Shown: in pieces, positions 1 through 64,000 of the stretch
Position numbering within the stretch: position 1 is the first letter of the stretch
Layout: every line of letters begins with the position of its first letter
NCBI GenBank assembly: GCA_946405625.1
Contig: CAMJHQ010000004.1
Span: forward strand, 1-64,000
Length of the DNA: 64,000 nucleotides
From: an uncultured Lachnospiraceae bacterium
Lineage (GTDB): Bacteria > Bacillota > Clostridia > Lachnospirales > Lachnospiraceae
Reading direction: 5' to 3'
The notes under the pieces: model-generated
The model's database searches: none
What the model was told of the DNA's origin: nothing
Seen by the model: only the letters and a program-made list of their open reading frames with translations
Translations under genes and position numbers: made by a program

Positions 1-55
1 GAATGCACATGCAGTTCAAATCGGAATGGTCATGCAGTTCGACCGGAATATGCAC
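1..55 (+). repeat. Degenerate direct repeats resembling an IS21-family terminus
   Basis: Two imperfect units, each starting gaat and carrying catgcagttc, are followed by a third truncated unit (gaatatgcac). They use the same framework (gaat...ccg, about 22 bases) as the repeats that follow the istB fragment at 331-397. IS21-family elements carry multiple terminal repeats of this kind, which the transposase binds. Here the repeats run directly into istB coding sequence near base 55, so this is a rearranged or nested end rather than an intact element. Confidence 0.5.
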
Positions 56-321
56 TCTTGTTAAAACTTAACGAATCAGAATCAAAAAATCTCTTTGAGT
101 TGATTCATAAACGTAGGAAGAAATCTTCAACCATTTTTTGTTCGCAATTCCGTGAGGAAGGATGGTACGAACGCCTTGGCGGTGATGATAATCCTCTTGC
201 AGATGCAATCATGGACCGTATAGTCTATGATGCATACAAAATCAACATAGAAAGCATTGATCCATCTAAAGATGTATCCATGCGTGAAGTCTATGGCTTA
301 GATCCAGCAAATGCGCAATAG
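55..321 (+). pseudogene. istB: IstB-like ATP-binding protein, 3' fragment (IS21 family)
   Basis: The reading frame encodes the C-terminal third of an IstB transposition helper ATPase. The diagnostic stretch STIFCSQF, then EGWYERLG, ADAIMDRIVYDAY and a final MREVYGL match the end of IstB. Full-length IstB is about 250 residues, whereas only about 88 remain here, so the Walker A and B motifs are missing. The TTG at 58 is only the first possible start codon after the break and has no ribosome site. Upstream, the frame leaves IstB-like sequence abruptly near base 55 and enters terminal-repeat-like DNA. Even if made, the product could not hydrolyse ATP. No istA is visible, but the window edge cuts off what lies to the left. 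Confidence 0.8.
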
Positions 322-330
322 CGCATAACA

Positions 331-397
331 TGGTGGCTCTGTTTGTCCGGAATGGTGGCTCTCGCCACACCGGACAGGCGGCTCCGCCGCACCGTAA
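331..397 (+). repeat. Three 22-23 base degenerate repeats, IS21 right end
   Basis: Tandem units lie at 331-352, 353-375 and 376-397. The first two begin tggtggctct and the third aggcggctcc, and they end ccggaa, ccggac and ccgtaa. They begin ten bases after the istB stop codon, as expected for the transposase-binding repeats at an IS21 terminus. The exact terminal base of the element cannot be fixed from this sequence. Confidence 0.6.
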
Positions 398-749
398 TAT
401 TCACGTTTTTTTACATCATTTGGCAAAGGATTTGGCAAAAAAACAGAATTTCGTTCTTTTTTAGAGGTTTGGGAATTTTTTCTAAAATCGCGGGAACCCG
501 CATAAAATAAGGGATAGTAAAAGAGCTCGTCGGGGTAGACGAGCTCTTTTGGAGAAGGTATTTTGTTACTTATGGGGTGTAGCAAAAAACTATATAATGT
601 ATTGGGGGTTACAAGTATATTATACATACCCCCGGAAAAAGATGTTCACAAAAAAAAATTTTTTTGCATAATCTTTTTGTAAATTTTAGCTAAACGTTTT
701 GCGGCCTTCTGTCATTTTATACATTTTTACCTTTAAATAAGGCATTTTC
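398..749. other. Intergenic stretch between IS remnant and ftsH
   Basis: Apart from the strong hairpin at 519-550, this 350-base AT-rich stretch holds no convincing gene. A 109-codon minus-strand frame (298-627) crosses the IS repeats and both arms of the hairpin and resembles no protein. A short inverted repeat, gcgggaacccgc, lies near 490. The A- and T-rich run at 650-670 could help end ftsH transcription. Confidence 0.5.
519..550. terminator. Bidirectional hairpin terminator, perfect 13-bp stem
   Basis: The arm aaaagagctcgtc (519-531) pairs perfectly with gacgagctctttt (538-550) around a six-base loop. Both strands end in a short T-run, so it could stop transcripts from the IS remnant (plus) or read-through from ftsH (minus). 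No gene sits directly against it on either side. Confidence 0.65.
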
Positions 750-2597
750 CTATGTAAAAAGTGCATCAAACTCGGCACCCGTAATCTTTTCTTTCTCAAG
801 AAGCAGCTCTGCAGATTTGTGGAGAATGTCAAGTTTCGATTCAATAACCGCTCTTGCTTCCTTGTAACAGCTGTCTACGATGCGCTTAACTTCTTCGTCA
901 ATCACGCTTGCTGTCTGTGCTCCGTAAGGCTTTTCATGACCGAGTTCTCTACCAAGGAATACTTCATCACTGTCACCGGCCTCATAATTTATAAGACCCA
1001 GCTTTTCAGAGAAACCGTATTTCATGATCATCTCTCTGGCAAGCTTTGATGCCTGCTTGATATCCTGTGATGCTCCTGTTGTTATATCATCGAAAATTAT
1101 TTCCTCGGCTATTCTGCCTCCGAAAAACACCATAATGTTCTGAAGCATCTTCTTCTTGGTATTAAACTGATTATCATTTTCCGAAATTGGCATTGTATAA
1201 CCTGCAGCACCGACTCCGGTAGGAATGATTGAAACAGTATAAACCGGATCCATCTCGCTTAACTCATGAAGCAGGATCGCATGTCCCGACTCATGATATG
1301 CCGTAATCTTCTTATCTCTCTCAGAAACGATTCTTGATCTTTTCTCTGTTCCCATTCCGACCTTGATAAATGAATCATCCACTTCTTCTTTTCCGATAAA
1401 CTTCTTATCCTTCTTTGCAGACAGAATAGCAGCTTCATTCATAAGGTTCTCAAGATCAGCTCCGGAAAATCCTGCAGTCGTTCTGGCTATTTCATGCAGA
1501 TCCACCTCATCACTTAACGGCTTCTTTCTGACATGAATTTTCAGAATCTCTTCACGGCCCTTTATATCAGGAAGACCTACCGCAACCTTACGGTCAAATC
1601 TACCCGGACGCATAATTGCAGGATCCAATATATCAACACGGTTTGTTGCAGCCATTACGATAATTCCTTCATTATCTGAGAAACCATCCATTTCAACCAG
1701 AAGCTGATTGAGTGTCTGCTCTCTCTCATCATGTCCACCACCAAGACCTGTACCACGACGTCTTGCAACCGCATCAATCTCATCTATAAATACAATACAT
1801 GGTGCACTTCTTTTAGCATCTGCAAAAAGATCTCTGACTCTCGAAGCACCGACACCGACAAACATTTCTACGAAATCAGAACCTGATATCGAGAAAAACG
1901 GAACTCCTGCTTCACCCGAAACAGCTTTAGCCAGAAGTGTTTTACCTGTTCCCGGAGAGCCTACAAGGATAATACCCTTAGGAATTCTGGCCCCCATTTT
2001 AGTATACTTATCGGGATCTTTAAGAAAATCTACGACCTCTGAAAGTTCTTCCTTCTCTTCCTCAAGTCCTGCAACATCAGCAAATGTTAATCCTGTTTCT
2101 TCATCCTTCTTAGCTCTACTCTTTCCAAAATTAAGAAGCTGTGAATGACCACCACCCGATGAAGCTCCTCCGATCAACATAGGAACAAGCATTATAAACA
2201 TGAGTGTTGCAAAAAGATAAGGCAGAAGTTTCTCGAAGAAAGTCTGTCTCTTTACATCATAGAGTTCATATGGAACTTCTCCGTCATCATCAAGTATCTT
2301 CTGTGTATCCTTAACATCAGAAGTATAATACTTAATCGCATTATCTCCCTGAAAAACAACCATTACCGTTCCTGTCGGAACCTCATGATTCGGATAAATG
2401 CCCACTTGAACAATCTCATGGTTTTTCAGACTGGTTTTCAGATCCTCATTTGTATATCCCGGAGTCTCCTTACCCAATCTTCCTGACAGTGCATAGAATA
2501 TAGCTACACCTACCAGAAGGAGGATGAGATATAATCCCGGCACCGTTCTTACTCTCTTTTCCAAATTAAATATTTCCTCTCTACTACTATATTTCAA
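750..2597 (-). CDS. ftsH: ATP-dependent zinc metalloprotease FtsH
   Basis: This membrane-bound AAA+ protease (615 residues) degrades misfolded and regulatory membrane and cytoplasmic proteins. Two N-terminal membrane segments (about 20-37 and 123-144) flank an extracytoplasmic region of some 85 residues. The AAA module has Walker A GSPGTGKT (213-220), Walker B IVFIDEID (268-275) and the second region of homology ending RPGRFDR (330-336). The zinc site HESGH is at 435-439, followed by the conserved [11 protein letters not shown] region that supplies the third ligand. Walker A has serine where GPPGTGKT is usual, a mild substitution. It lies last in the divIC-tilS-hpt-ftsH order, 43 bases after hpt, with no terminator between them, so it is probably co-transcribed. 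Length and motifs are normal and the protein should be active. Confidence 0.97.
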
Positions 2598-2640
2598 TTA
2601 TTTAATCGATATCCTAAATAAGATTTCGATATATATTAAT

Positions 2641-3159
2641 CTACTCAATCACACCGATATACGGAAGATTTCTGTATTTCTGAGCATAATCGAGTCCATA
2701 ACCAACAACAAATTTATCCGGAACAACAAAACCTGTCATATCCAGTTCTACCGGAACAACTCTTCTTTCCGGTTTATCAAGTAACGTGATAACCTTAAGA
2801 GATGCCGGCTTCCTTCCTTCAAGCATTCCGATCACATAATGGAGCGTTCTGCCTGAATCCAGGATATCTTCAATTACTATGCAATGCTTTCCTTCGATAG
2901 ACTCATCAAGATCCTTCGAGAATTTAACAATGCCCGAAGATTGTGTTCCATCACCATAACTTGATGTACATATAAAGTCCATTGTTGTCGGACATGTAAG
3001 CCTCTTTGCAAGCTCACACATAAAGAAAACACTACCCTTCAGAATACAGATCAGATGGACTCCATTCTCCTTATACTCTTCGGATATAACATCAGCCATC
3101 TCCTGTATTCTTGCTTCAACCTTTTCCTGACTGATTAAAACGCTTATATTATCATTCAT
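2641..3159 (-). CDS. hpt: Hypoxanthine phosphoribosyltransferase
   Basis: The 172-residue enzyme transfers phosphoribose from PRPP to hypoxanthine or guanine in purine salvage. The PRPP-binding loop IVIEDILDSGRT (about 94-105) carries the paired acidic residues and the GRT turn. An N-terminal LICILKGSVFF segment matches the family's PPi-binding loop. Its start codon lies eight bases inside the tilS reading frame, so translation is probably coupled. The tilS-hpt-ftsH order is the standard Firmicute arrangement, which supports the name over a paralogous phosphoribosyltransferase. Confidence 0.95.
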   Translation of the reverse strand: MNDNISVLISQEKVEARIQEMADVISEEYKENGVHLICILKGSVFFMCELAKRLTCPTTMDFICTSSYGDGTQSSGIVKFSKDLDESIEGKHCIVIEDILDSGRTLHYVIGMLEGRKPASLKVITLLDKPERRVVPVELDMTGFVVPDKFVVGYGLDYAQKYRNLPYIGVIE

Positions 3160-4549
3160 CCGGATTTCCTCCTTCTAAAATGTATTGCATCCTAAGTCCT
3201 CTGCTGCTGTCAGGTGTAAGCTTATACTTCTCGCTGAGCCTAAGTCCCGGCAGCCATACTACATCGCTGTCATCTGCCACAACCGGATAGCTGTCCCTCA
3301 ACAATCTGTCAACCTTCATATCAGTAAAAAGCTTACTCAGCTTTTTTCTTCCACCACTTGAATTGATTACGATCGTGTCAGTATCGTTCGGTTTTCTGAT
3401 ACGCAACGTGCCTATTATTTTATCACAATCAATTATTTCCGTATACATATTTTTATAAAATACAGAAAAATCAAGGTCGTCCACTATGTCCGTTACAAAC
3501 CTTCCTTCGATACCGTATTCCATTCCCGCCGCAAATGTACCGTTCCCCGAAAGAAGCCCTATAAATAAAGTGTCATTATGCTTCTCGGCAGACATTTCAT
3601 ACGGAAGTGAAACGCTTCTTCCGCTTGAGCCTTCTGCGATATCAATTACAGCTTCTATATGTTTCCTCGTAATATCCTTTCTACGCCCCGCTATCATTGC
3701 CATAGCAGCAAGTACAGCCTCGCTTCTTTCAGTCTTTCCGAGCTGTATCAGTCTCGTCGCAGGAATCCTGATCAATTTATTTTCTCCGCTTTCCCCTTTC
3801 CTGATCTCACATGATTCAAGAAAAGCAGCCGCCCTTTCATCAATTCCATCATAAATGTCGGAAGCATCCATGGCCATATCAAATATATGATCGACAGCAC
3901 CCGCATTTAGTTCCTTTAGTGCAGGTATTATCACATGTCTTATACGATTTCTGGAATAATCATCTCCGAGATTTGTCGAATCGGTACAGAAGTTCTCTCC
4001 CTTCTCCGCAAGGTATTCCTCGATCTCTTTCCTTCCCGCGAATAGGATTGGCCTTATAATATCGTCTCTCACAGGCCTGATTCCCGTAAGTCCTTTCAGT
4101 GATGAGCCTCTTGCCATATTAAAAATAACTGTTTCTGCAAGATCATCCCTGTTATGAGCAACAGCAATCCTGACTCTTTTAAATTCCTTTTTGGCGTCAT
4201 CGGCAGCTTCCTCAAAAAGCTGATATCTGATCTTTCTTCCTGCTTCTTCGGAAGATAGTCCTTCTTCTGCAGCAATTTCCGGTACATTTCTCCTAAAGCT
4301 CTTAAGCGGCACACTTATCCTGTCACAGAGTTCTGCAACAAAGGCTTCATCCCTATCAGCTTCAGCACCGCGGATCATATGATTTAAATGTACGGCTCTC
4401 ACGGAAAAACCCATTGATTCCGAAAGCTCATGAAGTATTAGCAGCATACATACGGAATCGGCTCCTCCCGAAACGCCTGCAATAACACAGTCACCGGACT
4501 GAAGCATATTATATTTCCTTATGAACTTTTCAACATCATCTGCTTTCAT
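3152..4549 (-). CDS. tilS: tRNA(Ile)-lysidine synthase
   Basis: TilS modifies the wobble cytidine of the tRNA(Ile) CAU anticodon to lysidine, changing both amino-acid identity and codon reading. The P-loop motif SGGADS is at about residues 27-32 in an N-terminal PP-loop ATPase domain. It is followed by the HLNHMIRG and HNRDDLAET motifs that shape the active site. The C-terminal region ending in DSSRGLRMQYILEG corresponds to the TilS substrate-binding domain. The 465-residue length is usual. It overlaps hpt by eight bases and follows divIC by 74 bases. The gene is expected to be essential, since no other enzyme makes lysidine. Confidence 0.95.
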   Translation of the reverse strand: MKADDVEKFIRKYNMLQSGDCVIAGVSGGADSVCMLLILHELSESMGFSVRAVHLNHMIRGAEADRDEAFVAELCDRISVPLKSFRRNVPEIAAEEGLSSEEAGRKIRYQLFEEAADDAKKEFKRVRIAVAHNRDDLAETVIFNMARGSSLKGLTGIRPVRDDIIRPILFAGRKEIEEYLAEKGENFCTDSTNLGDDYSRNRIRHVIIPALKELNAGAVDHIFDMAMDASDIYDGIDERAAAFLESCEIRKGESGENKLIRIPATRLIQLGKTERSEAVLAAMAMIAGRRKDITRKHIEAVIDIAEGSSGRSVSLPYEMSAEKHNDTLFIGLLSGNGTFAAGMEYGIEGRFVTDIVDDLDFSVFYKNMYTEIIDCDKIIGTLRIRKPNDTDTIVINSSGGRKKLSKLFTDMKVDRLLRDSYPVVADDSDVVWLPGLRLSEKYKLTPDSSRGLRMQYILEGGNPDE

Positions 4550-4623
4550 AATTCCCTTACCGGCTCAATTCTCATAAACTATCTATAATCCAAAAAGGGT
4601 AGAAGACCAAATCTCCTACCCTC

Positions 4624-4938
4624 TTAATCGTCGCTTTCTTTAGGTTTGATAACAATCTCATCCGGATATACAAGGCCGAGCTTGTTCTTAGCTTCATCCT
4701 CTATATAATCCTTCGTCTGCATATATAGTTCCTTTTCCTTCAGCTGCTCGGATTTGATATTCGCCTCCTGAAGCTGAACTTCAAGATTTGCCTTAACAAC
4801 CTTCAGCTCCTTGGACCTTTTATAAAGCCCGATACTGCGAACTGTGCATGCAACAACCACCATGACCATCACGAGCATGGCAAGAAACAGGACGAATCCG
4901 GATTGTTTTCTTTTTCTTCTAACGACTCTTTTGCTCAT
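4624..4938 (-). CDS. divIC: DivIC/FtsB-family septum protein
   Basis: This small bitopic membrane protein (104 residues) has a basic N-terminus (KRVVRRKRKQ), one transmembrane helix (about 14-38) and a coiled coil rich in Leu, Glu and Lys (about 43-75). A short C-terminal segment ending KNKLGLVYPDEIVI is typical of the FtsB/DivIC family. These proteins form a complex with FtsL and DivIB (FtsQ) at the division septum. In Bacillus the gene lies between yabQ and spoIIE; here it sits directly between rqcP and tilS. Sequence identity in this family is low, so the name rests on architecture plus position. Confidence 0.85.
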   Translation of the reverse strand: MSKRVVRRKRKQSGFVLFLAMLVMVMVVVACTVRSIGLYKRSKELKVVKANLEVQLQEANIKSEQLKEKELYMQTKDYIEDEAKNKLGLVYPDEIVIKPKESDD

Positions 4939-5037
4939 TCTATCCGACCTTTGTTTACATAAAGATACACTTTATAATTTTATAGTATATCAGCTTATAT
5001 TTCAAGGTAAAATTTACAAACAGTATTGCCGACAGGA

Positions 5038-5283
5038 TCAGCCGGTGATCACTTCATACATTTCCGCTGCATCATCCTTCTTAACAGTTTCCGCAACCCT
5101 TGTTACTCTTACCTTATCTGTCTTGTTACCAAACGCGATCTCAATCTCATCTCCGACCTTAACGTCATACGATGCCCTTGCAACCTTCCCATTCACAGAT
5201 ACTCTTCCGGCATCACATGCATCGTTGGCAACCGTACGTCTCTTGATCAGTCGGGATACCTTTAAATACTTATCCAGTCTCAT
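5038..5283 (-). CDS. rqcP: S4-domain RNA-binding protein RqcP/YabO (Hsp15-like)
   Basis: The 81-residue protein is essentially a single S4 RNA-binding domain, with the signature MRLDKYLKVSRLIKRRT, GRVSVNG and VKVGDEIEI. In Firmicutes the yabO product (RqcP) binds stalled 50S subunits and supports C-terminal alanine tailing by RqcH in ribosome quality control. Position next to divIC and tilS matches yabO. The start codon lies just after a hairpin and T-run that terminates hup transcription, so expression depends on read-through or on a promoter not seen here. Confidence 0.88.
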   Translation of the reverse strand: MRLDKYLKVSRLIKRRTVANDACDAGRVSVNGKVARASYDVKVGDEIEIAFGNKTDKVRVTRVAETVKKDDAAEMYEVITG

Positions 5284-5300
5284 TTCGTCTCCTTATAGTC

Positions 5301-5331
5301 AAAAAAACCGCGGTCCGTTCAGGACCGCGGC
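5301..5331 (-). terminator. Rho-independent terminator after hup
   Basis: On the minus strand, a nine-base perfect stem (ccgcggtcc with its complement, 5308-5316 and 5322-5330) has a five-base loop and is followed by seven T residues. It lies between the hup stop and the rqcP start. It should make most hup messages monocistronic while letting limited read-through reach rqcP-divIC-tilS-hpt-ftsH. Confidence 0.85.
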
Positions 5332-5344
5332 AAGAATGAATCAA

Positions 5345-5617
5345 TTAGTTCATTGCATCCTTAAGAGCCTTACCAGCCTTAAACTTTGGTGAATAAGAAG
5401 CAGCAATCTTGATCTTCTGCTTTGTTGCAGGATTGATACCTTCTCTAGCTTCTCTCTTTGTCTTCTCAAATGTACCGAATCCAACAAGTGAAACCTTATC
5501 ACCCTTCTTCATAGCTTCAGTTACAGTCTCAACGAAAGCCTTAAGAGCCTTCTCTGAATCAACCTTTGAAAGGCCTGCCTTTTCTGCTATAGCTGCAACT
5601 AACTCTGTCTTGTTCAT
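5345..5617 (-). CDS. hup: HU-family DNA-binding protein
   Basis: This 90-residue nucleoid protein binds and bends DNA as a dimer. It begins MNKTELVAAIAEKAG, and contains the family signature VGFGTFEKTKREAREGINP and the DNA-contacting arm ending AASYSPKFKAGKALKDAMN. The length is exactly that of HU. It has its own near-consensus promoter just upstream and a strong terminator just downstream, in keeping with high expression. It is usual for hup to stand directly before yabO in Firmicutes. Confidence 0.96.
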   Translation of the reverse strand: MNKTELVAAIAEKAGLSKVDSEKALKAFVETVTEAMKKGDKVSLVGFGTFEKTKREAREGINPATKQKIKIAASYSPKFKAGKALKDAMN

Positions 5618-5656
5618 TACTAATGTCCTCCTGAAATAATTTTAAGTTTCTTTCCC

Positions 5657-5684
5657 ATTATAAACTGTTTCAGTCTTTTGTCAA
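5657..5684 (-). promoter_or_regulatory. Promoter of hup
   Basis: On the minus strand, a consensus -35 box TTGACA (5684-5679) and a consensus -10 box TATAAT (5662-5657) are 16 bases apart, about 40 bases before the hup start codon. Both hexamers are perfect, which fits a strongly expressed housekeeping gene. Confidence 0.85.
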
Positions 5685-5745
5685 GCCGTACTCCAGTTTG
5701 GTTAACATAATTCAGCGATATGTAGTCCTGAAAACATACTGTTTT

Positions 5746-6621
5746 TTACAGGAACTCAATATCATATGAAGCTTCAAATGTCTCGCCCGGTGCAAGACTG
5801 TTATCATAATCACGTTCTGCTATAGTTCCGTTAAAGTCCGTTTTATCGGCTCTTCCGTACCAAGGTTCGATACAGATAAACGGTGCTCCCTTTCCTGCAG
5901 GTGACCAAAGTCCAAAAAGAGGTGCATCAAATGATACTGAAAGATATACCATCTTGTCAGGTTTACATAATTCAATCCTCTTAACGCCCTGATTTTCAAA
6001 AATAAGTGCATCTCTGTCAAACAAGTGTTCATCAATCTTTAGCATTCCATCTTCCGTAATCAGCTCATTATCCTCTGATGCTACAAGACCATCCTTAAGA
6101 AGTGAATACTTAAGCGGCTTATCTGTATCAAATGCGATATAATAATCACTCTGCTTTGTCTTCTTATCTATCGGACACATAAAAGCAGGATGTCCGCCAA
6201 TCTGGAAATGTATGTCTCTTTTATCTGTATTGATAACCTTCCAGCTGCATTTCAGCTTATAACCCTCAAGCAGATATGAAACCTCCAAAGCAAACTTATA
6301 AGGATAAAGTTCCTTTGTAAAAGAATTCGATTCAAGTCTGAAAAGAATTGACTTATTATTCTGCTTCACAAACTTGAAATCCATATCTCTCGCAAATCCA
6401 TGCTGTGACATAGTATATTCCTTGCCTTCAGCTCTGAGAGTCTTATCCTTCAGGCTTCCTACAATAGGAAAAAGTACCGGTGCAGTCCTGTTCCAGAATG
6501 TACTGTCTGCAGCATGCATATATTCGATTCCCTTTTCCTTACTGAGAACACGGGATACCTCGGCTCCCTTAAGATTGATTGTTACTCTGAGATTCATATT
6601 CTCGAGATAAAAAACTTCCAT
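5746..6621 (-). CDS. Aldose 1-epimerase family protein
   Basis: The 291-residue protein belongs to the galactose mutarotase-like superfamily, in the group close to LacX and YihR. These proteins interconvert alpha and beta anomers of aldoses or bind sugar phosphates. The motif QHGFARD (about residues 73-79) and the sequence GGHPAFMCP (about 142-150) give the two histidines usual for the active site. An acidic residue in ICIEPWYG supplies the catalytic base. The gene follows proA by 45 bases on the same strand. True substrate is not predictable, because members of this branch are often misannotated as GalM. Confidence 0.85.
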   Translation of the reverse strand: MEVFYLENMNLRVTINLKGAEVSRVLSKEKGIEYMHAADSTFWNRTAPVLFPIVGSLKDKTLRAEGKEYTMSQHGFARDMDFKFVKQNNKSILFRLESNSFTKELYPYKFALEVSYLLEGYKLKCSWKVINTDKRDIHFQIGGHPAFMCPIDKKTKQSDYYIAFDTDKPLKYSLLKDGLVASEDNELITEDGMLKIDEHLFDRDALIFENQGVKRIELCKPDKMVYLSVSFDAPLFGLWSPAGKGAPFICIEPWYGRADKTDFNGTIAERDYDNSLAPGETFEASYDIEFL

Positions 6622-6666
6622 CGATGTCTGTCTCCTTAAAAAGTATTCCTGTATTAATTCACCGGA

Positions 6667-7974
6667 TTATAAATCCTTAAAATGAAATTCCTTTGTTCCG
6701 TCAGCATAATCCTTTACGATATGCCCTTCTCCGTACAGCTTGTATTTGTACGTAACAAGGCCTTCAAGCCCCACAGGGCCTCTTGCATGAAGCTTACTTG
6801 TACTGATACCGACTTCAGCACCGAATCCGTAGCGGAAACCGTCTGCAAATCTTGTTGAACAATTCCTGTAAACACCGGCAGAATCCACAAGCTGCATGAA
6901 TCTGTCTGCAGTCTCATCATCCTCTGTGATTATACAATCTGTATGATGTGAACCAAAACGATTTATGTGATCTATTGCTTCATCCACTCCGGATACAAGC
7001 TTTGCGGATACTATAAATTCAAGGTATTCCTTAAATTCACTTTCATCAATCTCTGAGTATTTAACAGAACTCTCATCAGGCTTTCCTGACTCAAAGAGAA
7101 TTCCGGTAACCTCCTTAGTTCCTCTCACCTCAACACCGGCTTCCTTTAAAGCCGAAGCAAGCTTAGGAAGAAATTCCTTGGCGATGTCTCTGTTGATAAG
7201 CAGCGTTTCTACTGCATTACATACAGCAGCATACTGAGTTTTGGCATCAACTATAATAGGGATAGCCTTATCAAAATCAGCTGCCTTATCCACATAGATA
7301 TGGCATATACCGTCGGCATGTCCCATTACAGGTATCTTCGTATTGTTCATTATATACTGAACAAACTGATTTGATCCTCTTGGGATCAGAAGATCTACCA
7401 GTCCGTAGCACTCAAGAAGTTCATCAATCTCACTATGGGTCTCGGCAAGCAGCATAGCTCCCTCCGGGAATCCGACAGATATAATTGCATCATAGATCAG
7501 TCCGAACAATATCCTGTTCGTGTTAGTAGTTTCCTTTCCACCCTTCAATATCGCACAATTTCCTGTCTTTATACAAAGAGAAGATATCTGGACCAGCGCA
7601 TCAGGGCGGGCTTCAAAGATAACTCCGATAACCCCGATAGGACAGGTAACTCTGTTCAGAAGAAGTCCTTCATCAAGTTCTCTTTCAAGAGTTTTCTTTC
7701 CGAGCGGATCCGGAAGCGTAACAAGCTGCTGTATTCCCTTAACAACATCCTTCAGCTTATCCTCATTGAATTTGAGTCTCTTAAATGTAGCCTGTGCAAT
7801 TCCCGCTTTCTCAGCCGCTTCAAGATCCTTCTTATTTTCCGTAAAGATTGCTTCCTTATTCTCCTGAAGCACTTCCGCAACCTTAAGGAGCGCCTCGTTT
7901 CTCTTTTCAACGCTCATAGCTGCCACATATGGCGATACGAGCTTCATTTTACTAACATCTTCTCTGATACTCAA
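6667..7974 (-). CDS. proA: Glutamate-5-semialdehyde dehydrogenase
   Basis: ProA reduces gamma-glutamyl phosphate to glutamate-5-semialdehyde with NADPH, the second step of proline synthesis. The 435-residue length is typical. The catalytic cysteine lies in AAVCNAVETLL, with nucleotide-binding stretches PIGVIGVIFEARPD and ILKGGKETTNTN, and a C-terminal HARGPVGLEGL motif shared by all ProA proteins. Glutamate kinase (proB), usually next to it, is not in this window. The gene is followed closely by the aldose-epimerase-like gene and preceded by the DUF2798-like gene on the same strand. Confidence 0.96.
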   Translation of the reverse strand: MSIREDVSKMKLVSPYVAAMSVEKRNEALLKVAEVLQENKEAIFTENKKDLEAAEKAGIAQATFKRLKFNEDKLKDVVKGIQQLVTLPDPLGKKTLERELDEGLLLNRVTCPIGVIGVIFEARPDALVQISSLCIKTGNCAILKGGKETTNTNRILFGLIYDAIISVGFPEGAMLLAETHSEIDELLECYGLVDLLIPRGSNQFVQYIMNNTKIPVMGHADGICHIYVDKAADFDKAIPIIVDAKTQYAAVCNAVETLLINRDIAKEFLPKLASALKEAGVEVRGTKEVTGILFESGKPDESSVKYSEIDESEFKEYLEFIVSAKLVSGVDEAIDHINRFGSHHTDCIITEDDETADRFMQLVDSAGVYRNCSTRFADGFRYGFGAEVGISTSKLHARGPVGLEGLVTYKYKLYGEGHIVKDYADGTKEFHFKDL

Positions 7975-8058
7975 TTTTAATTCTCCTTAAATCCATCCTT
8001 CCGGCAGAACATCTTATCCCACCGGAATGCTTTATTATTTCAGATTCACATTACTATT

Positions 8059-8667
8059 TTAGCCTTCCATACCACCATTTCCGTTTGGGCCTCCCGGACC
8101 TTTGTTACCATCCGGTCCTCCCGGACCACCGGGACCTGCGTTACCATTCGGTCCTCCCAGACCTACAGCCTTTACAACTATCGGTGATATGATCACGGCC
8201 AGCACGTAACTAACAATAATCGAAATCGGCAAAAGTTTCAACCAATTTGTTATCCACATCAGAAAAAGAGGTGGCTTATCGGGAATCATCATGTGCTTAT
8301 AGCTTGATGCAATTCCAATAAAACTACATATAGAACTTACCAGAATTGCATTTATAACTGCAAATGGAATACTGTTCAATAAAGTATATTTGAATGAAGG
8401 TGGTCTTACACCCGCTTTCGAAGTAAGTGCCCGGCCAATTTTCCCCATCGGAATGATTAATGCAACTATAACTCCTACAACTACAGATTCCAAAATACCT
8501 ATAAGATATGCAGCCGGTGCAGGCGGCATAGATTCAAGCGCCTTCGGGTCTGCATGACCTCTGGTAATAAATGTAAAAAGAATTCCCATTGCAAGGGACA
8601 TGATAATGGCCATAATCAGATTGACCTGTTTTTCCTTTTTCTTCATATTATAACCCGCACCTTTCAC
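8059..8667 (-). CDS. DUF2798-like membrane protein with Gly/Pro/Asn-rich tail
   Basis: This 202-residue membrane protein of unknown function has about four hydrophobic helices. The first half (MAIIMSLAMGILFTFITRG and following) resembles DUF2798 proteins, in which two copies of a short helix pair occur. The last 35 residues are quite different: a collagen-like run of GPGGPGGPDGN-type triplets that would be flexible and exposed. I chose the GTG start at 8667 because AGGAG lies nine bases upstream. An ATG eight codons further in (MKKKEKQ) has a poorer site. It lies downstream of the rubrerythrin terminator and 84 bases before proA. Confidence 0.7.
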   Translation of the reverse strand: MKGAGYNMKKKEKQVNLIMAIIMSLAMGILFTFITRGHADPKALESMPPAPAAYLIGILESVVVGVIVALIIPMGKIGRALTSKAGVRPPSFKYTLLNSIPFAVINAILVSSICSFIGIASSYKHMMIPDKPPLFLMWITNWLKLLPISIIVSYVLAVIISPIVVKAVGLGGPNGNAGPGGPGGPDGNKGPGGPNGNGGMEG

Positions 8668-8696
8668 TTCATCATTCTCCTATGAATCATTGGAGA

Positions 8697-8728
8697 AAAG
8701 GACCGGATCACTTACGCTCCGGTCCTAA
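8697..8728 (-). terminator. Rho-independent terminator after rubrerythrin
   Basis: The nine-base arms aggaccgga (8699-8707) and tccggtcct (8718-8726) enclose a ten-base loop. On the minus strand the hairpin is followed by TTTTC. It lies 20 bases after the rubrerythrin stop codon and separates that gene from the DUF2798-like gene. Confidence 0.8.
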
Positions 8729-8745
8729 GATATTTGCTTCAGAAA

Positions 8746-9399
8746 TTAATAATTTTCTTCATGAACTTCGAAGAAGCTCTGTGGATGATCACATACAGGG
8801 CATACATCAGGAGCCTTGGTTCCTACTACGATATGTCCACAGTTACGGCATTCCCAAACCTTAACCTCACTCTTTTCAAATACAGCTGCAGTCTCAACAT
8901 TCTTAAGAAGTGCTCTGTAACGTTCTTCATGATGTCTTTCAATTTCAGCAACTCCACGGAATTTTGCAGCAAGTTCAGGGAATCCTTCCTCTTCTGCAGT
9001 CTTTGCAAATCCATCATACATATCTGTCCACTCGTAGTTCTCACCGTCAGCTGCAGCACCGAGATTCTCAGCTGTAGTTCCGAGTCCGCCAAGTTCCTTG
9101 AACCATATCTTTGCATGTTCTTTCTCATTATCTGCTGTCTTAAGAAACAGAGCAGCTATCTGCTCATAGCCTTCCTTCTTAGCAACAGATGCAAAATAAG
9201 TATACTTATTTCTTGCCTGTGACTCACCGGCAAATGCAGTCTGAAGATTCTTCTCTGTCTGAGTACCTGCATACTTATTCTTAGCAGGTTCTTCAACTAT
9301 CTCTTCAAAACAATCTGTCTGCTTACACTTTGGACAAACTTCAGGCATTGTATCTGCTTCAACTATCTCCCCACAAATCTTACATCTAAACTTAGCCAT
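8746..9399 (-). CDS. Rubrerythrin with rubredoxin-like domains at both ends
   Basis: Rubrerythrins reduce hydrogen peroxide in anaerobes using a diiron site fed by electrons through a rubredoxin iron. Here a first CxxC pair set (C6, C9, C22, C25) forms an N-terminal rubredoxin-like knuckle. The central four-helix ferritin-like domain (about 40-170) carries the metal-binding patterns [21 protein letters not shown] and [12 protein letters not shown]-terminal rubredoxin domain follows (CRNC and CPVC). Classical rubrerythrin of about 190 residues has only the C-terminal one. The gene stands alone, with its own terminator. It probably protects against oxygen exposure. Confidence 0.93.
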
Positions 9400-9430
9400 T
9401 ACGTAACCTCCTATTTGTGTTTATTTCTTT

Positions 9431-9448
9431 TATGGCCAAAGGCCTATA
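9431..9448. promoter_or_regulatory. Inverted repeat in the rubrerythrin leader
   Basis: The sequence tatggccaaaggcctata is a near-perfect inverted repeat between the rubrerythrin start codon and a TATAAT hexamer on the minus strand. It could be an operator or an mRNA hairpin. It does not match the PerR box pattern, so no regulator is proposed. Confidence 0.3.
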
Positions 9449-9673
9449 CATCGATTATACTTTATTTGACAATTTAAACATAGCAGGAATTGTATTATTT
9501 TGCTTAAACTTTGTTAATTGTGACTAACAGCTATTCGTGTTAAACTTGAAACCATAAAATCTTTGTAGTACAATACGATACTGTTCGACGTTATAAAGAA
9601 TATCAATTACATTAAACTTGTAATTCGACAATTCCTATAGCGGCTTATAATATCAAATGAAAGATCATATATC

Positions 9674-10405
9674 ATGAAAAACTTTCTTCGCGGACTCCGG
9701 GCCGGTATCCCCATTGCACTGGGCTATCTGTCCGTCTCCTTCACATTTGGAATAACCGCCGTTTCATACGGAATGACCTGGTGGGAAGCGCTCCTCATAT
9801 CAATGACCTGCGTTACTTCAGCCGGTCAGTTTTCGGGTATAAAAACCATGCTCATTCCCGGACAATACCTCGATATGCTGATATCCCAGCTTACGATCAA
9901 TGTCAGATACAGCTTCATGTCCATCTCGCTTTCTCAAAAAGTCAACGAGAAATTCCGCGGTATCTGGAGATGGATATTCGCATTTATAATGACTGATGAA
10001 ATATTTGCCGTAGCCGTATCCGAGGAATCTGTTTCGCGCAGCTTCATGGCCGGTCTCGGCAGTCTTCCATATTTGGGATGGGCTCTCGGAACATTGCTCG
10101 GAGCACTTCTTGGAAATATACTTCCGGCGACCGTAATGAGCGCTCTCGGGCTTGCAATTTACGGAATGTTTGTTGCAATAGTTGTTCCGGAAATGAAAAA
10201 AGCACGCCCTGTTATAATAGTTGTCGTGATTGCTGCCATCCTTAGTACATGCTTTACTTATATCCCGTTCCTTAAGAAGATTTCACCGGGACTTGCTATC
10301 AGTATATGTGCGATCATAGCCGCTGTTATCGGTGCTATGTTCTTCCCGATAAAAGAAAAAGCCGAGATTAACGAATCTCCTGCCGAAGAAGGAGGTGCCG
10401 TATGA
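9674..10405 (+). CDS. azlC: AzlC-family amino-acid exporter, large subunit
   Basis: The 243-residue membrane protein has about five to six hydrophobic segments. It begins with the family pattern FLRGLRAGIPIALGYLSVSF and contains SAGQFSGI and LTINVRYSFMSISLSQ, which are AzlC signatures. AzlC and the small partner AzlD form the two-component branched-chain amino-acid exporter (LIV-E family; BrnFE in Corynebacterium). The stop codon overlaps the azlD start (ATGA), so the two are translationally coupled. A TATAAT at 9646-9651 upstream may be its -10 box. Confidence 0.92.
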   Translation: MKNFLRGLRAGIPIALGYLSVSFTFGITAVSYGMTWWEALLISMTCVTSAGQFSGIKTMLIPGQYLDMLISQLTINVRYSFMSISLSQKVNEKFRGIWRWIFAFIMTDEIFAVAVSEESVSRSFMAGLGSLPYLGWALGTLLGALLGNILPATVMSALGLAIYGMFVAIVVPEMKKARPVIIVVVIAAILSTCFTYIPFLKKISPGLAISICAIIAAVIGAMFFPIKEKAEINESPAEEGGAV

Positions 10406-10719
10406 GTACACGAAGCTTCTTCATCTACCTAATACTTATGGCAGGAACAACCTATCTCGTAAGAGCGATTCCTTTTGTTGCAATAAAGAAAAAAATCGAG
10501 AACCCATTTATCCGTTCTTTTCTTTACTATATTCCATATGCGGTTCTCACTGCAATGACAATACCTGCCATATTTACAGCAACCGCAAGTGTTATATCAG
10601 CAGCCATAGGCCTCGTTACCGCCGTAATTCTGGCTATAAAAGGAAAAAGCCTCACTACCGTAGCCCTGACTGCCTGTATTGCAGTTTATCTGACAGAGCT
10701 GATAATGAGACTCGTTTAA
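10402..10719 (+). CDS. azlD: AzlD-family amino-acid exporter, small subunit
   Basis: This 105-residue hydrophobic protein has three to four membrane helices and the AzlD pattern TYLVRAIPFV near its N-terminus, followed by FLYYIPYAVLTAM. It is the obligate partner of AzlC in branched-chain amino-acid export. The start overlaps the azlC stop by four bases. The gene converges with the CmpB-like gene, with only ten bases between stop codons. Confidence 0.92.
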   Translation: MSTRSFFIYLILMAGTTYLVRAIPFVAIKKKIENPFIRSFLYYIPYAVLTAMTIPAIFTATASVISAAIGLVTAVILAIKGKSLTTVALTACIAVYLTELIMRLV

Positions 10720-10729
10720 AATCATATAT

Positions 10730-11581
10730 TTATTTATTCGTATCCTTAGGGGATGACTCAGAATCACTGTCTTCCAGTATTATTGTGTCATCCTCTTCTC
10801 TTATAACACCTTTTCTTATCTTATACTCATTATACTTTGCGATCACTCTTCTTTTAACCGAGAAATTCTCTCTGTAATTTGCAAACATATTTCTGAGTGA
10901 GCCGGATGTAAATCTTGAAAGGATATATGTATAGCTTCGATCCTTGGCTTCATCAGCCATATCAAGGATTTTTCCTTTGAGAGCTCTGTACTTAACGACA
11001 ATTCCGTATTCTTCGGCAAGCTTCTTGATTCTTACAACTACGTTAAATGAATAGATAACATCGACAACAAATACACCATAGAAGAACCCGACGAAGAACA
11101 AAAATGCCAGATTATCAAACATCCACGTTAGTATCGCCTCAATACGAGGATGCATTACAAGATAATAAAATGCCGCAAGTGCATACCAGAAGCAGCTGAA
11201 GAGCGGACATATAACGCCCTTGATATTTCCCCAGTACGGAGAATAATCCCACAGCTCAAGATGCATATGAACTATAAAAATCATTCCCGTTACAAATTCC
11301 ACAAAGGTCATCGCAAGTGCCATTAACAAAAACACGAGCATCTTATGAGCAATCGGATGAGCAGTTTCAAGTGCCGGAATCCGTATATGTGCAAGTCCGT
11401 ATAGAGCCACAAGTCCGGTTCCGTATATCGGAAGACACGGTCCGGCGAGAAATCCGGGATTTGAAAATCTTTTCTTCAATCTTTCAACCGGATCCAGATA
11501 TCTTCTGAAGAAAAGTTCTATAAACCACCCAAGTACGCTTCCGCCCGCAAAGAGTGTCATGACCATCAACAGATAATGCAT
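10730..11581 (-). CDS. CmpB-like putative ABC-transporter-type membrane protein
   Basis: The 283-residue protein has about five hydrophobic segments and the patterns GWFIELFFRR, NPGFLAGPCLPIYGTG and ELWDYS that mark the PF06541 group (ABC_trans_CmpB). The family is named as a putative transporter permease, but its function is not established and no ATPase lies nearby. The C-terminal 60 residues are charged and probably cytoplasmic, ending in an acidic stretch (EDSDSESS). It is followed downstream only by the convergent azlD gene. Confidence 0.8.
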   Translation of the reverse strand: MHYLLMVMTLFAGGSVLGWFIELFFRRYLDPVERLKKRFSNPGFLAGPCLPIYGTGLVALYGLAHIRIPALETAHPIAHKMLVFLLMALAMTFVEFVTGMIFIVHMHLELWDYSPYWGNIKGVICPLFSCFWYALAAFYYLVMHPRIEAILTWMFDNLAFLFFVGFFYGVFVVDVIYSFNVVVRIKKLAEEYGIVVKYRALKGKILDMADEAKDRSYTYILSRFTSGSLRNMFANYRENFSVKRRVIAKYNEYKIRKGVIREEDDTIILEDSDSESSPKDTNK

Positions 11582-11631
11582 TACATTATCCTCCTACAAG
11601 TTTTACATCATTTCTATCTGCCATAGGATTT

Positions 11632-12642
11632 TTAACCAAGGGTATGTTCCTGTGGTAAATCTACAGCATCTTCTACAAGAAGCTTTGCATATGCAGCCCA
11701 TGGAGTAATATCCGATATAGGCTTCGCCCCCGCACTGATAAGTCCGAAGGTCGAACAATATCTGTAATCCCGAGGTACGGGAGCAAGATAAAAATCAACT
11801 CCGGCAGCCGTACATTTTTTTATAAATGCCGGAAGCTTTTCCGAATCAGCGGTTCCCGAATGGTACGTAAGCTGCAATATATGCTTCACTCTGCTTATGT
11901 CAAATGTATCATAATCAATCCCTACATAAGGATCTATCATCATTACTGTACTTTTAAGTGCTGACATATGATAAAGCTTAGGTTCCCGCCGATCAGATAT
12001 ATCAGTAACTGTTTCCTCCGGTATCATCCGATCAGCTTGAGAATTCTCCTCTAATATTTTCTGCAGATTCTTCATGTTCCGACTGTAAAAATCTTCAGAG
12101 AAATTACCGCATCTTTCCAACTCAGATGCCTTATGAAGCTTACATATGCCATCGGAATTCCTATATATTACAAATGTTCTTTCCGAAGCCGCATAACCAT
12201 CGGGGTTCCTGTTTATCTCCGCTATATATTCTACTGTTCGGATGAAATTCTCTCCACCGTTTGAATCCTCATCCCAGAGTGGTTTCTGAGCAGCCACAAG
12301 CCCTACCGGAATCAAGCTTCCTTCCATAACCTCAGCAATAAGCGGTGATGTCATATGAAGTGTATCCGTACCGTGGGTTATTATGATTCCCGAATAATCT
12401 GAAAGTCTGACCTTCCTGATCGCATCAAGAAGAATGTTCCATTTTTCAACAGACATATTCTCACTTAGTGTATCAAGCGGTGATATTATTTCAAATTCAA
12501 CGTCCTTCATAGGACTCTCTGACTCTCTCAATACATCTATAAGCAGCGGTGCCGCTTTCCCGACATCCGCTGCATTATGTCCTGTACTGTCACGGAAGGA
12601 ACATATAGTTCCGCCCGTCATGATCAGTAATATTTTTTTCAT
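11632..12642 (-). CDS. Asparaginase-family amidohydrolase
   Basis: This enzyme of about 336 residues probably hydrolyses L-asparagine to aspartate and ammonia. The first signature LLIMTGGTICS supplies the nucleophilic threonine (T12), and the second, THGTDTLHMTS (about 89-99), gives the Thr-Asp pair. A longer frame opens at 12780, but the ATG at 12642 begins exactly at the family N-terminus, has GGAG seven bases upstream, and follows the transpeptidase stop by two bases. The sequence is divergent in the C-terminal half, so a related amidase specificity remains possible. Lack of a signal peptide suggests a cytoplasmic enzyme. Confidence 0.85.
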   Translation of the reverse strand: MKKILLIMTGGTICSFRDSTGHNAADVGKAAPLLIDVLRESESPMKDVEFEIISPLDTLSENMSVEKWNILLDAIRKVRLSDYSGIIITHGTDTLHMTSPLIAEVMEGSLIPVGLVAAQKPLWDEDSNGGENFIRTVEYIAEINRNPDGYAASERTFVIYRNSDGICKLHKASELERCGNFSEDFYSRNMKNLQKILEENSQADRMIPEETVTDISDRREPKLYHMSALKSTVMMIDPYVGIDYDTFDISRVKHILQLTYHSGTADSEKLPAFIKKCTAAGVDFYLAPVPRDYRYCSTFGLISAGAKPISDITPWAAYAKLLVEDAVDLPQEHTLG

Positions 12643-12644
12643 TA

Positions 12645-14105
12645 TTATCTCCAATAAACGAAGACCGGCATTCCGATATATGTATAATAAAACATGGTCT
12701 GTGCCGCACTGTAAGGAAGATTTACGCATCCGTGCGAACCGTTGTAATAATATATATCTCCGCCGAAATCCCATCTCCATGTCGCATCATGAAAACCGAT
12801 TCCTCTGACAAATCTCATCCAGTAATCAACCGGTACAGGCTCTTCTCCGCCTGTAAGCTCAACATTAGTTGCATGTGTAAGAATCTCATAAAGTCCTTCC
12901 GGTGTTGACATTCCTGCCGATACATTTCCGGTTACACATGGTGTTGACAGAACAAGCTCTCCATTGATAAAAAGATATACCATCTGATTTGAGAGATCTA
13001 CTTCTGCATAAGAATTACCGATATCATCAATGCCACCGTTTTCACTGATATTATAAACATTTTCCCAGCTGTTGAATTCCGGTTCTCTTACAACCTTCTT
13101 CTGAGAACAGATATCCTTTAAAAGCTGCTCTGCTTCACCTTCACGATTGATTTCCCAACCATAATATGTCGGCGGAATCGTAACGAATTTTCCGTCATGC
13201 GTCTTGAACCGCCTCTCCTGATATAAGGTATCATGTTCGTTGGCAAAGGTTTCAAACTTCACTGAAAGCATATTTTTGTCGAGGGTAATATTATAAAACT
13301 GATCAATTCTGATCAGATCGGCTATATCATCCTTTGTAATAACCGGAACCTCAGTCTCACCGTAAAGATAAGATACCTCTCCGCGAAGCATTTTATTTGC
13401 TTTCTCAACACAGTGATTTATTACACTCGAATCAAGACTGACCTCCGACACTGTATAACATCCATCGGCATCTACATCAAACTCGGTATCCATCGCTCTT
13501 ATGTGGCTGTCCAGCTTTTCATTAAAAATATCAAGGTCAATAGTGTTTCCTTTATCACCCTCAACAGCCTTAAATTCACCTTCTTCATATACTATTTCAG
13601 GCTGTTCCGGGGCTTTCATTTTATCAGGATCGAGTCTTGTTTCGTTTTCCAGAAAGCTTTCAAGAAGCTGCTCGTTATAGCTCAGCTTCCATTCAGCCTT
13701 CTCATCATATTTCCTGTCAAACCTGAACCACTCAAACGGACTCTGACTGTCCATAATATCCTGAAGGCTGGATCTCACATCTATCTCAAGTCCGATATCT
13801 TCAGCTTTTACTGTACTCTCTCCGTCTCTGTATTTAATTACAATTTCATATCCTTTATACTTCTCTCCAACGATCTGCTCTGCCTCATCAAGTGTCTTAA
13901 ATGACATATCCACGCCGTCGATCACGGTTCCCGGATTAAAATGTGACGATGCAACATAGACCATCGAGAAATATCCCGCAATAAGAATAAATGCCAATAC
14001 AGAAAAAACTATTATAAATCTCTTTCTTCTTTTCTTCTTCTTGGCATCAACATCGGTAAATGCTTTCTCATCGACAAATACCGCTCCCTGTTCTTGTTCA
14101 TCCAT
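12645..14105 (-). CDS. L,D-transpeptidase with N-terminal membrane anchor
   Basis: YkuD-family enzymes form 3-3 peptidoglycan cross-links or attach proteins to the wall. The 486-residue protein has a short cytoplasmic tail ending in KKKKRRKR, one transmembrane helix (about 30-51), and an extended region resembling the PG_binding_4 domains found in clostridial transpeptidases (about 60-330). The YkuD domain is at about 355-486. The catalytic motif SHGCVN, with its cysteine near residue 460, and the upstream HDATWRWDFGG segment are intact. The substrate is outside the membrane. It is followed after two bases by the asparaginase gene. Confidence 0.93.
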   Translation of the reverse strand: MDEQEQGAVFVDEKAFTDVDAKKKKRRKRFIIVFSVLAFILIAGYFSMVYVASSHFNPGTVIDGVDMSFKTLDEAEQIVGEKYKGYEIVIKYRDGESTVKAEDIGLEIDVRSSLQDIMDSQSPFEWFRFDRKYDEKAEWKLSYNEQLLESFLENETRLDPDKMKAPEQPEIVYEEGEFKAVEGDKGNTIDLDIFNEKLDSHIRAMDTEFDVDADGCYTVSEVSLDSSVINHCVEKANKMLRGEVSYLYGETEVPVITKDDIADLIRIDQFYNITLDKNMLSVKFETFANEHDTLYQERRFKTHDGKFVTIPPTYYGWEINREGEAEQLLKDICSQKKVVREPEFNSWENVYNISENGGIDDIGNSYAEVDLSNQMVYLFINGELVLSTPCVTGNVSAGMSTPEGLYEILTHATNVELTGGEEPVPVDYWMRFVRGIGFHDATWRWDFGGDIYYYNGSHGCVNLPYSAAQTMFYYTYIGMPVFVYWR

Positions 14106-14216
14106 TATTATTTACCACCAAATACTTCTAATCAATTCACATTATATCTGTCAGAATCAGTGCAGATCATAATTCAAAACACCTATCTAAATCACGCCGA
14201 CTTCAACACATCATGC

Positions 14217-14615
14217 TTAGTGCTGATCATAGCCCTCATCATACTCATCAAAGCCCTCATGATCATGGTCTGATATAAACTCACGGCCGGAGATACGCTT
14301 TCTCATTCTCTCTTCTTCTATCTTCTGTGAGAGAAGTTCCTTAAAATCTCTGGCATGCTTGATATTCTTTATTTCAAAACACTTCATAGACTTATCTGAA
14401 CTGTCCACGGTAATGGTTCCGAGGCCGAATATTCTCTGAATGAAATTACGCTTCAGCGACAGATCGAGGATTCTGTAAAGTCTTATCTCATCCTCCTTGA
14501 TAGTGAACATTCCCCTCTTAATGAAGAATCTCTCTTCATCAAAGCTGTAAACAGTAAAGGTCCAAGGAAGTCCGCACCATATTCTTTTTCTTTCCTTAAA
14601 TAATAAATCTCCCAT
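14217..14615 (-). CDS. Small bacterial PH-domain-like protein
   Basis: The 132-residue protein resembles the bPH_2 fold (YdbS/YdbT-type): a run of beta strands (IWCGLPWTFTVYSFDEERFFIKRG) is followed by the characteristic DEIRLYRILDLSLKRNFIQRIFGLGTITV pattern and a C-terminal helix. These domains often sit beside membrane proteins and mediate assembly. There is no membrane segment here. The tail after residue 110 is acidic and histidine-rich (HDHEGFDEYDEGYDQH). It lies between an unknown membrane protein and the L,D-transpeptidase, all on the same strand. Confidence 0.75.
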   Translation of the reverse strand: MGDLLFKERKRIWCGLPWTFTVYSFDEERFFIKRGMFTIKEDEIRLYRILDLSLKRNFIQRIFGLGTITVDSSDKSMKCFEIKNIKHARDFKELLSQKIEEERMRKRISGREFISDHDHEGFDEYDEGYDQH

Positions 14616-14650
14616 ACTTCTTACCTCTCATATATTTATATATTGATTTA

Positions 14651-15367
14651 TCACTCCAATACCTTGCTGATCGAAGCAGCTGCGAATCCGTCAATCAGAT
14701 TCATAACCTTGTCAATCGAATCGGAATCTTTGGCTTCAAGATACATTGACGCAACCTGTTCGATAGATATCTTATCCAGGAGAAGCACTCCCTGAAGATA
14801 ATTTACAACCTTCTCTCTTATATCCGTCACGCCCTGCTCTTCACCATAAGGATATCCCTCTTCTCTATACATATCGCAAAGCAGGATCACCCTGAAGAGC
14901 TGCTTCATTTCCCATGCATATCCCGATCCGGTGTTGTCTCCTTCGACCACCTTATTATAAGCGTCGCGTATGTACTCATCGGCTGTCAGGTATTCATCGT
15001 AGAGCTCGGCTATTCTCTTATACTTTGCATATTTCTTATCTCCGAGATCTGTCATCCTCTCGAAATAATAATCCGTCATCGCCTGATAGTCGCCTTTGGC
15101 ATACATTTTCTCCATCTCATCTGCCATCATATTGTCTTTCTTATGGGCAGATCTTGTTTTTGAATATGCAGCCCACCAGGACCCTAGGAAAATGCAGATT
15201 ATTATGACTACTATCTTAATAAATTTTTTCAGAAAATTTCTTTTCGGATTCTGATCCGAATCCTTCTTATTATTTTCTTTTTTCTTCTCTTTTTTCTTTG
15301 ATTCTTCCGGTTCCTCAGACTCTACTTCGTCTTCCAGATCAAAATCATCTTCATCATCTACGTACAT
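14651..15367 (-). CDS. Unknown single-pass membrane protein with acidic/lysine-rich N-terminus
   Basis: I do not recognise this 238-residue protein. It starts with an acidic stretch (DDEDDFDLEDEVESEEPEE), then a lysine-rich stretch, one transmembrane helix (about 50-68), and a mostly helical soluble domain of about 165 residues with many Tyr, Asp and Glu (MTDYYFERMTDLGDKKYAKY). A longer frame begins at 15436, but it lacks a ribosome site. The ATG at 15367 has AGGTG at good spacing. The outside domain could have a repeat-helix (TPR-like) fold, which is a guess. It is upstream of the PH-domain gene. Confidence 0.65.
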   Translation of the reverse strand: MYVDDEDDFDLEDEVESEEPEESKKKEKKKENNKKDSDQNPKRNFLKKFIKIVVIIICIFLGSWWAAYSKTRSAHKKDNMMADEMEKMYAKGDYQAMTDYYFERMTDLGDKKYAKYKRIAELYDEYLTADEYIRDAYNKVVEGDNTGSGYAWEMKQLFRVILLCDMYREEGYPYGEEQGVTDIREKVVNYLQGVLLLDKISIEQVASMYLEAKDSDSIDKVMNLIDGFAAASISKVLE

Positions 15368-15503
15368 TCTAAACACCTGTAAATAATTATCCGGGAAAAT
15401 GTTCGGTCGATCACTCAACCCTCTCAAAATCCCCATTTGTTTATTATATATTATAATACAATCTTTTGCACTAAATCTTTTACTAAGTAAAGGTCAAATA
15501 TCG

Positions 15504-15532
15504 TTGTGATTGAGGTTTTGTTGTGTTATACT
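15504..15532 (+). promoter_or_regulatory. Promoter of pta
   Basis: A -35 box TTGTGA (15504-15509) and a -10 box TATACT (15527-15532) are separated by 17 bases. A TG one base before the -10 gives an extended -10. The ribosome site GTGAGGTG precedes the pta start codon. Confidence 0.65.
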
Positions 15533-15582
15533 ATCTGTTGTGTTTTGAAAACAAATTTTATTCATATATGTGAGGTGCTATT

Positions 15583-16572
15583 ATGTATAATTTCGGAGAA
15601 ATGATCAACAGGCTTAAAGCCTCTCCAAAAACAATTGTTCTTCCTGACGGAAATGATCCTCGTATACTTGAGGCTTCATCCAGACTTCTTGCCAGCAATT
15701 TCATCAAGCCTATCCTTATAGGTAACCCTGATGAGATTCATGCACTTGCCGAGGAAAGCGGTTTCAATATACGTGGTGCCAACATTCTTAATCCATTAAA
15801 CTATGATAAGATTGACGATATGGTTGATGCTTTCGTTGAGATTCGTAAGAATAAGGGTGCTACACCTGAATCTGCAAGAGAAGCTCTTAAGTCAAACAAC
15901 TATTTCGGTACAATGCTTGTAAAGATGGGACTTGCTGACTGCCTTCTCGGTGGAGCATCCTATTCAACAGCTGATACAGTAAGACCTGCATTCCAGCTCA
16001 TCAAGCCGAAGCCGGGTAACAACATCGTTACATCATGCTTCATCCTCGTTCGTCCAAATGCTACAGGTGGAAACGAAGTACTTGCAATGGGTGACTGTGC
16101 TATTACCATCAATCCTACAGAAGACAATCTCGTTGAGATTGCTCAGGAAACTATCAAGTGTGCTAAGCTCTTCGGTATCGATCCGAAGGTTGCTTTCCTC
16201 AGCTTCTCTACAAAGGGATCAGCTAAGGATGAGAGTGTAGACAAGATGCGTAATGCTGCTCAGCGTACACAGGAACTCCTTCCTGACATTCCTATCGACG
16301 GCGAACTTCAGTTCGATGCTGCAGTTTCACCTAACGTAGCTAAGAAGAAGGCACCTGGTTCAAATGTAGCAGGTCATGCAAATACATTTATCTTCCCTGA
16401 CATCAACGCAGGTAACATCGGTTACAAGATTGCTCAGAGATTAGGTAACTTCGAGGCTTATGGACCACTTCTCCTTGGTCTCAACTCACCTATCAATGAT
16501 CTTTCCCGTGGATGTACAGCTCAGGAAGTTTATTCAATGGCTATCATTACTGCAGCTCAGGCTTGCCAGTAA
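15583..16572 (+). CDS. pta: Phosphate acetyltransferase
   Basis: Pta converts acetyl-CoA and phosphate to acetyl phosphate in the fermentative acetate pathway. The 329-residue short form is typical of Firmicutes. Recognisable segments are TIVLPDGNDPRILEAS near the start, MVKMGLADCLLGGASYSTADTV in the middle, and FPDINAGNIGYKIAQRLG with the C-terminal GPLLLGLNSPINDLSRG. Codon use is strikingly biased, as in highly expressed genes. The usual partner, acetate kinase, is not adjacent; a terminator follows instead. A phosphate butyryltransferase is unlikely given the match to Pta segments. Confidence 0.95.
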   Translation: MYNFGEMINRLKASPKTIVLPDGNDPRILEASSRLLASNFIKPILIGNPDEIHALAEESGFNIRGANILNPLNYDKIDDMVDAFVEIRKNKGATPESAREALKSNNYFGTMLVKMGLADCLLGGASYSTADTVRPAFQLIKPKPGNNIVTSCFILVRPNATGGNEVLAMGDCAITINPTEDNLVEIAQETIKCAKLFGIDPKVAFLSFSTKGSAKDESVDKMRNAAQRTQELLPDIPIDGELQFDAAVSPNVAKKKAPGSNVAGHANTFIFPDINAGNIGYKIAQRLGNFEAYGPLLLGLNSPINDLSRGCTAQEVYSMAIITAAQACQ

Positions 16573-16647
16573 AAAGATCACAAGCTTCATTCGGATAAGA
16601 CATATAAGAAAATATTTACAGATTATTTCCAATGGGGTTACTATACG

Positions 16648-16693
16648 AAAGACGGCTTTGAATGAGAATCAGATCTCCTTCAAAGCCGTCTTT
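16648..16693. terminator. Bidirectional terminator between pta and dut
   Basis: The arms aaagacggctttgaa (16648-16662) and ttcaaagccgtcttt (16679-16693) are perfectly complementary over 15 bases. A T-run follows on each strand. The hairpin serves both pta and the convergent dut. Confidence 0.9.
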
Positions 16694-16722
16694 TAATTTA
16701 TTTATTACTCGCTTTTTATACT

Positions 16723-17172
16723 CTACTTGCTTCCCGTCGAACCAAATCCTCCGGATCCTCTCTCAGTATCGGATAGCTCTTCAACCACATTATAAAATCC
16801 CTGAATATATGGAGTGATCACCATCTGAGCAATTCTCTCACCCGGTTCGATGACCTGCGCCTCCTTTGAATGATTATGAAGAGAAACCATTACCTCTCCT
16901 CTGTAGTCCGAGTCAACTACGCCCACCTTATTTGCAGGTGCCAGACCCTTCTTGGTTGCAAGGCCGCTCCTCGCATATATAAGTCCTGCGTACCCCTCCG
17001 GAAGTTCCATCGCAATACCCGTTTTTACAAGATATGTATCGCCCGGCTCAATTCTGACAGGTTCCTCAAGACATGCATAGAGGTCCGCTCCCGCAGCATG
17101 ATCCGAACCATATGTCGGAATTATTGCCTTATCGTTAATCTTCTTTATATTTACCTGAACCTTCTGAACCAT
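16723..17172 (-). CDS. dut: Deoxyuridine 5'-triphosphate nucleotidohydrolase
   Basis: The trimeric dUTPase (149 residues) hydrolyses dUTP to dUMP, keeping uracil out of DNA. All five motifs are visible: AAGADLYA, YARSGLATKKG, NKVGVVDSDYRGEV, IEPGERIAQMVI, and the flexible C-terminal arm RGSGGFGSTG that closes over the active site. Length is normal. It converges with pta. Confidence 0.96.
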   Translation of the reverse strand: MVQKVQVNIKKINDKAIIPTYGSDHAAGADLYACLEEPVRIEPGDTYLVKTGIAMELPEGYAGLIYARSGLATKKGLAPANKVGVVDSDYRGEVMVSLHNHSKEAQVIEPGERIAQMVITPYIQGFYNVVEELSDTERGSGGFGSTGSK

Positions 17173-17342
17173 TTTGTCCCCCTGAATTTTTTATTTATCA
17201 TAATATATCATCACGCCTATCGTCAAACATGATTTTTCCCTTTATTTTTTGCCTTTCTTGTGATATTATATCAAAGTTATGGACTATTATATGTTCATTA
17301 ACGATTTCAGACTTTTTTATGATAGGAAAGGACCTGATAATT

Positions 17343-18485
17343 ATGAAATGCAGATCTAAAAGACTGGGCATTGTCCTTGCCTGTTCAATGTTTCTTGCAT
17401 CTTTTGCAGGCTGCGGACAGACCGATGATGCTGATATAGTCAGAAATTTAAAGAAAACCTATAAACCGCTTGTAAAGCTCACCGATTATAAAGGTATCAG
17501 CTATACACCAACGGAAGTATCCGTATCTGAAGATGATGTTCAGAATGAGATTGATTATCTTGTACATCAGAATACAACTCAGGAACAGATTAAAACCGGA
17601 GTCGCAACTTACGGTGATGCAGTTAATATCGATTATACAGGTTATGTTGACGGAGTTGCTTTCGATGGAGGAAGTACACAGGGTCAGGGCACTGAAATCG
17701 AGCTTGGAAACAGCGGTTATATCGATAACTTCGATGAACAGATCAAGGGACATAAGCCGGGCGATCAGTTCGAAGTAAAGGTAACTTTCCCTGAAACATA
17801 TCAGGAGCCAAGCCTTGCAGGTGCTGAAGCTACATTTGATACAACACTTAATTATATCGTCGGTGAGGATATAGTTCCGGAAGTAACTGACAGTTTTATC
17901 GAATCAGCTACAAACGGTGATTTTAAGACTGTTGAAGATTTCAAGAACGCTTCCCGTGATAAGATTCTCGAAACCAGAACAGAGGACGGACTTAATGCTG
18001 ATAGGCAGGCTATTCTCCAGAAGGTAATCGATGAAACCACTATTGTTGAATATCCTGAAAACGAACTCAGAGAAAGAACTGCCGCTATAGTGGACAGCTT
18101 CCAGCAGTATGCCGCTTCAATGGGTGTCGATCTTCAGACATTCCTCGGTTACTATTACGGTTACAGTGCAGAGGACTTCAGAGACAGCGTTAAGAAGTCT
18201 GCGGAAAGCTATATGCGTGAGAAGATGGTAATCATCGCAATCGCAGAAGCAGAGAATATATCTTGTTCCGAAAAAGAATATAATGATAAGATCCGTGAAC
18301 TTCTCGAGCAGACAGGCTTAAGGGATGTTTCGGAACTCAATCAGCAGTACGGATATACAAATGAAGATTATTACTTCACAATTCTTGAAGAGAAGGTTGT
18401 AGACTTCCTTTATGAAAATGCATCTCCGGATTCAACTCCTTCAGATGCTGCTCCTGCTGCCACAGGTACTGATTCTGCTAATTAA
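17343..18485 (+). CDS. Trigger-factor-like FKBP peptidyl-prolyl isomerase lipoprotein
   Basis: This predicted lipoprotein of 380 residues begins with a basic N-region, a hydrophobic core and a lipobox-like FAGC, so it should be anchored outside the membrane. It then follows the plan of trigger factor without its ribosome-binding domain: an FKBP-type domain at about 75-165 (DAVNIDYTGYVDGVAFDGG, the start of the isomerase fold) and a helical chaperone-like domain at about 185-350. The tail is rich in Ser, Pro and Ala. The frame opens at 17229, but the ATG at 17343 has GGA-type ribosome site and a proper signal peptide. It probably helps exported proteins fold. The convergent neighbour is a cyclophilin lipoprotein. 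Confidence 0.87.
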   Translation: MKCRSKRLGIVLACSMFLASFAGCGQTDDADIVRNLKKTYKPLVKLTDYKGISYTPTEVSVSEDDVQNEIDYLVHQNTTQEQIKTGVATYGDAVNIDYTGYVDGVAFDGGSTQGQGTEIELGNSGYIDNFDEQIKGHKPGDQFEVKVTFPETYQEPSLAGAEATFDTTLNYIVGEDIVPEVTDSFIESATNGDFKTVEDFKNASRDKILETRTEDGLNADRQAILQKVIDETTIVEYPENELRERTAAIVDSFQQYAASMGVDLQTFLGYYYGYSAEDFRDSVKKSAESYMREKMVIIAIAEAENISCSEKEYNDKIRELLEQTGLRDVSELNQQYGYTNEDYYFTILEEKVVDFLYENASPDSTPSDAAPAATGTDSAN

Positions 18486-18532
18486 TCGGTATCTTATTCT
18501 AACAACATTTTGAATATTCATAAGAACCTAAA

Positions 18533-18566
18533 AAATCGGCAGTCCGAATTGATCGGCTGCCGATTT
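18533..18566. terminator. Bidirectional terminator between the two isomerase genes
   Basis: The ten-base arms aaatcggcag (18533-18542) and ctgccgattt (18557-18566) pair perfectly and are followed by T-rich sequence in both directions. It ends both convergent lipoprotein genes. Confidence 0.85.
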
Positions 18567-18582
18567 ATTTTGTATTGTTGTA

Positions 18583-19308
18583 TTATTTCATTGTGATGAT
18601 AACTGTCGAATTACCGTTTGCATCTTTTTCTCCCATCACTGCCTTCTCAATAGTTATCGGCACTGTTGGGGCTGATTCCGGTTCACCCGAAAGTGATGTA
18701 GTACGTGGGACCTCAAGGAAAGCATCTACAACTTCCATCCCTTCGGTAACTTCACCGAATGCTGCATAATCTCCGTCAAGCTGTACACATGCATCTGAAT
18801 AGCAGATAAAGAACTGACTGGATGCACTGTTAGGATCCTGCGTTCTTGCCATTGAAACTATACCTCTTTTATGAGACAGATCATTCTGTACACCGTTGCT
18901 GCTGAACTCACCCTTTATAGGTGTATCACTTCCACCTGCACCTGTTCCGTCCGGGTCACCACCCTGAGCCATAAATCCATCAATAACTCTGTGGAATGTA
19001 AGACCATCATAGAAACCCTGTCCTACGAGTTTTTCAAAATTCTCACATGTGATCGGTGCCTTGTCGGCATATAATGTGATAGTAAATGATTTACCTGAAA
19101 AACTGAACTGCTGTAAAGGCGGTTCCCCCTCTTCAGCAGAAGCTGCTTCTGTCACTGCTTCTGTAGGTGCCTCCGTAACTGTTTCACTGATCTTGGCCGG
19201 CTCTTCGGTTGCAATCTCTCCTCCGCTTTTTCCACCTGTTCCGCAGCCGGTAAGCATAAGTGAAAATGTAAGAACTGCCGCAGCAATCTTACTTATTCTT
19301 CTTTTCAT
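18583..19308 (-). CDS. Cyclophilin-type peptidyl-prolyl isomerase lipoprotein
   Basis: The 241-residue lipoprotein has a signal peptide ending in the lipobox LTGC (about residues 19-22) and a Glu/Ala/Thr-rich spacer to about residue 65. A cyclophilin domain follows, with the motifs FEKLVGQGFYDGLTFHRVIDGFMAQGG split across about 95-120, KRGIVSMAR, SQFFICYSD and YAAFGEV. The catalytic arginine in FHRVI is present. Located outside the membrane, it likely catalyses proline isomerisation in exported proteins, like the convergent FKBP-type lipoprotein. Confidence 0.93.
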   Translation of the reverse strand: MKRRISKIAAAVLTFSLMLTGCGTGGKSGGEIATEEPAKISETVTEAPTEAVTEAASAEEGEPPLQQFSFSGKSFTITLYADKAPITCENFEKLVGQGFYDGLTFHRVIDGFMAQGGDPDGTGAGGSDTPIKGEFSSNGVQNDLSHKRGIVSMARTQDPNSASSQFFICYSDACVQLDGDYAAFGEVTEGMEVVDAFLEVPRTTSLSGEPESAPTVPITIEKAVMGEKDANGNSTVIITMK

Positions 19309-19428
19309 TACTTTTCCTCCGTTTTATTAATATCGTTTTATTAAACAATCGTCCACTATTATATATTTATATGTGATAAAACTCAAGTCGGTACAAATTT
19401 TTATGTATTCTATATCTATGATTTGTGA

Positions 19429-19434
19429 TATAAT
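19429..19434 (+). promoter_or_regulatory. Extended -10 element upstream of metY
   Basis: A perfect TATAAT preceded by TGA forms a likely extended -10, about 100 bases before the metY start codon. No clear -35 box is present. I looked for a SAM-responsive leader (S-box) in the 100-base leader and saw no convincing four-way fold or terminator. Confidence 0.4.
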
Positions 19435-19537
19435 AATTCCCGTCTTTTTGTAAATAATCGTTTCAATTCAGCGTAAACAAAGCATTTTCGCTGTGCGATT
19501 AAGGAATTTATAATATTTCATATATCAGGAGGGAACT

Positions 19538-20806
19538 ATGAAAGATGAAACACTCTGCCTGCATGCAGGCTACACACCAGGAAACACAGAACCGGGAGCA
19601 TTACCTATTGTTCAGAGCACAACATACAGATTTGATAAGACTCAGGATATCGCTGATGTATTCGACGATCCTACAAAGGCTCTTATCTATTCAAGATTCG
19701 CTAATCCTACAGTAATGGCTGTAGAAGAAAAGATCAATCAGCTTGAGGGCGGTGTTGGCGCTATGGCAACTTCTTCAGGTCAGGCAGCATCACTTCTTTC
19801 AATCCTCAATATAGCACAGGCCGGTGACAGCATCGTTTCCGTTCCTGAAATATATGGCGGAACAGTTAACCTTTTCTCTTTCACACTCAAGAAACTCGGT
19901 ATCGAGTGCATCTTCGTAAGCCAGGACTCAACAGATGAAGAGATCAAGGCTGCTTTCAAGCCTAACACAAAGGCAGTATTCGGTGAGACAATCGCTAATC
20001 CTGCACTTACTGTATTTGATATCGAAAGATTCGCAAATATCGCTCATGAGATGGGTGTTCCGCTTATCGTTGATAACACATTTGCTACTCCTATCCTCTG
20101 CAAGCCTTTCGACTTCGGAGCTGATATCGTAGTACATTCAACAACAAAGTACATGGACGGACACGCAGTACAGGGCGGTGGTATCATCGTAGACAGCGGT
20201 AAGTTCGACTGGACAAACGGAAAGTTCCCAGAACTCGTTGAGCCGGATGAGAGCTACCACGGAATATCATACACAGAAAAATACGGAAAGCAGGCATACA
20301 TCCTTAAGGCACGTATGCAGCTGATGAGAGACTTCGGATGCTATCCGGCAGCTCATTCAGCATTCCTGCTTAATCTCGGACTTGAGACACTCGCCGTTCG
20401 TATGGAGCAGTATTATAAGAACGCAATCAAGGTTGCCGAATTCCTTGAGAGCCGTGATGAGATTGAATCCATAACATATCCTGCACTTAAGGGTGATAAG
20501 AATTATGAGCTCAGCCAGAAGTATCTCGGCGGAAAGAGCTGCGGAGTTATCTCATTCGTTATCAAGGGTGGAAGAAACACAGCCATGAAATTCATGGATT
20601 CACTTAAGCTTGCTTGTAACGAAGTTCATGTTGCAGATATCAGAACCTGCGTTCTTCATCCTGCAAGTGAGACACATCGTCAGCTTACAGATGAGCAGCT
20701 TGTTGCTGCCGGAATCAACGGCGGTATGATCAGATTTTCAGTAGGTCTTGAAAATGTTGACGATATCATTGACGATATCAAGGGTGCTTTCGAGGCATTG
20801 AAATAA
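19538..20806 (+). CDS. metY: O-acetylhomoserine sulfhydrylase (Cys/Met metabolism PLP enzyme)
   Basis: The 422-residue PLP enzyme makes homocysteine from O-acetylhomoserine and sulfide. The PLP lysine is K204 in STTKYMDGHA. Family hallmarks include LHAGYTPGNTEPGALPI near the start, the ATSSGQAA cofactor-binding turn and LPHPASETHRQ-type sequence near the end (here VLHPASETHRQLT). The length above 420, with the long insert around 205-260, favours MetY over cystathionine gamma-synthase. AGGAGG precedes the start codon. It is followed by aspS after 27 bases and is possibly co-transcribed. Confidence 0.93.
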   Translation: MKDETLCLHAGYTPGNTEPGALPIVQSTTYRFDKTQDIADVFDDPTKALIYSRFANPTVMAVEEKINQLEGGVGAMATSSGQAASLLSILNIAQAGDSIVSVPEIYGGTVNLFSFTLKKLGIECIFVSQDSTDEEIKAAFKPNTKAVFGETIANPALTVFDIERFANIAHEMGVPLIVDNTFATPILCKPFDFGADIVVHSTTKYMDGHAVQGGGIIVDSGKFDWTNGKFPELVEPDESYHGISYTEKYGKQAYILKARMQLMRDFGCYPAAHSAFLLNLGLETLAVRMEQYYKNAIKVAEFLESRDEIESITYPALKGDKNYELSQKYLGGKSCGVISFVIKGGRNTAMKFMDSLKLACNEVHVADIRTCVLHPASETHRQLTDEQLVAAGINGGMIRFSVGLENVDDIIDDIKGAFEALK

Positions 20807-20833
20807 ATAACAGATAATATAGGAGAAAATAAA

Positions 20834-22630
20834 ATGCAGTCACGTACACATACATGCGGTGAACTGAGAAGTACAAATGTCGGCGAGAAGGTTAAGCTTG
20901 TCGGATGGCTCGAAAACCTCCGTGAAGTCGGAGCCGAGCTTGGATTCGTAGTTCTCAGAGATTTCTACGGCACCACACAGATAGTTGTGGAAACCGAAGA
21001 AATGATGAAGACCGTAAAGGGAATAAACAAAGAATCTACCATTTCTGTTGAAGGTACTGTAAGGGAAAGAAGCTCAAAGAACCCTAAGCAGGCAACAGGT
21101 GATATCGAAGTTGTTCCCGATAAAATCGATGTTCTCGGAAGATGCCGTTATAACGAGCTTCCGTTCGAGATTAACAGAAGCCGTGAAGCTGACGAAACAA
21201 CTCGTCTTAAGTACAGATATCTCGATCTCAGAAATCCTGAGGTTAAGAAGAATCTTATACTCCGAAGCAATGTTATTGCCGCACTCAGACAGTCTATGAT
21301 AGAGCACGGATTTATGGAGATCACTACTCCTATCCTTACCGTTTCTTCTCCTGAAGGTGCCAGAGATTATCTGGTTCCTGCAAGAAAGCATCCGGGAAAA
21401 TTCTACGCTCTTCCACAGGCACCGCAGCAGTTTAAACAGCTTCTTATGACTTCGGGAATCGACCGTTATTTCCAGATAGCTCCTTGCTTCCGTGATGAGG
21501 ATGCAAGAGGTGACAGATGTCCGGGTGAATTCTATCAGTTGGATATGGAAATGGCTTTCGCTTCACAGGAAGATGTATTCGAAATATGTGAGGATGTTCT
21601 TCCTCCGATCTTTGCAAAATACGGTACTTATAACAGAGCATCATCTGCACCTTTTGCACGTATTCCATATCGTGAATCTATGGAGAAGTACGGAACAGAT
21701 AAGCCGGATCTTAGAATCGATCTTACAGTTCAGGACGCTACAGAAGTCCTGAAGGATTGCGGCTTCGGACCGTTCGCATCCGACTCCGTTGAGGGTGCTG
21801 AAGTTGCAGTTAAAGCCGTTGTAATTTCTGACTTTAATGAAAGCAGAAAATTTATAGATAAGAATATAGCAGACGTTGAGGTTCAGGCCGGTGCTAAGCC
21901 TTACTGGTTCAGAATTGATGAAAACGGAGAGGTTGTCGGCGGTATCGCTAAGTTTGTTCAGGAGCGTAAGGATTCTGTTATTTCCGCCCTTGAACTTAAG
22001 GCAGGCGATCTCGTAGTTCTTTCTTCAGGAAAGCTCCGCGATGCACAGAAAACCGCAGGAGTTATAATCAAGACCTTCGGACCTCTTGTTCCGGGACATA
22101 TGGATAAGGAACAGTACAGCTTCTGCTGGATCGTTGACTTCCCGATGTATGAGATCGGTGAAGAGTCCGGCGAGCTTGAGTTCTGTCACAATCCGTTCTC
22201 AATGCCAAGCGGCGGAATGGACGTACTTCTCAAGGCAGAGCGTGGTGAGATTGATCCGCTCGACATCATGGCTGATCAGTACGATCTCGTATGTAACGGA
22301 ATCGAGCTTTCATCAGGTGCCGTTCGAAATCATGATCCTGAAATAATGATCAAGGCCTTCGAAATGGTCCGTCTCGGCGAAGACGATGTTAAAGCTAAGT
22401 TCCCTGCAATGTACAATGCATTCTGCTACGGTGCACCTCCACATGCAGGTATCGCACCGGGTGTTGACCGTATGATAATGCTTCTCTCCAACGAGAGCAC
22501 TATCAGAGAGGTTATACCATTCCCTATGAACAAGAATGCACAGGATGTTATGATGGATGCACCGGGCTATGTTACCGATAAGCAGCTCGAGGAGCTCCAT
22601 ATCAAGGTTGTTGAAGAACCTGCCGACTGA
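20834..22630 (+). CDS. aspS: Aspartyl-tRNA synthetase
   Basis: This class II synthetase (598 residues) charges tRNA(Asp). It has the N-terminal OB anticodon-binding domain (about 1-105), catalytic motif 2 (FRDEDARGDRCPGEFYQLDME) and motif 3 (GIAPGVDRMIML, about 540-551). The bacteria-specific GAD insertion lies between them (about 300-410). The GEFYQLD sequence and the GAD domain mark the bacterial type. Whether it is discriminating or also charges tRNA(Asn) cannot be read with certainty. It lies 27 bases after metY. Confidence 0.96.
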   Translation: MQSRTHTCGELRSTNVGEKVKLVGWLENLREVGAELGFVVLRDFYGTTQIVVETEEMMKTVKGINKESTISVEGTVRERSSKNPKQATGDIEVVPDKIDVLGRCRYNELPFEINRSREADETTRLKYRYLDLRNPEVKKNLILRSNVIAALRQSMIEHGFMEITTPILTVSSPEGARDYLVPARKHPGKFYALPQAPQQFKQLLMTSGIDRYFQIAPCFRDEDARGDRCPGEFYQLDMEMAFASQEDVFEICEDVLPPIFAKYGTYNRASSAPFARIPYRESMEKYGTDKPDLRIDLTVQDATEVLKDCGFGPFASDSVEGAEVAVKAVVISDFNESRKFIDKNIADVEVQAGAKPYWFRIDENGEVVGGIAKFVQERKDSVISALELKAGDLVVLSSGKLRDAQKTAGVIIKTFGPLVPGHMDKEQYSFCWIVDFPMYEIGEESGELEFCHNPFSMPSGGMDVLLKAERGEIDPLDIMADQYDLVCNGIELSSGAVRNHDPEIMIKAFEMVRLGEDDVKAKFPAMYNAFCYGAPPHAGIAPGVDRMIMLLSNESTIREVIPFPMNKNAQDVMMDAPGYVTDKQLEELHIKVVEEPAD

Positions 22631-22674
22631 TGATAAGGAGTCTTAATCAACCGAACAATACTGAAATAAATCAA

Positions 22675-22722
22675 AAAAAAGCCGTGTTAGTCTGTATCTA
22701 TTACAAACTAACACGGTTTTTA
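22675..22722. terminator. Bidirectional terminator between aspS and the LemA-linked gene
   Basis: The arms ccgtgttagt (22682-22691) and actaacacgg (22707-22716) form a perfect ten-base stem flanked by an A-run and a T-run. It serves both converging genes. Confidence 0.88.
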
Positions 22723-22731
22723 ATTTACAAT

Positions 22732-24138
22732 CTAATATGTCGACTCTCCATTATACGTTGGCACTGCACCCGGATCAAACATCGGTTCTGCACCTACATT
22801 ATATGAAGCATTTGCATCGTACATACCCGCCGACTGTTCGTTATACACCGGCTGCGCGTTGTATGTCGGCTGTGTGTTATACATCGGCTGTTCATTATAT
22901 ACAGGCTGTGCGTTGTTAACTCCTGTTGCAGCACTGTTATATGTGAAACCTGCATTCTCTCTTCCCGGAAGGAGTTTGTCCCTTAATTCCAGGATTGACT
23001 TGATTGCCTTCTGATAACCGCTTATCATGCTGTCAAGTTCATCTTCCGCACTATTCGGTGCAAACGCTGGTTTATGAGAAGAAAATACTGACTGAGTTGA
23101 GCTTCCATAGCCGGTATTCTCTATGGTAACAGTCATTACGTCACCCTTAATACAAATGCAGAAATTAAATCTCTTACGAAGCTCAAGCAGTGTCTCGATC
23201 ATGACCGGTGTAAGATACATATAAGCTTCCTGATCATAGGCTGCGATTGTATCGAAGTTTTCCGCGAATTCATGATTCTCTGTATCGATGATCGTTACAT
23301 CTCTGTTCTTGATCTTCTTATACTTATTCTTTTCCTTCTCTCCGCCAAGTATACCCTTCTTTGTTTGGGTACTCATGATATTAATATCACCGTTGATATT
23401 AAAACCTGTACGGAATTTGTATATTGTACCGTCAAAGTATGTAACTGTATGTGATTGTCCATCGGAATCCTGATACGTATCATAAAGCTTATATCCCATA
23501 AACTCGAACGCATCCGGATTTGAACGGTTCATCCAGTCATAAGTACAGCTGGAATAAGTAGTACGATCACATCTCTTGCCAAAAGGCTTTACGAGATGAG
23601 CTTCAACCAATGCCTGGTCATAAGACATCTGTTCGTTTACCAGATCAGCACTGGACTCCATAAATGTCATAAATAGCTTATCATCTATAGTCTGAAGTGC
23701 CGGCTGTGCTATCATCTGCTGATAATTATACTGTTTGTACTCCGGAGTTCTGCTTAATAAATAAAATATAAAGCAGCCTATTACTCCAAACATTACAATC
23801 GGCATTAAAAACGGTCCTACTAACATTATAACCGGCAATAAACAGATCACACAGATAAGCGCTATCGTCTTCGCCTTACTTTTCTGTTTCTCGCTCATAT
23901 GCTGAACACCGTTTTCGTCTATTAAATTCGGATCTGCGTCCGCCTCATACGCACGCTGTATCGCACCGCCTGAAAGGTCGTTTATCTTGTTGGATGCACC
24001 GACAATACCTTTTTTGAAAAGTTTACCCAAAAAGCGCTTAGGAGCGATCGACTTGAAATGCTCGAATTCCTGAAGCACCATCCCTTTCCTTGTCGGATCC
24101 ACAATACCGTTCTGAACGTTATATCTTAAATCTCCCAT
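22732..24138 (-). CDS. Unknown membrane protein paired with LemA, with YNxQPx repeats
   Basis: I do not recognise a named family in this 468-residue protein. A cytoplasmic N-terminal part contains basic segments (KRFLGKLFKKG), and two close hydrophobic helices lie at about 90-130. A soluble domain of about 230 residues follows, with an acidic/charged linker and a C-terminal tail rich in Tyr, Asn, Gln and Pro. The tail holds at least four six-residue units of the form YNxQPx, encoded by 18-base tandem repeats at about 22834-22905. The LemA gene lies 11 bases upstream on the same strand, so the two are almost certainly one operon. The layout recalls DUF3137 proteins, which often partner LemA, but the match is not firm. 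Confidence 0.6.
   Translation of the reverse strand: MGDLRYNVQNGIVDPTRKGMVLQEFEHFKSIAPKRFLGKLFKKGIVGASNKINDLSGGAIQRAYEADADPNLIDENGVQHMSEKQKSKAKTIALICVICLLPVIMLVGPFLMPIVMFGVIGCFIFYLLSRTPEYKQYNYQQMIAQPALQTIDDKLFMTFMESSADLVNEQMSYDQALVEAHLVKPFGKRCDRTTYSSCTYDWMNRSNPDAFEFMGYKLYDTYQDSDGQSHTVTYFDGTIYKFRTGFNINGDINIMSTQTKKGILGGEKEKNKYKKIKNRDVTIIDTENHEFAENFDTIAAYDQEAYMYLTPVMIETLLELRKRFNFCICIKGDVMTVTIENTGYGSSTQSVFSSHKPAFAPNSAEDELDSMISGYQKAIKSILELRDKLLPGRENAGFTYNSAATGVNNAQPVYNEQPMYNTQPTYNAQPVYNEQSAGMYDANASYNVGAEPMFDPGAVPTYNGESTY
22834..22905 (-). repeat. Four 18-base tandem repeats inside a coding region
   Basis: Units begin at 22834, 22852, 22870 and 22888 and share the frame ctg....tt.ta.....gg on the plus strand. 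They encode YNxQPx units in the C-terminal tail of the LemA-linked protein. Copy number may vary between strains by slippage or recombination. Confidence 0.8.
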
Positions 24139-24149
24139 ATGCCACGTCC

Positions 24150-24719
24150 CTACAGATTCATGGTCATATCGATAGTCTTAAGCTGCTCAAGATTCTCTTC
24201 ATGAACATAATCCATCTTCGTAACACCCTTCATTCCAGCTACGATTGATGCCGGGAATGAAACTATAAAGTTATTAAGCTTTGTAATATTTCCGTTAACC
24301 GCACGTCTTGAAGCAGAATACTGCCTTGACTGCTCCGAAAGCTGATTGATCAGATTATTGAAAAGCTCTGCACTTTTAAGTTCCGGATACGCTTCACCGA
24401 GTGCAAAAAGTCCTTTTACAGCCTCTTCCTGTGCCTTAGATGCCTGATTAAGCTGATCTACGGTTGCATGATTCGGAATCTGATTAAGACTTCTCAGGTT
24501 TTCAAATACCTTCTGCTCATGCTTTGCGTACTGCTCAGCCACATTTTTGCCCTGCATCAGGACATCATATCTCTGTCTAAGCTGTATCTCAACGCCTGAT
24601 AAAGCCTCTTCGATTTTAAGTTTAACACGGTTAATACTGTTCGATGTGGACACAAACCATCCAATTATCAAAACAATAAAAACACCAACAACAATTAATA
24701 CAATTGTACCTGTACTCAT
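24150..24719 (-). CDS. lemA: LemA family protein
   Basis: This 189-residue protein has a single N-terminal transmembrane helix (about 5-23) followed by a coiled-coil-rich helical domain. The patterns SINRVKLKIEEALSGVEIQLRQRYD and LFALGEAYPELKSAELFNNL are typical of LemA, as is IVSFPASIVAGMKG near the end. LemA proteins are widespread; a general biochemical role is not established. The next gene, 11 bases downstream, encodes a larger membrane protein, the usual pattern for LemA loci. Confidence 0.93.
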   Translation of the reverse strand: MSTGTIVLIVVGVFIVLIIGWFVSTSNSINRVKLKIEEALSGVEIQLRQRYDVLMQGKNVAEQYAKHEQKVFENLRSLNQIPNHATVDQLNQASKAQEEAVKGLFALGEAYPELKSAELFNNLINQLSEQSRQYSASRRAVNGNITKLNNFIVSFPASIVAGMKGVTKMDYVHEENLEQLKTIDMTMNL

Positions 24720-24845
24720 TTTTTACCCTCCTGAAAATTAAATCATTAATACTTTGCCCCGCAAATTTATAATACCATATGGGATTTTAACAAACAATAT
24801 TAGTCCATTGTGCATATTTCACAGTAATTATTATGCAATTCATAC

Positions 24846-24885
24846 AAAAAAGCCGCTGCAGATTTTTATTCTGCAACGACTTAAT
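24846..24885 (-). terminator. Terminator after the tandem GGDEF gene
   Basis: On the minus strand, GTCGTTGCAG pairs with CTGCAGCGGC (one G-U pair) around an AT-rich loop, followed by six T residues. It lies 17 bases after the stop codon of the GGDEF gene. Confidence 0.75.
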
Positions 24886-24901
24886 AATTCAAATAAATAT
24901 A

Positions 24902-25822
24902 TTACTGATTATCATCTTCCTGAGGAACGATCATCTCAGCTTCGAATCTTACATCAGTTACTTCATCGTAACCTGTCTTCTCCCATTTTTCCATTATTCT
25001 GTCACGAACCTTCTCGATATATCTATCTGTCATCTCCGGAAGAAGAATGAAGAACTGATTATTTCGGCTCTGCATCATTATATCACTCTTTCTGAGTGTA
25101 TAATTAGTGATCTTTCCGAACTCCTTCGTGATATCATTGAAATCTTCAACATTCATATCAACCGTCGGACGGATCGTTATAAGAAGCTTTGAAGCAACGC
25201 CCTTATAAGTCTGAATATATCTTCTCAGATACTTATAGATAATACTGAAATAATCATACTCCAGCCAGAGCGCACCCTTGTAGATAGGTCCTTCATCAAG
25301 CCCCTTGCTGATGGTTTCAAGTCCGTCTATTGACTCACCCTCTTCATCATCAGGTTTATTATAATAGGCACATCCGTGATTTCCCTGCTGTTTGATATAT
25401 TCAAGTGCCATGGAAGCCTTATCAAACAGGTCCTCATAATCCTTGCCCTGTTCAGGTATAAATACACCTCCGATAGAAGCTCCGAGAGGAATCTTCATAT
25501 CCGGACCGATAAGAATCTTAGAAGCTTCGGCTATCTGCTTGTTGATTTCAGCTGCCATTCTTGCAAAGGTTCCCTTATCAATACCCTTGCAGAATATGAT
25601 AAACTCATCACCGCCTACACGTGCTTTGATGTCATCTTCTCCTACATTCTGGTCGATGATCTCGGCACATCTGTCAAGCATTTCATCACCCATATCATAT
25701 CCGTAAACATCATTAAAAAGCTCAAAGCTGTCAAGATTTACGAGCATAAGAACTCCCTCTTCAGTTCTGCATGCTTCCTGGAGCTGCTGGATGATTCCTA
25801 CTTTTTCCTGGTTATTATCCAT
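24902..25822 (-). CDS. Soluble tandem GGDEF protein, second domain degenerate
   Basis: The first GGDEF domain (about 5-155) has an intact active-site motif, ARVGGDEFIIF, with the metal-binding aspartate in LVNLDSFELFND. It could therefore make c-di-GMP from GTP. The typical RxxD inhibitory site five residues upstream is absent. The remaining 150 residues look like a second GGDEF fold that has lost its motif: the equivalent stretch reads LRKSDIMMQSRNNQFFILLPE. There is no membrane segment or recognised sensor domain. An ATG five codons upstream exists, but GAGGGGG lies between it and the ATG at 25822, so the latter is the likely start. Confidence 0.82.
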   Translation of the reverse strand: MDNNQEKVGIIQQLQEACRTEEGVLMLVNLDSFELFNDVYGYDMGDEMLDRCAEIIDQNVGEDDIKARVGGDEFIIFCKGIDKGTFARMAAEINKQIAEASKILIGPDMKIPLGASIGGVFIPEQGKDYEDLFDKASMALEYIKQQGNHGCAYYNKPDDEEGESIDGLETISKGLDEGPIYKGALWLEYDYFSIIYKYLRRYIQTYKGVASKLLITIRPTVDMNVEDFNDITKEFGKITNYTLRKSDIMMQSRNNQFFILLPEMTDRYIEKVRDRIMEKWEKTGYDEVTDVRFEAEMIVPQEDDNQ

Positions 25823-25968
25823 CTTAATCCCCCTCATTTAGAATTAAAACCTAAAAGTCAAAAGACAAATACCTCGTTAATAATATCATTTTTATAGATT
25901 AAATTCCACATGAAATTTAATAATACATACATTTTTCAGACAGTTGATTCAACTGTTCTGACCATCCG

Positions 25969-26286
25969 TCAAATTGACTCACTACATGCCTCATCTTTTT
26001 CCTTATCATCATAATGAGGCTCTATTTTTTCAAATCTGTATTTCTGAATTATATCAGGATATTTCTTCTTATCCACCTTTCCCATAAACATTTCATATGG
26101 TCTTACATACATTCTGAAATCACCATAAAGAGCCTGATAAACAACTACAATCTCCTTAGTCTCTGTATGCTCGGCAAGCGCTACAATTTTATACAAATAT
26201 TTATTTGCCTTTGCCTCTTCATCAGTCACGGTCTCCCGTTTAAAATGTTTTACAATATCCCCTGCATGTAACCGCCTGTTTCTCAT
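25969..26286 (-). CDS. DUF1653 domain-containing protein
   Basis: This small protein (105 residues) matches DUF1653: [12 protein letters not shown], then [27 protein letters not shown] and VYVRPYEMF-type sequence (here [14 protein letters not shown]). The fold is a short beta-rich domain of unknown function often found alone. The track begins five codons upstream, but GGAGG lies eight bases before the ATG at 26286. It sits between two c-di-GMP genes on the same strand, with no evidence of a functional link. Confidence 0.85.
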
Positions 26287-26343
26287 GCTTATCTCCTCCA
26301 TAAAAACACCCCATGGTAAATCCTCAAAAGAAATACCGAACTA

Positions 26344-28008
26344 TCATTTAAGCCCAAGCTGCATAAAATCTGAAAGTGGAACAGGTTTTGAATATAAAAA
26401 TCCCTGAAGACTCTTGATCTTATACTTTCTCAGAATGTCTCTCATTTCAATCGTCTCTACGCCTTCAACACAAACTTCTGCGGCATAACTGCTTCCGAGA
26501 TCCGATATAAACTTGATAGTATCCCTATCCGTCTTTTGATTCTCGATATCCTTGACGACCTCTCTATCGACCTTTATCGTATCAGCCTGAATCTCCTTAA
26601 GAACTCCGATAGATGAATACCCCGTTCCGAAATCATCTATGGCAATCTTAATACCTCTGTCCTTAAGTATGGAAATTATATTTTTCAGAAGCTTTATATC
26701 CAGAAGCCTGCATCGTTCAGTCACTTCAAGGCATAAATGATCCGGCGGAAATTCCGTTTCATCTAAAACATCGAGTACATCCTCTATAAATCCACCCTTT
26801 TCCAGCTGAGTATAGGACAGATTCACATTGATAACGATCTTCGGATACTTTTCCAGGAGCTTCTGCCCATCAATCATAGCCCGTCTCAAAATCCATTTTC
26901 CAAGTTGCGGAAATATCGGATCCTGCTCAAGTACTTTAATAAACTCATCGGGAGGAACAACCCCGTATCTGTCATCCTTCCAACGGATAAGTGCTTCGGC
27001 AGCCCTCAGCTTCTCTGTTTTTGTATCAACCACCGGCTGATAATATAGATAAAACCCTTTATAATCCTCGGTGATATTTCTGCGAAGCTCACTCAGCCTT
27101 TCAAGCTTGTGTCGATTATCATCGGTAAGAGCATCATCATATACGACTATATCACCCATTTTCTTTTTCTTAGATTCACGATATACATACTTCAGACACG
27201 AATATACTGTCTTGTCGTTTATAGTGAAGTCATCTATAACAACCGCACCTGCATTGAAGGAAGGTACTACATGCTGATCCTCAACATATAATTTCGATCC
27301 ACCATCGAGCTGTATATCTTCATAGATTTCAACCACTTCGTCTTTCGGAATGCCATGAGTTATAACCGCAAACTTCGGTCCATCCATTCTATATACGGTT
27401 CCGGAATCACCAAACTTCTTCTTCAGAATGACTGCTATATTATGAAGCATTCTGTTTCCGAAGGAATATCCGTAAACATCATTATATCTCGAGAAATCGC
27501 TGAGTCCGATCAATGCTATAACCGATTCCTCTTCCTTATTAAAAACCTCTCTCAGATCCTCAAAAAATCCATACAGGGATCTGAGTCCGGTAACCGAATC
27601 AATATACTTATGAGTACCATGATTATTTATGGAGCCACCGAAATAAATCGGTTTGTTGTTTTCATTACGGATAACTATTCCCTTTGCACTGCAGCTTACA
27701 TAGTCCCCGTTTGCTGACCTTGCCCTATACTGCATATCTATATCATTATCCGAGCCGACAAAAATGCGTTCTATCAATTCTTCATATAGATTCCTGTCAT
27801 CCGGATGAATATGTTCAGACCATATACCACCGGCATTCTTCATATATTCGCCGGGCAGTCCAAAAAAGTCAACGGCTGACTTTGACCATCTCGATATGTC
27901 TGACTCCATATCGCACAGATAGATATATGCTCCATCTGCAACCACTGACAATGCATTAAACATTTCATCCAATTGGCGTCTTTTTTCTTTATCCATGGTT
28001 GGTGCCAT
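26344..28008 (-). CDS. PAS-GGDEF(degenerate)-EAL c-di-GMP phosphodiesterase
   Basis: The 554-residue soluble protein has a PAS domain (about 15-130; WSEHIHPDDRNLYEE and YRARSANGDYVSCSAKGI). A GGDEF-fold domain (about 135-295) follows, whose motif is changed to MDGPKF and is surely inactive as a cyclase. The C-terminal EAL domain (about 300-550) keeps the residues needed to hydrolyse c-di-GMP: AAEALIRW, the NVNLS stretch, the VTE glutamate, IDDFGTGYSS, KVDREVV and CVEGVET. It is probably a PAS-regulated phosphodiesterase with a degenerate GGDEF acting as a GTP sensor or linker. The ribosome site AGGGGAG supports the start at 28008. Confidence 0.9.
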   Translation of the reverse strand: MAPTMDKEKRRQLDEMFNALSVVADGAYIYLCDMESDISRWSKSAVDFFGLPGEYMKNAGGIWSEHIHPDDRNLYEELIERIFVGSDNDIDMQYRARSANGDYVSCSAKGIVIRNENNKPIYFGGSINNHGTHKYIDSVTGLRSLYGFFEDLREVFNKEEESVIALIGLSDFSRYNDVYGYSFGNRMLHNIAVILKKKFGDSGTVYRMDGPKFAVITHGIPKDEVVEIYEDIQLDGGSKLYVEDQHVVPSFNAGAVVIDDFTINDKTVYSCLKYVYRESKKKKMGDIVVYDDALTDDNRHKLERLSELRRNITEDYKGFYLYYQPVVDTKTEKLRAAEALIRWKDDRYGVVPPDEFIKVLEQDPIFPQLGKWILRRAMIDGQKLLEKYPKIVINVNLSYTQLEKGGFIEDVLDVLDETEFPPDHLCLEVTERCRLLDIKLLKNIISILKDRGIKIAIDDFGTGYSSIGVLKEIQADTIKVDREVVKDIENQKTDRDTIKFISDLGSSYAAEVCVEGVETIEMRDILRKYKIKSLQGFLYSKPVPLSDFMQLGLK

Positions 28009-28181
28009 ATCTTCTCCCCTCTTACCAAAGAGCCCCGCCCAATGGTAAACCCCAAATAGTTTTACACTATCATGAATAACGCACTATAAAAAAAATTAAC
28101 CCATTATTATTATACGCCATAACACCAGCGAAAAAAACAAAAATTTTGATAAAAAACAAAGAATATTCTGTGTTTGGAGTG

Positions 28182-29582
28182 TTATATGTTTTTCTTATAG
28201 CGCTCCGGATGTGCATCATGTGCCACCTGTATCATAATTGCACACTCAATACGTTTTCTGAACAGTTCACAGCCATATTCATAAATGCCGGTAACAGAAC
28301 CTGTTGCATGGAATGCATTTGCGGCACAGCCACCCGAACAGTAAAGTTTAGCCCAGCAATCCTTGCAGTCAGGTCTTGCATAAGCATTACAGCTTCTGAA
28401 TTCATCCTGCTTATCCGTATTCTTTACTCCGTCCCATATATTACCAAGACAGTAATCATCCTCTCCCACGAACTGATGACATGGATAAAGATCTCCCCAT
28501 GGAGTTACTGCCATATATTCCGTACCTGAACCGCATCCGGATATTCTCTTATAAATGCATGGTCCCTCTGTCAGATCAAGCATGTAATGATAAAACGTAA
28601 TCGGCTTTCCTTCCTCTTCACGACGGAGCATATCCTTTGCCAGAATTTCATACTGCTCCATAAGGATTGGAAGGTCTTCCTGTGTAAGTGCAAGCGGATC
28701 GCTTGAGCTGGATACAACAGGTTCCATGCTGAGTTCGGTAAAACCGAGATCCGCCATCGCAAAAATGTCATTTGTAAAATCAGTATTTAAATGTGTAAAT
28801 GTTCCTCTCATGTAATAATTCTTATTACCGCGAGCCTCTACCAGCTTCTTGAATTTCGGAACGATCTTGTCAAAACTTCCGTTTCCGGCAAAATCTTTCC
28901 TTGTCCGGTCATGCACTTCACGACGGCCATCAAGGCTGAGAACAACATTACTCATTTCTCTGTTACAGAAGTCAATAACCTCATCATCTATAAGCACTCC
29001 GTTGGTTGTAAGAGTAAATCTGAAATTCTTGTTATGTTCTTTCTCGACAGACCTGGCATATTCAACTATCTGCTTACAGACATCCCAGTTCATAAGCGGT
29101 TCTCCGCCGAAGAAATCAACCTCAAGATTATGTCTTGAACCCGAATTTTCAATAAGAAAATCTATCGCACGCTTACCAATCTCGAGGCTCATCAATGCCC
29201 GGTCTCCGTGATATCTGCCCTGACTTGCAAAGCAATACTCACAATTCAGATTGCAGGTATGAGAAACATGAAGACAGAGAGCCTTTATGACATTTCCGCT
29301 TCTCTTCTTAAACTCTCCGGCAAGTGGCTGATAATTATCCTCTGTATAAAGCTTTTTATTATCCTTCAGATACCTTACATCATCTATACATGCCCTGATA
29401 TCTTCTTCTGTCACATCATCTCTTGTACCGTAACGCTGCATAATGATATCAACAATCTCATCCTCTGACTTCTCAGGGAAAAGTTCAATTATATCATAAG
29501 CAACCTCATCAACCTGATGAACCGATCCCGAACATGTATCCAGCACAATGTTATATCCGTTTAATTTATACTGATGAACCAT
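28182..29582 (-). CDS. scfB: SCIFF peptide maturase (radical SAM)
   Basis: This 466-residue radical-SAM enzyme forms thioether cross-links between cysteines and other residues of the SCIFF peptide. The radical cluster motif CNLNCEYCFA is at about residues 112-121. A C-terminal SPASM-type cysteine-rich region follows (CGSGTEYMAVTPWGDLYPC, then CKDCWAKLYCSGGC), binding two further iron-sulfur clusters. The N-terminus (about 1-90) resembles the peptide-binding RRE-like segment of these maturases. The SCIFF peptide gene lies 200 bases upstream on the same strand. The pair is conserved across Clostridia; its product's function is not established. Confidence 0.93.
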   Translation of the reverse strand: MVHQYKLNGYNIVLDTCSGSVHQVDEVAYDIIELFPEKSEDEIVDIIMQRYGTRDDVTEEDIRACIDDVRYLKDNKKLYTEDNYQPLAGEFKKRSGNVIKALCLHVSHTCNLNCEYCFASQGRYHGDRALMSLEIGKRAIDFLIENSGSRHNLEVDFFGGEPLMNWDVCKQIVEYARSVEKEHNKNFRFTLTTNGVLIDDEVIDFCNREMSNVVLSLDGRREVHDRTRKDFAGNGSFDKIVPKFKKLVEARGNKNYYMRGTFTHLNTDFTNDIFAMADLGFTELSMEPVVSSSSDPLALTQEDLPILMEQYEILAKDMLRREEEGKPITFYHYMLDLTEGPCIYKRISGCGSGTEYMAVTPWGDLYPCHQFVGEDDYCLGNIWDGVKNTDKQDEFRSCNAYARPDCKDCWAKLYCSGGCAANAFHATGSVTGIYEYGCELFRKRIECAIMIQVAHDAHPERYKKNI

Positions 29583-29623
29583 ATTTTCTTCCTTTTCTTA
29601 AATCTATTATCTTCCCAAGACCA

Positions 29624-29677
29624 TAATCCCGGTCAAATGCACGCTTCGTCTAATCCCGGTCAACTTCACGCTTTGAC
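29624..29677 (-). repeat. Two adjacent 27-base repeats, IS21-like terminus remnant
   Basis: Units at 29624-29650 and 29651-29677 are identical at 23 of 27 positions (taatcccggtcaa, then cacgctt). On the minus strand they read as GCATTTGACCGG followed by GATTA, the same framework as the gaat...gaccg repeats at the window start. No transposase lies near, so these look like a solitary IS end left between scfA and scfB. Confidence 0.5.
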
Positions 29678-29715
29678 AAAGTTAAATAATCAATATCCTC
29701 TTTGAGCAGACGAAT

Positions 29716-29743
29716 AGAAGCCGCCTGTAATCAGGCGGCTTCT
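29716..29743 (-). terminator. Strong hairpin between SCIFF peptide gene and maturase
   Basis: The stem gaagccgcctg (29717-29727) pairs perfectly with caggcggcttc (29732-29742) around a four-base loop. Only a weak T-run follows on the minus strand (CTATTCG). It probably works as a partial terminator or 3' stabiliser, giving more peptide message than maturase message. Confidence 0.65.
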
Positions 29744-29782
29744 AAGTCACTAACTCATTTTGAAATCTTGCCTGTCTAATAA

Positions 29783-29932
29783 TTACTTAGACTCGCTGTT
29801 CTCGCACTTCTGATTAGCAACACCACAGCTGGTCTTGCAAGCACTCTGGCAAGATGTCTGGCACTCGCCACATCCACCGTTCTTAGCGCTCTCACAAAGA
29901 TTTCTTGTTTCAAGAGTCTTAATTCTTTCCAT
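29783..29932 (-). CDS. scfA: SCIFF ribosomal peptide precursor (six cysteines in forty-five)
   Basis: A 49-codon gene, too short for most gene finders, encodes the SCIFF precursor. It begins MERIKTLETRNL and holds the hallmark core CGECQTSCQSACKTSCGVAN. Six cysteines fall in the conserved core (C21, C24, C28, C32, C36, C43). An extra one (C13) lies in the N-terminal leader, where SCIFF peptides usually have none. The maturase ScfB acts on it. It has its own promoter, AGGAG eight bases before the ATG, and a hairpin downstream. glgP lies upstream on the same strand. Confidence 0.93.
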   Translation of the reverse strand: MERIKTLETRNLCESAKNGGCGECQTSCQSACKTSCGVANQKCENSESK

Positions 29933-29966
29933 TTCATATTCTCCTATTGATTAAAAAATATAGTAA

Positions 29967-29995
29967 ATACTAACACACTTTTAAAATATGTGCAA
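29967..29995 (-). promoter_or_regulatory. Promoter of scfA
   Basis: On the minus strand, TTGCAC (29995-29990) and TAGTAT (29972-29967) are 17 bases apart, about 35 bases before the SCIFF start codon. The intergenic space to glgP is only 94 bases, so this is the likely dedicated promoter for the peptide. Confidence 0.65.
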
Positions 29996-30026
29996 TTGTT
30001 ACTTTAAATCGCAGCCTCGGGGAAGC

Positions 30027-32495
30027 TTACTTCTTCTTACCCTTAGTCTCAGGCTTCTCGATCTCGACTTCGATCTTCTTCAGCTTCCAGATATCCTTTA
30101 CATACTCCTCGATAGTTCTGTCTGATGAGAACTTGCCCGAGCATGCTGTATTGAGCATGGCCATTCTTGCCCAGCCTGCTTCATCTCTGTATGCCTCATC
30201 CACACGTCTGTGTGCTTCTGCATAAGAATCAAAATCCTTAAGTATGAAGTATACATCTTCCTTGGTAAGTGAATCATAGAGATCTCTGAACTTCTCTGTA
30301 TCATCACAGTAGGTTCCGTTAATGAGCTGTGTAAGAACGCGTCTCACATTATGGTTGTTATTGAAGATATCCATAGGATGATATCCGCCTTCACGCTCAT
30401 ACTTCATAACTTCATTTGCTGAAAGTCCGAAGATAAATGCATTCTCAACGCCTACTTCTTCGACAATCTCAACATTTGCACCATCCATAGTTCCAAGTGT
30501 CGGAGCACCGTTAACCATGAACTTCATATTACCTGTACCTGATGCTTCTCTTGATGCAGTTGATATCTGCTCAGAAACATCGGCTGCAGCAAAGATGATC
30601 TCACCGTTTGATACTCTGTAATCTTCAATGAATACTACCTTGATCTTGTTGTCGATAGACTTATCATTATTGATAGTATCAGCTACCGCATTTATAAGCT
30701 CTATAGTAAGCTTTGCTCTCTTATATCCTGCAGCCGCCTTTGCTCCGAAGATAAAGGTTGTAGGATACATATCGAACTTAGGATTCTCCTTAAGTTCTGT
30801 ATAAAGATGCATTATATGAAGTATGTTGAGAAGCTGTCTCTTATACTCATGAAGTCTCTTTACCTGAACATCGAAGATAGAATTCGGATCAACATCTATT
30901 CCGTTATGCTCCTTAATATACTGAGCCAGACGAACCTTATTCTGATACTTGATATTCATGAATTCCTGCTGATATTTCTTATCGTCAACAAATGTCTTAA
31001 GCTTTGAAAGCTGAGACATATCAGTAATCCATCCGTCTCCGATCTTAGAACTGAGCCATGCCGAGAGAAGCGGATTACCGTGAAGTACAAATCTTCTCTG
31101 TGTAATACCGTTGGTCTTATTGTTAAACTGCTTTGGATTCATTTCATAGAAATCCTTAAGCTCTCTCTTCTTGAGAATCTCGGTATGAAGTCTTGCAACA
31201 CCGTTAACCGAATAAGAACCGGCAATTGCAAGATGAGCCATCTTAACCTGTCCATCATAGAGAATAGCCATTGACTTGATCTTCTCCTGATCTCCCGGAT
31301 ATGTCTCTTCAATCTTCTTTACGAAACGGCGATTGATCTCCTCAACTATCTGATAGATACGAGGAAGGAGTCTGGAGAACAGCTCGATAGGCCACTTCTC
31401 AAGAGCCTCTGACATTATTGTATGATTTGTATAAGCACAGGTCTTTGTTGTGATCTCCCATGCCTCATCCCACTCAAGTCCTTCTTCATCCATAAGTATA
31501 CGCATGAGCTCCGGAACCGTAAGTGTCGGATGTGTATCATTCATCTGGAAAGTAACCTTCTTTGGAAGGTCTGCAATCTTCTTATTATTTTCTTTAAATT
31601 TTGCTATAGCTGTCTGAAGTGAAGCAGATACGAAGAAATACTGCTGCTTCAGTCTGAGTTCCTTACCCGAATAATGATTATCGTTAGGATAAAGCACCTC
31701 ACAGATAGTCCTTGCAAGGTTCTGCTGCTCTACTGCCTGATGATACTCACCCTTATCAAAAGAGCTGAGATTAAATCCCTGAGTAGCTTCAGCATCCCAC
31801 ATACGAAGTGTATTTACAACATTGTTGCCATAGCCTACGATCGGCATATCATAAGGTACTGCACGTACAGACTGATAGCCTTCCTGTATGAAATGATTTC
31901 TGCCGTCTCTGTTCTCAACTCTTACATAGCCGCCGAACTTAACATCACATGCATATTCCTCACGCTTAACCTCGAAAGGATAGCCCTCCTTTAACCAGTC
32001 ATCCGGCTGCTCAACCTGAGCTCCGTCTATAATAGCCTGCTTAAACATACCATAACGGTAACGGATTCCACATCCATATGCAGGATATCCGAGTGTTGAA
32101 AGTGAATCAAGGAAGCAGGCTGCGAGACGTCCGAGACCACCGTTTCCGAGTGCCGGATCCCTCTCCTGATCCTCAAGGAAATTGATATCCAGTCCCATTT
32201 CCTCAAGTGCCTTCTTGATATCACTGTAATATCCGAGATTTATAAGGTTGTTACCCAGCTGACGTCCCATCAGGAACTCCATTGAAAGATAATAAACCTT
32301 TTTGACATTCTGAGCCTTATATGCCTTATGTGTAGCAATCCATCTCTCAATAATATCATCCTTAATAGCATAACTTACAGCCTGATACAGTTGCTGTGGT
32401 GTAGCCTCTTCAAGGGTTTTACGATAGAGCATCTTTACATTTGCCGCTACCTCCTTCTTGAAACTCTCCTTGTCCACGCTTGCAATCTTCTTCAT
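30027..32495 (-). CDS. glgP: Glycogen/maltodextrin phosphorylase
   Basis: GlgP (about 822 residues) releases glucose-1-phosphate from alpha-1,4-glucans. The PLP lysine lies in GTGNMKFMVNG, and other family landmarks include YLSMEFLMGRQLGNNL, GNGGLGRLAACFLDSL, MNDTHPTLTVPELMR and DVQVKRLHEYKRQLLN. Length is normal. I place the start at the ATG at 32495, with AGGAGGG eight bases upstream; a TTG one codon earlier is the alternative. The gene follows ileS by about 65 bases without an obvious terminator, so read-through from ileS is possible. Confidence 0.96.
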   Translation of the reverse strand: MKKIASVDKESFKKEVAANVKMLYRKTLEEATPQQLYQAVSYAIKDDIIERWIATHKAYKAQNVKKVYYLSMEFLMGRQLGNNLINLGYYSDIKKALEEMGLDINFLEDQERDPALGNGGLGRLAACFLDSLSTLGYPAYGCGIRYRYGMFKQAIIDGAQVEQPDDWLKEGYPFEVKREEYACDVKFGGYVRVENRDGRNHFIQEGYQSVRAVPYDMPIVGYGNNVVNTLRMWDAEATQGFNLSSFDKGEYHQAVEQQNLARTICEVLYPNDNHYSGKELRLKQQYFFVSASLQTAIAKFKENNKKIADLPKKVTFQMNDTHPTLTVPELMRILMDEEGLEWDEAWEITTKTCAYTNHTIMSEALEKWPIELFSRLLPRIYQIVEEINRRFVKKIEETYPGDQEKIKSMAILYDGQVKMAHLAIAGSYSVNGVARLHTEILKKRELKDFYEMNPKQFNNKTNGITQRRFVLHGNPLLSAWLSSKIGDGWITDMSQLSKLKTFVDDKKYQQEFMNIKYQNKVRLAQYIKEHNGIDVDPNSIFDVQVKRLHEYKRQLLNILHIMHLYTELKENPKFDMYPTTFIFGAKAAAGYKRAKLTIELINAVADTINNDKSIDNKIKVVFIEDYRVSNGEIIFAAADVSEQISTASREASGTGNMKFMVNGAPTLGTMDGANVEIVEEVGVENAFIFGLSANEVMKYEREGGYHPMDIFNNNHNVRRVLTQLINGTYCDDTEKFRDLYDSLTKEDVYFILKDFDSYAEAHRRVDEAYRDEAGWARMAMLNTACSGKFSSDRTIEEYVKDIWKLKKIEVEIEKPETKGKKK

Positions 32496-32560
32496 CAAGT
32501 TATCCCTCCTTATATATTTCGGATAGAATTATTATTTTAAAGCTAATGCATTTTACAGTC

Positions 32561-35500
32561 TTACTTAGCAACTCCGAGAGTTACTTCCTCACCGTTGATA
32601 TCCCACTCTTTGGTGAAACCTGCCATAGAACCGAGAACTATATGCTCAGCAAGTACAGCATCCTTTATCTTGTCTGCATTTCTTGTAACTATCTCAGCAA
32701 GCTTATCGTTGTTTGCCATATAAAGCATGATACGGTCCATAACTTCGAAGTCTGCTTCCTTACGCATTGTCTGAACCTTGGAAATGATCTCTCTTACGAA
32801 GCCTTCCTCAACAAGTTCAGGAGTAAGTCTCTTATCTATTACTACAGTGACGGTATTATCGCCTTCTGTTACATAATCCTCACTCTGAGCAACCTCGATC
32901 AGAAGATCCTCTTCTGCAAGAGCAACCTCTTCACCGTTAACCTCGAACTTCAGTGCACCTTCACTCTTTAATACGTTATAGGCCTCTGTTCCGTTAACTG
33001 AAGCAAGATACTCCTTGATTCCGCCGAGAAGCTTTCCGTACTTAGGTCCGACTGTTCTGAGCTGTGGTTTAAAAATGTATGTCGAGAAAGCTGATACATC
33101 ATCGGTAAACTCAACTGTCTTGATATTAAGCTCATCCTTGATTATATCGATATATTCCTGGTCAAGAACCTTTGCAGCCTTGATATACATAGATGCGATA
33201 GGCTGTCTGTTCTTGATATTTGCTGTATTTCTTGCAGCACTTCCGTAGGTCTTGATCTTAAGGACCTCTTCCATGCTTTCCTCAAGACTCTCATCGATAA
33301 GCTTCTCGTTAACTTCCGGATAATCGCAAAGGTGGATTGACTCCGGTGCATCCTTATCGATATTTCTTACAAGATTCTGGTAAATGCTTTCTGTGATGAA
33401 CGGTACCATAGGAGCCGCAACCTCGCAGATAGTTACAAGTGCTGTATAAAGCGTCATGTAAGCATTTATCTTATCCTGAGGCATTCCCTTTACCCAGTAT
33501 CTCTCACGTCCGCGACGAACATACCAGTTACTCATATCATCTACGAACTCTGCAAGAACATCTGCAGCTTCAGGGATTCTGTATGCTCCGAGATTCTCAT
33601 CAAATCTCTTAACAGCTGTATTGAGCTTTGAAAGAAGCCATCTGTCCATGATGGAAAGGCTTGAATAATCAAGCTCGTAATCCAGCGGATTGAACTGATC
33701 GATCTCTGCATAAAGTGTATAGAATGCATAAGTATTCCAGAGAGTTCCCATGAACTTTCTCTGTCCTTCCTTAACCGCATCCTCATGGAATCTGTTAGGA
33801 AGCCATGGCTGTGAATTTGTATAGAAGTACCAACGGATAGCATCTGCTCCGAAGCTTTCAAGAGCTTCCATAGGATCGACTGCATTTCCCTTGGACTTAC
33901 TCATCTTGAGTCCGTCCTTATCCTGAACGTGTCCGAGAACGATTACGTTCTTATAAGGTGCCTTATCGAAGAGGAGTGTTGAGATTGCCATAAGTGAATA
34001 GAACCATCCACGCGTCTGGTCAACAGCCTCTGAGATAAAGTCTGCAGGGAAGTTATCGTTGAAGATATCTTCGTTTTCAAACGGATAATGCCACTGTGCG
34101 AAAGGCATTGCACCTGAGTCGAACCAGCAGTCGATAACTTCCGGTACACGGTACATTTTCTTTCCGCAGTCAGGACATGTAAGTGTTACTTCATCGATAA
34201 ACGGTCTGTGAAGCTCGATAGAGAAAGGAACTTCACTTCCATCCTTCATAGTTCCCTTATCATGGAGCTCATCGATAGAACCTACTGCATCTCTTGCGCC
34301 GCAGTCCGGACACTCCCATACGTTGAGAGGTGTTCCCCAGTAACGGTCACGGCTGAGACCCCAGTCCTGAACGTTCTTAAGCCACTCGCCGAAACGTCCC
34401 TTACCGATACCCTCAGGTATCCAGTTTACTGTATCGTTGTTGGCAACCATACGGTCGCTCACTTCTGTCATCTTGATGAACCATGACTCTCTTGCATAGT
34501 AGATGAGCGGTGTATCGCATCTCCAGCAGAATGGATAGTCATGTTCAAATTTTGGTGCTGAGAAAAGAAGATTTCTGCTTTCCAGATCTACAAGCACCTT
34601 CGGATCTGCATCTTTTACAAAGAGTCCGGCGAATGGAGTATCCTCTGTCATATTACCTGCAGCATCAACAAACTGTACAAACGGAAGGTCGTACTTACGT
34701 CCTACACGTCCGTCGTCTTCACCGAATGCAGGTGCGATATGAACGATACCTGTACCGTCTGACATTGTTACATAATCATCAGCAACGATGAAATGTGCCT
34801 TCTTATGCTGCTTTGCAGCACCTGCAGCAGCTGCCTCGTAAAGCGGCTCATACTCTCTTCCCTCAAGGTCGATTCCCTTGTAGGATTCAAGCTTTACATA
34901 TGCCTTACCGTCTGTAGCATCTGTGCTGTACTTAAGTACCATTTCACCGTCATCGTTCTTAACCTTCTCTTCTGCAAGAGGTCCGAGAACTGTATCAAGA
35001 AGTGCATCTGCCATGATATATGTATATCCGTCACATGCCTTTACCTTGCTGTAGCTTTCTTCAGGGTTAACACAGAGTGCAAGGTTTGAAGGAAGTGTCC
35101 AAGGTGTTGTTGTCCATGCGAGGAAATAGTACTGCTCCTCACCTTCTGCAACCTTAGCCTTGAAACGTACTACTGCTGAACGTTCCTTTACAGCCTTATA
35201 TCCCTGAGCTACCTCATGAGATGAAAGCGGTGTTCCGCAACGAGGACAATAAGGCACAACCTTAAAGCCCTTGTAAAGAAGTCCCATATCCCAGATCTTC
35301 TTCAGAGCCCACCACTCAGATTCTATATAATCATTATGGTATGTAACATAAGGATTATCCATATCAGCCCAGAAGCCGACCTTACCGGAGAACTGCTCCC
35401 ACATACCCTTATATTTCCATACTGATTCTTTACATTTTTCGATAAACGGTTCAATACCGAATTCCTCGATCTGCTCCTTGCCGTCGATACCGATTTCCTT

Positions 35501-35791
35501 CTCAACCTCAAGCTCTACAGGGAGACCGTGTGTATCCCATCCTGCCTTACGGATGATCTTGTGACCCTTCATGGTCTGATATCTTGGGATCATATCCTTG
35601 ATTACACGTGTAAGAACGTGTCCGATATGCGGCTTTCCGTTTGCTGTCGGAGGACCGTCATAGAAAGTATAAGTCGGAAGATCCTTCTTCTCATCTATAC
35701 TTTTTTCAAAGATTTTGTTCTCATTCCAGAAGTTGAGAACCTTTTCTTCATTTTCTACGAAATTCAGTTTGGTTGATACCTTATCGTACAT
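32561..35791 (-). CDS. ileS: Isoleucyl-tRNA synthetase, type 2 (eukaryote-like)
   Basis: This 1076-residue class I synthetase charges tRNA(Ile) and edits misactivated valine. The HIGH signature is PPTANGKPHIGH (about 47-58) and the KMSKS loop is GLKMSKSKGN. The large editing domain lies between them, with SDGTGIVHIAPAFGEDD. Zinc-type CPDC pairs occur near 500 and 545. The HIGH region sequence and the length of more than 1030 residues place it in the type 2 group, whose members are generally insensitive to mupirocin. A consensus promoter precedes it; with only about 40 bases between promoter and start codon there is no room for a T-box leader. Confidence 0.96.
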   Translation of the reverse strand: MYDKVSTKLNFVENEEKVLNFWNENKIFEKSIDEKKDLPTYTFYDGPPTANGKPHIGHVLTRVIKDMIPRYQTMKGHKIIRKAGWDTHGLPVELEVEKEIGIDGKEQIEEFGIEPFIEKCKESVWKYKGMWEQFSGKVGFWADMDNPYVTYHNDYIESEWWALKKIWDMGLLYKGFKVVPYCPRCGTPLSSHEVAQGYKAVKERSAVVRFKAKVAEGEEQYYFLAWTTTPWTLPSNLALCVNPEESYSKVKACDGYTYIMADALLDTVLGPLAEEKVKNDDGEMVLKYSTDATDGKAYVKLESYKGIDLEGREYEPLYEAAAAGAAKQHKKAHFIVADDYVTMSDGTGIVHIAPAFGEDDGRVGRKYDLPFVQFVDAAGNMTEDTPFAGLFVKDADPKVLVDLESRNLLFSAPKFEHDYPFCWRCDTPLIYYARESWFIKMTEVSDRMVANNDTVNWIPEGIGKGRFGEWLKNVQDWGLSRDRYWGTPLNVWECPDCGARDAVGSIDELHDKGTMKDGSEVPFSIELHRPFIDEVTLTCPDCGKKMYRVPEVIDCWFDSGAMPFAQWHYPFENEDIFNDNFPADFISEAVDQTRGWFYSLMAISTLLFDKAPYKNVIVLGHVQDKDGLKMSKSKGNAVDPMEALESFGADAIRWYFYTNSQPWLPNRFHEDAVKEGQRKFMGTLWNTYAFYTLYAEIDQFNPLDYELDYSSLSIMDRWLLSKLNTAVKRFDENLGAYRIPEAADVLAEFVDDMSNWYVRRGRERYWVKGMPQDKINAYMTLYTALVTICEVAAPMVPFITESIYQNLVRNIDKDAPESIHLCDYPEVNEKLIDESLEESMEEVLKIKTYGSAARNTANIKNRQPIASMYIKAAKVLDQEYIDIIKDELNIKTVEFTDDVSAFSTYIFKPQLRTVGPKYGKLLGGIKEYLASVNGTEAYNVLKSEGALKFEVNGEEVALAEEDLLIEVAQSEDYVTEGDNTVTVVIDKRLTPELVEEGFVREIISKVQTMRKEADFEVMDRIMLYMANNDKLAEIVTRNADKIKDAVLAEHIVLGSMAGFTKEWDINGEEVTLGVAK

Positions 35792-35829
35792 AATTTTTCC
35801 TTCCTTCTAATTAGCCCATAATAACAGAT

Positions 35830-35859
35830 ATTATAGCACTTTCTGAGTTGTAATGTCAA
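35830..35859 (-). promoter_or_regulatory. Promoter of ileS
   Basis: On the minus strand, a perfect TTGACA (35859-35854) and a perfect TATAAT (35835-35830) are separated by 18 bases. The position about 40 bases before the start codon leaves no space for a regulatory leader RNA. Confidence 0.8.
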
Positions 35860-35861
35860 AG

Positions 35862-35908
35862 AAATGTGCCGGACATTCCCGATCAGTTTCAGGTTGTCCG
35901 GCACATTT
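35862..35908 (-). terminator. Terminator after the DUF1858 gene
   Basis: Perfect 14-base arms aaatgtgccggaca (35862-35875) and tgtccggcacattt (35895-35908) form a strong hairpin, followed on the minus strand by TTTCTTTG. It insulates the DUF1858 gene from the ileS promoter that begins a few bases later. Confidence 0.85.
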
Positions 35909-35940
35909 TAAAATACTTGAGTAAAATATCGCTGAAAGGC

Positions 35941-36327
35941 TTATTCAGCTTCCTTTTCCTTGTTTCCGAGAGTCTGTGTCAGATAATCATTTACAATCTT
36001 TGCAACATCATCCGGATCATATCCGTGAACAGCTGCTGCCTGCTCAAGTGTTTCCATCTGTGCTGCGAAACATGATATACAATGCATTCCCACTTTCATA
36101 AGAACAAGTGTAGCATCAGGATACCATGTAACAATATCACTGATCAGCATTTCCTTATTTACATACTCTATAATGCCGTCTTCACCAGGTTCTCCCGGTT
36201 CCGGTGCACCTGTGAATGCTGTGCTTCCGATTTCATCGGCTGAAACTGTTTCCGGTGCAGCTGCGCCCTCGGTAACAGTAATATTCTCTAAATCTGCATT
36301 TCCTGCATTAATAATTTCTTCTGACAT
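35941..36327 (-). CDS. DUF1858 domain protein with acidic N-terminal extension
   Basis: The C-terminal 65 residues of this 128-residue protein match DUF1858: LISDIVTWYPDATLVLMKVGMHCISC and LEQAAAVHGYD. The CISC motif holds two cysteines typical of this group, which is often linked to hybrid cluster or redox proteins. The N-terminal half is a low-complexity acidic stretch (PEPGEPGEDG) not usual for the family. Ribosome site GGAGG lies near the start. It is monocistronic, judged by its terminator. Function is unknown. Confidence 0.82.
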   Translation of the reverse strand: MSEEIINAGNADLENITVTEGAAAPETVSADEIGSTAFTGAPEPGEPGEDGIIEYVNKEMLISDIVTWYPDATLVLMKVGMHCISCFAAQMETLEQAAAVHGYDPDDVAKIVNDYLTQTLGNKEKEAE

Positions 36328-36504
36328 TATTTATTCCTCCGTAAAGTGTTGTTAACTCGATTAACGAAACCCATTCTATACATTTTATGCGCCTATAGCA
36401 AGTGTTTTTAATTATAATTTTCTGTCATTGCTATATATTTCTATACAGCGCCCCCGTTCGGATTTATTGTGTATCCTATATACTGTTTAAACTCCCGGAG
36501 TTTT

Positions 36505-37434
36505 CTAGGATATACCCAGTTGATCCTTTGCAAGCTTATCGGCTTCATCGTTATATCTGTCGCCCGAGTGGCCCTTAACCTTGTGGAAGTTGACCTTCAG
36601 CTTTCCGGCAAGCGATTCGTAAAATGCTTTATATGCCTTTGTTCCATCCTTGTTGGTCTTCCATGCTCCGGTACACCACTTCTCTATTCCTTCATAATCA
36701 TAGTAAATATCAAGCTCCGACGCTCCAAGCTGAGCAGCATATCTCATAGCCTTCATCGCCCCCTCAAGCTCTCCTGCCACATTTCTCATTGCAGCAAGCT
36801 CCGGGTCATTAAACTTTTCGGAAAATGTTTTCTTTTCATCCCCGACAAACGCAACCACACCGTAGGAATATTCGCAGGTAGCCACGTTATAGCTTCCGTC
36901 CACATAAGCGGTCACCCTGTCTACAGCCTGCTTACCAAATCCCGGATTACTACCGTCTGCTGACTGTAAGTCTATTTTTATCTGTTCACCGTCTGCTGAC
37001 TGTATACTTACCGGGGGCTGCTCTTCATTCCGCACTACTGTCTTTGATGTATTGCTGTTCAATATCTTCTGTAACAGACTTGCTGCATATGCCACGCAGG
37101 CTTCACATGAAGCAAGAGGTCTGCCGGTCGTAATTCTCTTTATTTCCTTACATGTTCCCGAACCTATCATATCGCTAAATGCACTGTAAAGCTGTTTTGC
37201 TTTTCCCGACATCGGAGTGCCCTTGAATCCCGTGATGCCCAGAACCATCTCAGCGCCGACAAGTGCTCCGCAGGTTCCTTCCATTCCACCCATTCCGCCG
37301 CCGAATGTACTTCCGAGTGCCTTCAATTCCGACTCTGACAGTCCTGTCTCATCCTTAAAAGCAAGAAGTACTGCCTGACAGCAGTTACAGCCTCTCATAT
37401 ATTCAAGTGCAAGTTTTTCTTTTGTCTGATCCAT
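36505..37434 (-). CDS. Fusion of C_GCAxxG_C_C redox-type domain with RNase H
   Basis: One continuous 309-residue frame joins two unrelated domains. Residues 1-125 form a C_GCAxxG_C_C family domain: GCNCCQAVLLAF, GTCGALVGAEMVLG, and cysteines at 95, 110 and 113. A Gln/Ser/Asp-rich linker (126-168) follows. Residues 170-309 form a ribonuclease H domain: YVDGSYN, GELEGAMKA, YYDYEG and KVKGHSGDRYNDEADKLA. The likely catalytic residues D179, E222, D246 and D299 are all present, as is the loop histidine (H289). RNase H removes RNA from RNA-DNA hybrids; the first domain's role is unknown. Many Firmicute RNase H proteins carry a viroplasmin-type N-terminal domain instead, so this pairing is unusual. 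Confidence 0.88.
   Translation of the reverse strand: MDQTKEKLALEYMRGCNCCQAVLLAFKDETGLSESELKALGSTFGGGMGGMEGTCGALVGAEMVLGITGFKGTPMSGKAKQLYSAFSDMIGSGTCKEIKRITTGRPLASCEACVAYAASLLQKILNSNTSKTVVRNEEQPPVSIQSADGEQIKIDLQSADGSNPGFGKQAVDRVTAYVDGSYNVATCEYSYGVVAFVGDEKKTFSEKFNDPELAAMRNVAGELEGAMKAMRYAAQLGASELDIYYDYEGIEKWCTGAWKTNKDGTKAYKAFYESLAGKLKVNFHKVKGHSGDRYNDEADKLAKDQLGIS
36952..37004 (-). repeat. 17-base direct repeat in the fusion linker
   Basis: The sequence accgtctgctgactgta occurs at 36952-36968 and again at 36988-37004. It encodes QSADG twice in the linker between the two domains of the fusion protein. It may mark a duplication that accompanied or followed the joining. Confidence 0.8.
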
Positions 37435-37469
37435 ATATCAATCCTTGTATAATTCTGTTTCTTAAATCG

Positions 37470-38198
37470 TTATATTCCCGCGAGTTCTCTTACTACTTCT
37501 CCCGCCATGATAAGTCCCGCAGCCGACGGAGCAAATGCAACACTTCCGGGAGAGGGTCTTCCACTGTTTTTATACGCATCGCCGCCCATTTTGTCACTCA
37601 CATTGACCGAAGTATCTATCGGTTCCTCTTTAGAATAAACACATTTCAGTTTTTTTATTCCACGCTTTTTCAGTTCGCGCCTCATCACTTTTGCAAGCGG
37701 ACATACCGAAGTTTTATAAATATCCGCAATCTCAAACATTTCCGGATGAAGTTTGTTACCGGCTCCCATACAGCTTATAACCGGTACTCCCGCTTCATAT
37801 GCCGCTGAAACTATAGCCAGCTTGGCAGCCACGGTATCAACCGCATCAATCACATAATCATATTTATCAAAAGAAAAGTCCGATGCATTTTCTGGCAGGA
37901 AAAAGCATCTGAACTCTCTGATATCTAATTCAGGGTTAATGTCGAGAAGGTGTTCCTTCATCACTTCCGTTTTATAACGGCCGACACTTTTGCAGGTCGC
38001 AATAAGCTGTCTGTTAATATTCGATTCGGCAACTGTATCATTGTCAACGATATCCACAGCTCCCACTCCGGAGCGCACAAGTGCATCCGCACAATGTCCG
38101 CCAACACCGCCGATACCGAAAATTATAACCCTTGATTTCTTAAGTTTTTCCATAGCATCGCTTCCGAGAAGAAGCTCTGTTCTGACAAACTGTTCCAT
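37470..38198 (-). CDS. tcdA: tRNA threonylcarbamoyladenosine dehydratase (TcdA/CsdL)
   Basis: The 242-residue E1-like enzyme uses ATP to cyclise t6A37 of tRNA to ct6A. The nucleotide-binding motif GIGGVGGHCADALVRSGVG starts near residue 29. It is followed by DIVDNDTVAESNINRQLIA, the arginine/glutamine adenylation site, and DAVDTVAAKLAIV. The later segment SCMGAGNKLHP corresponds to the SMGAGGKLDP stretch of TcdA. No partner ThiS or MoaD gene is adjacent, which favours TcdA over ThiF or MoeB. The next gene upstream is 15 bases away on the same strand. Confidence 0.9.
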   Translation of the reverse strand: MEQFVRTELLLGSDAMEKLKKSRVIIFGIGGVGGHCADALVRSGVGAVDIVDNDTVAESNINRQLIATCKSVGRYKTEVMKEHLLDINPELDIREFRCFFLPENASDFSFDKYDYVIDAVDTVAAKLAIVSAAYEAGVPVISCMGAGNKLHPEMFEIADIYKTSVCPLAKVMRRELKKRGIKKLKCVYSKEEPIDTSVNVSDKMGGDAYKNSGRPSPGSVAFAPSAAGLIMAGEVVRELAGI

Positions 38199-38212
38199 AA
38201 TCGTATCTATCT

Positions 38213-39133
38213 CTAATTCTGCGGAATTGCAGTAAATGCATTTACTATTGTAAGCAGTTCTTCAAGCTGACGTCTGTAAAGTCCCTTGAATTTTTCTGCA
38301 TTTTCCATCTTATGAACCGACGGAATATCAAAGAAGTCTTCGCTTTTCGCAATTGCTACGGTAATATCATTCTCCTGAAGACTGATAAAGAGTCGGCTTG
38401 AAACCTCTTCTGAAAGTCTGGACATCCTGTTTACAAACTCAGGTGTCAGGATTATCTTCTCCTCACCTTCTATTTCAGTCATCACACTGAAAGCCTTATC
38501 AAACTCATCATTTCCGCTATTAGAAACAGTGAATCCTGCCTTTGCCATCTTCTTTGCTGCCTCTTCCAAAGAAGCTGCAGATTTATTTCTGTTCTGCTTA
38601 ACGATCACAGTTCCCTTAACAGGATTTGAAATTTTCATTCGGATAACTCCGCCTTCAAATTCCGTTATATTCGTATTACTGTCCCCGAACTTCTCACGGC
38701 TTGTCAGAATAGCATCACAATACTCAAAATTCACGCCGTTATAAGCAGCCCTAAAATAGTCTGAGCCTTCGATCTTGTCAAAAAGATTAAACAGTTTTGA
38801 ATTTCTGAGAGGGTCAAATCCCAATGTCTTAAACGGCTGATACTCCAGAAGATCAACCTTCTCGCTTAAGATCTTCTCGATAAAACCTGTTCCAAGTTCC
38901 TTCTCAAGTTCGGTTTCTATATGATTTACTATAACCCACATGGAAAGGGTAATAACAAGTAAGGCCGCAAGTATCAATGCAGGTATAAACCAAGGTCCAT
39001 CTTTTTTAGCTAAAACGGGTATTGAAATCAGCGCCACAATACTTAAAGAACCGCACAAATACATGATAGTCCTGCAAAGTGACTGAAGTCCCTTCTTAGC
39101 TTTAAGTTTTCCGAGCAATTCTGTATCCGACAT
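38213..39133 (-). CDS. DUF3137 domain membrane protein
   Basis: This 306-residue protein has two hydrophobic helices near the N-terminus (about 20-40 and 47-70), then a soluble domain with the DUF3137 pattern: FIEKILSEKVDLLEYQP, GFDPLRNSKLFN, GSDYFRAAYNGVNFEYCDA, and a C-terminal segment LSEEVSSRLFISLQENDITVAI. DUF3137 proteins are of unknown function and frequently occur with LemA. LemA in this window is elsewhere (24150). The gene is followed after 14 bases by tcdA. Confidence 0.8.
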   Translation of the reverse strand: MSDTELLGKLKAKKGLQSLCRTIMYLCGSLSIVALISIPVLAKKDGPWFIPALILAALLVITLSMWVIVNHIETELEKELGTGFIEKILSEKVDLLEYQPFKTLGFDPLRNSKLFNLFDKIEGSDYFRAAYNGVNFEYCDAILTSREKFGDSNTNITEFEGGVIRMKISNPVKGTVIVKQNRNKSAASLEEAAKKMAKAGFTVSNSGNDEFDKAFSVMTEIEGEEKIILTPEFVNRMSRLSEEVSSRLFISLQENDITVAIAKSEDFFDIPSVHKMENAEKFKGLYRRQLEELLTIVNAFTAIPQN

Positions 39134-39193
39134 TATTAGCCCCCTTCAAATTTTACATTAAATACATTTTAAATCTTAATTATGGGGAAATCA

Positions 39194-39838
39194 CTATCTT
39201 ATATTGTGAAGATCCTTCTTATCAACTACTACAAAAAGTTCCGCATCTGCATCAAGCGGCTTATTCGGATCGATGGATGAGCTTGTTCCGCTCTTATCCT
39301 TTATGGCAATAACATTCATTTTGTAATTGCTTCTGAGATTAAGTTCTATAAGGTTCTTACCTATCCATTCCGGCTTTGGCTTCATTTCAAGCACACAGAG
39401 CGTTCCTGCTATATCGAAGTAGTCGATAAATGATTCCGATGCCAGAACTCTTGCAGTTCTGAATCCCGACTCTTCTTCAGGATAAATGATCTTATCCGCT
39501 CCGACCTTTGTAAGGATTGCACCCATTCTTTCATCCGATGCCTTTGCCATTACATATGGAACTCCCATTTCCTTTGCAACCATTACAGACATTATGCTTG
39601 CCTGGAGATCCGAACCCATAGCAACTACGACCGTATCGATATCATCAAGTCCGAGTGCCTGGATAGCATCCGCATCCGTAAGATTTGCCTCTATAGCATA
39701 TGTAACCTTATCGGCAATCTTCTCGATGTCCTCCGGGTTGTTATCAACCACCATTACATCAACACCCATATCTGCAAGCCTTAGCGCCAGGCTCTTTCCA
39801 AATCTTCCTATTCCGAATACCGCAATCGATTTATTCAT
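39194..39838 (-). CDS. ktrA: Potassium channel regulatory subunit, RCK type
   Basis: KtrA/TrkA proteins form a cytoplasmic ring that gates the potassium channel subunit in response to nucleotides. The 214 residues comprise one RCK_N Rossmann domain (FGIGRFGKSLALRLADMG at about 8-25, VVDNNPEDIEKIAD) and one RCK_C domain (about 135-214). The single-RCK length fits KtrA; E. coli TrkA is a duplication. The channel gene ktrB lies 148 bases upstream on the same strand. Confidence 0.93.
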   Translation of the reverse strand: MNKSIAVFGIGRFGKSLALRLADMGVDVMVVDNNPEDIEKIADKVTYAIEANLTDADAIQALGLDDIDTVVVAMGSDLQASIMSVMVAKEMGVPYVMAKASDERMGAILTKVGADKIIYPEEESGFRTARVLASESFIDYFDIAGTLCVLEMKPKPEWIGKNLIELNLRSNYKMNVIAIKDKSGTSSSIDPNKPLDADAELFVVVDKKDLHNIR

Positions 39839-39986
39839 TTCTTATCCTTTCATGCTAAATATCTAAATCATCGCTTATTTTCAATAAGATGAAAATAGTA
39901 TCACATACTTCTGCTATTATCATTCATCATCTGATACATTTATATCCTCGCCCTTTGGGTACTTCGGATATGTATGCACCATAAGT

Positions 39987-41369
39987 TTATCCTACAAAAT
40001 ATCTGCCTTCCGCATAACTGATATTATTTCTTTCCATTCCTCTATAATTGAAGAAGAGTGCCATCGATATAGGTCCTATTCTTCCCAGATACATCGCGAT
40101 TATGATGATGACCTTTCCGAACCGATTAAGCATCGGCGTAACAGCTCTTGAAAGCCCTACCGTAGCCGTCGCACTGAATATCTCATATGACGCATCCATA
40201 AGACCGAAATCATTGGTAAAGAGCAGAAGTATCAGGAAGATAAATGTAACGAAGAAGCTTACCATGAGGATGGCCGCCGCCTTCTGCATCATTTCATTGG
40301 ATACTCTTCTCTTAAATACAACAACCTCTTTTCTGTTTCTGATAAAGGATACTCCGTTCAGGATAACAAGGAAGAGTGTCACAGTCTTGACACCGCCCGC
40401 CGTACCTACAGGAGAACCTCCGATAAACATATAGAGAAGTCCGATTGTTGCGGTACCTTCCGTAAGGCATTGCTGCGGAACAGCAGCAAAACCTGCCGTT
40501 CTGAAGGTTACGGACTGGAATATACTGTTAATAACCTTTCCGCCGACAGACATGTCTCCTATCGTATCGGGATTACTGTATTCCAGAATGAATACGAGCA
40601 CCGCTCCCGACAGGATGAGTACTCCCGTAAGTGAAAGCACCAGCTTGGTATGCTCACTGAAACGCTTGATCATGGTTCCGAAGGAATACTTCTTCTTAAA
40701 CTTATCCTTAACCCCTTTACTTATATCAAACCATACAACATATCCGAGACCGCCCATTACTATAAGAAACATCGTGTTGATCAGGACCAGCACATTTCCG
40801 TTATAAGAAATAAGGCTGTCCGGCCCGAGAATATCTATTCCCGCATTACAAAATGCCGAAATCGAAGTAAATACGGAATACCAGATTCCGTTAACAGCAC
40901 CGAATTTCGGTATAAATACGATCATATATACAGCAGCACCGATTCCTTCAACCACAAAGGTTCCTTTGAAAACTCCCACAAGAAATTTAAGGAGTCCGTC
41001 CATCGAATCCAAATTAAAGGCATCGTGTATCATGACATATTGACTGAGTGAAAACTTTCTGTGAATGATCAGCATCAGAATTGAAGTAACTGCTATAATT
41101 CCGAGTCCTCCGAGCTGGATCATGATAAGAATTACGATCTTTCCGAAGAGCGACCAATGAAGATATGTATCAACCACAACAAGTCCCGTAACGCAAAGCG
41201 ACGTGGTCGATGTAAAAAGCGCCGTAAGAAGGCCTGTGGTCTCTCCTTCCGCAGTAGATATCGGAAGCATCAACAGGATCGTTCCGATTGCGATTGCGAT
41301 TAAAAAGCTGAGTGGTATTATCTGGGCAGACGTAAGTCTGCCCTTCTTTTTGCTAGTTTCTCGTTCCAA
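39987..41369 (-). CDS. ktrB: Potassium transporter membrane subunit TrkH/KtrB
   Basis: The 460-residue protein has about ten membrane segments built as four repeated M1-P-M2 units that line the pore. The selectivity-filter regions include TSLCVTGLVVVD, SAFCNAGIDILGPDS, SVTFRTAGFAAV and SATATVGLSRAVTP, each with the conserved glycine. SPVGTAGGVKT near 335 is another family landmark. The C-terminal YAEGRYFVG matches the short tail seen in KtrB proteins. With KtrA it forms a Ktr potassium uptake system. Confidence 0.95.
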   Translation of the reverse strand: MERETSKKKGRLTSAQIIPLSFLIAIAIGTILLMLPISTAEGETTGLLTALFTSTTSLCVTGLVVVDTYLHWSLFGKIVILIMIQLGGLGIIAVTSILMLIIHRKFSLSQYVMIHDAFNLDSMDGLLKFLVGVFKGTFVVEGIGAAVYMIVFIPKFGAVNGIWYSVFTSISAFCNAGIDILGPDSLISYNGNVLVLINTMFLIVMGGLGYVVWFDISKGVKDKFKKKYSFGTMIKRFSEHTKLVLSLTGVLILSGAVLVFILEYSNPDTIGDMSVGGKVINSIFQSVTFRTAGFAAVPQQCLTEGTATIGLLYMFIGGSPVGTAGGVKTVTLFLVILNGVSFIRNRKEVVVFKRRVSNEMMQKAAAILMVSFFVTFIFLILLLFTNDFGLMDASYEIFSATATVGLSRAVTPMLNRFGKVIIIIAMYLGRIGPISMALFFNYRGMERNNISYAEGRYFVG

Positions 41370-41426
41370 AATTTTTCCTCTTAAAGTTACCGAATACAGT
41401 AACCATTTTTGTTTTGCTTTTAATTT

Positions 41427-42086
41427 TTATAATTTAAATCTGTCCAGCTGTTTATAATATCTGTCAGATATCTCATGCTGATACTCTGCAGTAACCGCGA
41501 TCTGACTGAGATACTGAGATATAGCCGAGAGCTCTCTTACAGCATCTTCAAGCTCATTCTTAATCTTCCACATCTTACGATTGCCTACAGCATCCTCGTC
41601 TATCTGCTCGATAAATCCGAGTATCTTTACATTCAGAGCTTCAATCTGCTCATAAGATCTGCGGATGGATATTGATGAATCCCTGCTTGAATCACTTATG
41701 CTGTCCACATCGGACTTAAGCTGTTCCATAGTCTCACGGACTTTGAACTGTGCATCATTTATAGCCTTGATAGTCTTTCCGAAAGCATCATTTCCGGATC
41801 CATCTACGTCCTCCGTAAAATCATATTCGGATATTCTTTCGGCAAATCCTCTGAGACCTTTTAGCTTCTTCTTGATATACCTGTTCATATATATAACTAT
41901 GACAATCGAACCGAGTGCCGCAAGGACTGTTGCTGTAATACTCGCAAAGATTATCCTGTCGTATTCTTCCGGATTAAGATATACCGTACGCACTCCGATA
42001 ATACCCATAAGTCCTATCAGGAGCATAATTACGACCATAAATATATAAACTATCAGGAGAAATCTGAAATTATTTTTCTTATTCAT
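41427..42086 (-). CDS. HAMP-domain membrane protein without output domain
   Basis: The 219-residue protein has two membrane helices (about 9-31 and 46-66) with a short outside loop and a HAMP-like linker (about 67-120; MNRYIKKKLKGLRGFAERISEYD). A long coiled coil follows (about 120-219; METQLK-type heptads such as ETMEQLKSDVDSISDSSRDSS). It looks like a methyl-accepting chemotaxis protein cut off before the signalling tip: the conserved hairpin motif is missing. Its start overlaps the stop of the GGDEF-EAL gene upstream by four bases, so the two are made together and may interact. Confidence 0.78.
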   Translation of the reverse strand: MNKKNNFRFLLIVYIFMVVIMLLIGLMGIIGVRTVYLNPEEYDRIIFASITATVLAALGSIVIVIYMNRYIKKKLKGLRGFAERISEYDFTEDVDGSGNDAFGKTIKAINDAQFKVRETMEQLKSDVDSISDSSRDSSISIRRSYEQIEALNVKILGFIEQIDEDAVGNRKMWKIKNELEDAVRELSAISQYLSQIAVTAEYQHEISDRYYKQLDRFKL

Positions 42087-43999
42087 TGTCCGCCCTCCCT
42101 GTTAAGTCTTTCCAGGACATCTGTTACCATGTCCTTTTTAACCGGTTTCGAATAGTAATAACCCTGAATAAAATCAGCTCCAAGTCTCGTGACCATGTCA
42201 GCCATTTCCTGATTTTCTATTCCTTCAGCTACAATGAGTTTATTTATATCCTTGAACATTTTTATTGCATTTTCAAGGATTGATCTGGTGTCTGCCTTCT
42301 TCATGGCACCCCAGATGAAATACTTATCTATCTTCACAATAGTAAAAGGCATATCCACAAGATAACCTATATTCGAATAACCCGAACCATAATCATCCAG
42401 TGAAAATGTAAGCCCCTTCATGGATAGTCTGGCCATATTCCTAAGGAGTCTGGCCTCGGAATAAGCTGCTGCGGATTCGGTAATCTCGAGATTAATCATT
42501 TCCGGCGGAATATGATATTTTTCAAGTATACCATAAATATCTTTGTAAAGCTTTTCTCTCATGCATTGAACTACAGAGAGATTTACCTCGACATATTTTA
42601 TGCCCTTTTCTATCAGATTCTCTTCGTTGATAAATCTGCAGACTTCTTCTATTACAAGCTTTCCGATCTGAACTATGGTTCCGTTCTTCTCGGCAATCTT
42701 TATAAATTCTTCCGGCGATACATAGCCATATTTAGGAACATCCAGTCTAGCCAACGCTTCAAGAGAAACCACACATTTCTCTTTTGCATCTACTATAGGC
42801 TGATAATGCACCTCGAAAGACTTTTTCTTAATCTGCTCAACGATGGCCTGTTCAATAGCCATCCTTCTTTCAATGGTATCAACCGTTTTTCTCTCTACCT
42901 CGATAAACTGTCCCTTGCCTCTGGCCTTCGCCTGATCAACTCCATACTCTATAGCAGAGAAAATACTCTTCATATCATGATTTCTGCTGTGGATAAGGCA
43001 TACGCATGCAGACAGAAGAACGTCGAGTCCTTTATAATCAAACGGAGTTCTGAAAATGTGATAAATGATATCACGGCTTTTGACCAACTCCAGTTCTCCT
43101 TCAACCGTGACAGCAAAAATGTCACCGCCGTAACGGAAAACATTTAATTCTCCGAATTCCTTCTGAAGCTGCTTAACAAGCTTTCTCATCAGCTCATTTC
43201 CGCCTTCCATCCCATATATCTCATTGATGATCTTGAAGTTATCCAGTGCAACTATGAAAATGTTAACATTTTCCGCATGTTTATAAAGCTCATCAAGTTC
43301 ATACAGAAATGCCTCTCTGTTGAAGGCTCCGGATACCTGATCGGAAAAATCGAGCTGATTCTCCGACGTGAGGTACATAACATATATGCAAAGTGCAGTT
43401 CCCACACCTGTAAGAAGATAATGTGGGAAGAACATCTGTATCATAACCGGAAGGGCACTCGCGGCAATCATCATCACAAGATGAATAAATTCGCGGTTCA
43501 ATTCCTTTTTCCAGCAGATTGCAAAAATAAGTGATATCACTGCATATGCAGCCGAATTAAAATAGAGATAACCGTGAAGTGTTCCATGATGATAACCCGA
43601 ATCATCCAGATAGAATATCAGATGTGTCACATAAGTGGAAAACGTCATCATAACACCGATCAGTGCAGGAAGAAACATGGCAACAAACCACTTTCTTCTC
43701 CTATCGGTGTATCTCTTTATCCTTCCGTAAATATACGAAAGGAATATTGTCGGGATGATAAACTGCATAACAAAGAAATATGCATTCGCACCCCAATGAA
43801 GCCATCTCGGGAAGAGCTCATAGTGATACAGCATGTATGTTGCACCTATATCCACTATATTGTTCACGAGACAGACTATGGTATAGAATCTGAAGGTCTT
43901 ATATAAGAATCCCTCCAGCCTTTTTCTTGTCGATGATATGATCAGCAACAGAATGAGAAAGAGGGACGCCGTAACCTCAAAATGAATATCAAAAGGCAT
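42083..43999 (-). CDS. Membrane GGDEF-EAL protein, probable c-di-GMP phosphodiesterase
   Basis: The 638-residue protein has about seven membrane helices (1-215) forming an unrecognised MASE-like sensor. A GGDEF domain (about 220-370) follows, in which the motif reads RYGGDIF, replacing the critical glutamate. The EAL domain (about 375-635) has EALARLD, VEVNLS, LEITESAAA, LDDYGSGYSN, KIDKYFI and AEGIENQEM, so phosphodiesterase activity is expected. The GGDIF domain is more likely regulatory than catalytic. The HAMP protein gene overlaps it by four bases downstream. Confidence 0.9.
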   Translation of the reverse strand: MPFDIHFEVTASLFLILLLIISSTRKRLEGFLYKTFRFYTIVCLVNNIVDIGATYMLYHYELFPRWLHWGANAYFFVMQFIIPTIFLSYIYGRIKRYTDRRRKWFVAMFLPALIGVMMTFSTYVTHLIFYLDDSGYHHGTLHGYLYFNSAAYAVISLIFAICWKKELNREFIHLVMMIAASALPVMIQMFFPHYLLTGVGTALCIYVMYLTSENQLDFSDQVSGAFNREAFLYELDELYKHAENVNIFIVALDNFKIINEIYGMEGGNELMRKLVKQLQKEFGELNVFRYGGDIFAVTVEGELELVKSRDIIYHIFRTPFDYKGLDVLLSACVCLIHSRNHDMKSIFSAIEYGVDQAKARGKGQFIEVERKTVDTIERRMAIEQAIVEQIKKKSFEVHYQPIVDAKEKCVVSLEALARLDVPKYGYVSPEEFIKIAEKNGTIVQIGKLVIEEVCRFINEENLIEKGIKYVEVNLSVVQCMREKLYKDIYGILEKYHIPPEMINLEITESAAAYSEARLLRNMARLSMKGLTFSLDDYGSGYSNIGYLVDMPFTIVKIDKYFIWGAMKKADTRSILENAIKMFKDINKLIVAEGIENQEMADMVTRLGADFIQGYYYSKPVKKDMVTDVLERLNREGGQ

Positions 44000-44126
44000 A
44001 CGCGTGATCTCCTTATTCTATTTACACAGTACGGCTGATTATCGTCCGGCAGATTGTCCTGCAGATCACAGAAATATCATTCCTAATAACAGTGATCTCC
44101 CGGATAACTTCCCCGAAATCAACATC

Positions 44127-46223
44127 TTAATAAACACTGAAAAGAATCTGTCCGTAGCTTGGGAACGGCCAGTCGCGCTGACTGGTCAGCATCTCAGCTT
44201 CATCAACATATTTTCTGAGCTTATCCATACACGGAATTACTTCATCGCGTATATATGCAGCTCTTGCAACAAAACTTTCGAAAGATTTCAGCTGTGAGAT
44301 CTTATCCTCAAGACTCATCATTTCATCGAAGATAAGGTCTGTGAGCTCTGAAAGCTTCATCATTGTTGTTATCTCATAATTACATTTTACTTCGCTGTTA
44401 ACCGACTTCATAAGGCTTGTAGTATCTGCAAGTCTGTGAAGATATCTCTCGATAGCCGGAAGATAATTCTTCCTTACCATATCAACCATTGTAAGAGCTT
44501 CGATATTTATAGTCTTACAATAATTCTCAAGCATGATATCACATCTTGAATATATCTCGGCTGCGGTAAATATCTTGTGAGCCATCAGCATATCCATATT
44601 CTTCTGATCAAGGAGATGAGGCATAGCATCGGCTGTTGTCTTGAGATTTGACAGGCCTCTAACCTCCGTTGCTTCCTTAACCCACTCTTCTCCGTAACCG
44701 TTTCCGTTGAAGAGGATTCTCTCATGTTGCTTGATAACTCTCTTTATAAGCTCATGAAGAGCTGTCTCAAAATCATCTGCCTTCTCAAGTTCATCCGCAT
44801 ACTGACGGAGACTCTCTGCTACAGCTGCATTCAGCATAATGTTGCAGCACGCAATACTGTTAGATGATCCGAGAGATCTGAATTCAAACTTATTACCCGT
44901 AAAAGCGAACGGTGATGTTCTGTTACGGTCTGTTGTATCTCTTGAAAATCTCGGAAGCGAATGAACTCCGAGCTTAATCTGTACCTTTTCAACACCTTCA
45001 TATGGCTTATCGTCCTTAATAGCATTAAGGATTGCAGTCAGCTCATCTCCGAGGAACACGGAGATTATGGCCGGAGGTGCTTCATCTCCTCCGAGTCTCA
45101 GGTCATTTCCCGCTGTAGCAACAGAAAGTCTGAGAAGATCCTGATAATCATCCACTGCCTGAATAACAGCGCATAGGAATAAGAGGAACTGTGCATTTTC
45201 ATACGGAGTCTCTCCCGGTGAAAGCAGATTCACGCCTGTATCAGTTGCCATAGACCAGTTATTATGCTTACCTGAGCCGTTAACTCCGGCAAAAGGCTTC
45301 TCATGAAGGAGACAGATCATTCCGTGACGCCTTGCCACCTTCTGCATGATCTCCATTGTCAGCTGATTACTGTCAGTTGCAACATTTGTTGTAGAATATA
45401 TAGGAGCAAGCTCATGCTGTGCCGGCGCAACCTCGTTATGCTCAGTCTTTGCGAGGATTCCGAGCTTCCAGAGTTCCTGATTCAGGTCTTCCATATATTC
45501 CTTAACACGAGGCTTGATCACACCAAAATAATGATCATCCATTTCCTGTCCCTTCGGCGGCATTGCACCAAAGAGAGTTCTGCCTGTATATACAAGATCA
45601 CGGCGCTTCTCGAAAACTTCCTTATCGATAAGGAAATACTCCTGCTCCGGACCTACGCTTGTTCTGACATATCTGACCTCTGTACCGAAAAGCTTCAGGA
45701 TTCTCTTTGCCTGACGGTTGACAGCCTGCATTGACCTAAGAAGCGGTGTCTTCTTATCGAGTGCTTCTCCCGAATATGAACAGAATGCAGTCGGAATACA
45801 CAGAGTCTTATCCTTGATAAATGCGAATGATGTCGGATCCCATGCTGTATAGCCTCTGGCCTCGAATGTAGCTCTGAGTCCGCCCGATGGAAATGAAGAT
45901 GCATCAGGTTCTCCCTTTATAAGTTCCTTACCCGAGAACTCCAGAAGCACACCTCCGTCTCCCGAAGGCTCTATAAAGCTGTCATGCTTTTCAGCCGTAA
46001 CACCTGTAAGAGGCTGGAACCAATGTGTAAAATGTGTGGCTCCCTTTTCAAGTGCCCATTTCTTCATTTCTTCCGCTACGGCATCAGCCACATCATCGGC
46101 AAGCCGTACATTTTCATCGATTGTCTTCTTCAGAGAATTATATACCTCTGCAGAAAGGCGCTCCTTCATTACTCTGTCATCAAAAACAAGGCTTCCGAAA
46201 ATCTCTGGAATCTGTTCTGTCAT
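44127..46223 (-). CDS. glnN: Glutamine synthetase type III
   Basis: GSIII (698 residues) makes glutamine from glutamate, ammonia and ATP; it is a dodecameric form common in Bacteroidetes, cyanobacteria and gut Firmicutes. Recognisable segments include [22 protein letters not shown] (metal-binding glutamates), [26 protein letters not shown] and [16 protein letters not shown]. The large N- and C-terminal extensions compared with type I (about 450 residues) are diagnostic. It is divergent from the AAA ATPase gene, with 320 bases between their starts. Confidence 0.96.
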
Positions 46224-46543
46224 GATAGGTTGTCTCCCTTCAAAATAAATATCTTAATTATACAAAAAAACTATATATAACAATTATATCCCGAAAAATA
46301 AAGAATACACGAAAAACAGTCTAAAATCAATTATTACAGCATAATTTTGCAATCATTTTTTATTCTATCATAACCAAACGGAATAAAAAATACAGCAACT
46401 TTACCAACTATGAACATTAATTAGACATTTTTACCAAAATGTTTGTTTATAGTTACCAAACTTGTTTTTTTATTATATCACTATTCAATAAAATATGTTA
46501 TAATAGCGCAGTAAATATTTTAATGTGGGGTGAGAGTCACGTT
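46224..46543. promoter_or_regulatory. Divergent control region between glnN and the AAA ATPase gene
   Basis: This 320-base, very AT-rich stretch holds no gene. A TATAAT hexamer (minus, near 46285) could serve glnN. An extended -10, TGTTATAAT, with TATAAT at 46499-46504 on the plus strand, lies before the AAA gene. Four direct repeats of the form TNACCAA lie at 46371-46378, 46401-46407, 46431-46438 and 46453-46460, spaced 30, 30 and 22 bases apart. They could be binding sites for a regulator. They do not match the GlnR pattern TGTNAN7TNACA. Confidence 0.45.
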
Positions 46544-48196
46544 ATGGAAGTAAAAAATCTACAAAGTATGATCTCTGAATGCATTACTTATGCCGATGAG
46601 ATCACCAACAATGCCGAGTTGTATCCGCCTGACGCGAGGATGCCGCTCAGAGACCTGATAAGATATGATATGACTGTTTTCCTCGGTTTCCTTTATGAAC
46701 CGGACAACGGAAATCTTGAGGATCAGATAGCATATATCGAGACAAATCTTAAGATGGTTCTTACAGAGACGAAGTTCCTTCAGCTCGTTGAGCAGAAGTG
46801 TAACGATCCGCGTTTTCTGAATGAGCCGCCGATTTCTCTCTCGTATTTTATCAATGCCGATCTTGCGTCTGATGTAAATTCAAGACCGGGAAGCGTCGCA
46901 AAATCAAAGTTCGTAGTTGACTGTTTCAGAAAGATGGGTGAAGGTTTCATCAATTATCCGAAAGTAAAGGATGAGACCAAGAAGATAATTGCCGATTATA
47001 TCGGAGTTATGAATGCCACTCTTAACAGTGCAGGAATCATTACAACTACACATACAAGCGTTCTGAAGATGGCTGAGAATCCGCATAAGGACAAGGGTGT
47101 TGCTAAGTTCACCGACAAGTCCGTTGCAAATATGGATACTATCTCAACATTCGATCAGACATCCGGACAGTTTGTAACAAAGAAGGCCGTAAGTACTTCA
47201 GGTTACAACATTATGAAGAAACGTGCAGATGACGTTTCTGAATTCCTGAACTTCAAGCGCGAGGAAGAGGGCGAAGATTCCGTATTCAAGCGTGGTGAAG
47301 GTCGAGTTGGTCGTCGTCGTGGCGACAAGGCACAGGACGAAATCGAGAAGAGTCTTGATGAACTTATCTATGAGCTTCAGGCTCTTACAGGTCTTTCTTC
47401 AGTTAAGGAAGATGTTATGCACCTTATCAACATTATCAAGGTTCGCCGTCTTCGTGAGCTGAAAGGTCTCAAGAGAATCGATATGTCCTTCCACCTGGTA
47501 TTCACAGGAAATCCCGGTACCGGTAAAACTACTATCGCAAGACTTCTTGCTAAGATTTATAAGCAGCTCGGTCTCGTTAGTAAAGGTCAGTTTATAGAGG
47601 TTGACCGTTCCGGACTCGTTGATCACTATGCCGGTGGTACAGCTATCAAGACAACAAATGTAATCAATAAGGCTATCGGTGGTATTCTTTTCATCGATGA
47701 GGCTTATACACTTACACATAATAAGGAATCAGGAGACTATGGTCAGGAGGCTGTTGATACACTCCTTAAGAGAATGGAGGATGACCGTGATGACTTCATC
47801 GTAGTTGTTGCAGGTTATACTCATGAGATGACAGACTTCATCAATTCTAACCCTGGTCTTAAGTCCAGATTTAATAAGTACATTTACTTCCCTGATTATA
47901 CCACCAGCGAGCTGATGGAAATCTTCAAGTATATGTGCAGTTCTCATGATTATGTTCTTACACCAAGTGCCGAGACTATGGCTGAGACATATCTCCGCGG
48001 TATGACAGAGGCAAAGAAGGAAAACTTCGCAAATGCACGTCTCGTTCGTAACTATTTCGAGCGCTGCGTAGACCGTCAGTCAACACGTATCGTACAGGAT
48101 AAGAATATTACAGACGAAGATCTTGTAACCTTCGTAAGAGAGGATATGATTGATTCCACAGTTGCTTCTGCAGGAGCACTTACAAAGGAAGACTAA
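46544..48196 (+). CDS. CbbX/SpoVK-type AAA ATPase with unknown N-terminal domain
   Basis: The 550-residue protein has a C-terminal AAA+ module (about 275-540) of the CbbX/SpoVK class: LTGLSSVKEDV, Walker A GNPGTGKT (322-329), the pore-loop region DRSGLVDHYAGGTAIKT, Walker B ILFIDEAY (381-388) and a GLKSRFNKYIYFPDY sensor/arginine-finger area. The first 230 residues are unfamiliar and mostly helical, followed by a charged linker (GEGRVGRRRGDKAQ). The frame opens at 46439, but the ATG at 46544 with GGGGTGAG upstream is the likely start. Relatives remodel partner complexes; the target here is unknown. A strong terminator follows. Confidence 0.87.
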   Translation: MEVKNLQSMISECITYADEITNNAELYPPDARMPLRDLIRYDMTVFLGFLYEPDNGNLEDQIAYIETNLKMVLTETKFLQLVEQKCNDPRFLNEPPISLSYFINADLASDVNSRPGSVAKSKFVVDCFRKMGEGFINYPKVKDETKKIIADYIGVMNATLNSAGIITTTHTSVLKMAENPHKDKGVAKFTDKSVANMDTISTFDQTSGQFVTKKAVSTSGYNIMKKRADDVSEFLNFKREEEGEDSVFKRGEGRVGRRRGDKAQDEIEKSLDELIYELQALTGLSSVKEDVMHLINIIKVRRLRELKGLKRIDMSFHLVFTGNPGTGKTTIARLLAKIYKQLGLVSKGQFIEVDRSGLVDHYAGGTAIKTTNVINKAIGGILFIDEAYTLTHNKESGDYGQEAVDTLLKRMEDDRDDFIVVVAGYTHEMTDFINSNPGLKSRFNKYIYFPDYTTSELMEIFKYMCSSHDYVLTPSAETMAETYLRGMTEAKKENFANARLVRNYFERCVDRQSTRIVQDKNITDEDLVTFVREDMIDSTVASAGALTKED

Positions 48197-48216
48197 TATC
48201 CATGAAATAAAACAAC

Positions 48217-48252
48217 AAATCCCGACAGATCAAATCTGTCGGGATTTTCTTT
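48217..48252 (+). terminator. Terminator after the AAA ATPase gene
   Basis: The arms aaatcccgacaga (48217-48229) and tctgtcgggattt (48235-48247) form a perfect 13-base stem with a five-base loop, followed by a T-rich run. It ends the AAA ATPase transcript. Confidence 0.92.
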
Positions 48253-48350
48253 TTTGAGAGCCGCAATTCTGATTTTTACAATATATGACATACGGATTAC
48301 TCCATTGCTAAAGCAATTCCGCAAGACTCTTTTGACTTTTGACACTTATA

Positions 48351-49652
48351 TCATATGATGATATCAACCACAAATCGTCCGTCTACTATATCATTTACAT
48401 AGAATCCTTCATGTTTTTCCACTACTTCGCGGACATTCTGTGTTCCGAGACCATGATTCACAGAATCCTCCTTGGTAGTTTTGAGTTCGCCCTTCTTCGG
48501 TATATCCTTAAGCACCGTATCGTTATCAACAGAGATTCCGATCTTCTCTCCGATATTCTTCACCTTAACATGCACTGATTTAAGAGGGCCTTCAACCTTC
48601 ATGCAGCCCTCGATGGCATTCTGGATTATATTGAAGAAGATAGTACATAATTCGAAATCGCTTATGTTGTCTCTCGTCTTCATAATTCCGTCAAAAACAA
48701 AGCATATACCCTTCTCATCCATCTGGTGCTTCAATTCATTTATTACCGCATCGACAGCTATGTTGCCCGTATATCTCTTCGCCTTCATTGAATCCGACTT
48801 CTCTTCCATATCGGAAAGATATTCCAGCATACGCTCATCATCACTCTCGTACGCAAATTCCCTTAACGCGGAAATGTGAGCCCTCATATCATGTCTGAGC
48901 TTCCTTACTTCCTTATCGTTTTTTATGAGATTTTCAAAATATTCCGACTGGGATCTTATCATATATTGATAATTTATCTCCCGCTCCCGCATCTGAATAT
49001 TCTTGGTCATAATACGGCTCTGCCATACCATTACCACAAGGAATAAGAAGAGCAGGCACATCATTGCAAGGCTCATATAAATATATGACTGCGAACTGAG
49101 CTGTCTTCCCTTTATTATTTTTTCCAGACTCGGAACGATCAGTAAAAGGCCTCCGAAGCTCAGCAGTATGACAACCCACTGCGCCGGATAAAAATGATAT
49201 GAAACCTTCTTCCTGATGAGTACATTTATTATAATATGATATAAAACAAGGATAAAAAGAACTACGAATTTTTCTATGAATTGATTTACAGTAAAACCTA
49301 TGAGCAGATAATCATTTCTTCCGCTTATTACCGCTATCAGCTGACTTATCAGCTCCGATAGGCAATCGATCACTATCCATGAAAGGATCATAAAAAGTAT
49401 GCCCTTTAGCTTATACTTATTTTCGATAGCGAAAAAAAAGGCTGCAAAACACAGAACCGGAAGGAGATAGAAAATTCCTTCATATTGATAAAAACTGAAA
49501 TATAAGATACAGATTACGAACGAAACCGCAAGCCAGATCGGAACAGTTATTTTTTTCTTATATACGGGAATATTAAAGACAACATCCAAGCATAAATAAT
49601 ACTTTAGAAGTTCAATTAATATATAAATTGATGCCCATATATAAACGCTCAT
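48351..49652 (-). CDS. AgrC-like GHKL sensor histidine kinase
   Basis: The 433-residue membrane kinase has about seven hydrophobic helices (1-210) and then a coiled segment. The histidine box LRHDMRAH has the phospho-acceptor near residue 254, and a GHKL ATPase domain follows (about 325-433) with FFNIIQNAIEGC as the N box and GLGTQNVREVV as the G box. This plan is that of AgrC, FsrC and ComD kinases, which sense peptides. The start overlaps the response regulator stop by four bases (ATGA), so the two are coupled. No agrB or recognisable agrD lies in the window. Confidence 0.92.
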   Translation of the reverse strand: MSVYIWASIYILIELLKYYLCLDVVFNIPVYKKKITVPIWLAVSFVICILYFSFYQYEGIFYLLPVLCFAAFFFAIENKYKLKGILFMILSWIVIDCLSELISQLIAVISGRNDYLLIGFTVNQFIEKFVVLFILVLYHIIINVLIRKKVSYHFYPAQWVVILLSFGGLLLIVPSLEKIIKGRQLSSQSYIYMSLAMMCLLFLFLVVMVWQSRIMTKNIQMREREINYQYMIRSQSEYFENLIKNDKEVRKLRHDMRAHISALREFAYESDDERMLEYLSDMEEKSDSMKAKRYTGNIAVDAVINELKHQMDEKGICFVFDGIMKTRDNISDFELCTIFFNIIQNAIEGCMKVEGPLKSVHVKVKNIGEKIGISVDNDTVLKDIPKKGELKTTKEDSVNHGLGTQNVREVVEKHEGFYVNDIVDGRFVVDIII

Positions 49653-50371
49653 GTATGCAACTCCCTGCGTAAATACTTCTGATATTCTTCTCTGACCTGA
49701 GCTCTGTAGATGCGTCCGATGGTACAGGTTTCCCCGCTTTTAAATGACGCAGTGGTTCCGGTCATATTCTTAATATAATCAAGATTAACGATATATGATT
49801 TATGAATTCTGAGGAATGGAAGTCCATTCAGCATCCTCTCACACTCCTTAAGAGTGCAGGATACAACTCTCTCCCCCTCCTCTGTATATACAGTACAATA
49901 ATTGGAATCGGCCTTTATGTAAACCATATCTGACTTTCTTATATAGATAGTACCGTTATAATCAGAAAACTCCACCAAAGAATCGTTGATCTTCTTCTTG
50001 TAAATGATATCTAGATATTTAAAGATATCATCATCGGTAAAAGGCTTTGTGATAAATCCCTTTGTTTTATATCCAAAGGAATCCCATACCGCTTCCGGAT
50101 GGCTGGACACAAAAACAATATTATGGATGTTGGACATTTTCTCGGCTTCCTTCATAACAGCCAGTCCGTCCATAGAATCCATCTCAACATCAAGAAACAA
50201 TATATCTATTTCTTTACTGTTATCCTGAATCAGATCATTTCCACGATAATAAGAAGAGATTTCAAATTCAATCTCCTTGTTATCAAAAAATCTGCTGCAG
50301 GATTCAGAAACTGCTTTATGCCACTTCGTATCATCATCACAGATACCAATGCTAAAAACAACACTATCCAT
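49649..50371 (-). CDS. LytTR-family response regulator (AgrA-like)
   Basis: The 240-residue regulator has a receiver domain (1-125) with the acidic pocket CDDD (11-14) and phospho-acceptor D61 in ILFLDVEMD. A LytTR DNA-binding domain (about 140-240) contains MVYIKADSNYCTVYTEEGE and FLRIHKSYIVNLDYI. Such regulators bind direct repeats on one face of DNA to activate promoters. The frame opens at 50437, but the ATG at 50371 has AAGGG eight bases upstream and starts at the family N-terminus. Its likely targets are the boxes at 50541-50590 and 51012-51041. Confidence 0.92.
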   Translation of the reverse strand: MDSVVFSIGICDDDTKWHKAVSESCSRFFDNKEIEFEISSYYRGNDLIQDNSKEIDILFLDVEMDSMDGLAVMKEAEKMSNIHNIVFVSSHPEAVWDSFGYKTKGFITKPFTDDDIFKYLDIIYKKKINDSLVEFSDYNGTIYIRKSDMVYIKADSNYCTVYTEEGERVVSCTLKECERMLNGLPFLRIHKSYIVNLDYIKNMTGTTASFKSGETCTIGRIYRAQVREEYQKYLRRELHT

Positions 50372-50415
50372 TGATAAAACCCTTCCCAATAGAAAAAAGT
50401 TACATACAGAAATGG

Positions 50416-50444
50416 ATTTTACCATATTTATGCACAAGGTACAA
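50416..50444 (-). promoter_or_regulatory. Promoter of the response regulator/kinase operon
   Basis: On the minus strand, TTGTAC (50444-50439) and TAAAAT (50421-50416) are 17 bases apart, about 45 bases before the regulator start codon. Confidence 0.6.
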
Positions 50445-50540
50445 TAACTCTGTGCAATTCATGTCGATTTTCGGCAAATCTGACAGTTCGCTTTGGGTTT
50501 TATTTAACAATAACATACCACGAATTTTTGAATTCCGATA

Positions 50541-50614
50541 TGTCGTTCACATAAAAAAAGTGTCGTTCACTAAAAAATTATGTCGTTCACTAAATCGTTA
50601 TACCATTTTATAAT
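50541..50614 (+). promoter_or_regulatory. Three LytTR-type boxes and promoter of a small-peptide transcript
   Basis: The ten-base sequence tgtcgttcac occurs three times without change at 50541-50550, 50561-50570 and 50581-50590, exactly 20 bases apart. The core CGTTNA resembles LytTR sites, and repeats spaced by two helical turns fit that family. The last box overlaps a poor -35 (TTCACT, 50586-50591), 17 bases before a perfect -10 TATAAT (50609-50614). This is the usual arrangement of an activator-dependent promoter. Confidence 0.7.
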
Positions 50615-50665
50615 GGTTTATATTATACTAAATGCAATCATTATTTTTAGGAGGGTTACTACTGA

Positions 50666-50761
50666 TGATTATACTTTTTAACATCTTTGAATGGCTGAGA
50701 ACACTTTAAAGGCAAAGCCTTTTTCTTCAATAAGCTATACCTACTCTTTAATCGGAAATAG
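50666..50761 (+). CDS. Candidate small cationic hydrophobic peptide (31 codons)
   Basis: A short open frame starts MIILFNIFEWLRHFKGKA and continues with Phe, Leu, Tyr and Lys to a stop at 50759-50761. Net charge is about +5 (R12, K15, K17, K23, R30, K31 against E9), with nearly half the residues large hydrophobics. There is no Gly-Gly or signal leader. AGGAGGG lies nine bases before the ATG. The stop codon falls inside the 5' arm of the terminator at 50756-50792, and the promoter carries LytTR boxes. It could be a leaderless bacteriocin-like or modulin-like peptide, or a signal. A small GC-poor hairpin (aaaggcaaagccttt) lies inside the frame. No relatives are known to me; translation is not proven. 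Confidence 0.5.
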
Positions 50762-50797
50762 CACATAAGCAATGGGGGCTTATGTGCTATTTTTCTT
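50756..50797. terminator. Shared bidirectional terminator for convergent peptide transcripts
   Basis: The arms aaatagcacataagc (50756-50770) and gcttatgtgctattt (50778-50792) pair perfectly over 15 bases with a seven-base loop. T-runs follow on the plus strand. Stop codons of the plus-strand 31-codon frame and the minus-strand frame at 50780 both lie within the hairpin arms. Confidence 0.9.
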
Positions 50798-50851
50798 CAG
50801 TTCACAAATATGCGCATGCTGCTCATCTATGTAAATGTTATATGGTTTCAA
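50780..50851 (-). CDS. Candidate small peptide B (23-26 codons)
   Basis: A tiny minus-strand frame begins at TTG 50851, with AGGAG about eight bases upstream. An in-frame ATG at 50860 is too close to that site. It would encode KPYNIYIDEQHAHICELKK followed by NST, a hydrophilic peptide with one cysteine, and stops in the terminator arm. It overlaps the end of the 28-codon frame at 50838-50924. I recognise no family. Coding status rests only on the ribosome site and on its fit to the transcript end. Confidence 0.3.
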   Translation of the reverse strand: MKPYNIYIDEQHAHICELKKNST

Positions 50852-50924
50852 ATATATCATCTCCTATTTTTATTGCATCTTTTGATAAATTTCTGTTCTC
50901 ATATATACAGTCTATTATTTTCAT
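50838..50924 (-). CDS. Candidate small peptide A (28 codons)
   Basis: This short frame follows AGGAG at close spacing (TAGGAGTAATAATG) and would encode MKIIDCIYENRNLSKDAIK followed by IGDDIFETI. It has one cysteine near the start and an acidic end. It lies downstream of two LytTR-type boxes at 51012-51041, and its end overlaps the start of the second small frame. A mature Agr-type signal usually has a cysteine with four residues to the thiolactone end; that pattern is not evident. Function is unknown. Confidence 0.35.
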   Translation of the reverse strand: MKIIDCIYENRNLSKDAIKIGDDIFETI

Positions 50925-51011
50925 TATTACTCCTAACAAATCATCCATTAATAAACTCACTCAACAGACATCAGAATAAAAAAATATTATTCAATGTTCA
51001 ACGGCCAATGA

Positions 51012-51041
51012 GTAAACGACACAAATTTCATGTGAACGACA
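51012..51041 (-). promoter_or_regulatory. Two LytTR-type boxes facing the minus-strand peptide frames
   Basis: On the minus strand TGTCGTTCAC (51041-51032) and TGTCGTTTAC (51021-51012) are again exactly 20 bases apart and match the three boxes at 50541-50590. About 28-30 bases after the second box is a weak -10-like AATAAT (50991-50986). This suggests the same regulator controls both convergent transcripts. Confidence 0.6.
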
Positions 51042-51078
51042 AAAAAAGTTCAGTAGATTTGTCTACTGAACTTTTTTT
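51041..51078. terminator. Terminator after the Nudix gene
   Basis: The perfect arms aaaaaaagttcagtaga (51041-51057) and tctactgaacttttttt (51062-51078) form a 17-base stem with a four-base loop. On the minus strand the T-run is immediately followed by the first LytTR box, so the terminator insulates the peptide promoter from the Nudix gene. Confidence 0.92.
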
Positions 51079-51101
51079 ACAAAAATATATATTCAAAAAT
51101 T

Positions 51102-51566
51102 CTAAAACGAATACAACCTTCTTCCATCTGTTTTTGAATCATATGGAATCAGTTCAAATCCTTTTCCTGATATAGCACACTGTATCATCTTTTTTGTGAG
51201 TTCCGGAACTGTTTCATCTTTCATCGCATCATCAACATCCATCCATACGACCAGATCATTTTCATCTCCGTCAGACCTTGCCTCACCATCTATATAATCA
51301 GCTTCGAAAACAGCATACCAGTCTTTGGCACTGAACCGAATTCCCATTAATCTTCCGGCCTTAACCGATACTCCTGTCTCCTCTTTAAATTCTCTAGCAA
51401 GTGTTTCTTCCGGTATCTCTCCGAAGTCGACATATCCTCCCGGAATGATAAGCATCCCTTTACCTTTTCCATAAGTCTGTCTTGCCAGCAAAACCTTTCC
51501 GTCTTTTATACAAACTCCACCTACCGATTGACTCCAGTTTGTTTTTCCATAATCTACAGCTGTCAT
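51102..51566 (-). CDS. Nudix hydrolase
   Basis: Nudix enzymes cleave nucleoside diphosphates linked to another group. The Nudix box GGYVDFGEIPEETLAREFKE continues ETGVSV, matching GX5EX7REUXEEXGU. The frame opens at 51623, but GGGGG lies just before the ATG at 51566, which also starts near the usual N-terminus (about 154 residues). The NWSQSVGGVCIKDGKVLLARQ start is typical of the ADP-ribose or ADP-sugar group, but substrate cannot be assigned. It ends just before the LytTR-controlled region. Confidence 0.9.
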   Translation of the reverse strand: MTAVDYGKTNWSQSVGGVCIKDGKVLLARQTYGKGKGMLIIPGGYVDFGEIPEETLAREFKEETGVSVKAGRLMGIRFSAKDWYAVFEADYIDGEARSDGDENDLVVWMDVDDAMKDETVPELTKKMIQCAISGKGFELIPYDSKTDGRRLYSF

Positions 51567-51672
51567 CACTTTCCCCCTTTCTATGTTTTTATAATCCTTC
51601 ATAAAACTGCACCAGTTTACCATATATCGTCAATCGAAAATTGACATTAATCAATTCATATTTTTTTACAAC

Positions 51673-52308
51673 TCACTCATCCGACTGTGCGCACTGTATC
51701 ATCGGATTATCTGCAAGTTCGAGTTTTATTTCCGGAACTTCGAATCCAAATGCTTTTATATTTTCTATAGCTGTATCAAGAAATATCTCTGCATTCCCGG
51801 ATACGATTTCCTCCTTACATTCCTTTACTTCTGCCTGCTTGATTGTTACACCGAATGTATCTGCTATGTCCTTAAAGTCTACTTCCTTTTTCATAGCCTC
51901 AAGCACACTGTTGAGCTGGAAATATCCATACAGCATAACATTCATAAGCGCTTCGGTTCCCCATATACTTTCATAGAATTCTGTAAAAGTACATCCTTCC
52001 GGAACAGGTGAAGGAACCTGATCTATCACACCTTTAAGATACTTTTCAAGTTCACTTAATCTACCCGTCTCACCAACATATCGGTAATATCCGACAGCGA
52101 ATTCATTTACGAACATTTCTTCCTGCACTTTAGAAAGCTCGATTCCATACTTTTCGACTAAGCAATGCCCCATCTCATGCACCAGGTTATACCAGTGAAA
52201 ATATAGATCAAATTTATACTGAATCTTGTCTTCACCAAAGAGCTGCTTATAGCCCATCTGCTGCTCTGCATTTCCGGTTTCAAACTTGCCTGAAATTATT
52301 TTGTACAT
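51673..52308 (-). CDS. Unknown protein with HExxH zinc-protease motif
   Basis: I recognise no named family for this 211-residue protein. It has HEMGH at residues 44-48 in a hydrophobic helix (YNLVHEMGHCLVEKYG), then QEEMFVNEFAVGYYRY at 62-77. There, E69 or E64 could be the third zinc ligand, like the E..NxFA element of IrrE/ImmA-type metallopeptidases. The C-terminal half is helical and may contain a degenerate HTH (DIADTFGVTIKQAEV). There is no signal peptide, so a cytoplasmic site is likely. It lies between the Nudix and HAD genes on the same strand. Confidence 0.6.
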   Translation of the reverse strand: MYKIISGKFETGNAEQQMGYKQLFGEDKIQYKFDLYFHWYNLVHEMGHCLVEKYGIELSKVQEEMFVNEFAVGYYRYVGETGRLSELEKYLKGVIDQVPSPVPEGCTFTEFYESIWGTEALMNVMLYGYFQLNSVLEAMKKEVDFKDIADTFGVTIKQAEVKECKEEIVSGNAEIFLDTAIENIKAFGFEVPEIKLELADNPMIQCAQSDE

Positions 52309-52341
52309 TTTTCTGCCCCCACATTACACAAAAATCATCTG

Positions 52342-53247
52342 TTACTTTTCCTTGCTTTCAATATACTTCGCAACCGCATCTTCTTCATTGCTTCCGATTG
52401 TGATACTTGATGCCTCAATCGCATCCTTCATTGCATTTGCAACACTTACTGCTTCATCCGCGATTTCAAACATCGGAAGATCATTCATGGAATCACCGAA
52501 TACAACAACTCTGTCGCATTTCAGTTCATTCTTCAGTTTCAGCACAGCCTTTGCTTTTGTTGCATCTTTCGGACAGATTTCCAGCCAGTACTCATCTCTA
52601 TAAGTATCCTTCTGGAATATAGTTTCCCATCTGTCGGAATCCTTTACAGCACCGTAGTATGGAAGCAGTTCTTCCCTTGAACCGATCAATGTAAAATACG
52701 AAGTATTTTCTGCATACAGCTTCTCTATATCATCCACCTCGAGCATACGTTTATCTCCTATGGATTCATAGTAATCTATATAGCCTTGAAACTCTTTACT
52801 CCTCGGACCGTTCAGATAAATCTTAAACATTTTCCCGTCCATATATACGGATGTAAATCCGAACCTGTCTATTACCGACAGCTTCTCTCTTAATTCATTT
52901 ATTACATCATTAGTAAAAAATGCAGTCTCTAGTTCTTTCGCATTTTCCTGATCTGCAAATGTAGTCCCGTTTCTCGTTATAACCGGAATATTGAAATGTA
53001 TTTCTTTTGTTATATCATAAGAGCTGTGAAATGATCTGGCCGTCGCATAGGTGATAAGAACACCCTTATCTATCAGCTGATTAAGTATTCTTACCGATTC
53101 ATCTGATATCGTCATATCATTTCTCATTAAGGTTCCGTCAAGATCTGTCACATATAATGTTTTCATGCCGCTTGCCTTTCGTCTCTTATATCTCTCCGAT
53201 CTTTCGGCATCTTCCGGTCTCACGTCCCTTATTAATACATCGCTCAT
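52342..53247 (-). CDS. Cof-type HAD hydrolase with short N-terminal extension
   Basis: The main domain (about residues 28-300) is a HAD-superfamily sugar-phosphate/nucleotide phosphatase. The nucleophile motif is LYVTDLDGTLMRND and motif IV is VVFGDSMNDLPMFEIAD, with a C2-type cap between. The protein starts, however, with about 27 extra residues, MSDVLIRDVRPEDAERSERY and following, resembling the first strand of a GNAT acetyltransferase. GGGGAGG precedes this start at 53247. A second possible start, at the HAD domain itself (MKTLYVTD), has AAAGG upstream. Substrate is not predictable. Confidence 0.87.
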   Translation of the reverse strand: MSDVLIRDVRPEDAERSERYKRRKASGMKTLYVTDLDGTLMRNDMTISDESVRILNQLIDKGVLITYATARSFHSSYDITKEIHFNIPVITRNGTTFADQENAKELETAFFTNDVINELREKLSVIDRFGFTSVYMDGKMFKIYLNGPRSKEFQGYIDYYESIGDKRMLEVDDIEKLYAENTSYFTLIGSREELLPYYGAVKDSDRWETIFQKDTYRDEYWLEICPKDATKAKAVLKLKNELKCDRVVVFGDSMNDLPMFEIADEAVSVANAMKDAIEASSITIGSNEEDAVAKYIESKEK

Positions 53248-53307
53248 TTTTCCTCCCCACCTTTTTCGTTTTATCATAAAATGTACATCATAGTATAACA
53301 TAAATCA

Positions 53308-53338
53308 AAAAACCACCTATCCCGAAAGATAAGTGGTC
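53308..53338 (-). terminator. Terminator after the GAF-GGDEF gene
   Basis: On the minus strand ACCACTTATC pairs with GATAGGTGGT (one G-U pair) around a short loop, followed by six T residues. It lies about 12 bases after the stop codon of the diguanylate cyclase gene. Confidence 0.82.
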
Positions 53339-53349
53339 TGCTAGGTCTG

Positions 53350-55083
53350 CTACTTAACCGCCGGCTCATCCTCATTATACTGTCCGTCTATCACTATCAT
53401 GCCACGTCCATGAGTTTTGCTGAAATACATTGCCTTATCTGCCAGGTCTAGCAGATTCTCGATATTGTCACAGGTATCCTTATAAGACGCAACACCCATA
53501 CTGGTATTAACCTGTATCTTCTGATCTTCGAATTCAACTACTGTAGATTTGATTTCGTCATGCATTTCCTTCAGAATCTGATGAGCCTCATCAATTCCGA
53601 CACCCCGTAAAATAAGCAGGAACTCCTCGCCTCCGAATCTTACTGCGGTTCCCTGATGCTTTGCTGCATACTTACTGTCAATCGACGCAACCATCTTTAT
53701 AACTTCGTCTCCTGCCAGATGTCCGTAGGTATCATTTACATTTTTAAAATGATCTATATCCATCATTGCAACTGTAAGTCTGTCCCCACTTTTAAGGACA
53801 TCCTCTTTAAGCTCACGATAAAACTGATTGAAATATATTCGGTTATAAATCTTTGTCAGTCCATCCTTCTTAGCCATTTCCTCTGTCTTAAGATAAAGCC
53901 TGTCGGAAATAAGAGCGGAAGTAAAGTCCATAACCGAAGTTTCATAAAACGCATATCCGTTGATAAAGAAATCATACTTACCGGAAATAACAACCATTAC
54001 TCCATATATTTTCTCGTTCTCATAAGCAGGAAATGCAGCAGCATTACATATACCGGCTCCCGATAAAAGCGGATACTTAAATTCCCTGTTAAGACATATC
54101 GGAAGCGGATCAAAACTTCCCGTTTCTACAACAAGATTATATATATCCATCAACTCACTTCGAAGCACACGATCCGTTGCATCATCAACCGCATTTACAT
54201 ATATAAACGGCTCACCATTCATATAGATATTATCTGATATATACATTCCGACCGCTCTGGCATTTTTGAGCTTCATGATGTTATCCACCATAACTTCTGC
54301 ATTTTTCTCAATATCAAAGCTCGAAGAGAAAAACTTCATGACTCCGATAAGCGATCTTGATTCATTATTGCTTTCAGCCAGATCGTCATTTGCTCTTGCC
54401 AGACTGATCCTCTGGTAATTAATCTCACTGTTTACCTTTTCTACTTTATCTTTGAATGCAATAAGCTTCTCATTTTCCCGAATTGTATCCTCGTTCTTAA
54501 AAAGCAATTCCTTATATCTCTCATTAAGGCTTCTTACACTTCGGGAATAAATAAGATATAAAACATCACAAACTATGATCACCACCATAAGCGGCGCCAA
54601 AAGTCCGAACTTCCAGATTCCGTTCACAAGACTTCTATATTTAAAAAATATTAAAATACCGGATATCAAAAGAGAAACAGATATAGAAAGACAACTGTTA
54701 AAGCTGTCAAATCTGTCACAGAATAGAATGTCCTGAAAAATGATATAGACTATGCATAGAAAAATGCACACAATCAAAGAGGCCGGGATGATATCGATAA
54801 TACCACCGGCAGATAAAAGAAATATATAGATATACGTTCTCACACGCATAAATGTATAAGGAAATTCATCTTGTGATTCAAGCTTCTTTATCCTTCTGAA
54901 AAAAACAAATCTGTCAAAGATTATAAGGAATATCGGAATAACCGTATAATAATACATCAAAAAATCATTATCGGTCAGCTCCGATATTCTCGAATGCAGT
55001 GCTGAAAGAAGCATGAATGCATAAACCGCTCTATTGTATACCAGTAGACGATTACTACTGTCTATCTTAAATTCTGTTGACAT
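53350..55083 (-). CDS. Membrane GAF-GGDEF diguanylate cyclase
   Basis: The 577-residue protein has about six membrane helices (1-190), a coiled coil (about 200-250), a GAF-like sensor region (about 255-400) and a GGDEF domain (about 410-570). The active-site motif is intact: VRFGGEEFLLIL, with MMDIDHFKNVNDTYGHLAGD supplying the metal aspartate. It should make c-di-GMP. The usual RxxD inhibitory site is absent. The ATG at 55083 with GAGGT upstream is preferred to one two codons earlier. It is the clearest active cyclase in the window, besides the first domain of the tandem GGDEF protein. Confidence 0.9.
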   Translation of the reverse strand: MSTEFKIDSSNRLLVYNRAVYAFMLLSALHSRISELTDNDFLMYYYTVIPIFLIIFDRFVFFRRIKKLESQDEFPYTFMRVRTYIYIFLLSAGGIIDIIPASLIVCIFLCIVYIIFQDILFCDRFDSFNSCLSISVSLLISGILIFFKYRSLVNGIWKFGLLAPLMVVIIVCDVLYLIYSRSVRSLNERYKELLFKNEDTIRENEKLIAFKDKVEKVNSEINYQRISLARANDDLAESNNESRSLIGVMKFFSSSFDIEKNAEVMVDNIMKLKNARAVGMYISDNIYMNGEPFIYVNAVDDATDRVLRSELMDIYNLVVETGSFDPLPICLNREFKYPLLSGAGICNAAAFPAYENEKIYGVMVVISGKYDFFINGYAFYETSVMDFTSALISDRLYLKTEEMAKKDGLTKIYNRIYFNQFYRELKEDVLKSGDRLTVAMMDIDHFKNVNDTYGHLAGDEVIKMVASIDSKYAAKHQGTAVRFGGEEFLLILRGVGIDEAHQILKEMHDEIKSTVVEFEDQKIQVNTSMGVASYKDTCDNIENLLDLADKAMYFSKTHGRGMIVIDGQYNEDEPAVK

Positions 55084-55158
55084 ATACATACCTCAAACAA
55101 AAGGAACAATCCATCCGCTGTCATACATATGTATTTTATCACATCGGATATTGTTCAA

Positions 55159-57363
55159 TCAATTTTGTTTTTGGCTTAAATATTCGACATCAAACGAATC
55201 GTCTACAGGATACTTCCCAACCTTGGTAAATGTAAGCTTCTTACTCTCTTCTGTATAATGAAGTTTAACCAGGCTGTATTCCCCATTTTCAAACTCATAA
55301 CCGTCGCCCCTGTCAAAATACATTGTAAATGCAGCATCACGGCCTTCATAAACGCGTACTTTGCTGACCTTACCGTCTTTTTCATCAGCATAAGAAATGT
55401 CATCCGAAAAAGGAATTATCGATCCTTCCCTGATAAAGATCGGAATTCTGTCTAAAGGAGCATCGGCCTCAATCGTCTGTCCGCCTTCATAATACTCATC
55501 TGTATAAAAATCATACCATCCGCAGCCTTCAGGCAGATAAACACTTCTGCTCTTCTTGACCTCATTTAAGACGGTTGAACCTACAGAATAATACATTGGC
55601 GTATAGACCGGTGCTACAAGAACTGACGGTCCCAGAAGATATTCATCTGTGACTGTCAACGCATTTTCATCATCCGGAAAATCATATGCAAGTCCACGCA
55701 TCATGACTTCACCGTTCATATGAGCAGCTGCTGCTATAGAATATATATAAGGCATCAATCTGTATCTAAGCCTGATATTTGCTACGATCGCATCATAGAA
55801 AGGATCACCCTCATCTCCAAACTGCCACGGTTCTCTTGGTGTATCAGTACCATGAGAACGAAATATCGGAAGAAATGTACCAAACTCAAGCCATCTTACA
55901 TATAGTTCTCTGTATGCAGCATCCTTTACGCCTTCATTATAGTCACCCTTCCAGAACCATAACGGAGTACGATCTGTGCTGTCACAGCCTCTGTTTTCAT
56001 ACTTATCATTAACAACGAAAAATCCGCCTATATCAAGAGTCCAATACGGCATTCCGGTGAGACCCATCTTAATTCCCTCAACTATCTGTTTTCTGAGGGT
56101 ATCATATGTAGCCGTGATATCGCCTGACCACAGTATCGCTCCGTACTTTTGAATTCCCGTATATCCCGATCTTGTAAGATTTAATACTCTCTTCTCTGTA
56201 TAGTCTTTTCTCCAATTTTCATATATACCTTTTGCATGATAAAGGCCATATGAGTTTATTCGATCCCATTTCATGGATTTTCTCGAAGCATCTGTTACAA
56301 CTTTATACCTCTCCGATTCGATTTTTTTACTAATCCCACTCCAATCAGCGTCAGAAAATGGCTCGGCATTATCGCACCATAAGGCATCTGTTCCGCTTTC
56401 CATAATTTCTCTACGGCATTGTTTCCAGTAAAGATTACGGGCATTCTCATCAAATGCATCATATACATTTGAATTCGGAAGCAGCATGTCCTTTTCGGCA
56501 AACTCCTTATAATCGCCGGAATCAGAACTCATATTAGGCCAGATGCTTACCATGAAATGAACATTATTTTCGTGCAACTTTCCTACTATGCTTTTAAGAT
56601 CGGGATATCGGGTCTTATCAAACTTTTTTTCACCCCAGAGTCCTTCCTCCCAGCTGTGCCAATCCTGAACTATGCAGTCAATCGGTATGTTCCTTTTTCT
56701 GAATGTCTCTGTAACGCTTTCCAGCTCGTCTCCTGTTTTGTAACGCTCTTTGCTTTGAATATATCCGAACGCCCAACGCGGAAGCATTGAAGGCTTTCCT
56801 GTGATCCAATGATAACGACTTATGATCTCTTTAATATCTTTTCCAAGAAACACATAATAGGAAAGCGTTTCAGCACTATCTATAAAAAACTTTATCGTAT
56901 TTCCTTCTGACTTAAATATCTGGCAGCTTTCGGAATCTATCATTATTCCGTAGTTCCCTGTAGTCACAAGAAAAGGGATTGCAATACGCATATTGGATTC
57001 ATACAGATATTCCGTATGATTCCTATAATTAAGTATTCCGTCTTCATACTGACCCAATCCGAGAAGCATTTCATTATCACCGATGGTAAACTTAATCTTT
57101 ACTGAGTGCATTTCCCTTGCAGGAATACTCTGCATGCTTTCGGTATATGACACCTCACCGTTAGCAGTCATTTTCTTTTTAAATCCATCAGTATCGGAAA
57201 TGTATCTAAGCTCCGTCTGAGGAATAGTCTTAACTTCCTCCTGCATCAGCACACATTTATCGTTATAGCTGAAACATATAGGTTCATTATCAATTCCCGT
57301 TTCATCCAGAGAATAAAATACATGTATTATTCCGTCAGTAATCTGTTCTACAATCCTGTTCAT
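55159..57363 (-). CDS. Glycoside hydrolase family 31 (alpha-glucosidase/alpha-xylosidase)
   Basis: The 734-residue enzyme cleaves alpha-linked sugars by a retaining mechanism. The catalytic nucleophile is D331 in LWCDNAEPFSD, matching the family pattern WxDxxE. An ILWSGDI segment near 410 holds the likely acid/base aspartate. Other marks are LGLGQ, RWAFGYIQSKERY, the IVQDW aspartate and PIFRSHGTDTPREPW. There is no signal peptide, so it acts on imported oligosaccharides. It is three bases after the second permease gene, so is part of the transporter operon. The specificity between alpha-xyloside and alpha-glucoside cannot be read here. Confidence 0.93.
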   Translation of the reverse strand: MNRIVEQITDGIIHVFYSLDETGIDNEPICFSYNDKCVLMQEEVKTIPQTELRYISDTDGFKKKMTANGEVSYTESMQSIPAREMHSVKIKFTIGDNEMLLGLGQYEDGILNYRNHTEYLYESNMRIAIPFLVTTGNYGIMIDSESCQIFKSEGNTIKFFIDSAETLSYYVFLGKDIKEIISRYHWITGKPSMLPRWAFGYIQSKERYKTGDELESVTETFRKRNIPIDCIVQDWHSWEEGLWGEKKFDKTRYPDLKSIVGKLHENNVHFMVSIWPNMSSDSGDYKEFAEKDMLLPNSNVYDAFDENARNLYWKQCRREIMESGTDALWCDNAEPFSDADWSGISKKIESERYKVVTDASRKSMKWDRINSYGLYHAKGIYENWRKDYTEKRVLNLTRSGYTGIQKYGAILWSGDITATYDTLRKQIVEGIKMGLTGMPYWTLDIGGFFVVNDKYENRGCDSTDRTPLWFWKGDYNEGVKDAAYRELYVRWLEFGTFLPIFRSHGTDTPREPWQFGDEGDPFYDAIVANIRLRYRLMPYIYSIAAAAHMNGEVMMRGLAYDFPDDENALTVTDEYLLGPSVLVAPVYTPMYYSVGSTVLNEVKKSRSVYLPEGCGWYDFYTDEYYEGGQTIEADAPLDRIPIFIREGSIIPFSDDISYADEKDGKVSKVRVYEGRDAAFTMYFDRGDGYEFENGEYSLVKLHYTEESKKLTFTKVGKYPVDDSFDVEYLSQKQN

Positions 57364-57366
57364 TTA

Positions 57367-58191
57367 TTATCCTTTCAATGCACCGGCCGTCATACCCGAT
57401 ACAATATACTTCTGTCCTATCAAATAAACCACAAGTACCGGAAGGCTTGTAAGGAATATATCCGCACATACCAGATTCCAATCCTTATAATACATTCCAA
57501 AGAAATTATAAACCGAAAGAGTCATCGGCCACTGTTCTGTCCTGTTAAGGAAATATAGTGGTGATACAAACTCATTCCAGGTATTAAGGAATGTAAGGAC
57601 CGCCGCTGTGGCTATTGCCGGTCTGAGCAGCGGAAGCATGATATAGAAAAACAGCTTTATCGGACCGCAGCCGTCTATTACTGCCGCTTCATCCAGCTCT
57701 ACAGGGACTTTAGATACAAATCCATGTATAAGAAATGTCATGAAAGGAAGCTGCATTGCCGTATAGAGCAGTATTATTCCGATCACCGTATTATTCAGAT
57801 GAAGGAACTGCAGAACCTTTGTAAGTGCAACGTAGTTGATCGGAAGTGTTATTCCGAGAACTATAAACATATAAAATATCCTGTTAAGTTTAGACTTGTT
57901 TCTTGCAAGTACATATGCTGCAAGTGATGCGAGCAGCACACAGAGGATTGTCGAACCTCCCGCATAAATAAGGCTGTTGATGAACGATCTGAGCAGTTTT
58001 CCTTTCTGGATAACAGTCAGAAAGTTTTCCAGCTTTACAGGATACGGAAGTGAAAGATTCATTGATGCGGCAGATTTCTTATCTTTAAATGCATTGAATG
58101 TAATAAGCAGAAGCGGTATAAGACATATCGCAGAGAATATCCATGCAATAAGATTTCGAATAATCGCCTGAACTGTTTTTTTATTTTTCAT
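57367..58191 (-). CDS. Sugar ABC transporter permease, MalG type
   Basis: This 274-residue inner-membrane permease has six membrane segments. The EAA loop that contacts the ATPase reads VELDEAAVIDGCGPIKLFFY. The C-terminal IVSGMTAGALKG is the typical MalG/LacG ending. Its ATG overlaps the TAA stop of the upstream permease by one base. No ATPase gene is present in the operon, so a shared MsmK-like ATPase encoded elsewhere is likely. Confidence 0.95.
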   Translation of the reverse strand: MKNKKTVQAIIRNLIAWIFSAICLIPLLLITFNAFKDKKSAASMNLSLPYPVKLENFLTVIQKGKLLRSFINSLIYAGGSTILCVLLASLAAYVLARNKSKLNRIFYMFIVLGITLPINYVALTKVLQFLHLNNTVIGIILLYTAMQLPFMTFLIHGFVSKVPVELDEAAVIDGCGPIKLFFYIMLPLLRPAIATAAVLTFLNTWNEFVSPLYFLNRTEQWPMTLSVYNFFGMYYKDWNLVCADIFLTSLPVLVVYLIGQKYIVSGMTAGALKG

Positions 58192-59069
58192 TATTCTTCC
58201 ACCTCATTCCGCGTCATGATCCTGATCATAAAGAATCCTACAATGATCATAATAATAAACATTACAGATGAAAGTGCCGTACCGACTGCATACTGTCCTG
58301 TTCCAAACTTCTTAAATACTGCCGTATAGAGAACCTCTGTCGTATCTTTTCCCGGACCGCCGTTTGTAAGTGCATAGACCATATCAAATACCTTCATACC
58401 ATATATGACATTAAGGACTGTTGTGGTGGTAAGTGTCGGGATCAGCAGCGGCAGAGTTATATATCTGAACTTCTGCCAAGGTCCCGCTCCGTCTATAGCA
58501 GCCGCATCATAGTACTCCGGAGATATCGAAAGTATACCGGCAATAAGGATCGTCATGATATATCCTACACCTCTCCAGATATCCACTGCCATTACCGAAC
58601 CGAATGCGAGATTGGTGGATACCAGCCATTTCTTAGCAAGGAAGTCAGCACCTATCGCTCTGAAAAATGAATTGAGCAATCCGCTCTTCGGATCAAGTAT
58701 CGACTTAAAGATCATTCCGATGATGAGAGTCGATAATACCGAAGGCATAAATACTATTCCTCTATGCATATTCAGGAACTTGATCCTCTTTGTGAGAAGT
58801 ACTGCCAGCGCAAGTCCGATCAGTGTTTTCATTACCGTCGTCACAACCGTAAATACCAGAGTATTCATAATAATCTTTAAATAGTTTTCATCAAGTGAGA
58901 AAACTGTTTTAAAATTCTCAAATCCAACAAAATGTAATTCATCCGAATATGCCGACCAGTTAGTGAATGAATAACACACTCCGATTAATCCGGGCAGAAA
59001 GAATAAAACAAAATATAAGATGAGCGCCCCTGCGGCAAAATATGTTGGATACATTTTTCTTTTACTCAT
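58191..59069 (-). CDS. Sugar ABC transporter permease, MalF type
   Basis: The 292-residue permease has six membrane segments and an EAA loop SPEYYDAAAIDGAGPWQKFR. The N-terminal FLPGLIGVCYSFTNWS and the NGGPGKDTTEVLY segment are standard for MalF/LacF-type subunits. It lies 78 bases after the binding-protein gene, separated from it by a hairpin, and overlaps the MalG-type permease by one base. Confidence 0.95.
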   Translation of the reverse strand: MSKRKMYPTYFAAGALILYFVLFFLPGLIGVCYSFTNWSAYSDELHFVGFENFKTVFSLDENYLKIIMNTLVFTVVTTVMKTLIGLALAVLLTKRIKFLNMHRGIVFMPSVLSTLIIGMIFKSILDPKSGLLNSFFRAIGADFLAKKWLVSTNLAFGSVMAVDIWRGVGYIMTILIAGILSISPEYYDAAAIDGAGPWQKFRYITLPLLIPTLTTTTVLNVIYGMKVFDMVYALTNGGPGKDTTEVLYTAVFKKFGTGQYAVGTALSSVMFIIMIIVGFFMIRIMTRNEVEE

Positions 59070-59089
59070 ATCAGATACCCTTTCTAAAA

Positions 59090-59120
59090 TGGGGTTGCTT
59101 AAGCAACTTAAGCAGCCCCA
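59090..59120 (-). terminator. Attenuating hairpin between binding-protein and permease genes
   Basis: The arms tggggttgctt (59090-59100) and aagcagcccca (59110-59120) pair over eleven bases with one mismatch, around a nine-base loop, and TTTT follows on the minus strand. Such hairpins let the binding protein be made in excess over the permeases. Confidence 0.75.
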
Positions 59121-59147
59121 CTCTTTTACAAGTTATCATACATTTTA

Positions 59148-60527
59148 TTACTGCCAAGCAGGATCTGAAGCAGCCTTAGCCTGCTCCTCACGCAGCTTAT
59201 CAATATCCTGAAGCACTTCCTCAGGTGTCATCTCTCCGAGGAACAGTGCTGACATATCTTTTCCTATATCCATCCATGCAGGATTGTAATACTTTACAGA
59301 TGCCTGGAATACTGCAACCTTGTTAGGATATCTGTCATAGAAATCCTGAATTACAGGTGAGTAAGCTGATGGAGCATTTTTGTATGGAAGCTGATTAAAC
59401 TTAGCTACATTTTCTGTCATATAAGCAAGGCTTTCATCAGATGCCATGAACTCAAGATATTTCTTTGCGGCATCAACATTCTTCGATCCTGAGAAAATAA
59501 ATCTTGAAGGTCCGCAGTAATTTACATTAAGCGCCTGATTATCACATAAAGGATTTACGAAGAAACCTATATTATCAGCTGAGAAGCTTGAATCTACTGC
59601 ATTAACCTCTGCACCGAGTCCCTGATTGTAAAGAACCATTGCATACTCTCCGCTTGCAATTGCTGCAGGTGCGTCAGCATACTGATTTGACATATAGTTA
59701 TCTCCGAAGTATCCCTTATCTGCCATTTCCTTAAGCTGTGTAAACATAAGTGTAAGCTTTTCATTGCCTGCAAATGTTGCTGAGTTTGCATTAAGTGCAT
59801 CCGGATAACCCTGATCTGCCTGAGTTGCTGTTATTGCAGCCTCTGTCCAGCATACATGGTGCCATCCGTCGGAAACGCATTCATAAATAGGAATGATACC
59901 GGCTTCCAGAAGTTTATCGCATACAGCGCAGAACTCCGCATAATTCTTTGGTATTTCAAGGCCGTTCTCTTCAAACATAGAAATGTTGTAGCCTACTGCC
60001 CAACATGCCGAAACGTCCTGTATAGGCTGTCCGTAAAGCTTTCCGCCAACTGATAATTCAGCCGCAGCTGCAGGATCTACATTGCCTGCCCAGCTCTCGC
60101 CCGAAAGATCGACCGCATTTTTCTCAACATTAAACTGAGTAACTATACTGAACTGTGAACTCTGTCCGGCAAAAATATCCGTACATTCTCCTGAATTGAT
60201 CTTTGTCATGAGAAGACTCTCATACTGATCTGACGGAACTATCTGATAATCTATCTTTATTCCTGTCTCTTCGGTAAACTTCTCTCCAAGTTCCATCTCG
60301 GCATCCTGAATCCAGTCCTGGCTTGCCATAAATGTAATAGTTACGTCCTCTCCTGAATCTGTTTCAATCTTCTCTGATGCTGCCTCTGTTTCTGTCTCTT
60401 TTGAAGCTTCCGTTGCTGCTCCTGTATTTTCCTGAGCAGTAGTTGAATCAGCCGCTCCTCCGCAGCCGGAAAGTAATCCCGTAACAATAGATAAAGATAA
60501 TAGTGAAGCAATTAATTTCTTTTTCAT
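59148..60527 (-). CDS. Extracellular solute-binding lipoprotein (sugar)
   Basis: The 459-residue lipoprotein captures sugar for the two permeases. The signal peptide ends in the lipobox LLSGC (cysteine at 22), followed by a Glu/Thr/Ala-rich spacer to about residue 60. The mature fold is of the family 1 (MalE-like) type: TFMASQDWIQDAEMELGEKF, a GKLYGQPIQD segment, and the C-terminal ALFLGEMTPEEVLQDIDK typical of this class. It is the first gene of the operon and has GGAGAAGGGG before the start. Confidence 0.95.
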   Translation of the reverse strand: MKKKLIASLLSLSIVTGLLSGCGGAADSTTAQENTGAATEASKETETEAASEKIETDSGEDVTITFMASQDWIQDAEMELGEKFTEETGIKIDYQIVPSDQYESLLMTKINSGECTDIFAGQSSQFSIVTQFNVEKNAVDLSGESWAGNVDPAAAAELSVGGKLYGQPIQDVSACWAVGYNISMFEENGLEIPKNYAEFCAVCDKLLEAGIIPIYECVSDGWHHVCWTEAAITATQADQGYPDALNANSATFAGNEKLTLMFTQLKEMADKGYFGDNYMSNQYADAPAAIASGEYAMVLYNQGLGAEVNAVDSSFSADNIGFFVNPLCDNQALNVNYCGPSRFIFSGSKNVDAAKKYLEFMASDESLAYMTENVAKFNQLPYKNAPSAYSPVIQDFYDRYPNKVAVFQASVKYYNPAWMDIGKDMSALFLGEMTPEEVLQDIDKLREEQAKAASDPAWQ

Positions 60528-60567
60528 TGTCCCCTTCTCCTTACTAAAAATATAACCGTTAAACCAT

Positions 60568-60597
60568 TTGACAATCGATTGTTTCTGTGACTATTAT
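60568..60597 (+). promoter_or_regulatory. Promoter of yesM-like kinase with overlapping palindrome
   Basis: A perfect -35 TTGACA (60568-60573) and a -10 TATTAT (60592-60597) are 18 bases apart. The 12-base perfect palindrome acaatcgattgt (60571-60582) overlaps the -35 and lies between the divergent transport and kinase genes, so it could be an operator. Confidence 0.55.
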
Positions 60598-60691
60598 AAA
60601 TTATTCTTTTTATTCATCGAATGGATAAAAAAGGACTGAACTATGTAAATTTTTTACCGAATACATGTATTATTTTTCTTATGGGTGTGTC

Positions 60692-62533
60692 ATGTTAGGT
60701 CGAAACAAAAAAAGCGTTCAGACAACTTTACAGCTTGTATTTTTCTTTCTTACCTTTATCATTTTCGGGGCATATATAAGCTATTTCCTAAGTTCCGAAT
60801 CGAGAAAAATAAAGACTCAGGCTTTTAATACCGTTGTAAATGATGCCGAGACAATTTCAACCTTCATGGACGAAGAGATCAGCAGTGTAAATTCTGTAAT
60901 TCAGAATATTGCTTATTCCAATCTTGTCCGCGATCATTTCCTTACTTATCTCAACAAGCCTGTATCAAACGGAAACGGCAACTATTCCGGAATGCAGAAT
61001 CTTAAAGAGCTGACCGACGTACTTACCGCCATCATCGGTCCTTCAAGATCGGTGGATCAGATATATCTCTATTCTCTGGACAAAGGCTGTGTCGGTGTAG
61101 GACTTGACAATTTCAATTCGGAAGAGATCAGCGTAACCGAAAAATCATGGTATGAAGCCTTAATTAATGACGAATCGAACAAGCTCATCTTCTGTGATCA
61201 GGATACAAATTTAAAGAAATATTTTTCATACGCGGAAGGAGCGTCTTTTCTTACCATATGTTCCGTTTATCAGTCATCTTACTATAAACCTCAAGGCGTG
61301 ATCGAAGTTAAGCAGTCTCTCGCTTCACTGACTCCGAAACTCAACAAGATCGGTACCGGGACATACCGTGAAAAGAAATATATTTATGATCAGAACGGTG
61401 CACTCGTATACAGTTCCTTTATGGATGATGAAGCTTCCCGATATTTTGGATTACTTACTCCGTCGGACATAGAAGAAACCGATGTGGTTCACCATATTAC
61501 GCATAACAAAGACACTCATATTTTTGCGATCACATCATCTTATTCCGGTTTTACCACCGTAATTGTGATCAATAACCATGACATATATATTCCGATATTT
61601 GACTTCATCAAAGCCAATCTGCTTATATTCCTTATATTCATCATATTTGCTCTGATACTGTCTTATGTCGTTTCGAGAGTAATAACCTTACCTGTCAAGA
61701 AAATGTATACCAACATAGAATCTCTTCATACCGATGAAGAAAACATTTTGAATGATTCTCTTGAGGATATAAACACGAATATTATAGAGCTCGATTCACT
61801 GTATTCCGCTGTGGTAGAAATGCATGAAAAGACCAAGGATTCAATAAAGAGGGAGATTGCTCTTAATAACCAGAATATCCAGTCTCAGATACTGGCTCTT
61901 AATTCTCAGATGAATCCGCATTTTCTTTACAACTCTCTTGCAACCATTTCCGCAATGGCTGATGAAGGGATGAATAAAGAAGTAATAAATATGTGCCAGA
62001 CTATATCACGAATACTCCGGTACATTTCATCCGATAAAGAGCATCTTGTTTCAATTCAAAAGGACGTAAGTCATGTTAAGGATTATCTGGACTGCATGAA
62101 GATGCGATACGGTGATGACCTGATATATGACATAAACATTCCTGATGAAATGTCTGAACTGAATATACCGAAACTGTGCCTTCAGCTGATTGTCGAGAAT
62201 TCGATCAAATTTGCGACAAAGGGTGTTAAGGCACCTTGGAAGATAGATGTCACCGGCCACATGACAGACACTTATTGGGAGATCACAGTGAGGGATAACG
62301 GCCCGGGTTTCTCTGAACCGGATCTTAATGAATTGAACAACAAGATTGAAGAGATAAATAATAACTCGTTCCTTCCGAGTCTCGAGATAAACGGAATGGG
62401 ACTGCTGAATATATATATCCGTTTCAAAATACTCTATAGCGGAAAACATATATTCAGGATTGATAACAGTGAATCCGGCGGTGCAATTGTCACCATCGGA
62501 GGCGACCTTAGCGGAGCCGCGGCCACTTTGTAG
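60692..62533 (+). CDS. YesM-type sensor histidine kinase
   Basis: The kinase (about 613 residues) has an N-terminal helix (about 11-35), an outside sensor of about 250 residues and a second helix (about 300-325). A HAMP linker follows, then the His_kinase domain with the acceptor in LNSQMNPHFLYNSLATIS. The ATPase domain has LQLIVENSIKFA and VRDNGPGF. This class pairs with YesN-type regulators to control sugar uptake. The frame opens at 60665, but the ATG at 60692 is nearer to the only ribosome-like sequence. It is divergent from the transport operon. Confidence 0.93.
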   Translation: MLGRNKKSVQTTLQLVFFFLTFIIFGAYISYFLSSESRKIKTQAFNTVVNDAETISTFMDEEISSVNSVIQNIAYSNLVRDHFLTYLNKPVSNGNGNYSGMQNLKELTDVLTAIIGPSRSVDQIYLYSLDKGCVGVGLDNFNSEEISVTEKSWYEALINDESNKLIFCDQDTNLKKYFSYAEGASFLTICSVYQSSYYKPQGVIEVKQSLASLTPKLNKIGTGTYREKKYIYDQNGALVYSSFMDDEASRYFGLLTPSDIEETDVVHHITHNKDTHIFAITSSYSGFTTVIVINNHDIYIPIFDFIKANLLIFLIFIIFALILSYVVSRVITLPVKKMYTNIESLHTDEENILNDSLEDINTNIIELDSLYSAVVEMHEKTKDSIKREIALNNQNIQSQILALNSQMNPHFLYNSLATISAMADEGMNKEVINMCQTISRILRYISSDKEHLVSIQKDVSHVKDYLDCMKMRYGDDLIYDINIPDEMSELNIPKLCLQLIVENSIKFATKGVKAPWKIDVTGHMTDTYWEITVRDNGPGFSEPDLNELNNKIEEINNNSFLPSLEINGMGLLNIYIRFKILYSGKHIFRIDNSESGGAIVTIGGDLSGAAATL

Positions 62534-62576
62534 GAGACGCAGTTTCCCATATAGCAATAGATATTTCATAAAGTCT

Positions 62577-62614
62577 TTTACCCGATTCTTCAGATAAATG
62601 CTGAATCGGGTAAA
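62577..62614 (+). other. Hairpin between kinase and regulator genes
   Basis: The arms tttacccgattc (62577-62588) and gaatcgggtaaa (62603-62614) pair perfectly. No T-run follows, so it is unlikely to terminate; it may mark processing or stabilise the kinase message. Confidence 0.6.
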
Positions 62615-62645
62615 TCCAAGAGATAATTAACGGAGGACATATGCT

Positions 62646-63419
62646 ATGTCAGAAAATTATTTTCCTGTAGTCATTGTCGAAGATGAAAACCTGATAGCCA
62701 AAAATATAGCTAAGCATATTGAAGCCGAGAACAGTAAATTCAAGGTAGTCGGCATATATTCAAACGGTGAAGACGCGCTGAATGCAATCAAAGAGCAGCC
62801 ACCCGCTGTTGTTTTTACCGATATATCCATGCCTGTCATGTCGGGACTTGAACTTGCCGCCGAGATAAACCGTACAATGAGTCACATTAAATGTGTTATC
62901 ATAACCGGCTATGCTGATTTCGAGTTTGCCAAACAGGCAATGCATTACGAAGTCAAAGACTATCTTCTGAAACCTCTGGATACCGAAGAACTGCATCTGG
63001 TACTAAAAAATCTGGAACTGTCACTGACAGAGATATCCGATAAAATGCATTCCGAAAACAGTAATGAATCAACTATATCTCCTGAAGAAATAGTGACTCT
63101 TGTAAAGGACTATGTAAAGAAGCATTATTCGGAAGAGATCGATCTTAATTCAATCGCACGGACACTGGGCTTTTCGTCTTCATACCTTACCAAGGTATTT
63201 AATAAAGTCGAAAACACGACTCCTTCAAAGGTTATCAGAAGTTACAGAATGGGTATTGCCAAGCAGCTGCTTAACGATGACAGTCTGACAATTCAGCAGA
63301 TTGCTTCGCATGTCGGATACAGCGATCCTTTCCATTTCAGCAAATCCTTTAAGCAGACCGTTGGAATCAGCCCTACACAATATAAACAGGAACTTCAGGA
63401 CAAAGAAAAAGAGAAGTAG
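62646..63419 (+). CDS. YesN-type response regulator with AraC DNA-binding domain
   Basis: The 257-residue protein has a receiver domain (1-125) with VEDEN, the phospho-acceptor in VVFTDISMPVMSG and the switch lysine in DYLLKPLD. A C-terminal AraC-type pair of helix-turn-helix motifs follows (about 155-255): LNSIARTLGFSSSYLTKVFNK and IQQIASHVGYSDPFHFSKSF. It probably activates the divergent GH31/ABC operon when the YesM-type kinase senses sugar. Its stop codon lies inside the 5' arm of its terminator. Confidence 0.94.
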   Translation: MSENYFPVVIVEDENLIAKNIAKHIEAENSKFKVVGIYSNGEDALNAIKEQPPAVVFTDISMPVMSGLELAAEINRTMSHIKCVIITGYADFEFAKQAMHYEVKDYLLKPLDTEELHLVLKNLELSLTEISDKMHSENSNESTISPEEIVTLVKDYVKKHYSEEIDLNSIARTLGFSSSYLTKVFNKVENTTPSKVIRSYRMGIAKQLLNDDSLTIQQIASHVGYSDPFHFSKSFKQTVGISPTQYKQELQDKEKEK

Positions 63420-63460
63420 CTTAAAAAAGGGGGGTTACCAAAAAGCCACTTCTCTTTTGC
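63407..63460 (+). terminator. Terminator overlapping the end of the regulator gene
   Basis: The arms aaaagagaagt (63407-63417) and acttctctttt (63448-63458) pair perfectly over eleven bases with a 30-base loop. The stop codon TAG starts in the first arm. Confidence 0.7.
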
Positions 63461-63529
63461 AAAAATATATACAGGAAGCTAGTAATCAAATGTAATTCAT
63501 GTGGGCATAAATATGCCGTTCAAAAATCT

Positions 63530-64000
63530 TTAGTCCCACAACTGAGTCCAATCCTCTGCTCCCGGCCAAAGGAAAACCTGTCCCTTTACAAGACGGCAGT
63601 TCTTATCAGCCTTTCTGAGCAGCATCATTTCTTCATCCGTAAGCGGATCTTCTGTAGTACATTTAAGATTTGATATATACTGTTTTTCCTTTACTGAAAA
63701 AGGAATAGGACACATACCTCTTTGAACAGCCCATTTAAGACATACCACTGCAGGATGAATATTATGATTCTTTGCAACAGTCACAACTTCTTCAATCTCT
63801 GTGTCTGCTATATCCTCAGCTGTTCTGTCTCTCTCCGGCCTGCTTGGAGATCCGATAGGACAGAATCCTATAGGTACAATTCCCTTACTTACCGCATAAT
63901 CAAACAGTTCCTGCTGCTGGAACGACGGATGGCATTCCATCTCCAGTGCTGCCGGTTTAATCCTGCATAAAGGAAGAACCTTTTCAAGCTTTGATACAGT
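63530..64000 (-). CDS. Aldo/keto reductase, C-terminal part (cut by window end)
   Basis: The frame is open to the last base, so the gene begins outside the window. About 156 C-terminal residues are visible: KLEKVLPLCRIKPAALEMEC, then HPSFQQQELFDYAVSKGIVP, GFCPIGSPSRPERDRTAED, HPAVVCLKWAVQRGMCPIPFS and a C-terminal tail. The segments after strand 5 (the ALEMECHP and LKWAVQRG patterns) are typical of the NADPH-dependent aldo/keto reductase barrel. The catalytic Asp, Tyr and Lys would lie upstream. Next to a sugar-uptake locus, an aldose or sugar-aldehyde substrate is plausible but not shown. Confidence 0.92.
   Translation of the reverse strand, partial: TVSKLEKVLPLCRIKPAALEMECHPSFQQQELFDYAVSKGIVPIGFCPIGSPSRPERDRTAEDIADTEIEEVVTVAKNHNIHPAVVCLKWAVQRGMCPIPFSVKEKQYISNLKCTTEDPLTDEEMMLLRKADKNCRLVKGQVFLWPGAEDWTQLWD

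Follow-up and report, generated by a model that had tools for sequence, protein, structure and literature searches.

A leaderless mini-ORF beside an AgrC-like kinase and a LytTR regulator as a candidate pheromone gene for bacteriocin control in Lachnospiraceae

The window analysed here is a 64,000-nucleotide stretch of contig CAMJHQ010000004.1 from an uncultured Lachnospiraceae bacterium (assembly GCA_946405625.1; 3.3 Mb on 70 contigs, genome G000 below), and it carries on its minus strand a gene pair that a preliminary description of this DNA had called AgrC/AgrA-like, an assignment confirmed by the matches to PF14501, PF00072 and PF04397 (Table 1). The regulator scores 45.5 bits against the NCBIfam AgrA model, far under the cut-off of 400. 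When a profile of the kinase family was compared with the PDB at E ≤ 0.001, the sole sequence match was the kinase module of Staphylococcus aureus AgrC (E 7e-12), and the top fold matches in the PDB were S. aureus AgrC constructs, matched in the kinase half only. An AlphaFold2 model of the kinase built with 21 sequences (pLDDT 80.7, pTM 0.53) predicts a GHKL domain and seven membrane-length helices, of which the last continues into the kinase. Conservation is lower in the sensor half than in the catalytic half for all 21 pairs among seven kinases of the genus. No AgrB gene adjoins the pair, as had been noted at the outset; the genome's two AgrB genes are on another contig (contig 32, 32585-33999), where they probably form a conventional agr locus.

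Table 1. Features of the kinase-regulator locus and the adjoining intergenic stretch (window coordinates)
Feature	Position	Strand	Basis or remark
AgrC-like histidine kinase, ~7 predicted membrane helices and GHKL domain	48351..49652	-	PF14501
Response regulator, receiver and LytTR domain, AgrA-like	49649..50371	-	PF00072 3e-11, PF04397 5e-18
Mechanically called frames in the stretch	50371-50613 (80 codons), 50782-50979 (65), 50810-51175 (121)	+	ORF listing
Three LytTR-type boxes TGTCGTTCAC	50541..50590, starts 50541, 50561, 50581	+	5' of mini-ORF promoter
Probable -10 region TATTATACT of mini-ORF promoter	50621..50629	+	read by eye; fits modal -10 offset
Shine-Dalgarno site AGGAGG	50649..50654	+	sequence
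Mini-ORF MIILFNIFEWLRTL, 14 codons, proposed pheromone precursor	50665..50709	+	counterparts in relatives
Hairpin, 15-17 bp stem, probable plus-strand terminator; also 3' of minus-strand stub	50754..50794	.	folding
23-codon TTG ORF 3' of stub, entering hairpin; probably not a gene	50780..50851	-	ORF listing
5' stub of AMP-ligase gene MKIIDCIYENRNLSKDAIKIGDDIFETI, 28-codon ORF, first 23 codons homologous	50838..50924	-	match to G023
Two LytTR-type boxes facing the mini-ORF	51041-51032, 51021-51012	-	latter with one mismatch

The stretch beyond the regulator had been described as free of long genes, and nothing convincing is encoded there, although mechanically called frames are present, all of them on the plus strand. 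The five near-identical boxes reported for it were recovered at their coordinates, neighbouring copies of TGTCGTTCAC being exactly 20 bp apart in both clusters; the plus-strand cluster is situated 5' of the regulator gene and is directed away from it. Single boxes are not rare in 64 kb (6 with at most one mismatch in the window versus a mean of 2.7 expected, with 6 of 100 shuffles reaching 6), whereas the 20-bp-spaced pair is: with up to three mismatches allowed, it matches 8 times in the entire 3.3-Mb genome versus once for the reversed pattern, and at up to two mismatches a scan of the genus gave 42 pair matches in 8 of 61 genomes versus 5 for the reversed pattern. At 26 of 36 genus box sites a -10-like hexamer falls within one 8-nt offset window 3' of the last box, a count that none of 300 shuffles reached. 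Abutting the minus-strand boxes is a perfect inverted repeat, AAAAAAAGTTCAGTAGATTTGTCTACTGAACTTTTTTT (51041-51078), which is probably the terminator of the Nudix gene and has the sub-threshold Rfam look-alikes SpF36 and mir-7445.

The plus-strand boxes do precede a ribosome site and a tiny ORF, of 14 codons, as the preliminary description had it. It had further proposed that transcripts from both sides end at one shared 15-bp hairpin; the stem folds, with 15-17 bp and folding z-scores of -7.1 on the plus and -6.7 on the minus strand, and its T-run is good on the plus side but poor on the minus side. A terminator scan of the region called none, this hairpin included, possibly owing to pairing of the T-run into the stem. 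Between the plus-strand boxes and the hairpin no ORF with a double-glycine (GG) leader was found, and an Rfam search of the region returned only matches under the family thresholds. A 16-nt stretch of the 3' UTR between mini-ORF and terminator, GCTATACCYACYCTTT (window 50734-50749), is kept in G000, G025 and G008 and is absent, by eye, from G023, G020 and G002.

On the minus strand, the tiny ORF behind the facing boxes had been read as the second of two convergent small-peptide messages, a reading that does not survive comparison with a relative. It matches residues 1-23 of an intact, box-preceded 474-residue AMP-ligase of G023 (65% identity, tblastn 3e-7), whose gene has a PF00501 match, and the corresponding DNA match (2e-7) spans the ribosome site. 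On this ground the minus-strand ORF was rejected as a second peptide; the minus-strand boxes (51012..51041) are probably the promoter of an AMP-ligase gene that belonged to this regulon and has been lost. Because the ORF is the 5' stub of such a gene, the facing arrangement of boxes is probably a relic and not a designed pair of messages. Facing boxes are found at the same place in one of the seven other loci of the kinase subfamily treated below, and that one lacks an ORF. For the TTG ORF 3' of the stub, the best match among the retrieved loci, its own excepted, has E 0.14. In G023, the box-preceded cluster (contig 30, locus L080, 6909-12001) comprises the AMP-ligase, a carrier protein and two more proteins, and by eye also a second AMP-ligase-like gene; of the two additional proteins, the one that was scanned had no Pfam match. 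The same locus has a divergent box pair 5' of a 24-codon ORF without Trp.

Relatives that carry names are Lachnospiraceae assemblies and genomes assigned to Eubacterium, several of the latter of rumen or abomasum origin. A search of relatives for the box spaced by 20 bp, proposed earlier as a check, showed that the pair tracks one kinase subfamily (43-75% identity to the window kinase), which occurs in 7 of the 61 genus genomes at eight loci, two of them in G020. The box pair is present in 8 of the 61, these being all seven subfamily carriers and one 58%-complete genome (Fisher 1.8e-8), and it lies beside the regulator at 8 of 8 subfamily loci. At six of the eight an ATG mini-ORF of 14-22 codons follows the boxes: MIILFNIFEWLRTL (G000), MILCNIFEWLRNRGG (G025), MIHCDILDWWRKHGWP (G008), MTRSDIFDWFRENGWP (G020), MHRTGYHSFFDYSIFSFLKSLF (G023) and MVFFDFLDLLSWLFS (G002). 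G028 keeps the boxes and ribosome site, its frame ILYNILNWILN... having no usual start codon, and at the paralogous locus of G020, on contig 64, no ORF follows the boxes. Loss of boxes and tiny frames from close relatives had been named as a sign against the system; the box pair is kept at all seven other loci and the tiny ORF at five of them (15-22 codons), so that the system passes this check in most relatives, though not in all. At the second kinase-regulator pair of G020 (L048, 6427-6699), two box pairs face each other across a hairpin-like repeat, and no ORF lies between them. The six genus mini-ORFs start 71-92 nt past the last box. Ten other box-preceded genes start 68-108 nt past it and others farther, up to 416 nt; the bacteriocin genes of G000 itself are among those farther than 68-108 nt.

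The idea that the regulon is self-contained finds no support, as the same box pair precedes bacteriocin and biosynthetic genes elsewhere in G000 and in relatives. On contig 48 of G000 a box pair is found 5' of a double-glycine peptide gene followed by genes for a C39 ABC exporter (TIGR01193, peptide cleavage/export ABC transporter, 699 bits) and an HlyD-like protein; on contig 55 a pair lies 5' of two tandem double-glycine peptide genes, a further pair lies at a contig end, and one with two mismatches precedes an acyltransferase gene (PF01757). Two of the G000 peptides were scanned: the NCBIfam model bacteriocin_sig was over its cut-off for one, and the Pfam class IIc matches of both were under theirs. 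Based on their association with the boxes, and not on expression, the GG-leader peptides and C39 exporter would belong to the box regulon. In relatives, box pairs precede radical-SAM genes, a cluster of AMP-ligase and carrier-protein genes and a C39-exporter gene cluster, as well as peptides that resemble lactococcin 972 by eye only and had no match in Pfam (two scanned) or NCBIfam (one scanned). G248 has kinase, mini-ORF, regulator, GG-peptide and C39 exporter in one cluster. In this genome (L123, 195-1489) the kinase, next to the 28-residue mini-ORF, is split over two frames by an assembly error or decay.

Outside the genus, 397 genomes of the family were scanned for the box pair, with a match in 7 (reversed-pattern control: 1), and the kinase profile was run over these 397 as well as over 295 genomes of the order. 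Among the mini-ORFs that adjoin the kinase or diverge from the regulator are MMYLMDIWDWLSGR (G579), MFGLEIILAQAGFWDWIWDILTGGKKTS (Acetatifactor sp., also in G721), MFNKFGKNFVLFEYDFWEWLCYILGINP (G248), MIASIDWSWLWKLFG (G229), MLLDCSILWWLFKLIG (G236), MYFANDNTIWEWILSILNGGR (G203), MTFSGLYRDIWEYIFKLLGK (G061) and MLCDIDWINWFISMFGKKK (G299), and MVQPLLFDWFYKIFLGNI (G488) comes from another family. The full set consists of 23 mini-ORFs of 13-28 codons from 18 genera, all beside related AgrC-like kinases, and 20 of the 23 encode Trp, those of G023, G091 and G422 being the exceptions. A search of Pfam and NCBIfam with the seven mini-peptides of at least 20 residues gave no match. Box pairs without a mini-ORF occur in G062, where the pair precedes the regulator itself, and G191, where it precedes an ABC permease; for the kinases in G207, G152, G359 and others we found no convincing mini-ORF. 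The sister kinases are informative as to position: in G456 an AgrB gene (PF04647, 110 bits) directly follows kinase and box pair, in the place of the mini-ORF, and in G592 and G142 the same place is taken by a peptide with, by eye, a double-glycine-like leader (no Pfam or NCBIfam match for either peptide). In G091 (L100, 2897-3244) two small peptides rich in Cys, MRYIRRPENVYVVGECYNCPCNKNCTNNH and one resembling it, are encoded after the mini-ORF and may be bacteriocins. Two further short ORFs are outside the 23: MSVLIIDWSWIWDWLWW (17 codons; L136, G194), divergent from the regulator and taken from a looser exploratory scan, and MKKATIMNVYDLL (13 codons without Trp; L148, G395), 158 nt past the kinase, with a box-like pair by eye.

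The composition of the 23 peptides is distinctive. Trp makes up 40 of 397 residues in frame, whereas the two other forward frames have 1.3% and 4.8% and a background of 648 Shine-Dalgarno-preceded ORFs has 2.5%; an acidic residue adjoins Trp in 13 of the 23 versus 5.7% of the background (0 of 20000 draws as high). For the six genus mini-ORFs the figures are 8 Trp among 92 residues, reached by 61 of 20000 length-matched background draws, and a [DE]W motif in four of six, reached by none of 20000. The peptides are short (13 of 23 have at most 18 residues) and hydrophobic, with net charges of -3 to +1, Lys/Arg depletion and a mean amphipathicity above that of shuffled copies (Stouffer z 3.4); Cys is absent from 16 and present in 7. 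In a quick tree of 70 kinases the mini-ORF label is clustered, with 12 changes versus a shuffled mean of 19.4 (0 of 500 as low).

Because the 23 were partly chosen by judgement, the test was repeated by rule, with Shine-Dalgarno-preceded ORFs of 11-32 codons at most 200 nt downstream of the kinase. For 28 family kinases this gave 14 ORFs, in which 23 of 247 residues are Trp, a count reached by none of 20000 draws. Such an ORF was present at 13 of the 28 family loci (11 with Trp) versus 3 of 23 same-genus control kinases (2 with Trp, these being one ORF in two near-identical loci), for Fisher values of 0.015 (ORF) and 0.022 (ORF with Trp), and at 8 of 29 order-level kinases, 2 with Trp. The Trp signal is therefore strong, and family kinases exceed the controls by a real, though modest, margin. 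An earlier scan reaching 500 nt downstream, with the same site and length rule, 28 distinct family loci and 23 same-genus controls (three with short flanks), found an ORF at 16 of 28 (12 with Trp) versus 5 of 23 (1 of 6 ORFs with Trp). As to how the 23 were chosen, the first 13 were picked by box pair and Shine-Dalgarno site, with the exception of G217, which was picked partly by eye, and that first set without G217 has 18 Trp in 208 residues. Left out were the ORFs of L132, L143, L148 and L151 (the last with Trp) and the second ORFs of L100 and L153; the omission of L148, with its box-like pair, was not even-handed, since L138, L140 and L141 were kept without a clear pair, and with L148 included 20 of 24 peptides have Trp. 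Of the 29 order-level loci L157 and L160 were kept and L158, whose Shine-Dalgarno site is unusually far from the ATG, was added by eye, while ORFs at L162, L163, L164, L171, L173, L177 and L182 (one of the two at L182 with Trp) were left out; at L173 a box-like repeat is present but is succeeded by a long ORF.

We also looked for maturation and export partners. AgrB occurs in 13 of 24 mini-ORF genomes tested, in 12 on other contigs and in one 13 kb away; it is within 12 kb of the mini-ORF kinase in none of the 24, and 11, some of them incomplete assemblies, have no AgrB at all. C39 matches are missing from 6 of the 24, and G236 (100% complete) and G175 (97%) have neither AgrB nor C39. None of the 23 of 24 genomes that possess a polyprenyl synthase has it on the kinase's contig, and EcsB, the exporter family of the ComRS/XIP and SHP/Rgg peptides, was not found in the window's genome. 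AgrB, a ComQ-like synthase, EcsB and C39 were thus rejected as obligate partners, none being common to all genomes or in place.

Taken together, the boxes, the genes behind them, their link with the kinase subfamily and the recurrence and composition of the mini-ORFs, all read directly from the genomes, lead us to consider it probable that this system is a peptide quorum-sensing switch for bacteriocins, in which the mini-ORF is an auto-induced pheromone gene with neither AgrB nor a double-glycine leader. The mini-ORF would encode a leaderless, Trp-containing pre-pheromone of 14 residues that leaves the cell and, once density is high, is recognised by the membrane portion of the neighbouring AgrC-like kinase. 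The kinase would then phosphorylate the LytTR regulator, which would bind the tandem 20-bp-spaced boxes just 5' of the -35 and activate the mini-ORF itself, a positive feedback, along with the double-glycine bacteriocin genes elsewhere in the genome; in relatives the targets would be the radical-SAM, C39-exporter and AMP-ligase clusters. Our main argument for regarding the mini-ORF as the signal gene is that its position matches that of pheromone genes in the sister loci, together with its composition. As none of the known maturation partners is obligatory, export is the weakest step of this explanation. We lean, by a small degree, towards the wider proposal that leaderless peptides of 13-28 residues with an acidic-Trp core, beside AgrC/LytTR pairs of Lachnospiraceae (at least 18 genera) and one neighbouring family, make up an undescribed and widespread Gram-positive pheromone class that replaces AgrBD or GG-leader signals and works without AgrB, ComQ or C39.

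Phenol-soluble modulins are under direct AgrA control, and the mini-peptide might likewise be an effector, i.e., a leaderless membrane-active peptide made together with the bacteriocins. Its shortness, hydrophobicity, Trp content and amphipathicity would suit that role, as would the LytTR-type boxes and the regulation shared with bacteriocins; however, the low charge and Lys/Arg depletion are unlike most membrane-lytic peptides, the non-kinase box sites we examined have no comparable promoter-near Trp mini-ORF (that of L080 being the Trp-free one), and the mini-ORF occupies the position of AgrB in the sister system, so that we regard an effector as unlikely. A somewhat less probable explanation is that the peptide is never exported and stays in the membrane as a feedback micro-protein that tunes the kinase from inside, which would agree with its hydrophobic composition, its autoregulatory placement and the lack of AgrB, C39 or EcsB as common or correctly placed partners. 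Over half of the peptides, though, have at most 18 residues, which is little for crossing a membrane, and the sister locus has a secreted-pheromone gene. Variability in sequence next to a rapidly evolving sensor is a typical mark of secreted ligands, and here too the variable peptide adjoins the fast-evolving sensor half.

Two other explanations seem very improbable to us. Were the plus-strand transcript to work as an RNA (RNAIII-like, or a leader RNA) with an incidental ORF, the strong terminator-like hairpin and the retention of GCTATACCYACYCTTT in three genomes would be accounted for, but not the enrichment of Trp and [DE]W in frame, and the conserved stretch is missing from the three others, with no Rfam match at family threshold in the region. 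Hardest of all to credit is the original picture of two convergent small-peptide messages making up the system: both box clusters and both tiny ORFs exist, but the minus-strand ORF is the AMP-ligase stub, and facing boxes are lacking at this place in six of the other seven loci of the subfamily, while the seventh has no ORF. In place of these we retain the pheromone reading, by which the earlier interpretation was half right and understated, the mini-peptide being one member of a recurrent and apparently undescribed group.

The signals for AgrC-type kinases of gut and rumen Lachnospiraceae without an adjacent AgrB have so far not been obvious. If the pheromone reading is true, they are encoded, in many genera, by mini-ORFs that most gene callers would miss as too short, and each predicted peptide would be open to synthesis and testing, which would provide chemical means of acting on bacteriocin production in rumen and gut; a new question would then be by what route a 14-mer without a leader gets out of the cell and how an AgrC-like receptor reads it. 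In the open-access literature we recognised no report of such mini-peptides beside AgrC-type kinases in Lachnospiraceae, and as the search covered open-access texts only, novelty is provisional. A 2026 survey of Hungate1000 bacteriocins names E. ruminantium lanthipeptides, and its text has no mention of LytTR (PMC13289728).

Compared with known systems, the locus resembles agr (AgrBDCA) in its AgrC-like GHKL kinase with about seven predicted helices, its LytTR regulator, its tandem boxes and a peptide gene beside or divergent from the kinase-regulator pair; unlike agr, it has no AgrB nearby and no AgrD-like precursor with leader, core and tail, and 16 of the 23 mini-peptides are Cys-free. The three-component systems of class II bacteriocins (plantaricin, Blp, ComCDE) combine a kinase and LytTR regulator with tandem repeats, GG-leader bacteriocins and a C39 exporter, all of which have counterparts here, but the pheromone we propose has no double-glycine leader and 6 of 24 genomes have no C39 match. 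The ComRS/XIP and SHP/Rgg systems of streptococci share with our candidates a tiny hydrophobic ORF, Trp (in XIP) and no dedicated maturase; their peptides, however, act on cytoplasmic Rgg-type regulators once imported, whereas the neighbours here are a membrane kinase and LytTR regulator, and EcsB is absent from the window's genome. In ComQXPA a variable short peptide with an invariant Trp is sensed by a membrane kinase (PMC5331326), the RO-E-2 form of ComX being GIFWEQ (PMC5385187), and the precursor, of 53-58 residues in six strains, is modified by ComQ (PMC5331326). The pairing of a variable short Trp peptide with a membrane kinase is thus alike, while our peptide genes have no ComQ-type synthase beside them and encode shorter precursors (13-28 residues). 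The LytTR Regulatory Systems HdrRM and BrsRM have direct repeats about 10 bp 5' of the -35, separated mostly by 12 bp and in a few cases by 11 or 13, positive feedback, bacteriocin targets and a membrane inhibitor protein with no kinase (PMC6193735). LytTR direct repeats just 5' of the -35 and bacteriocin targets recur in the locus described here, for which we likewise propose positive feedback, but with a GHKL-domain kinase in place of the membrane inhibitor.
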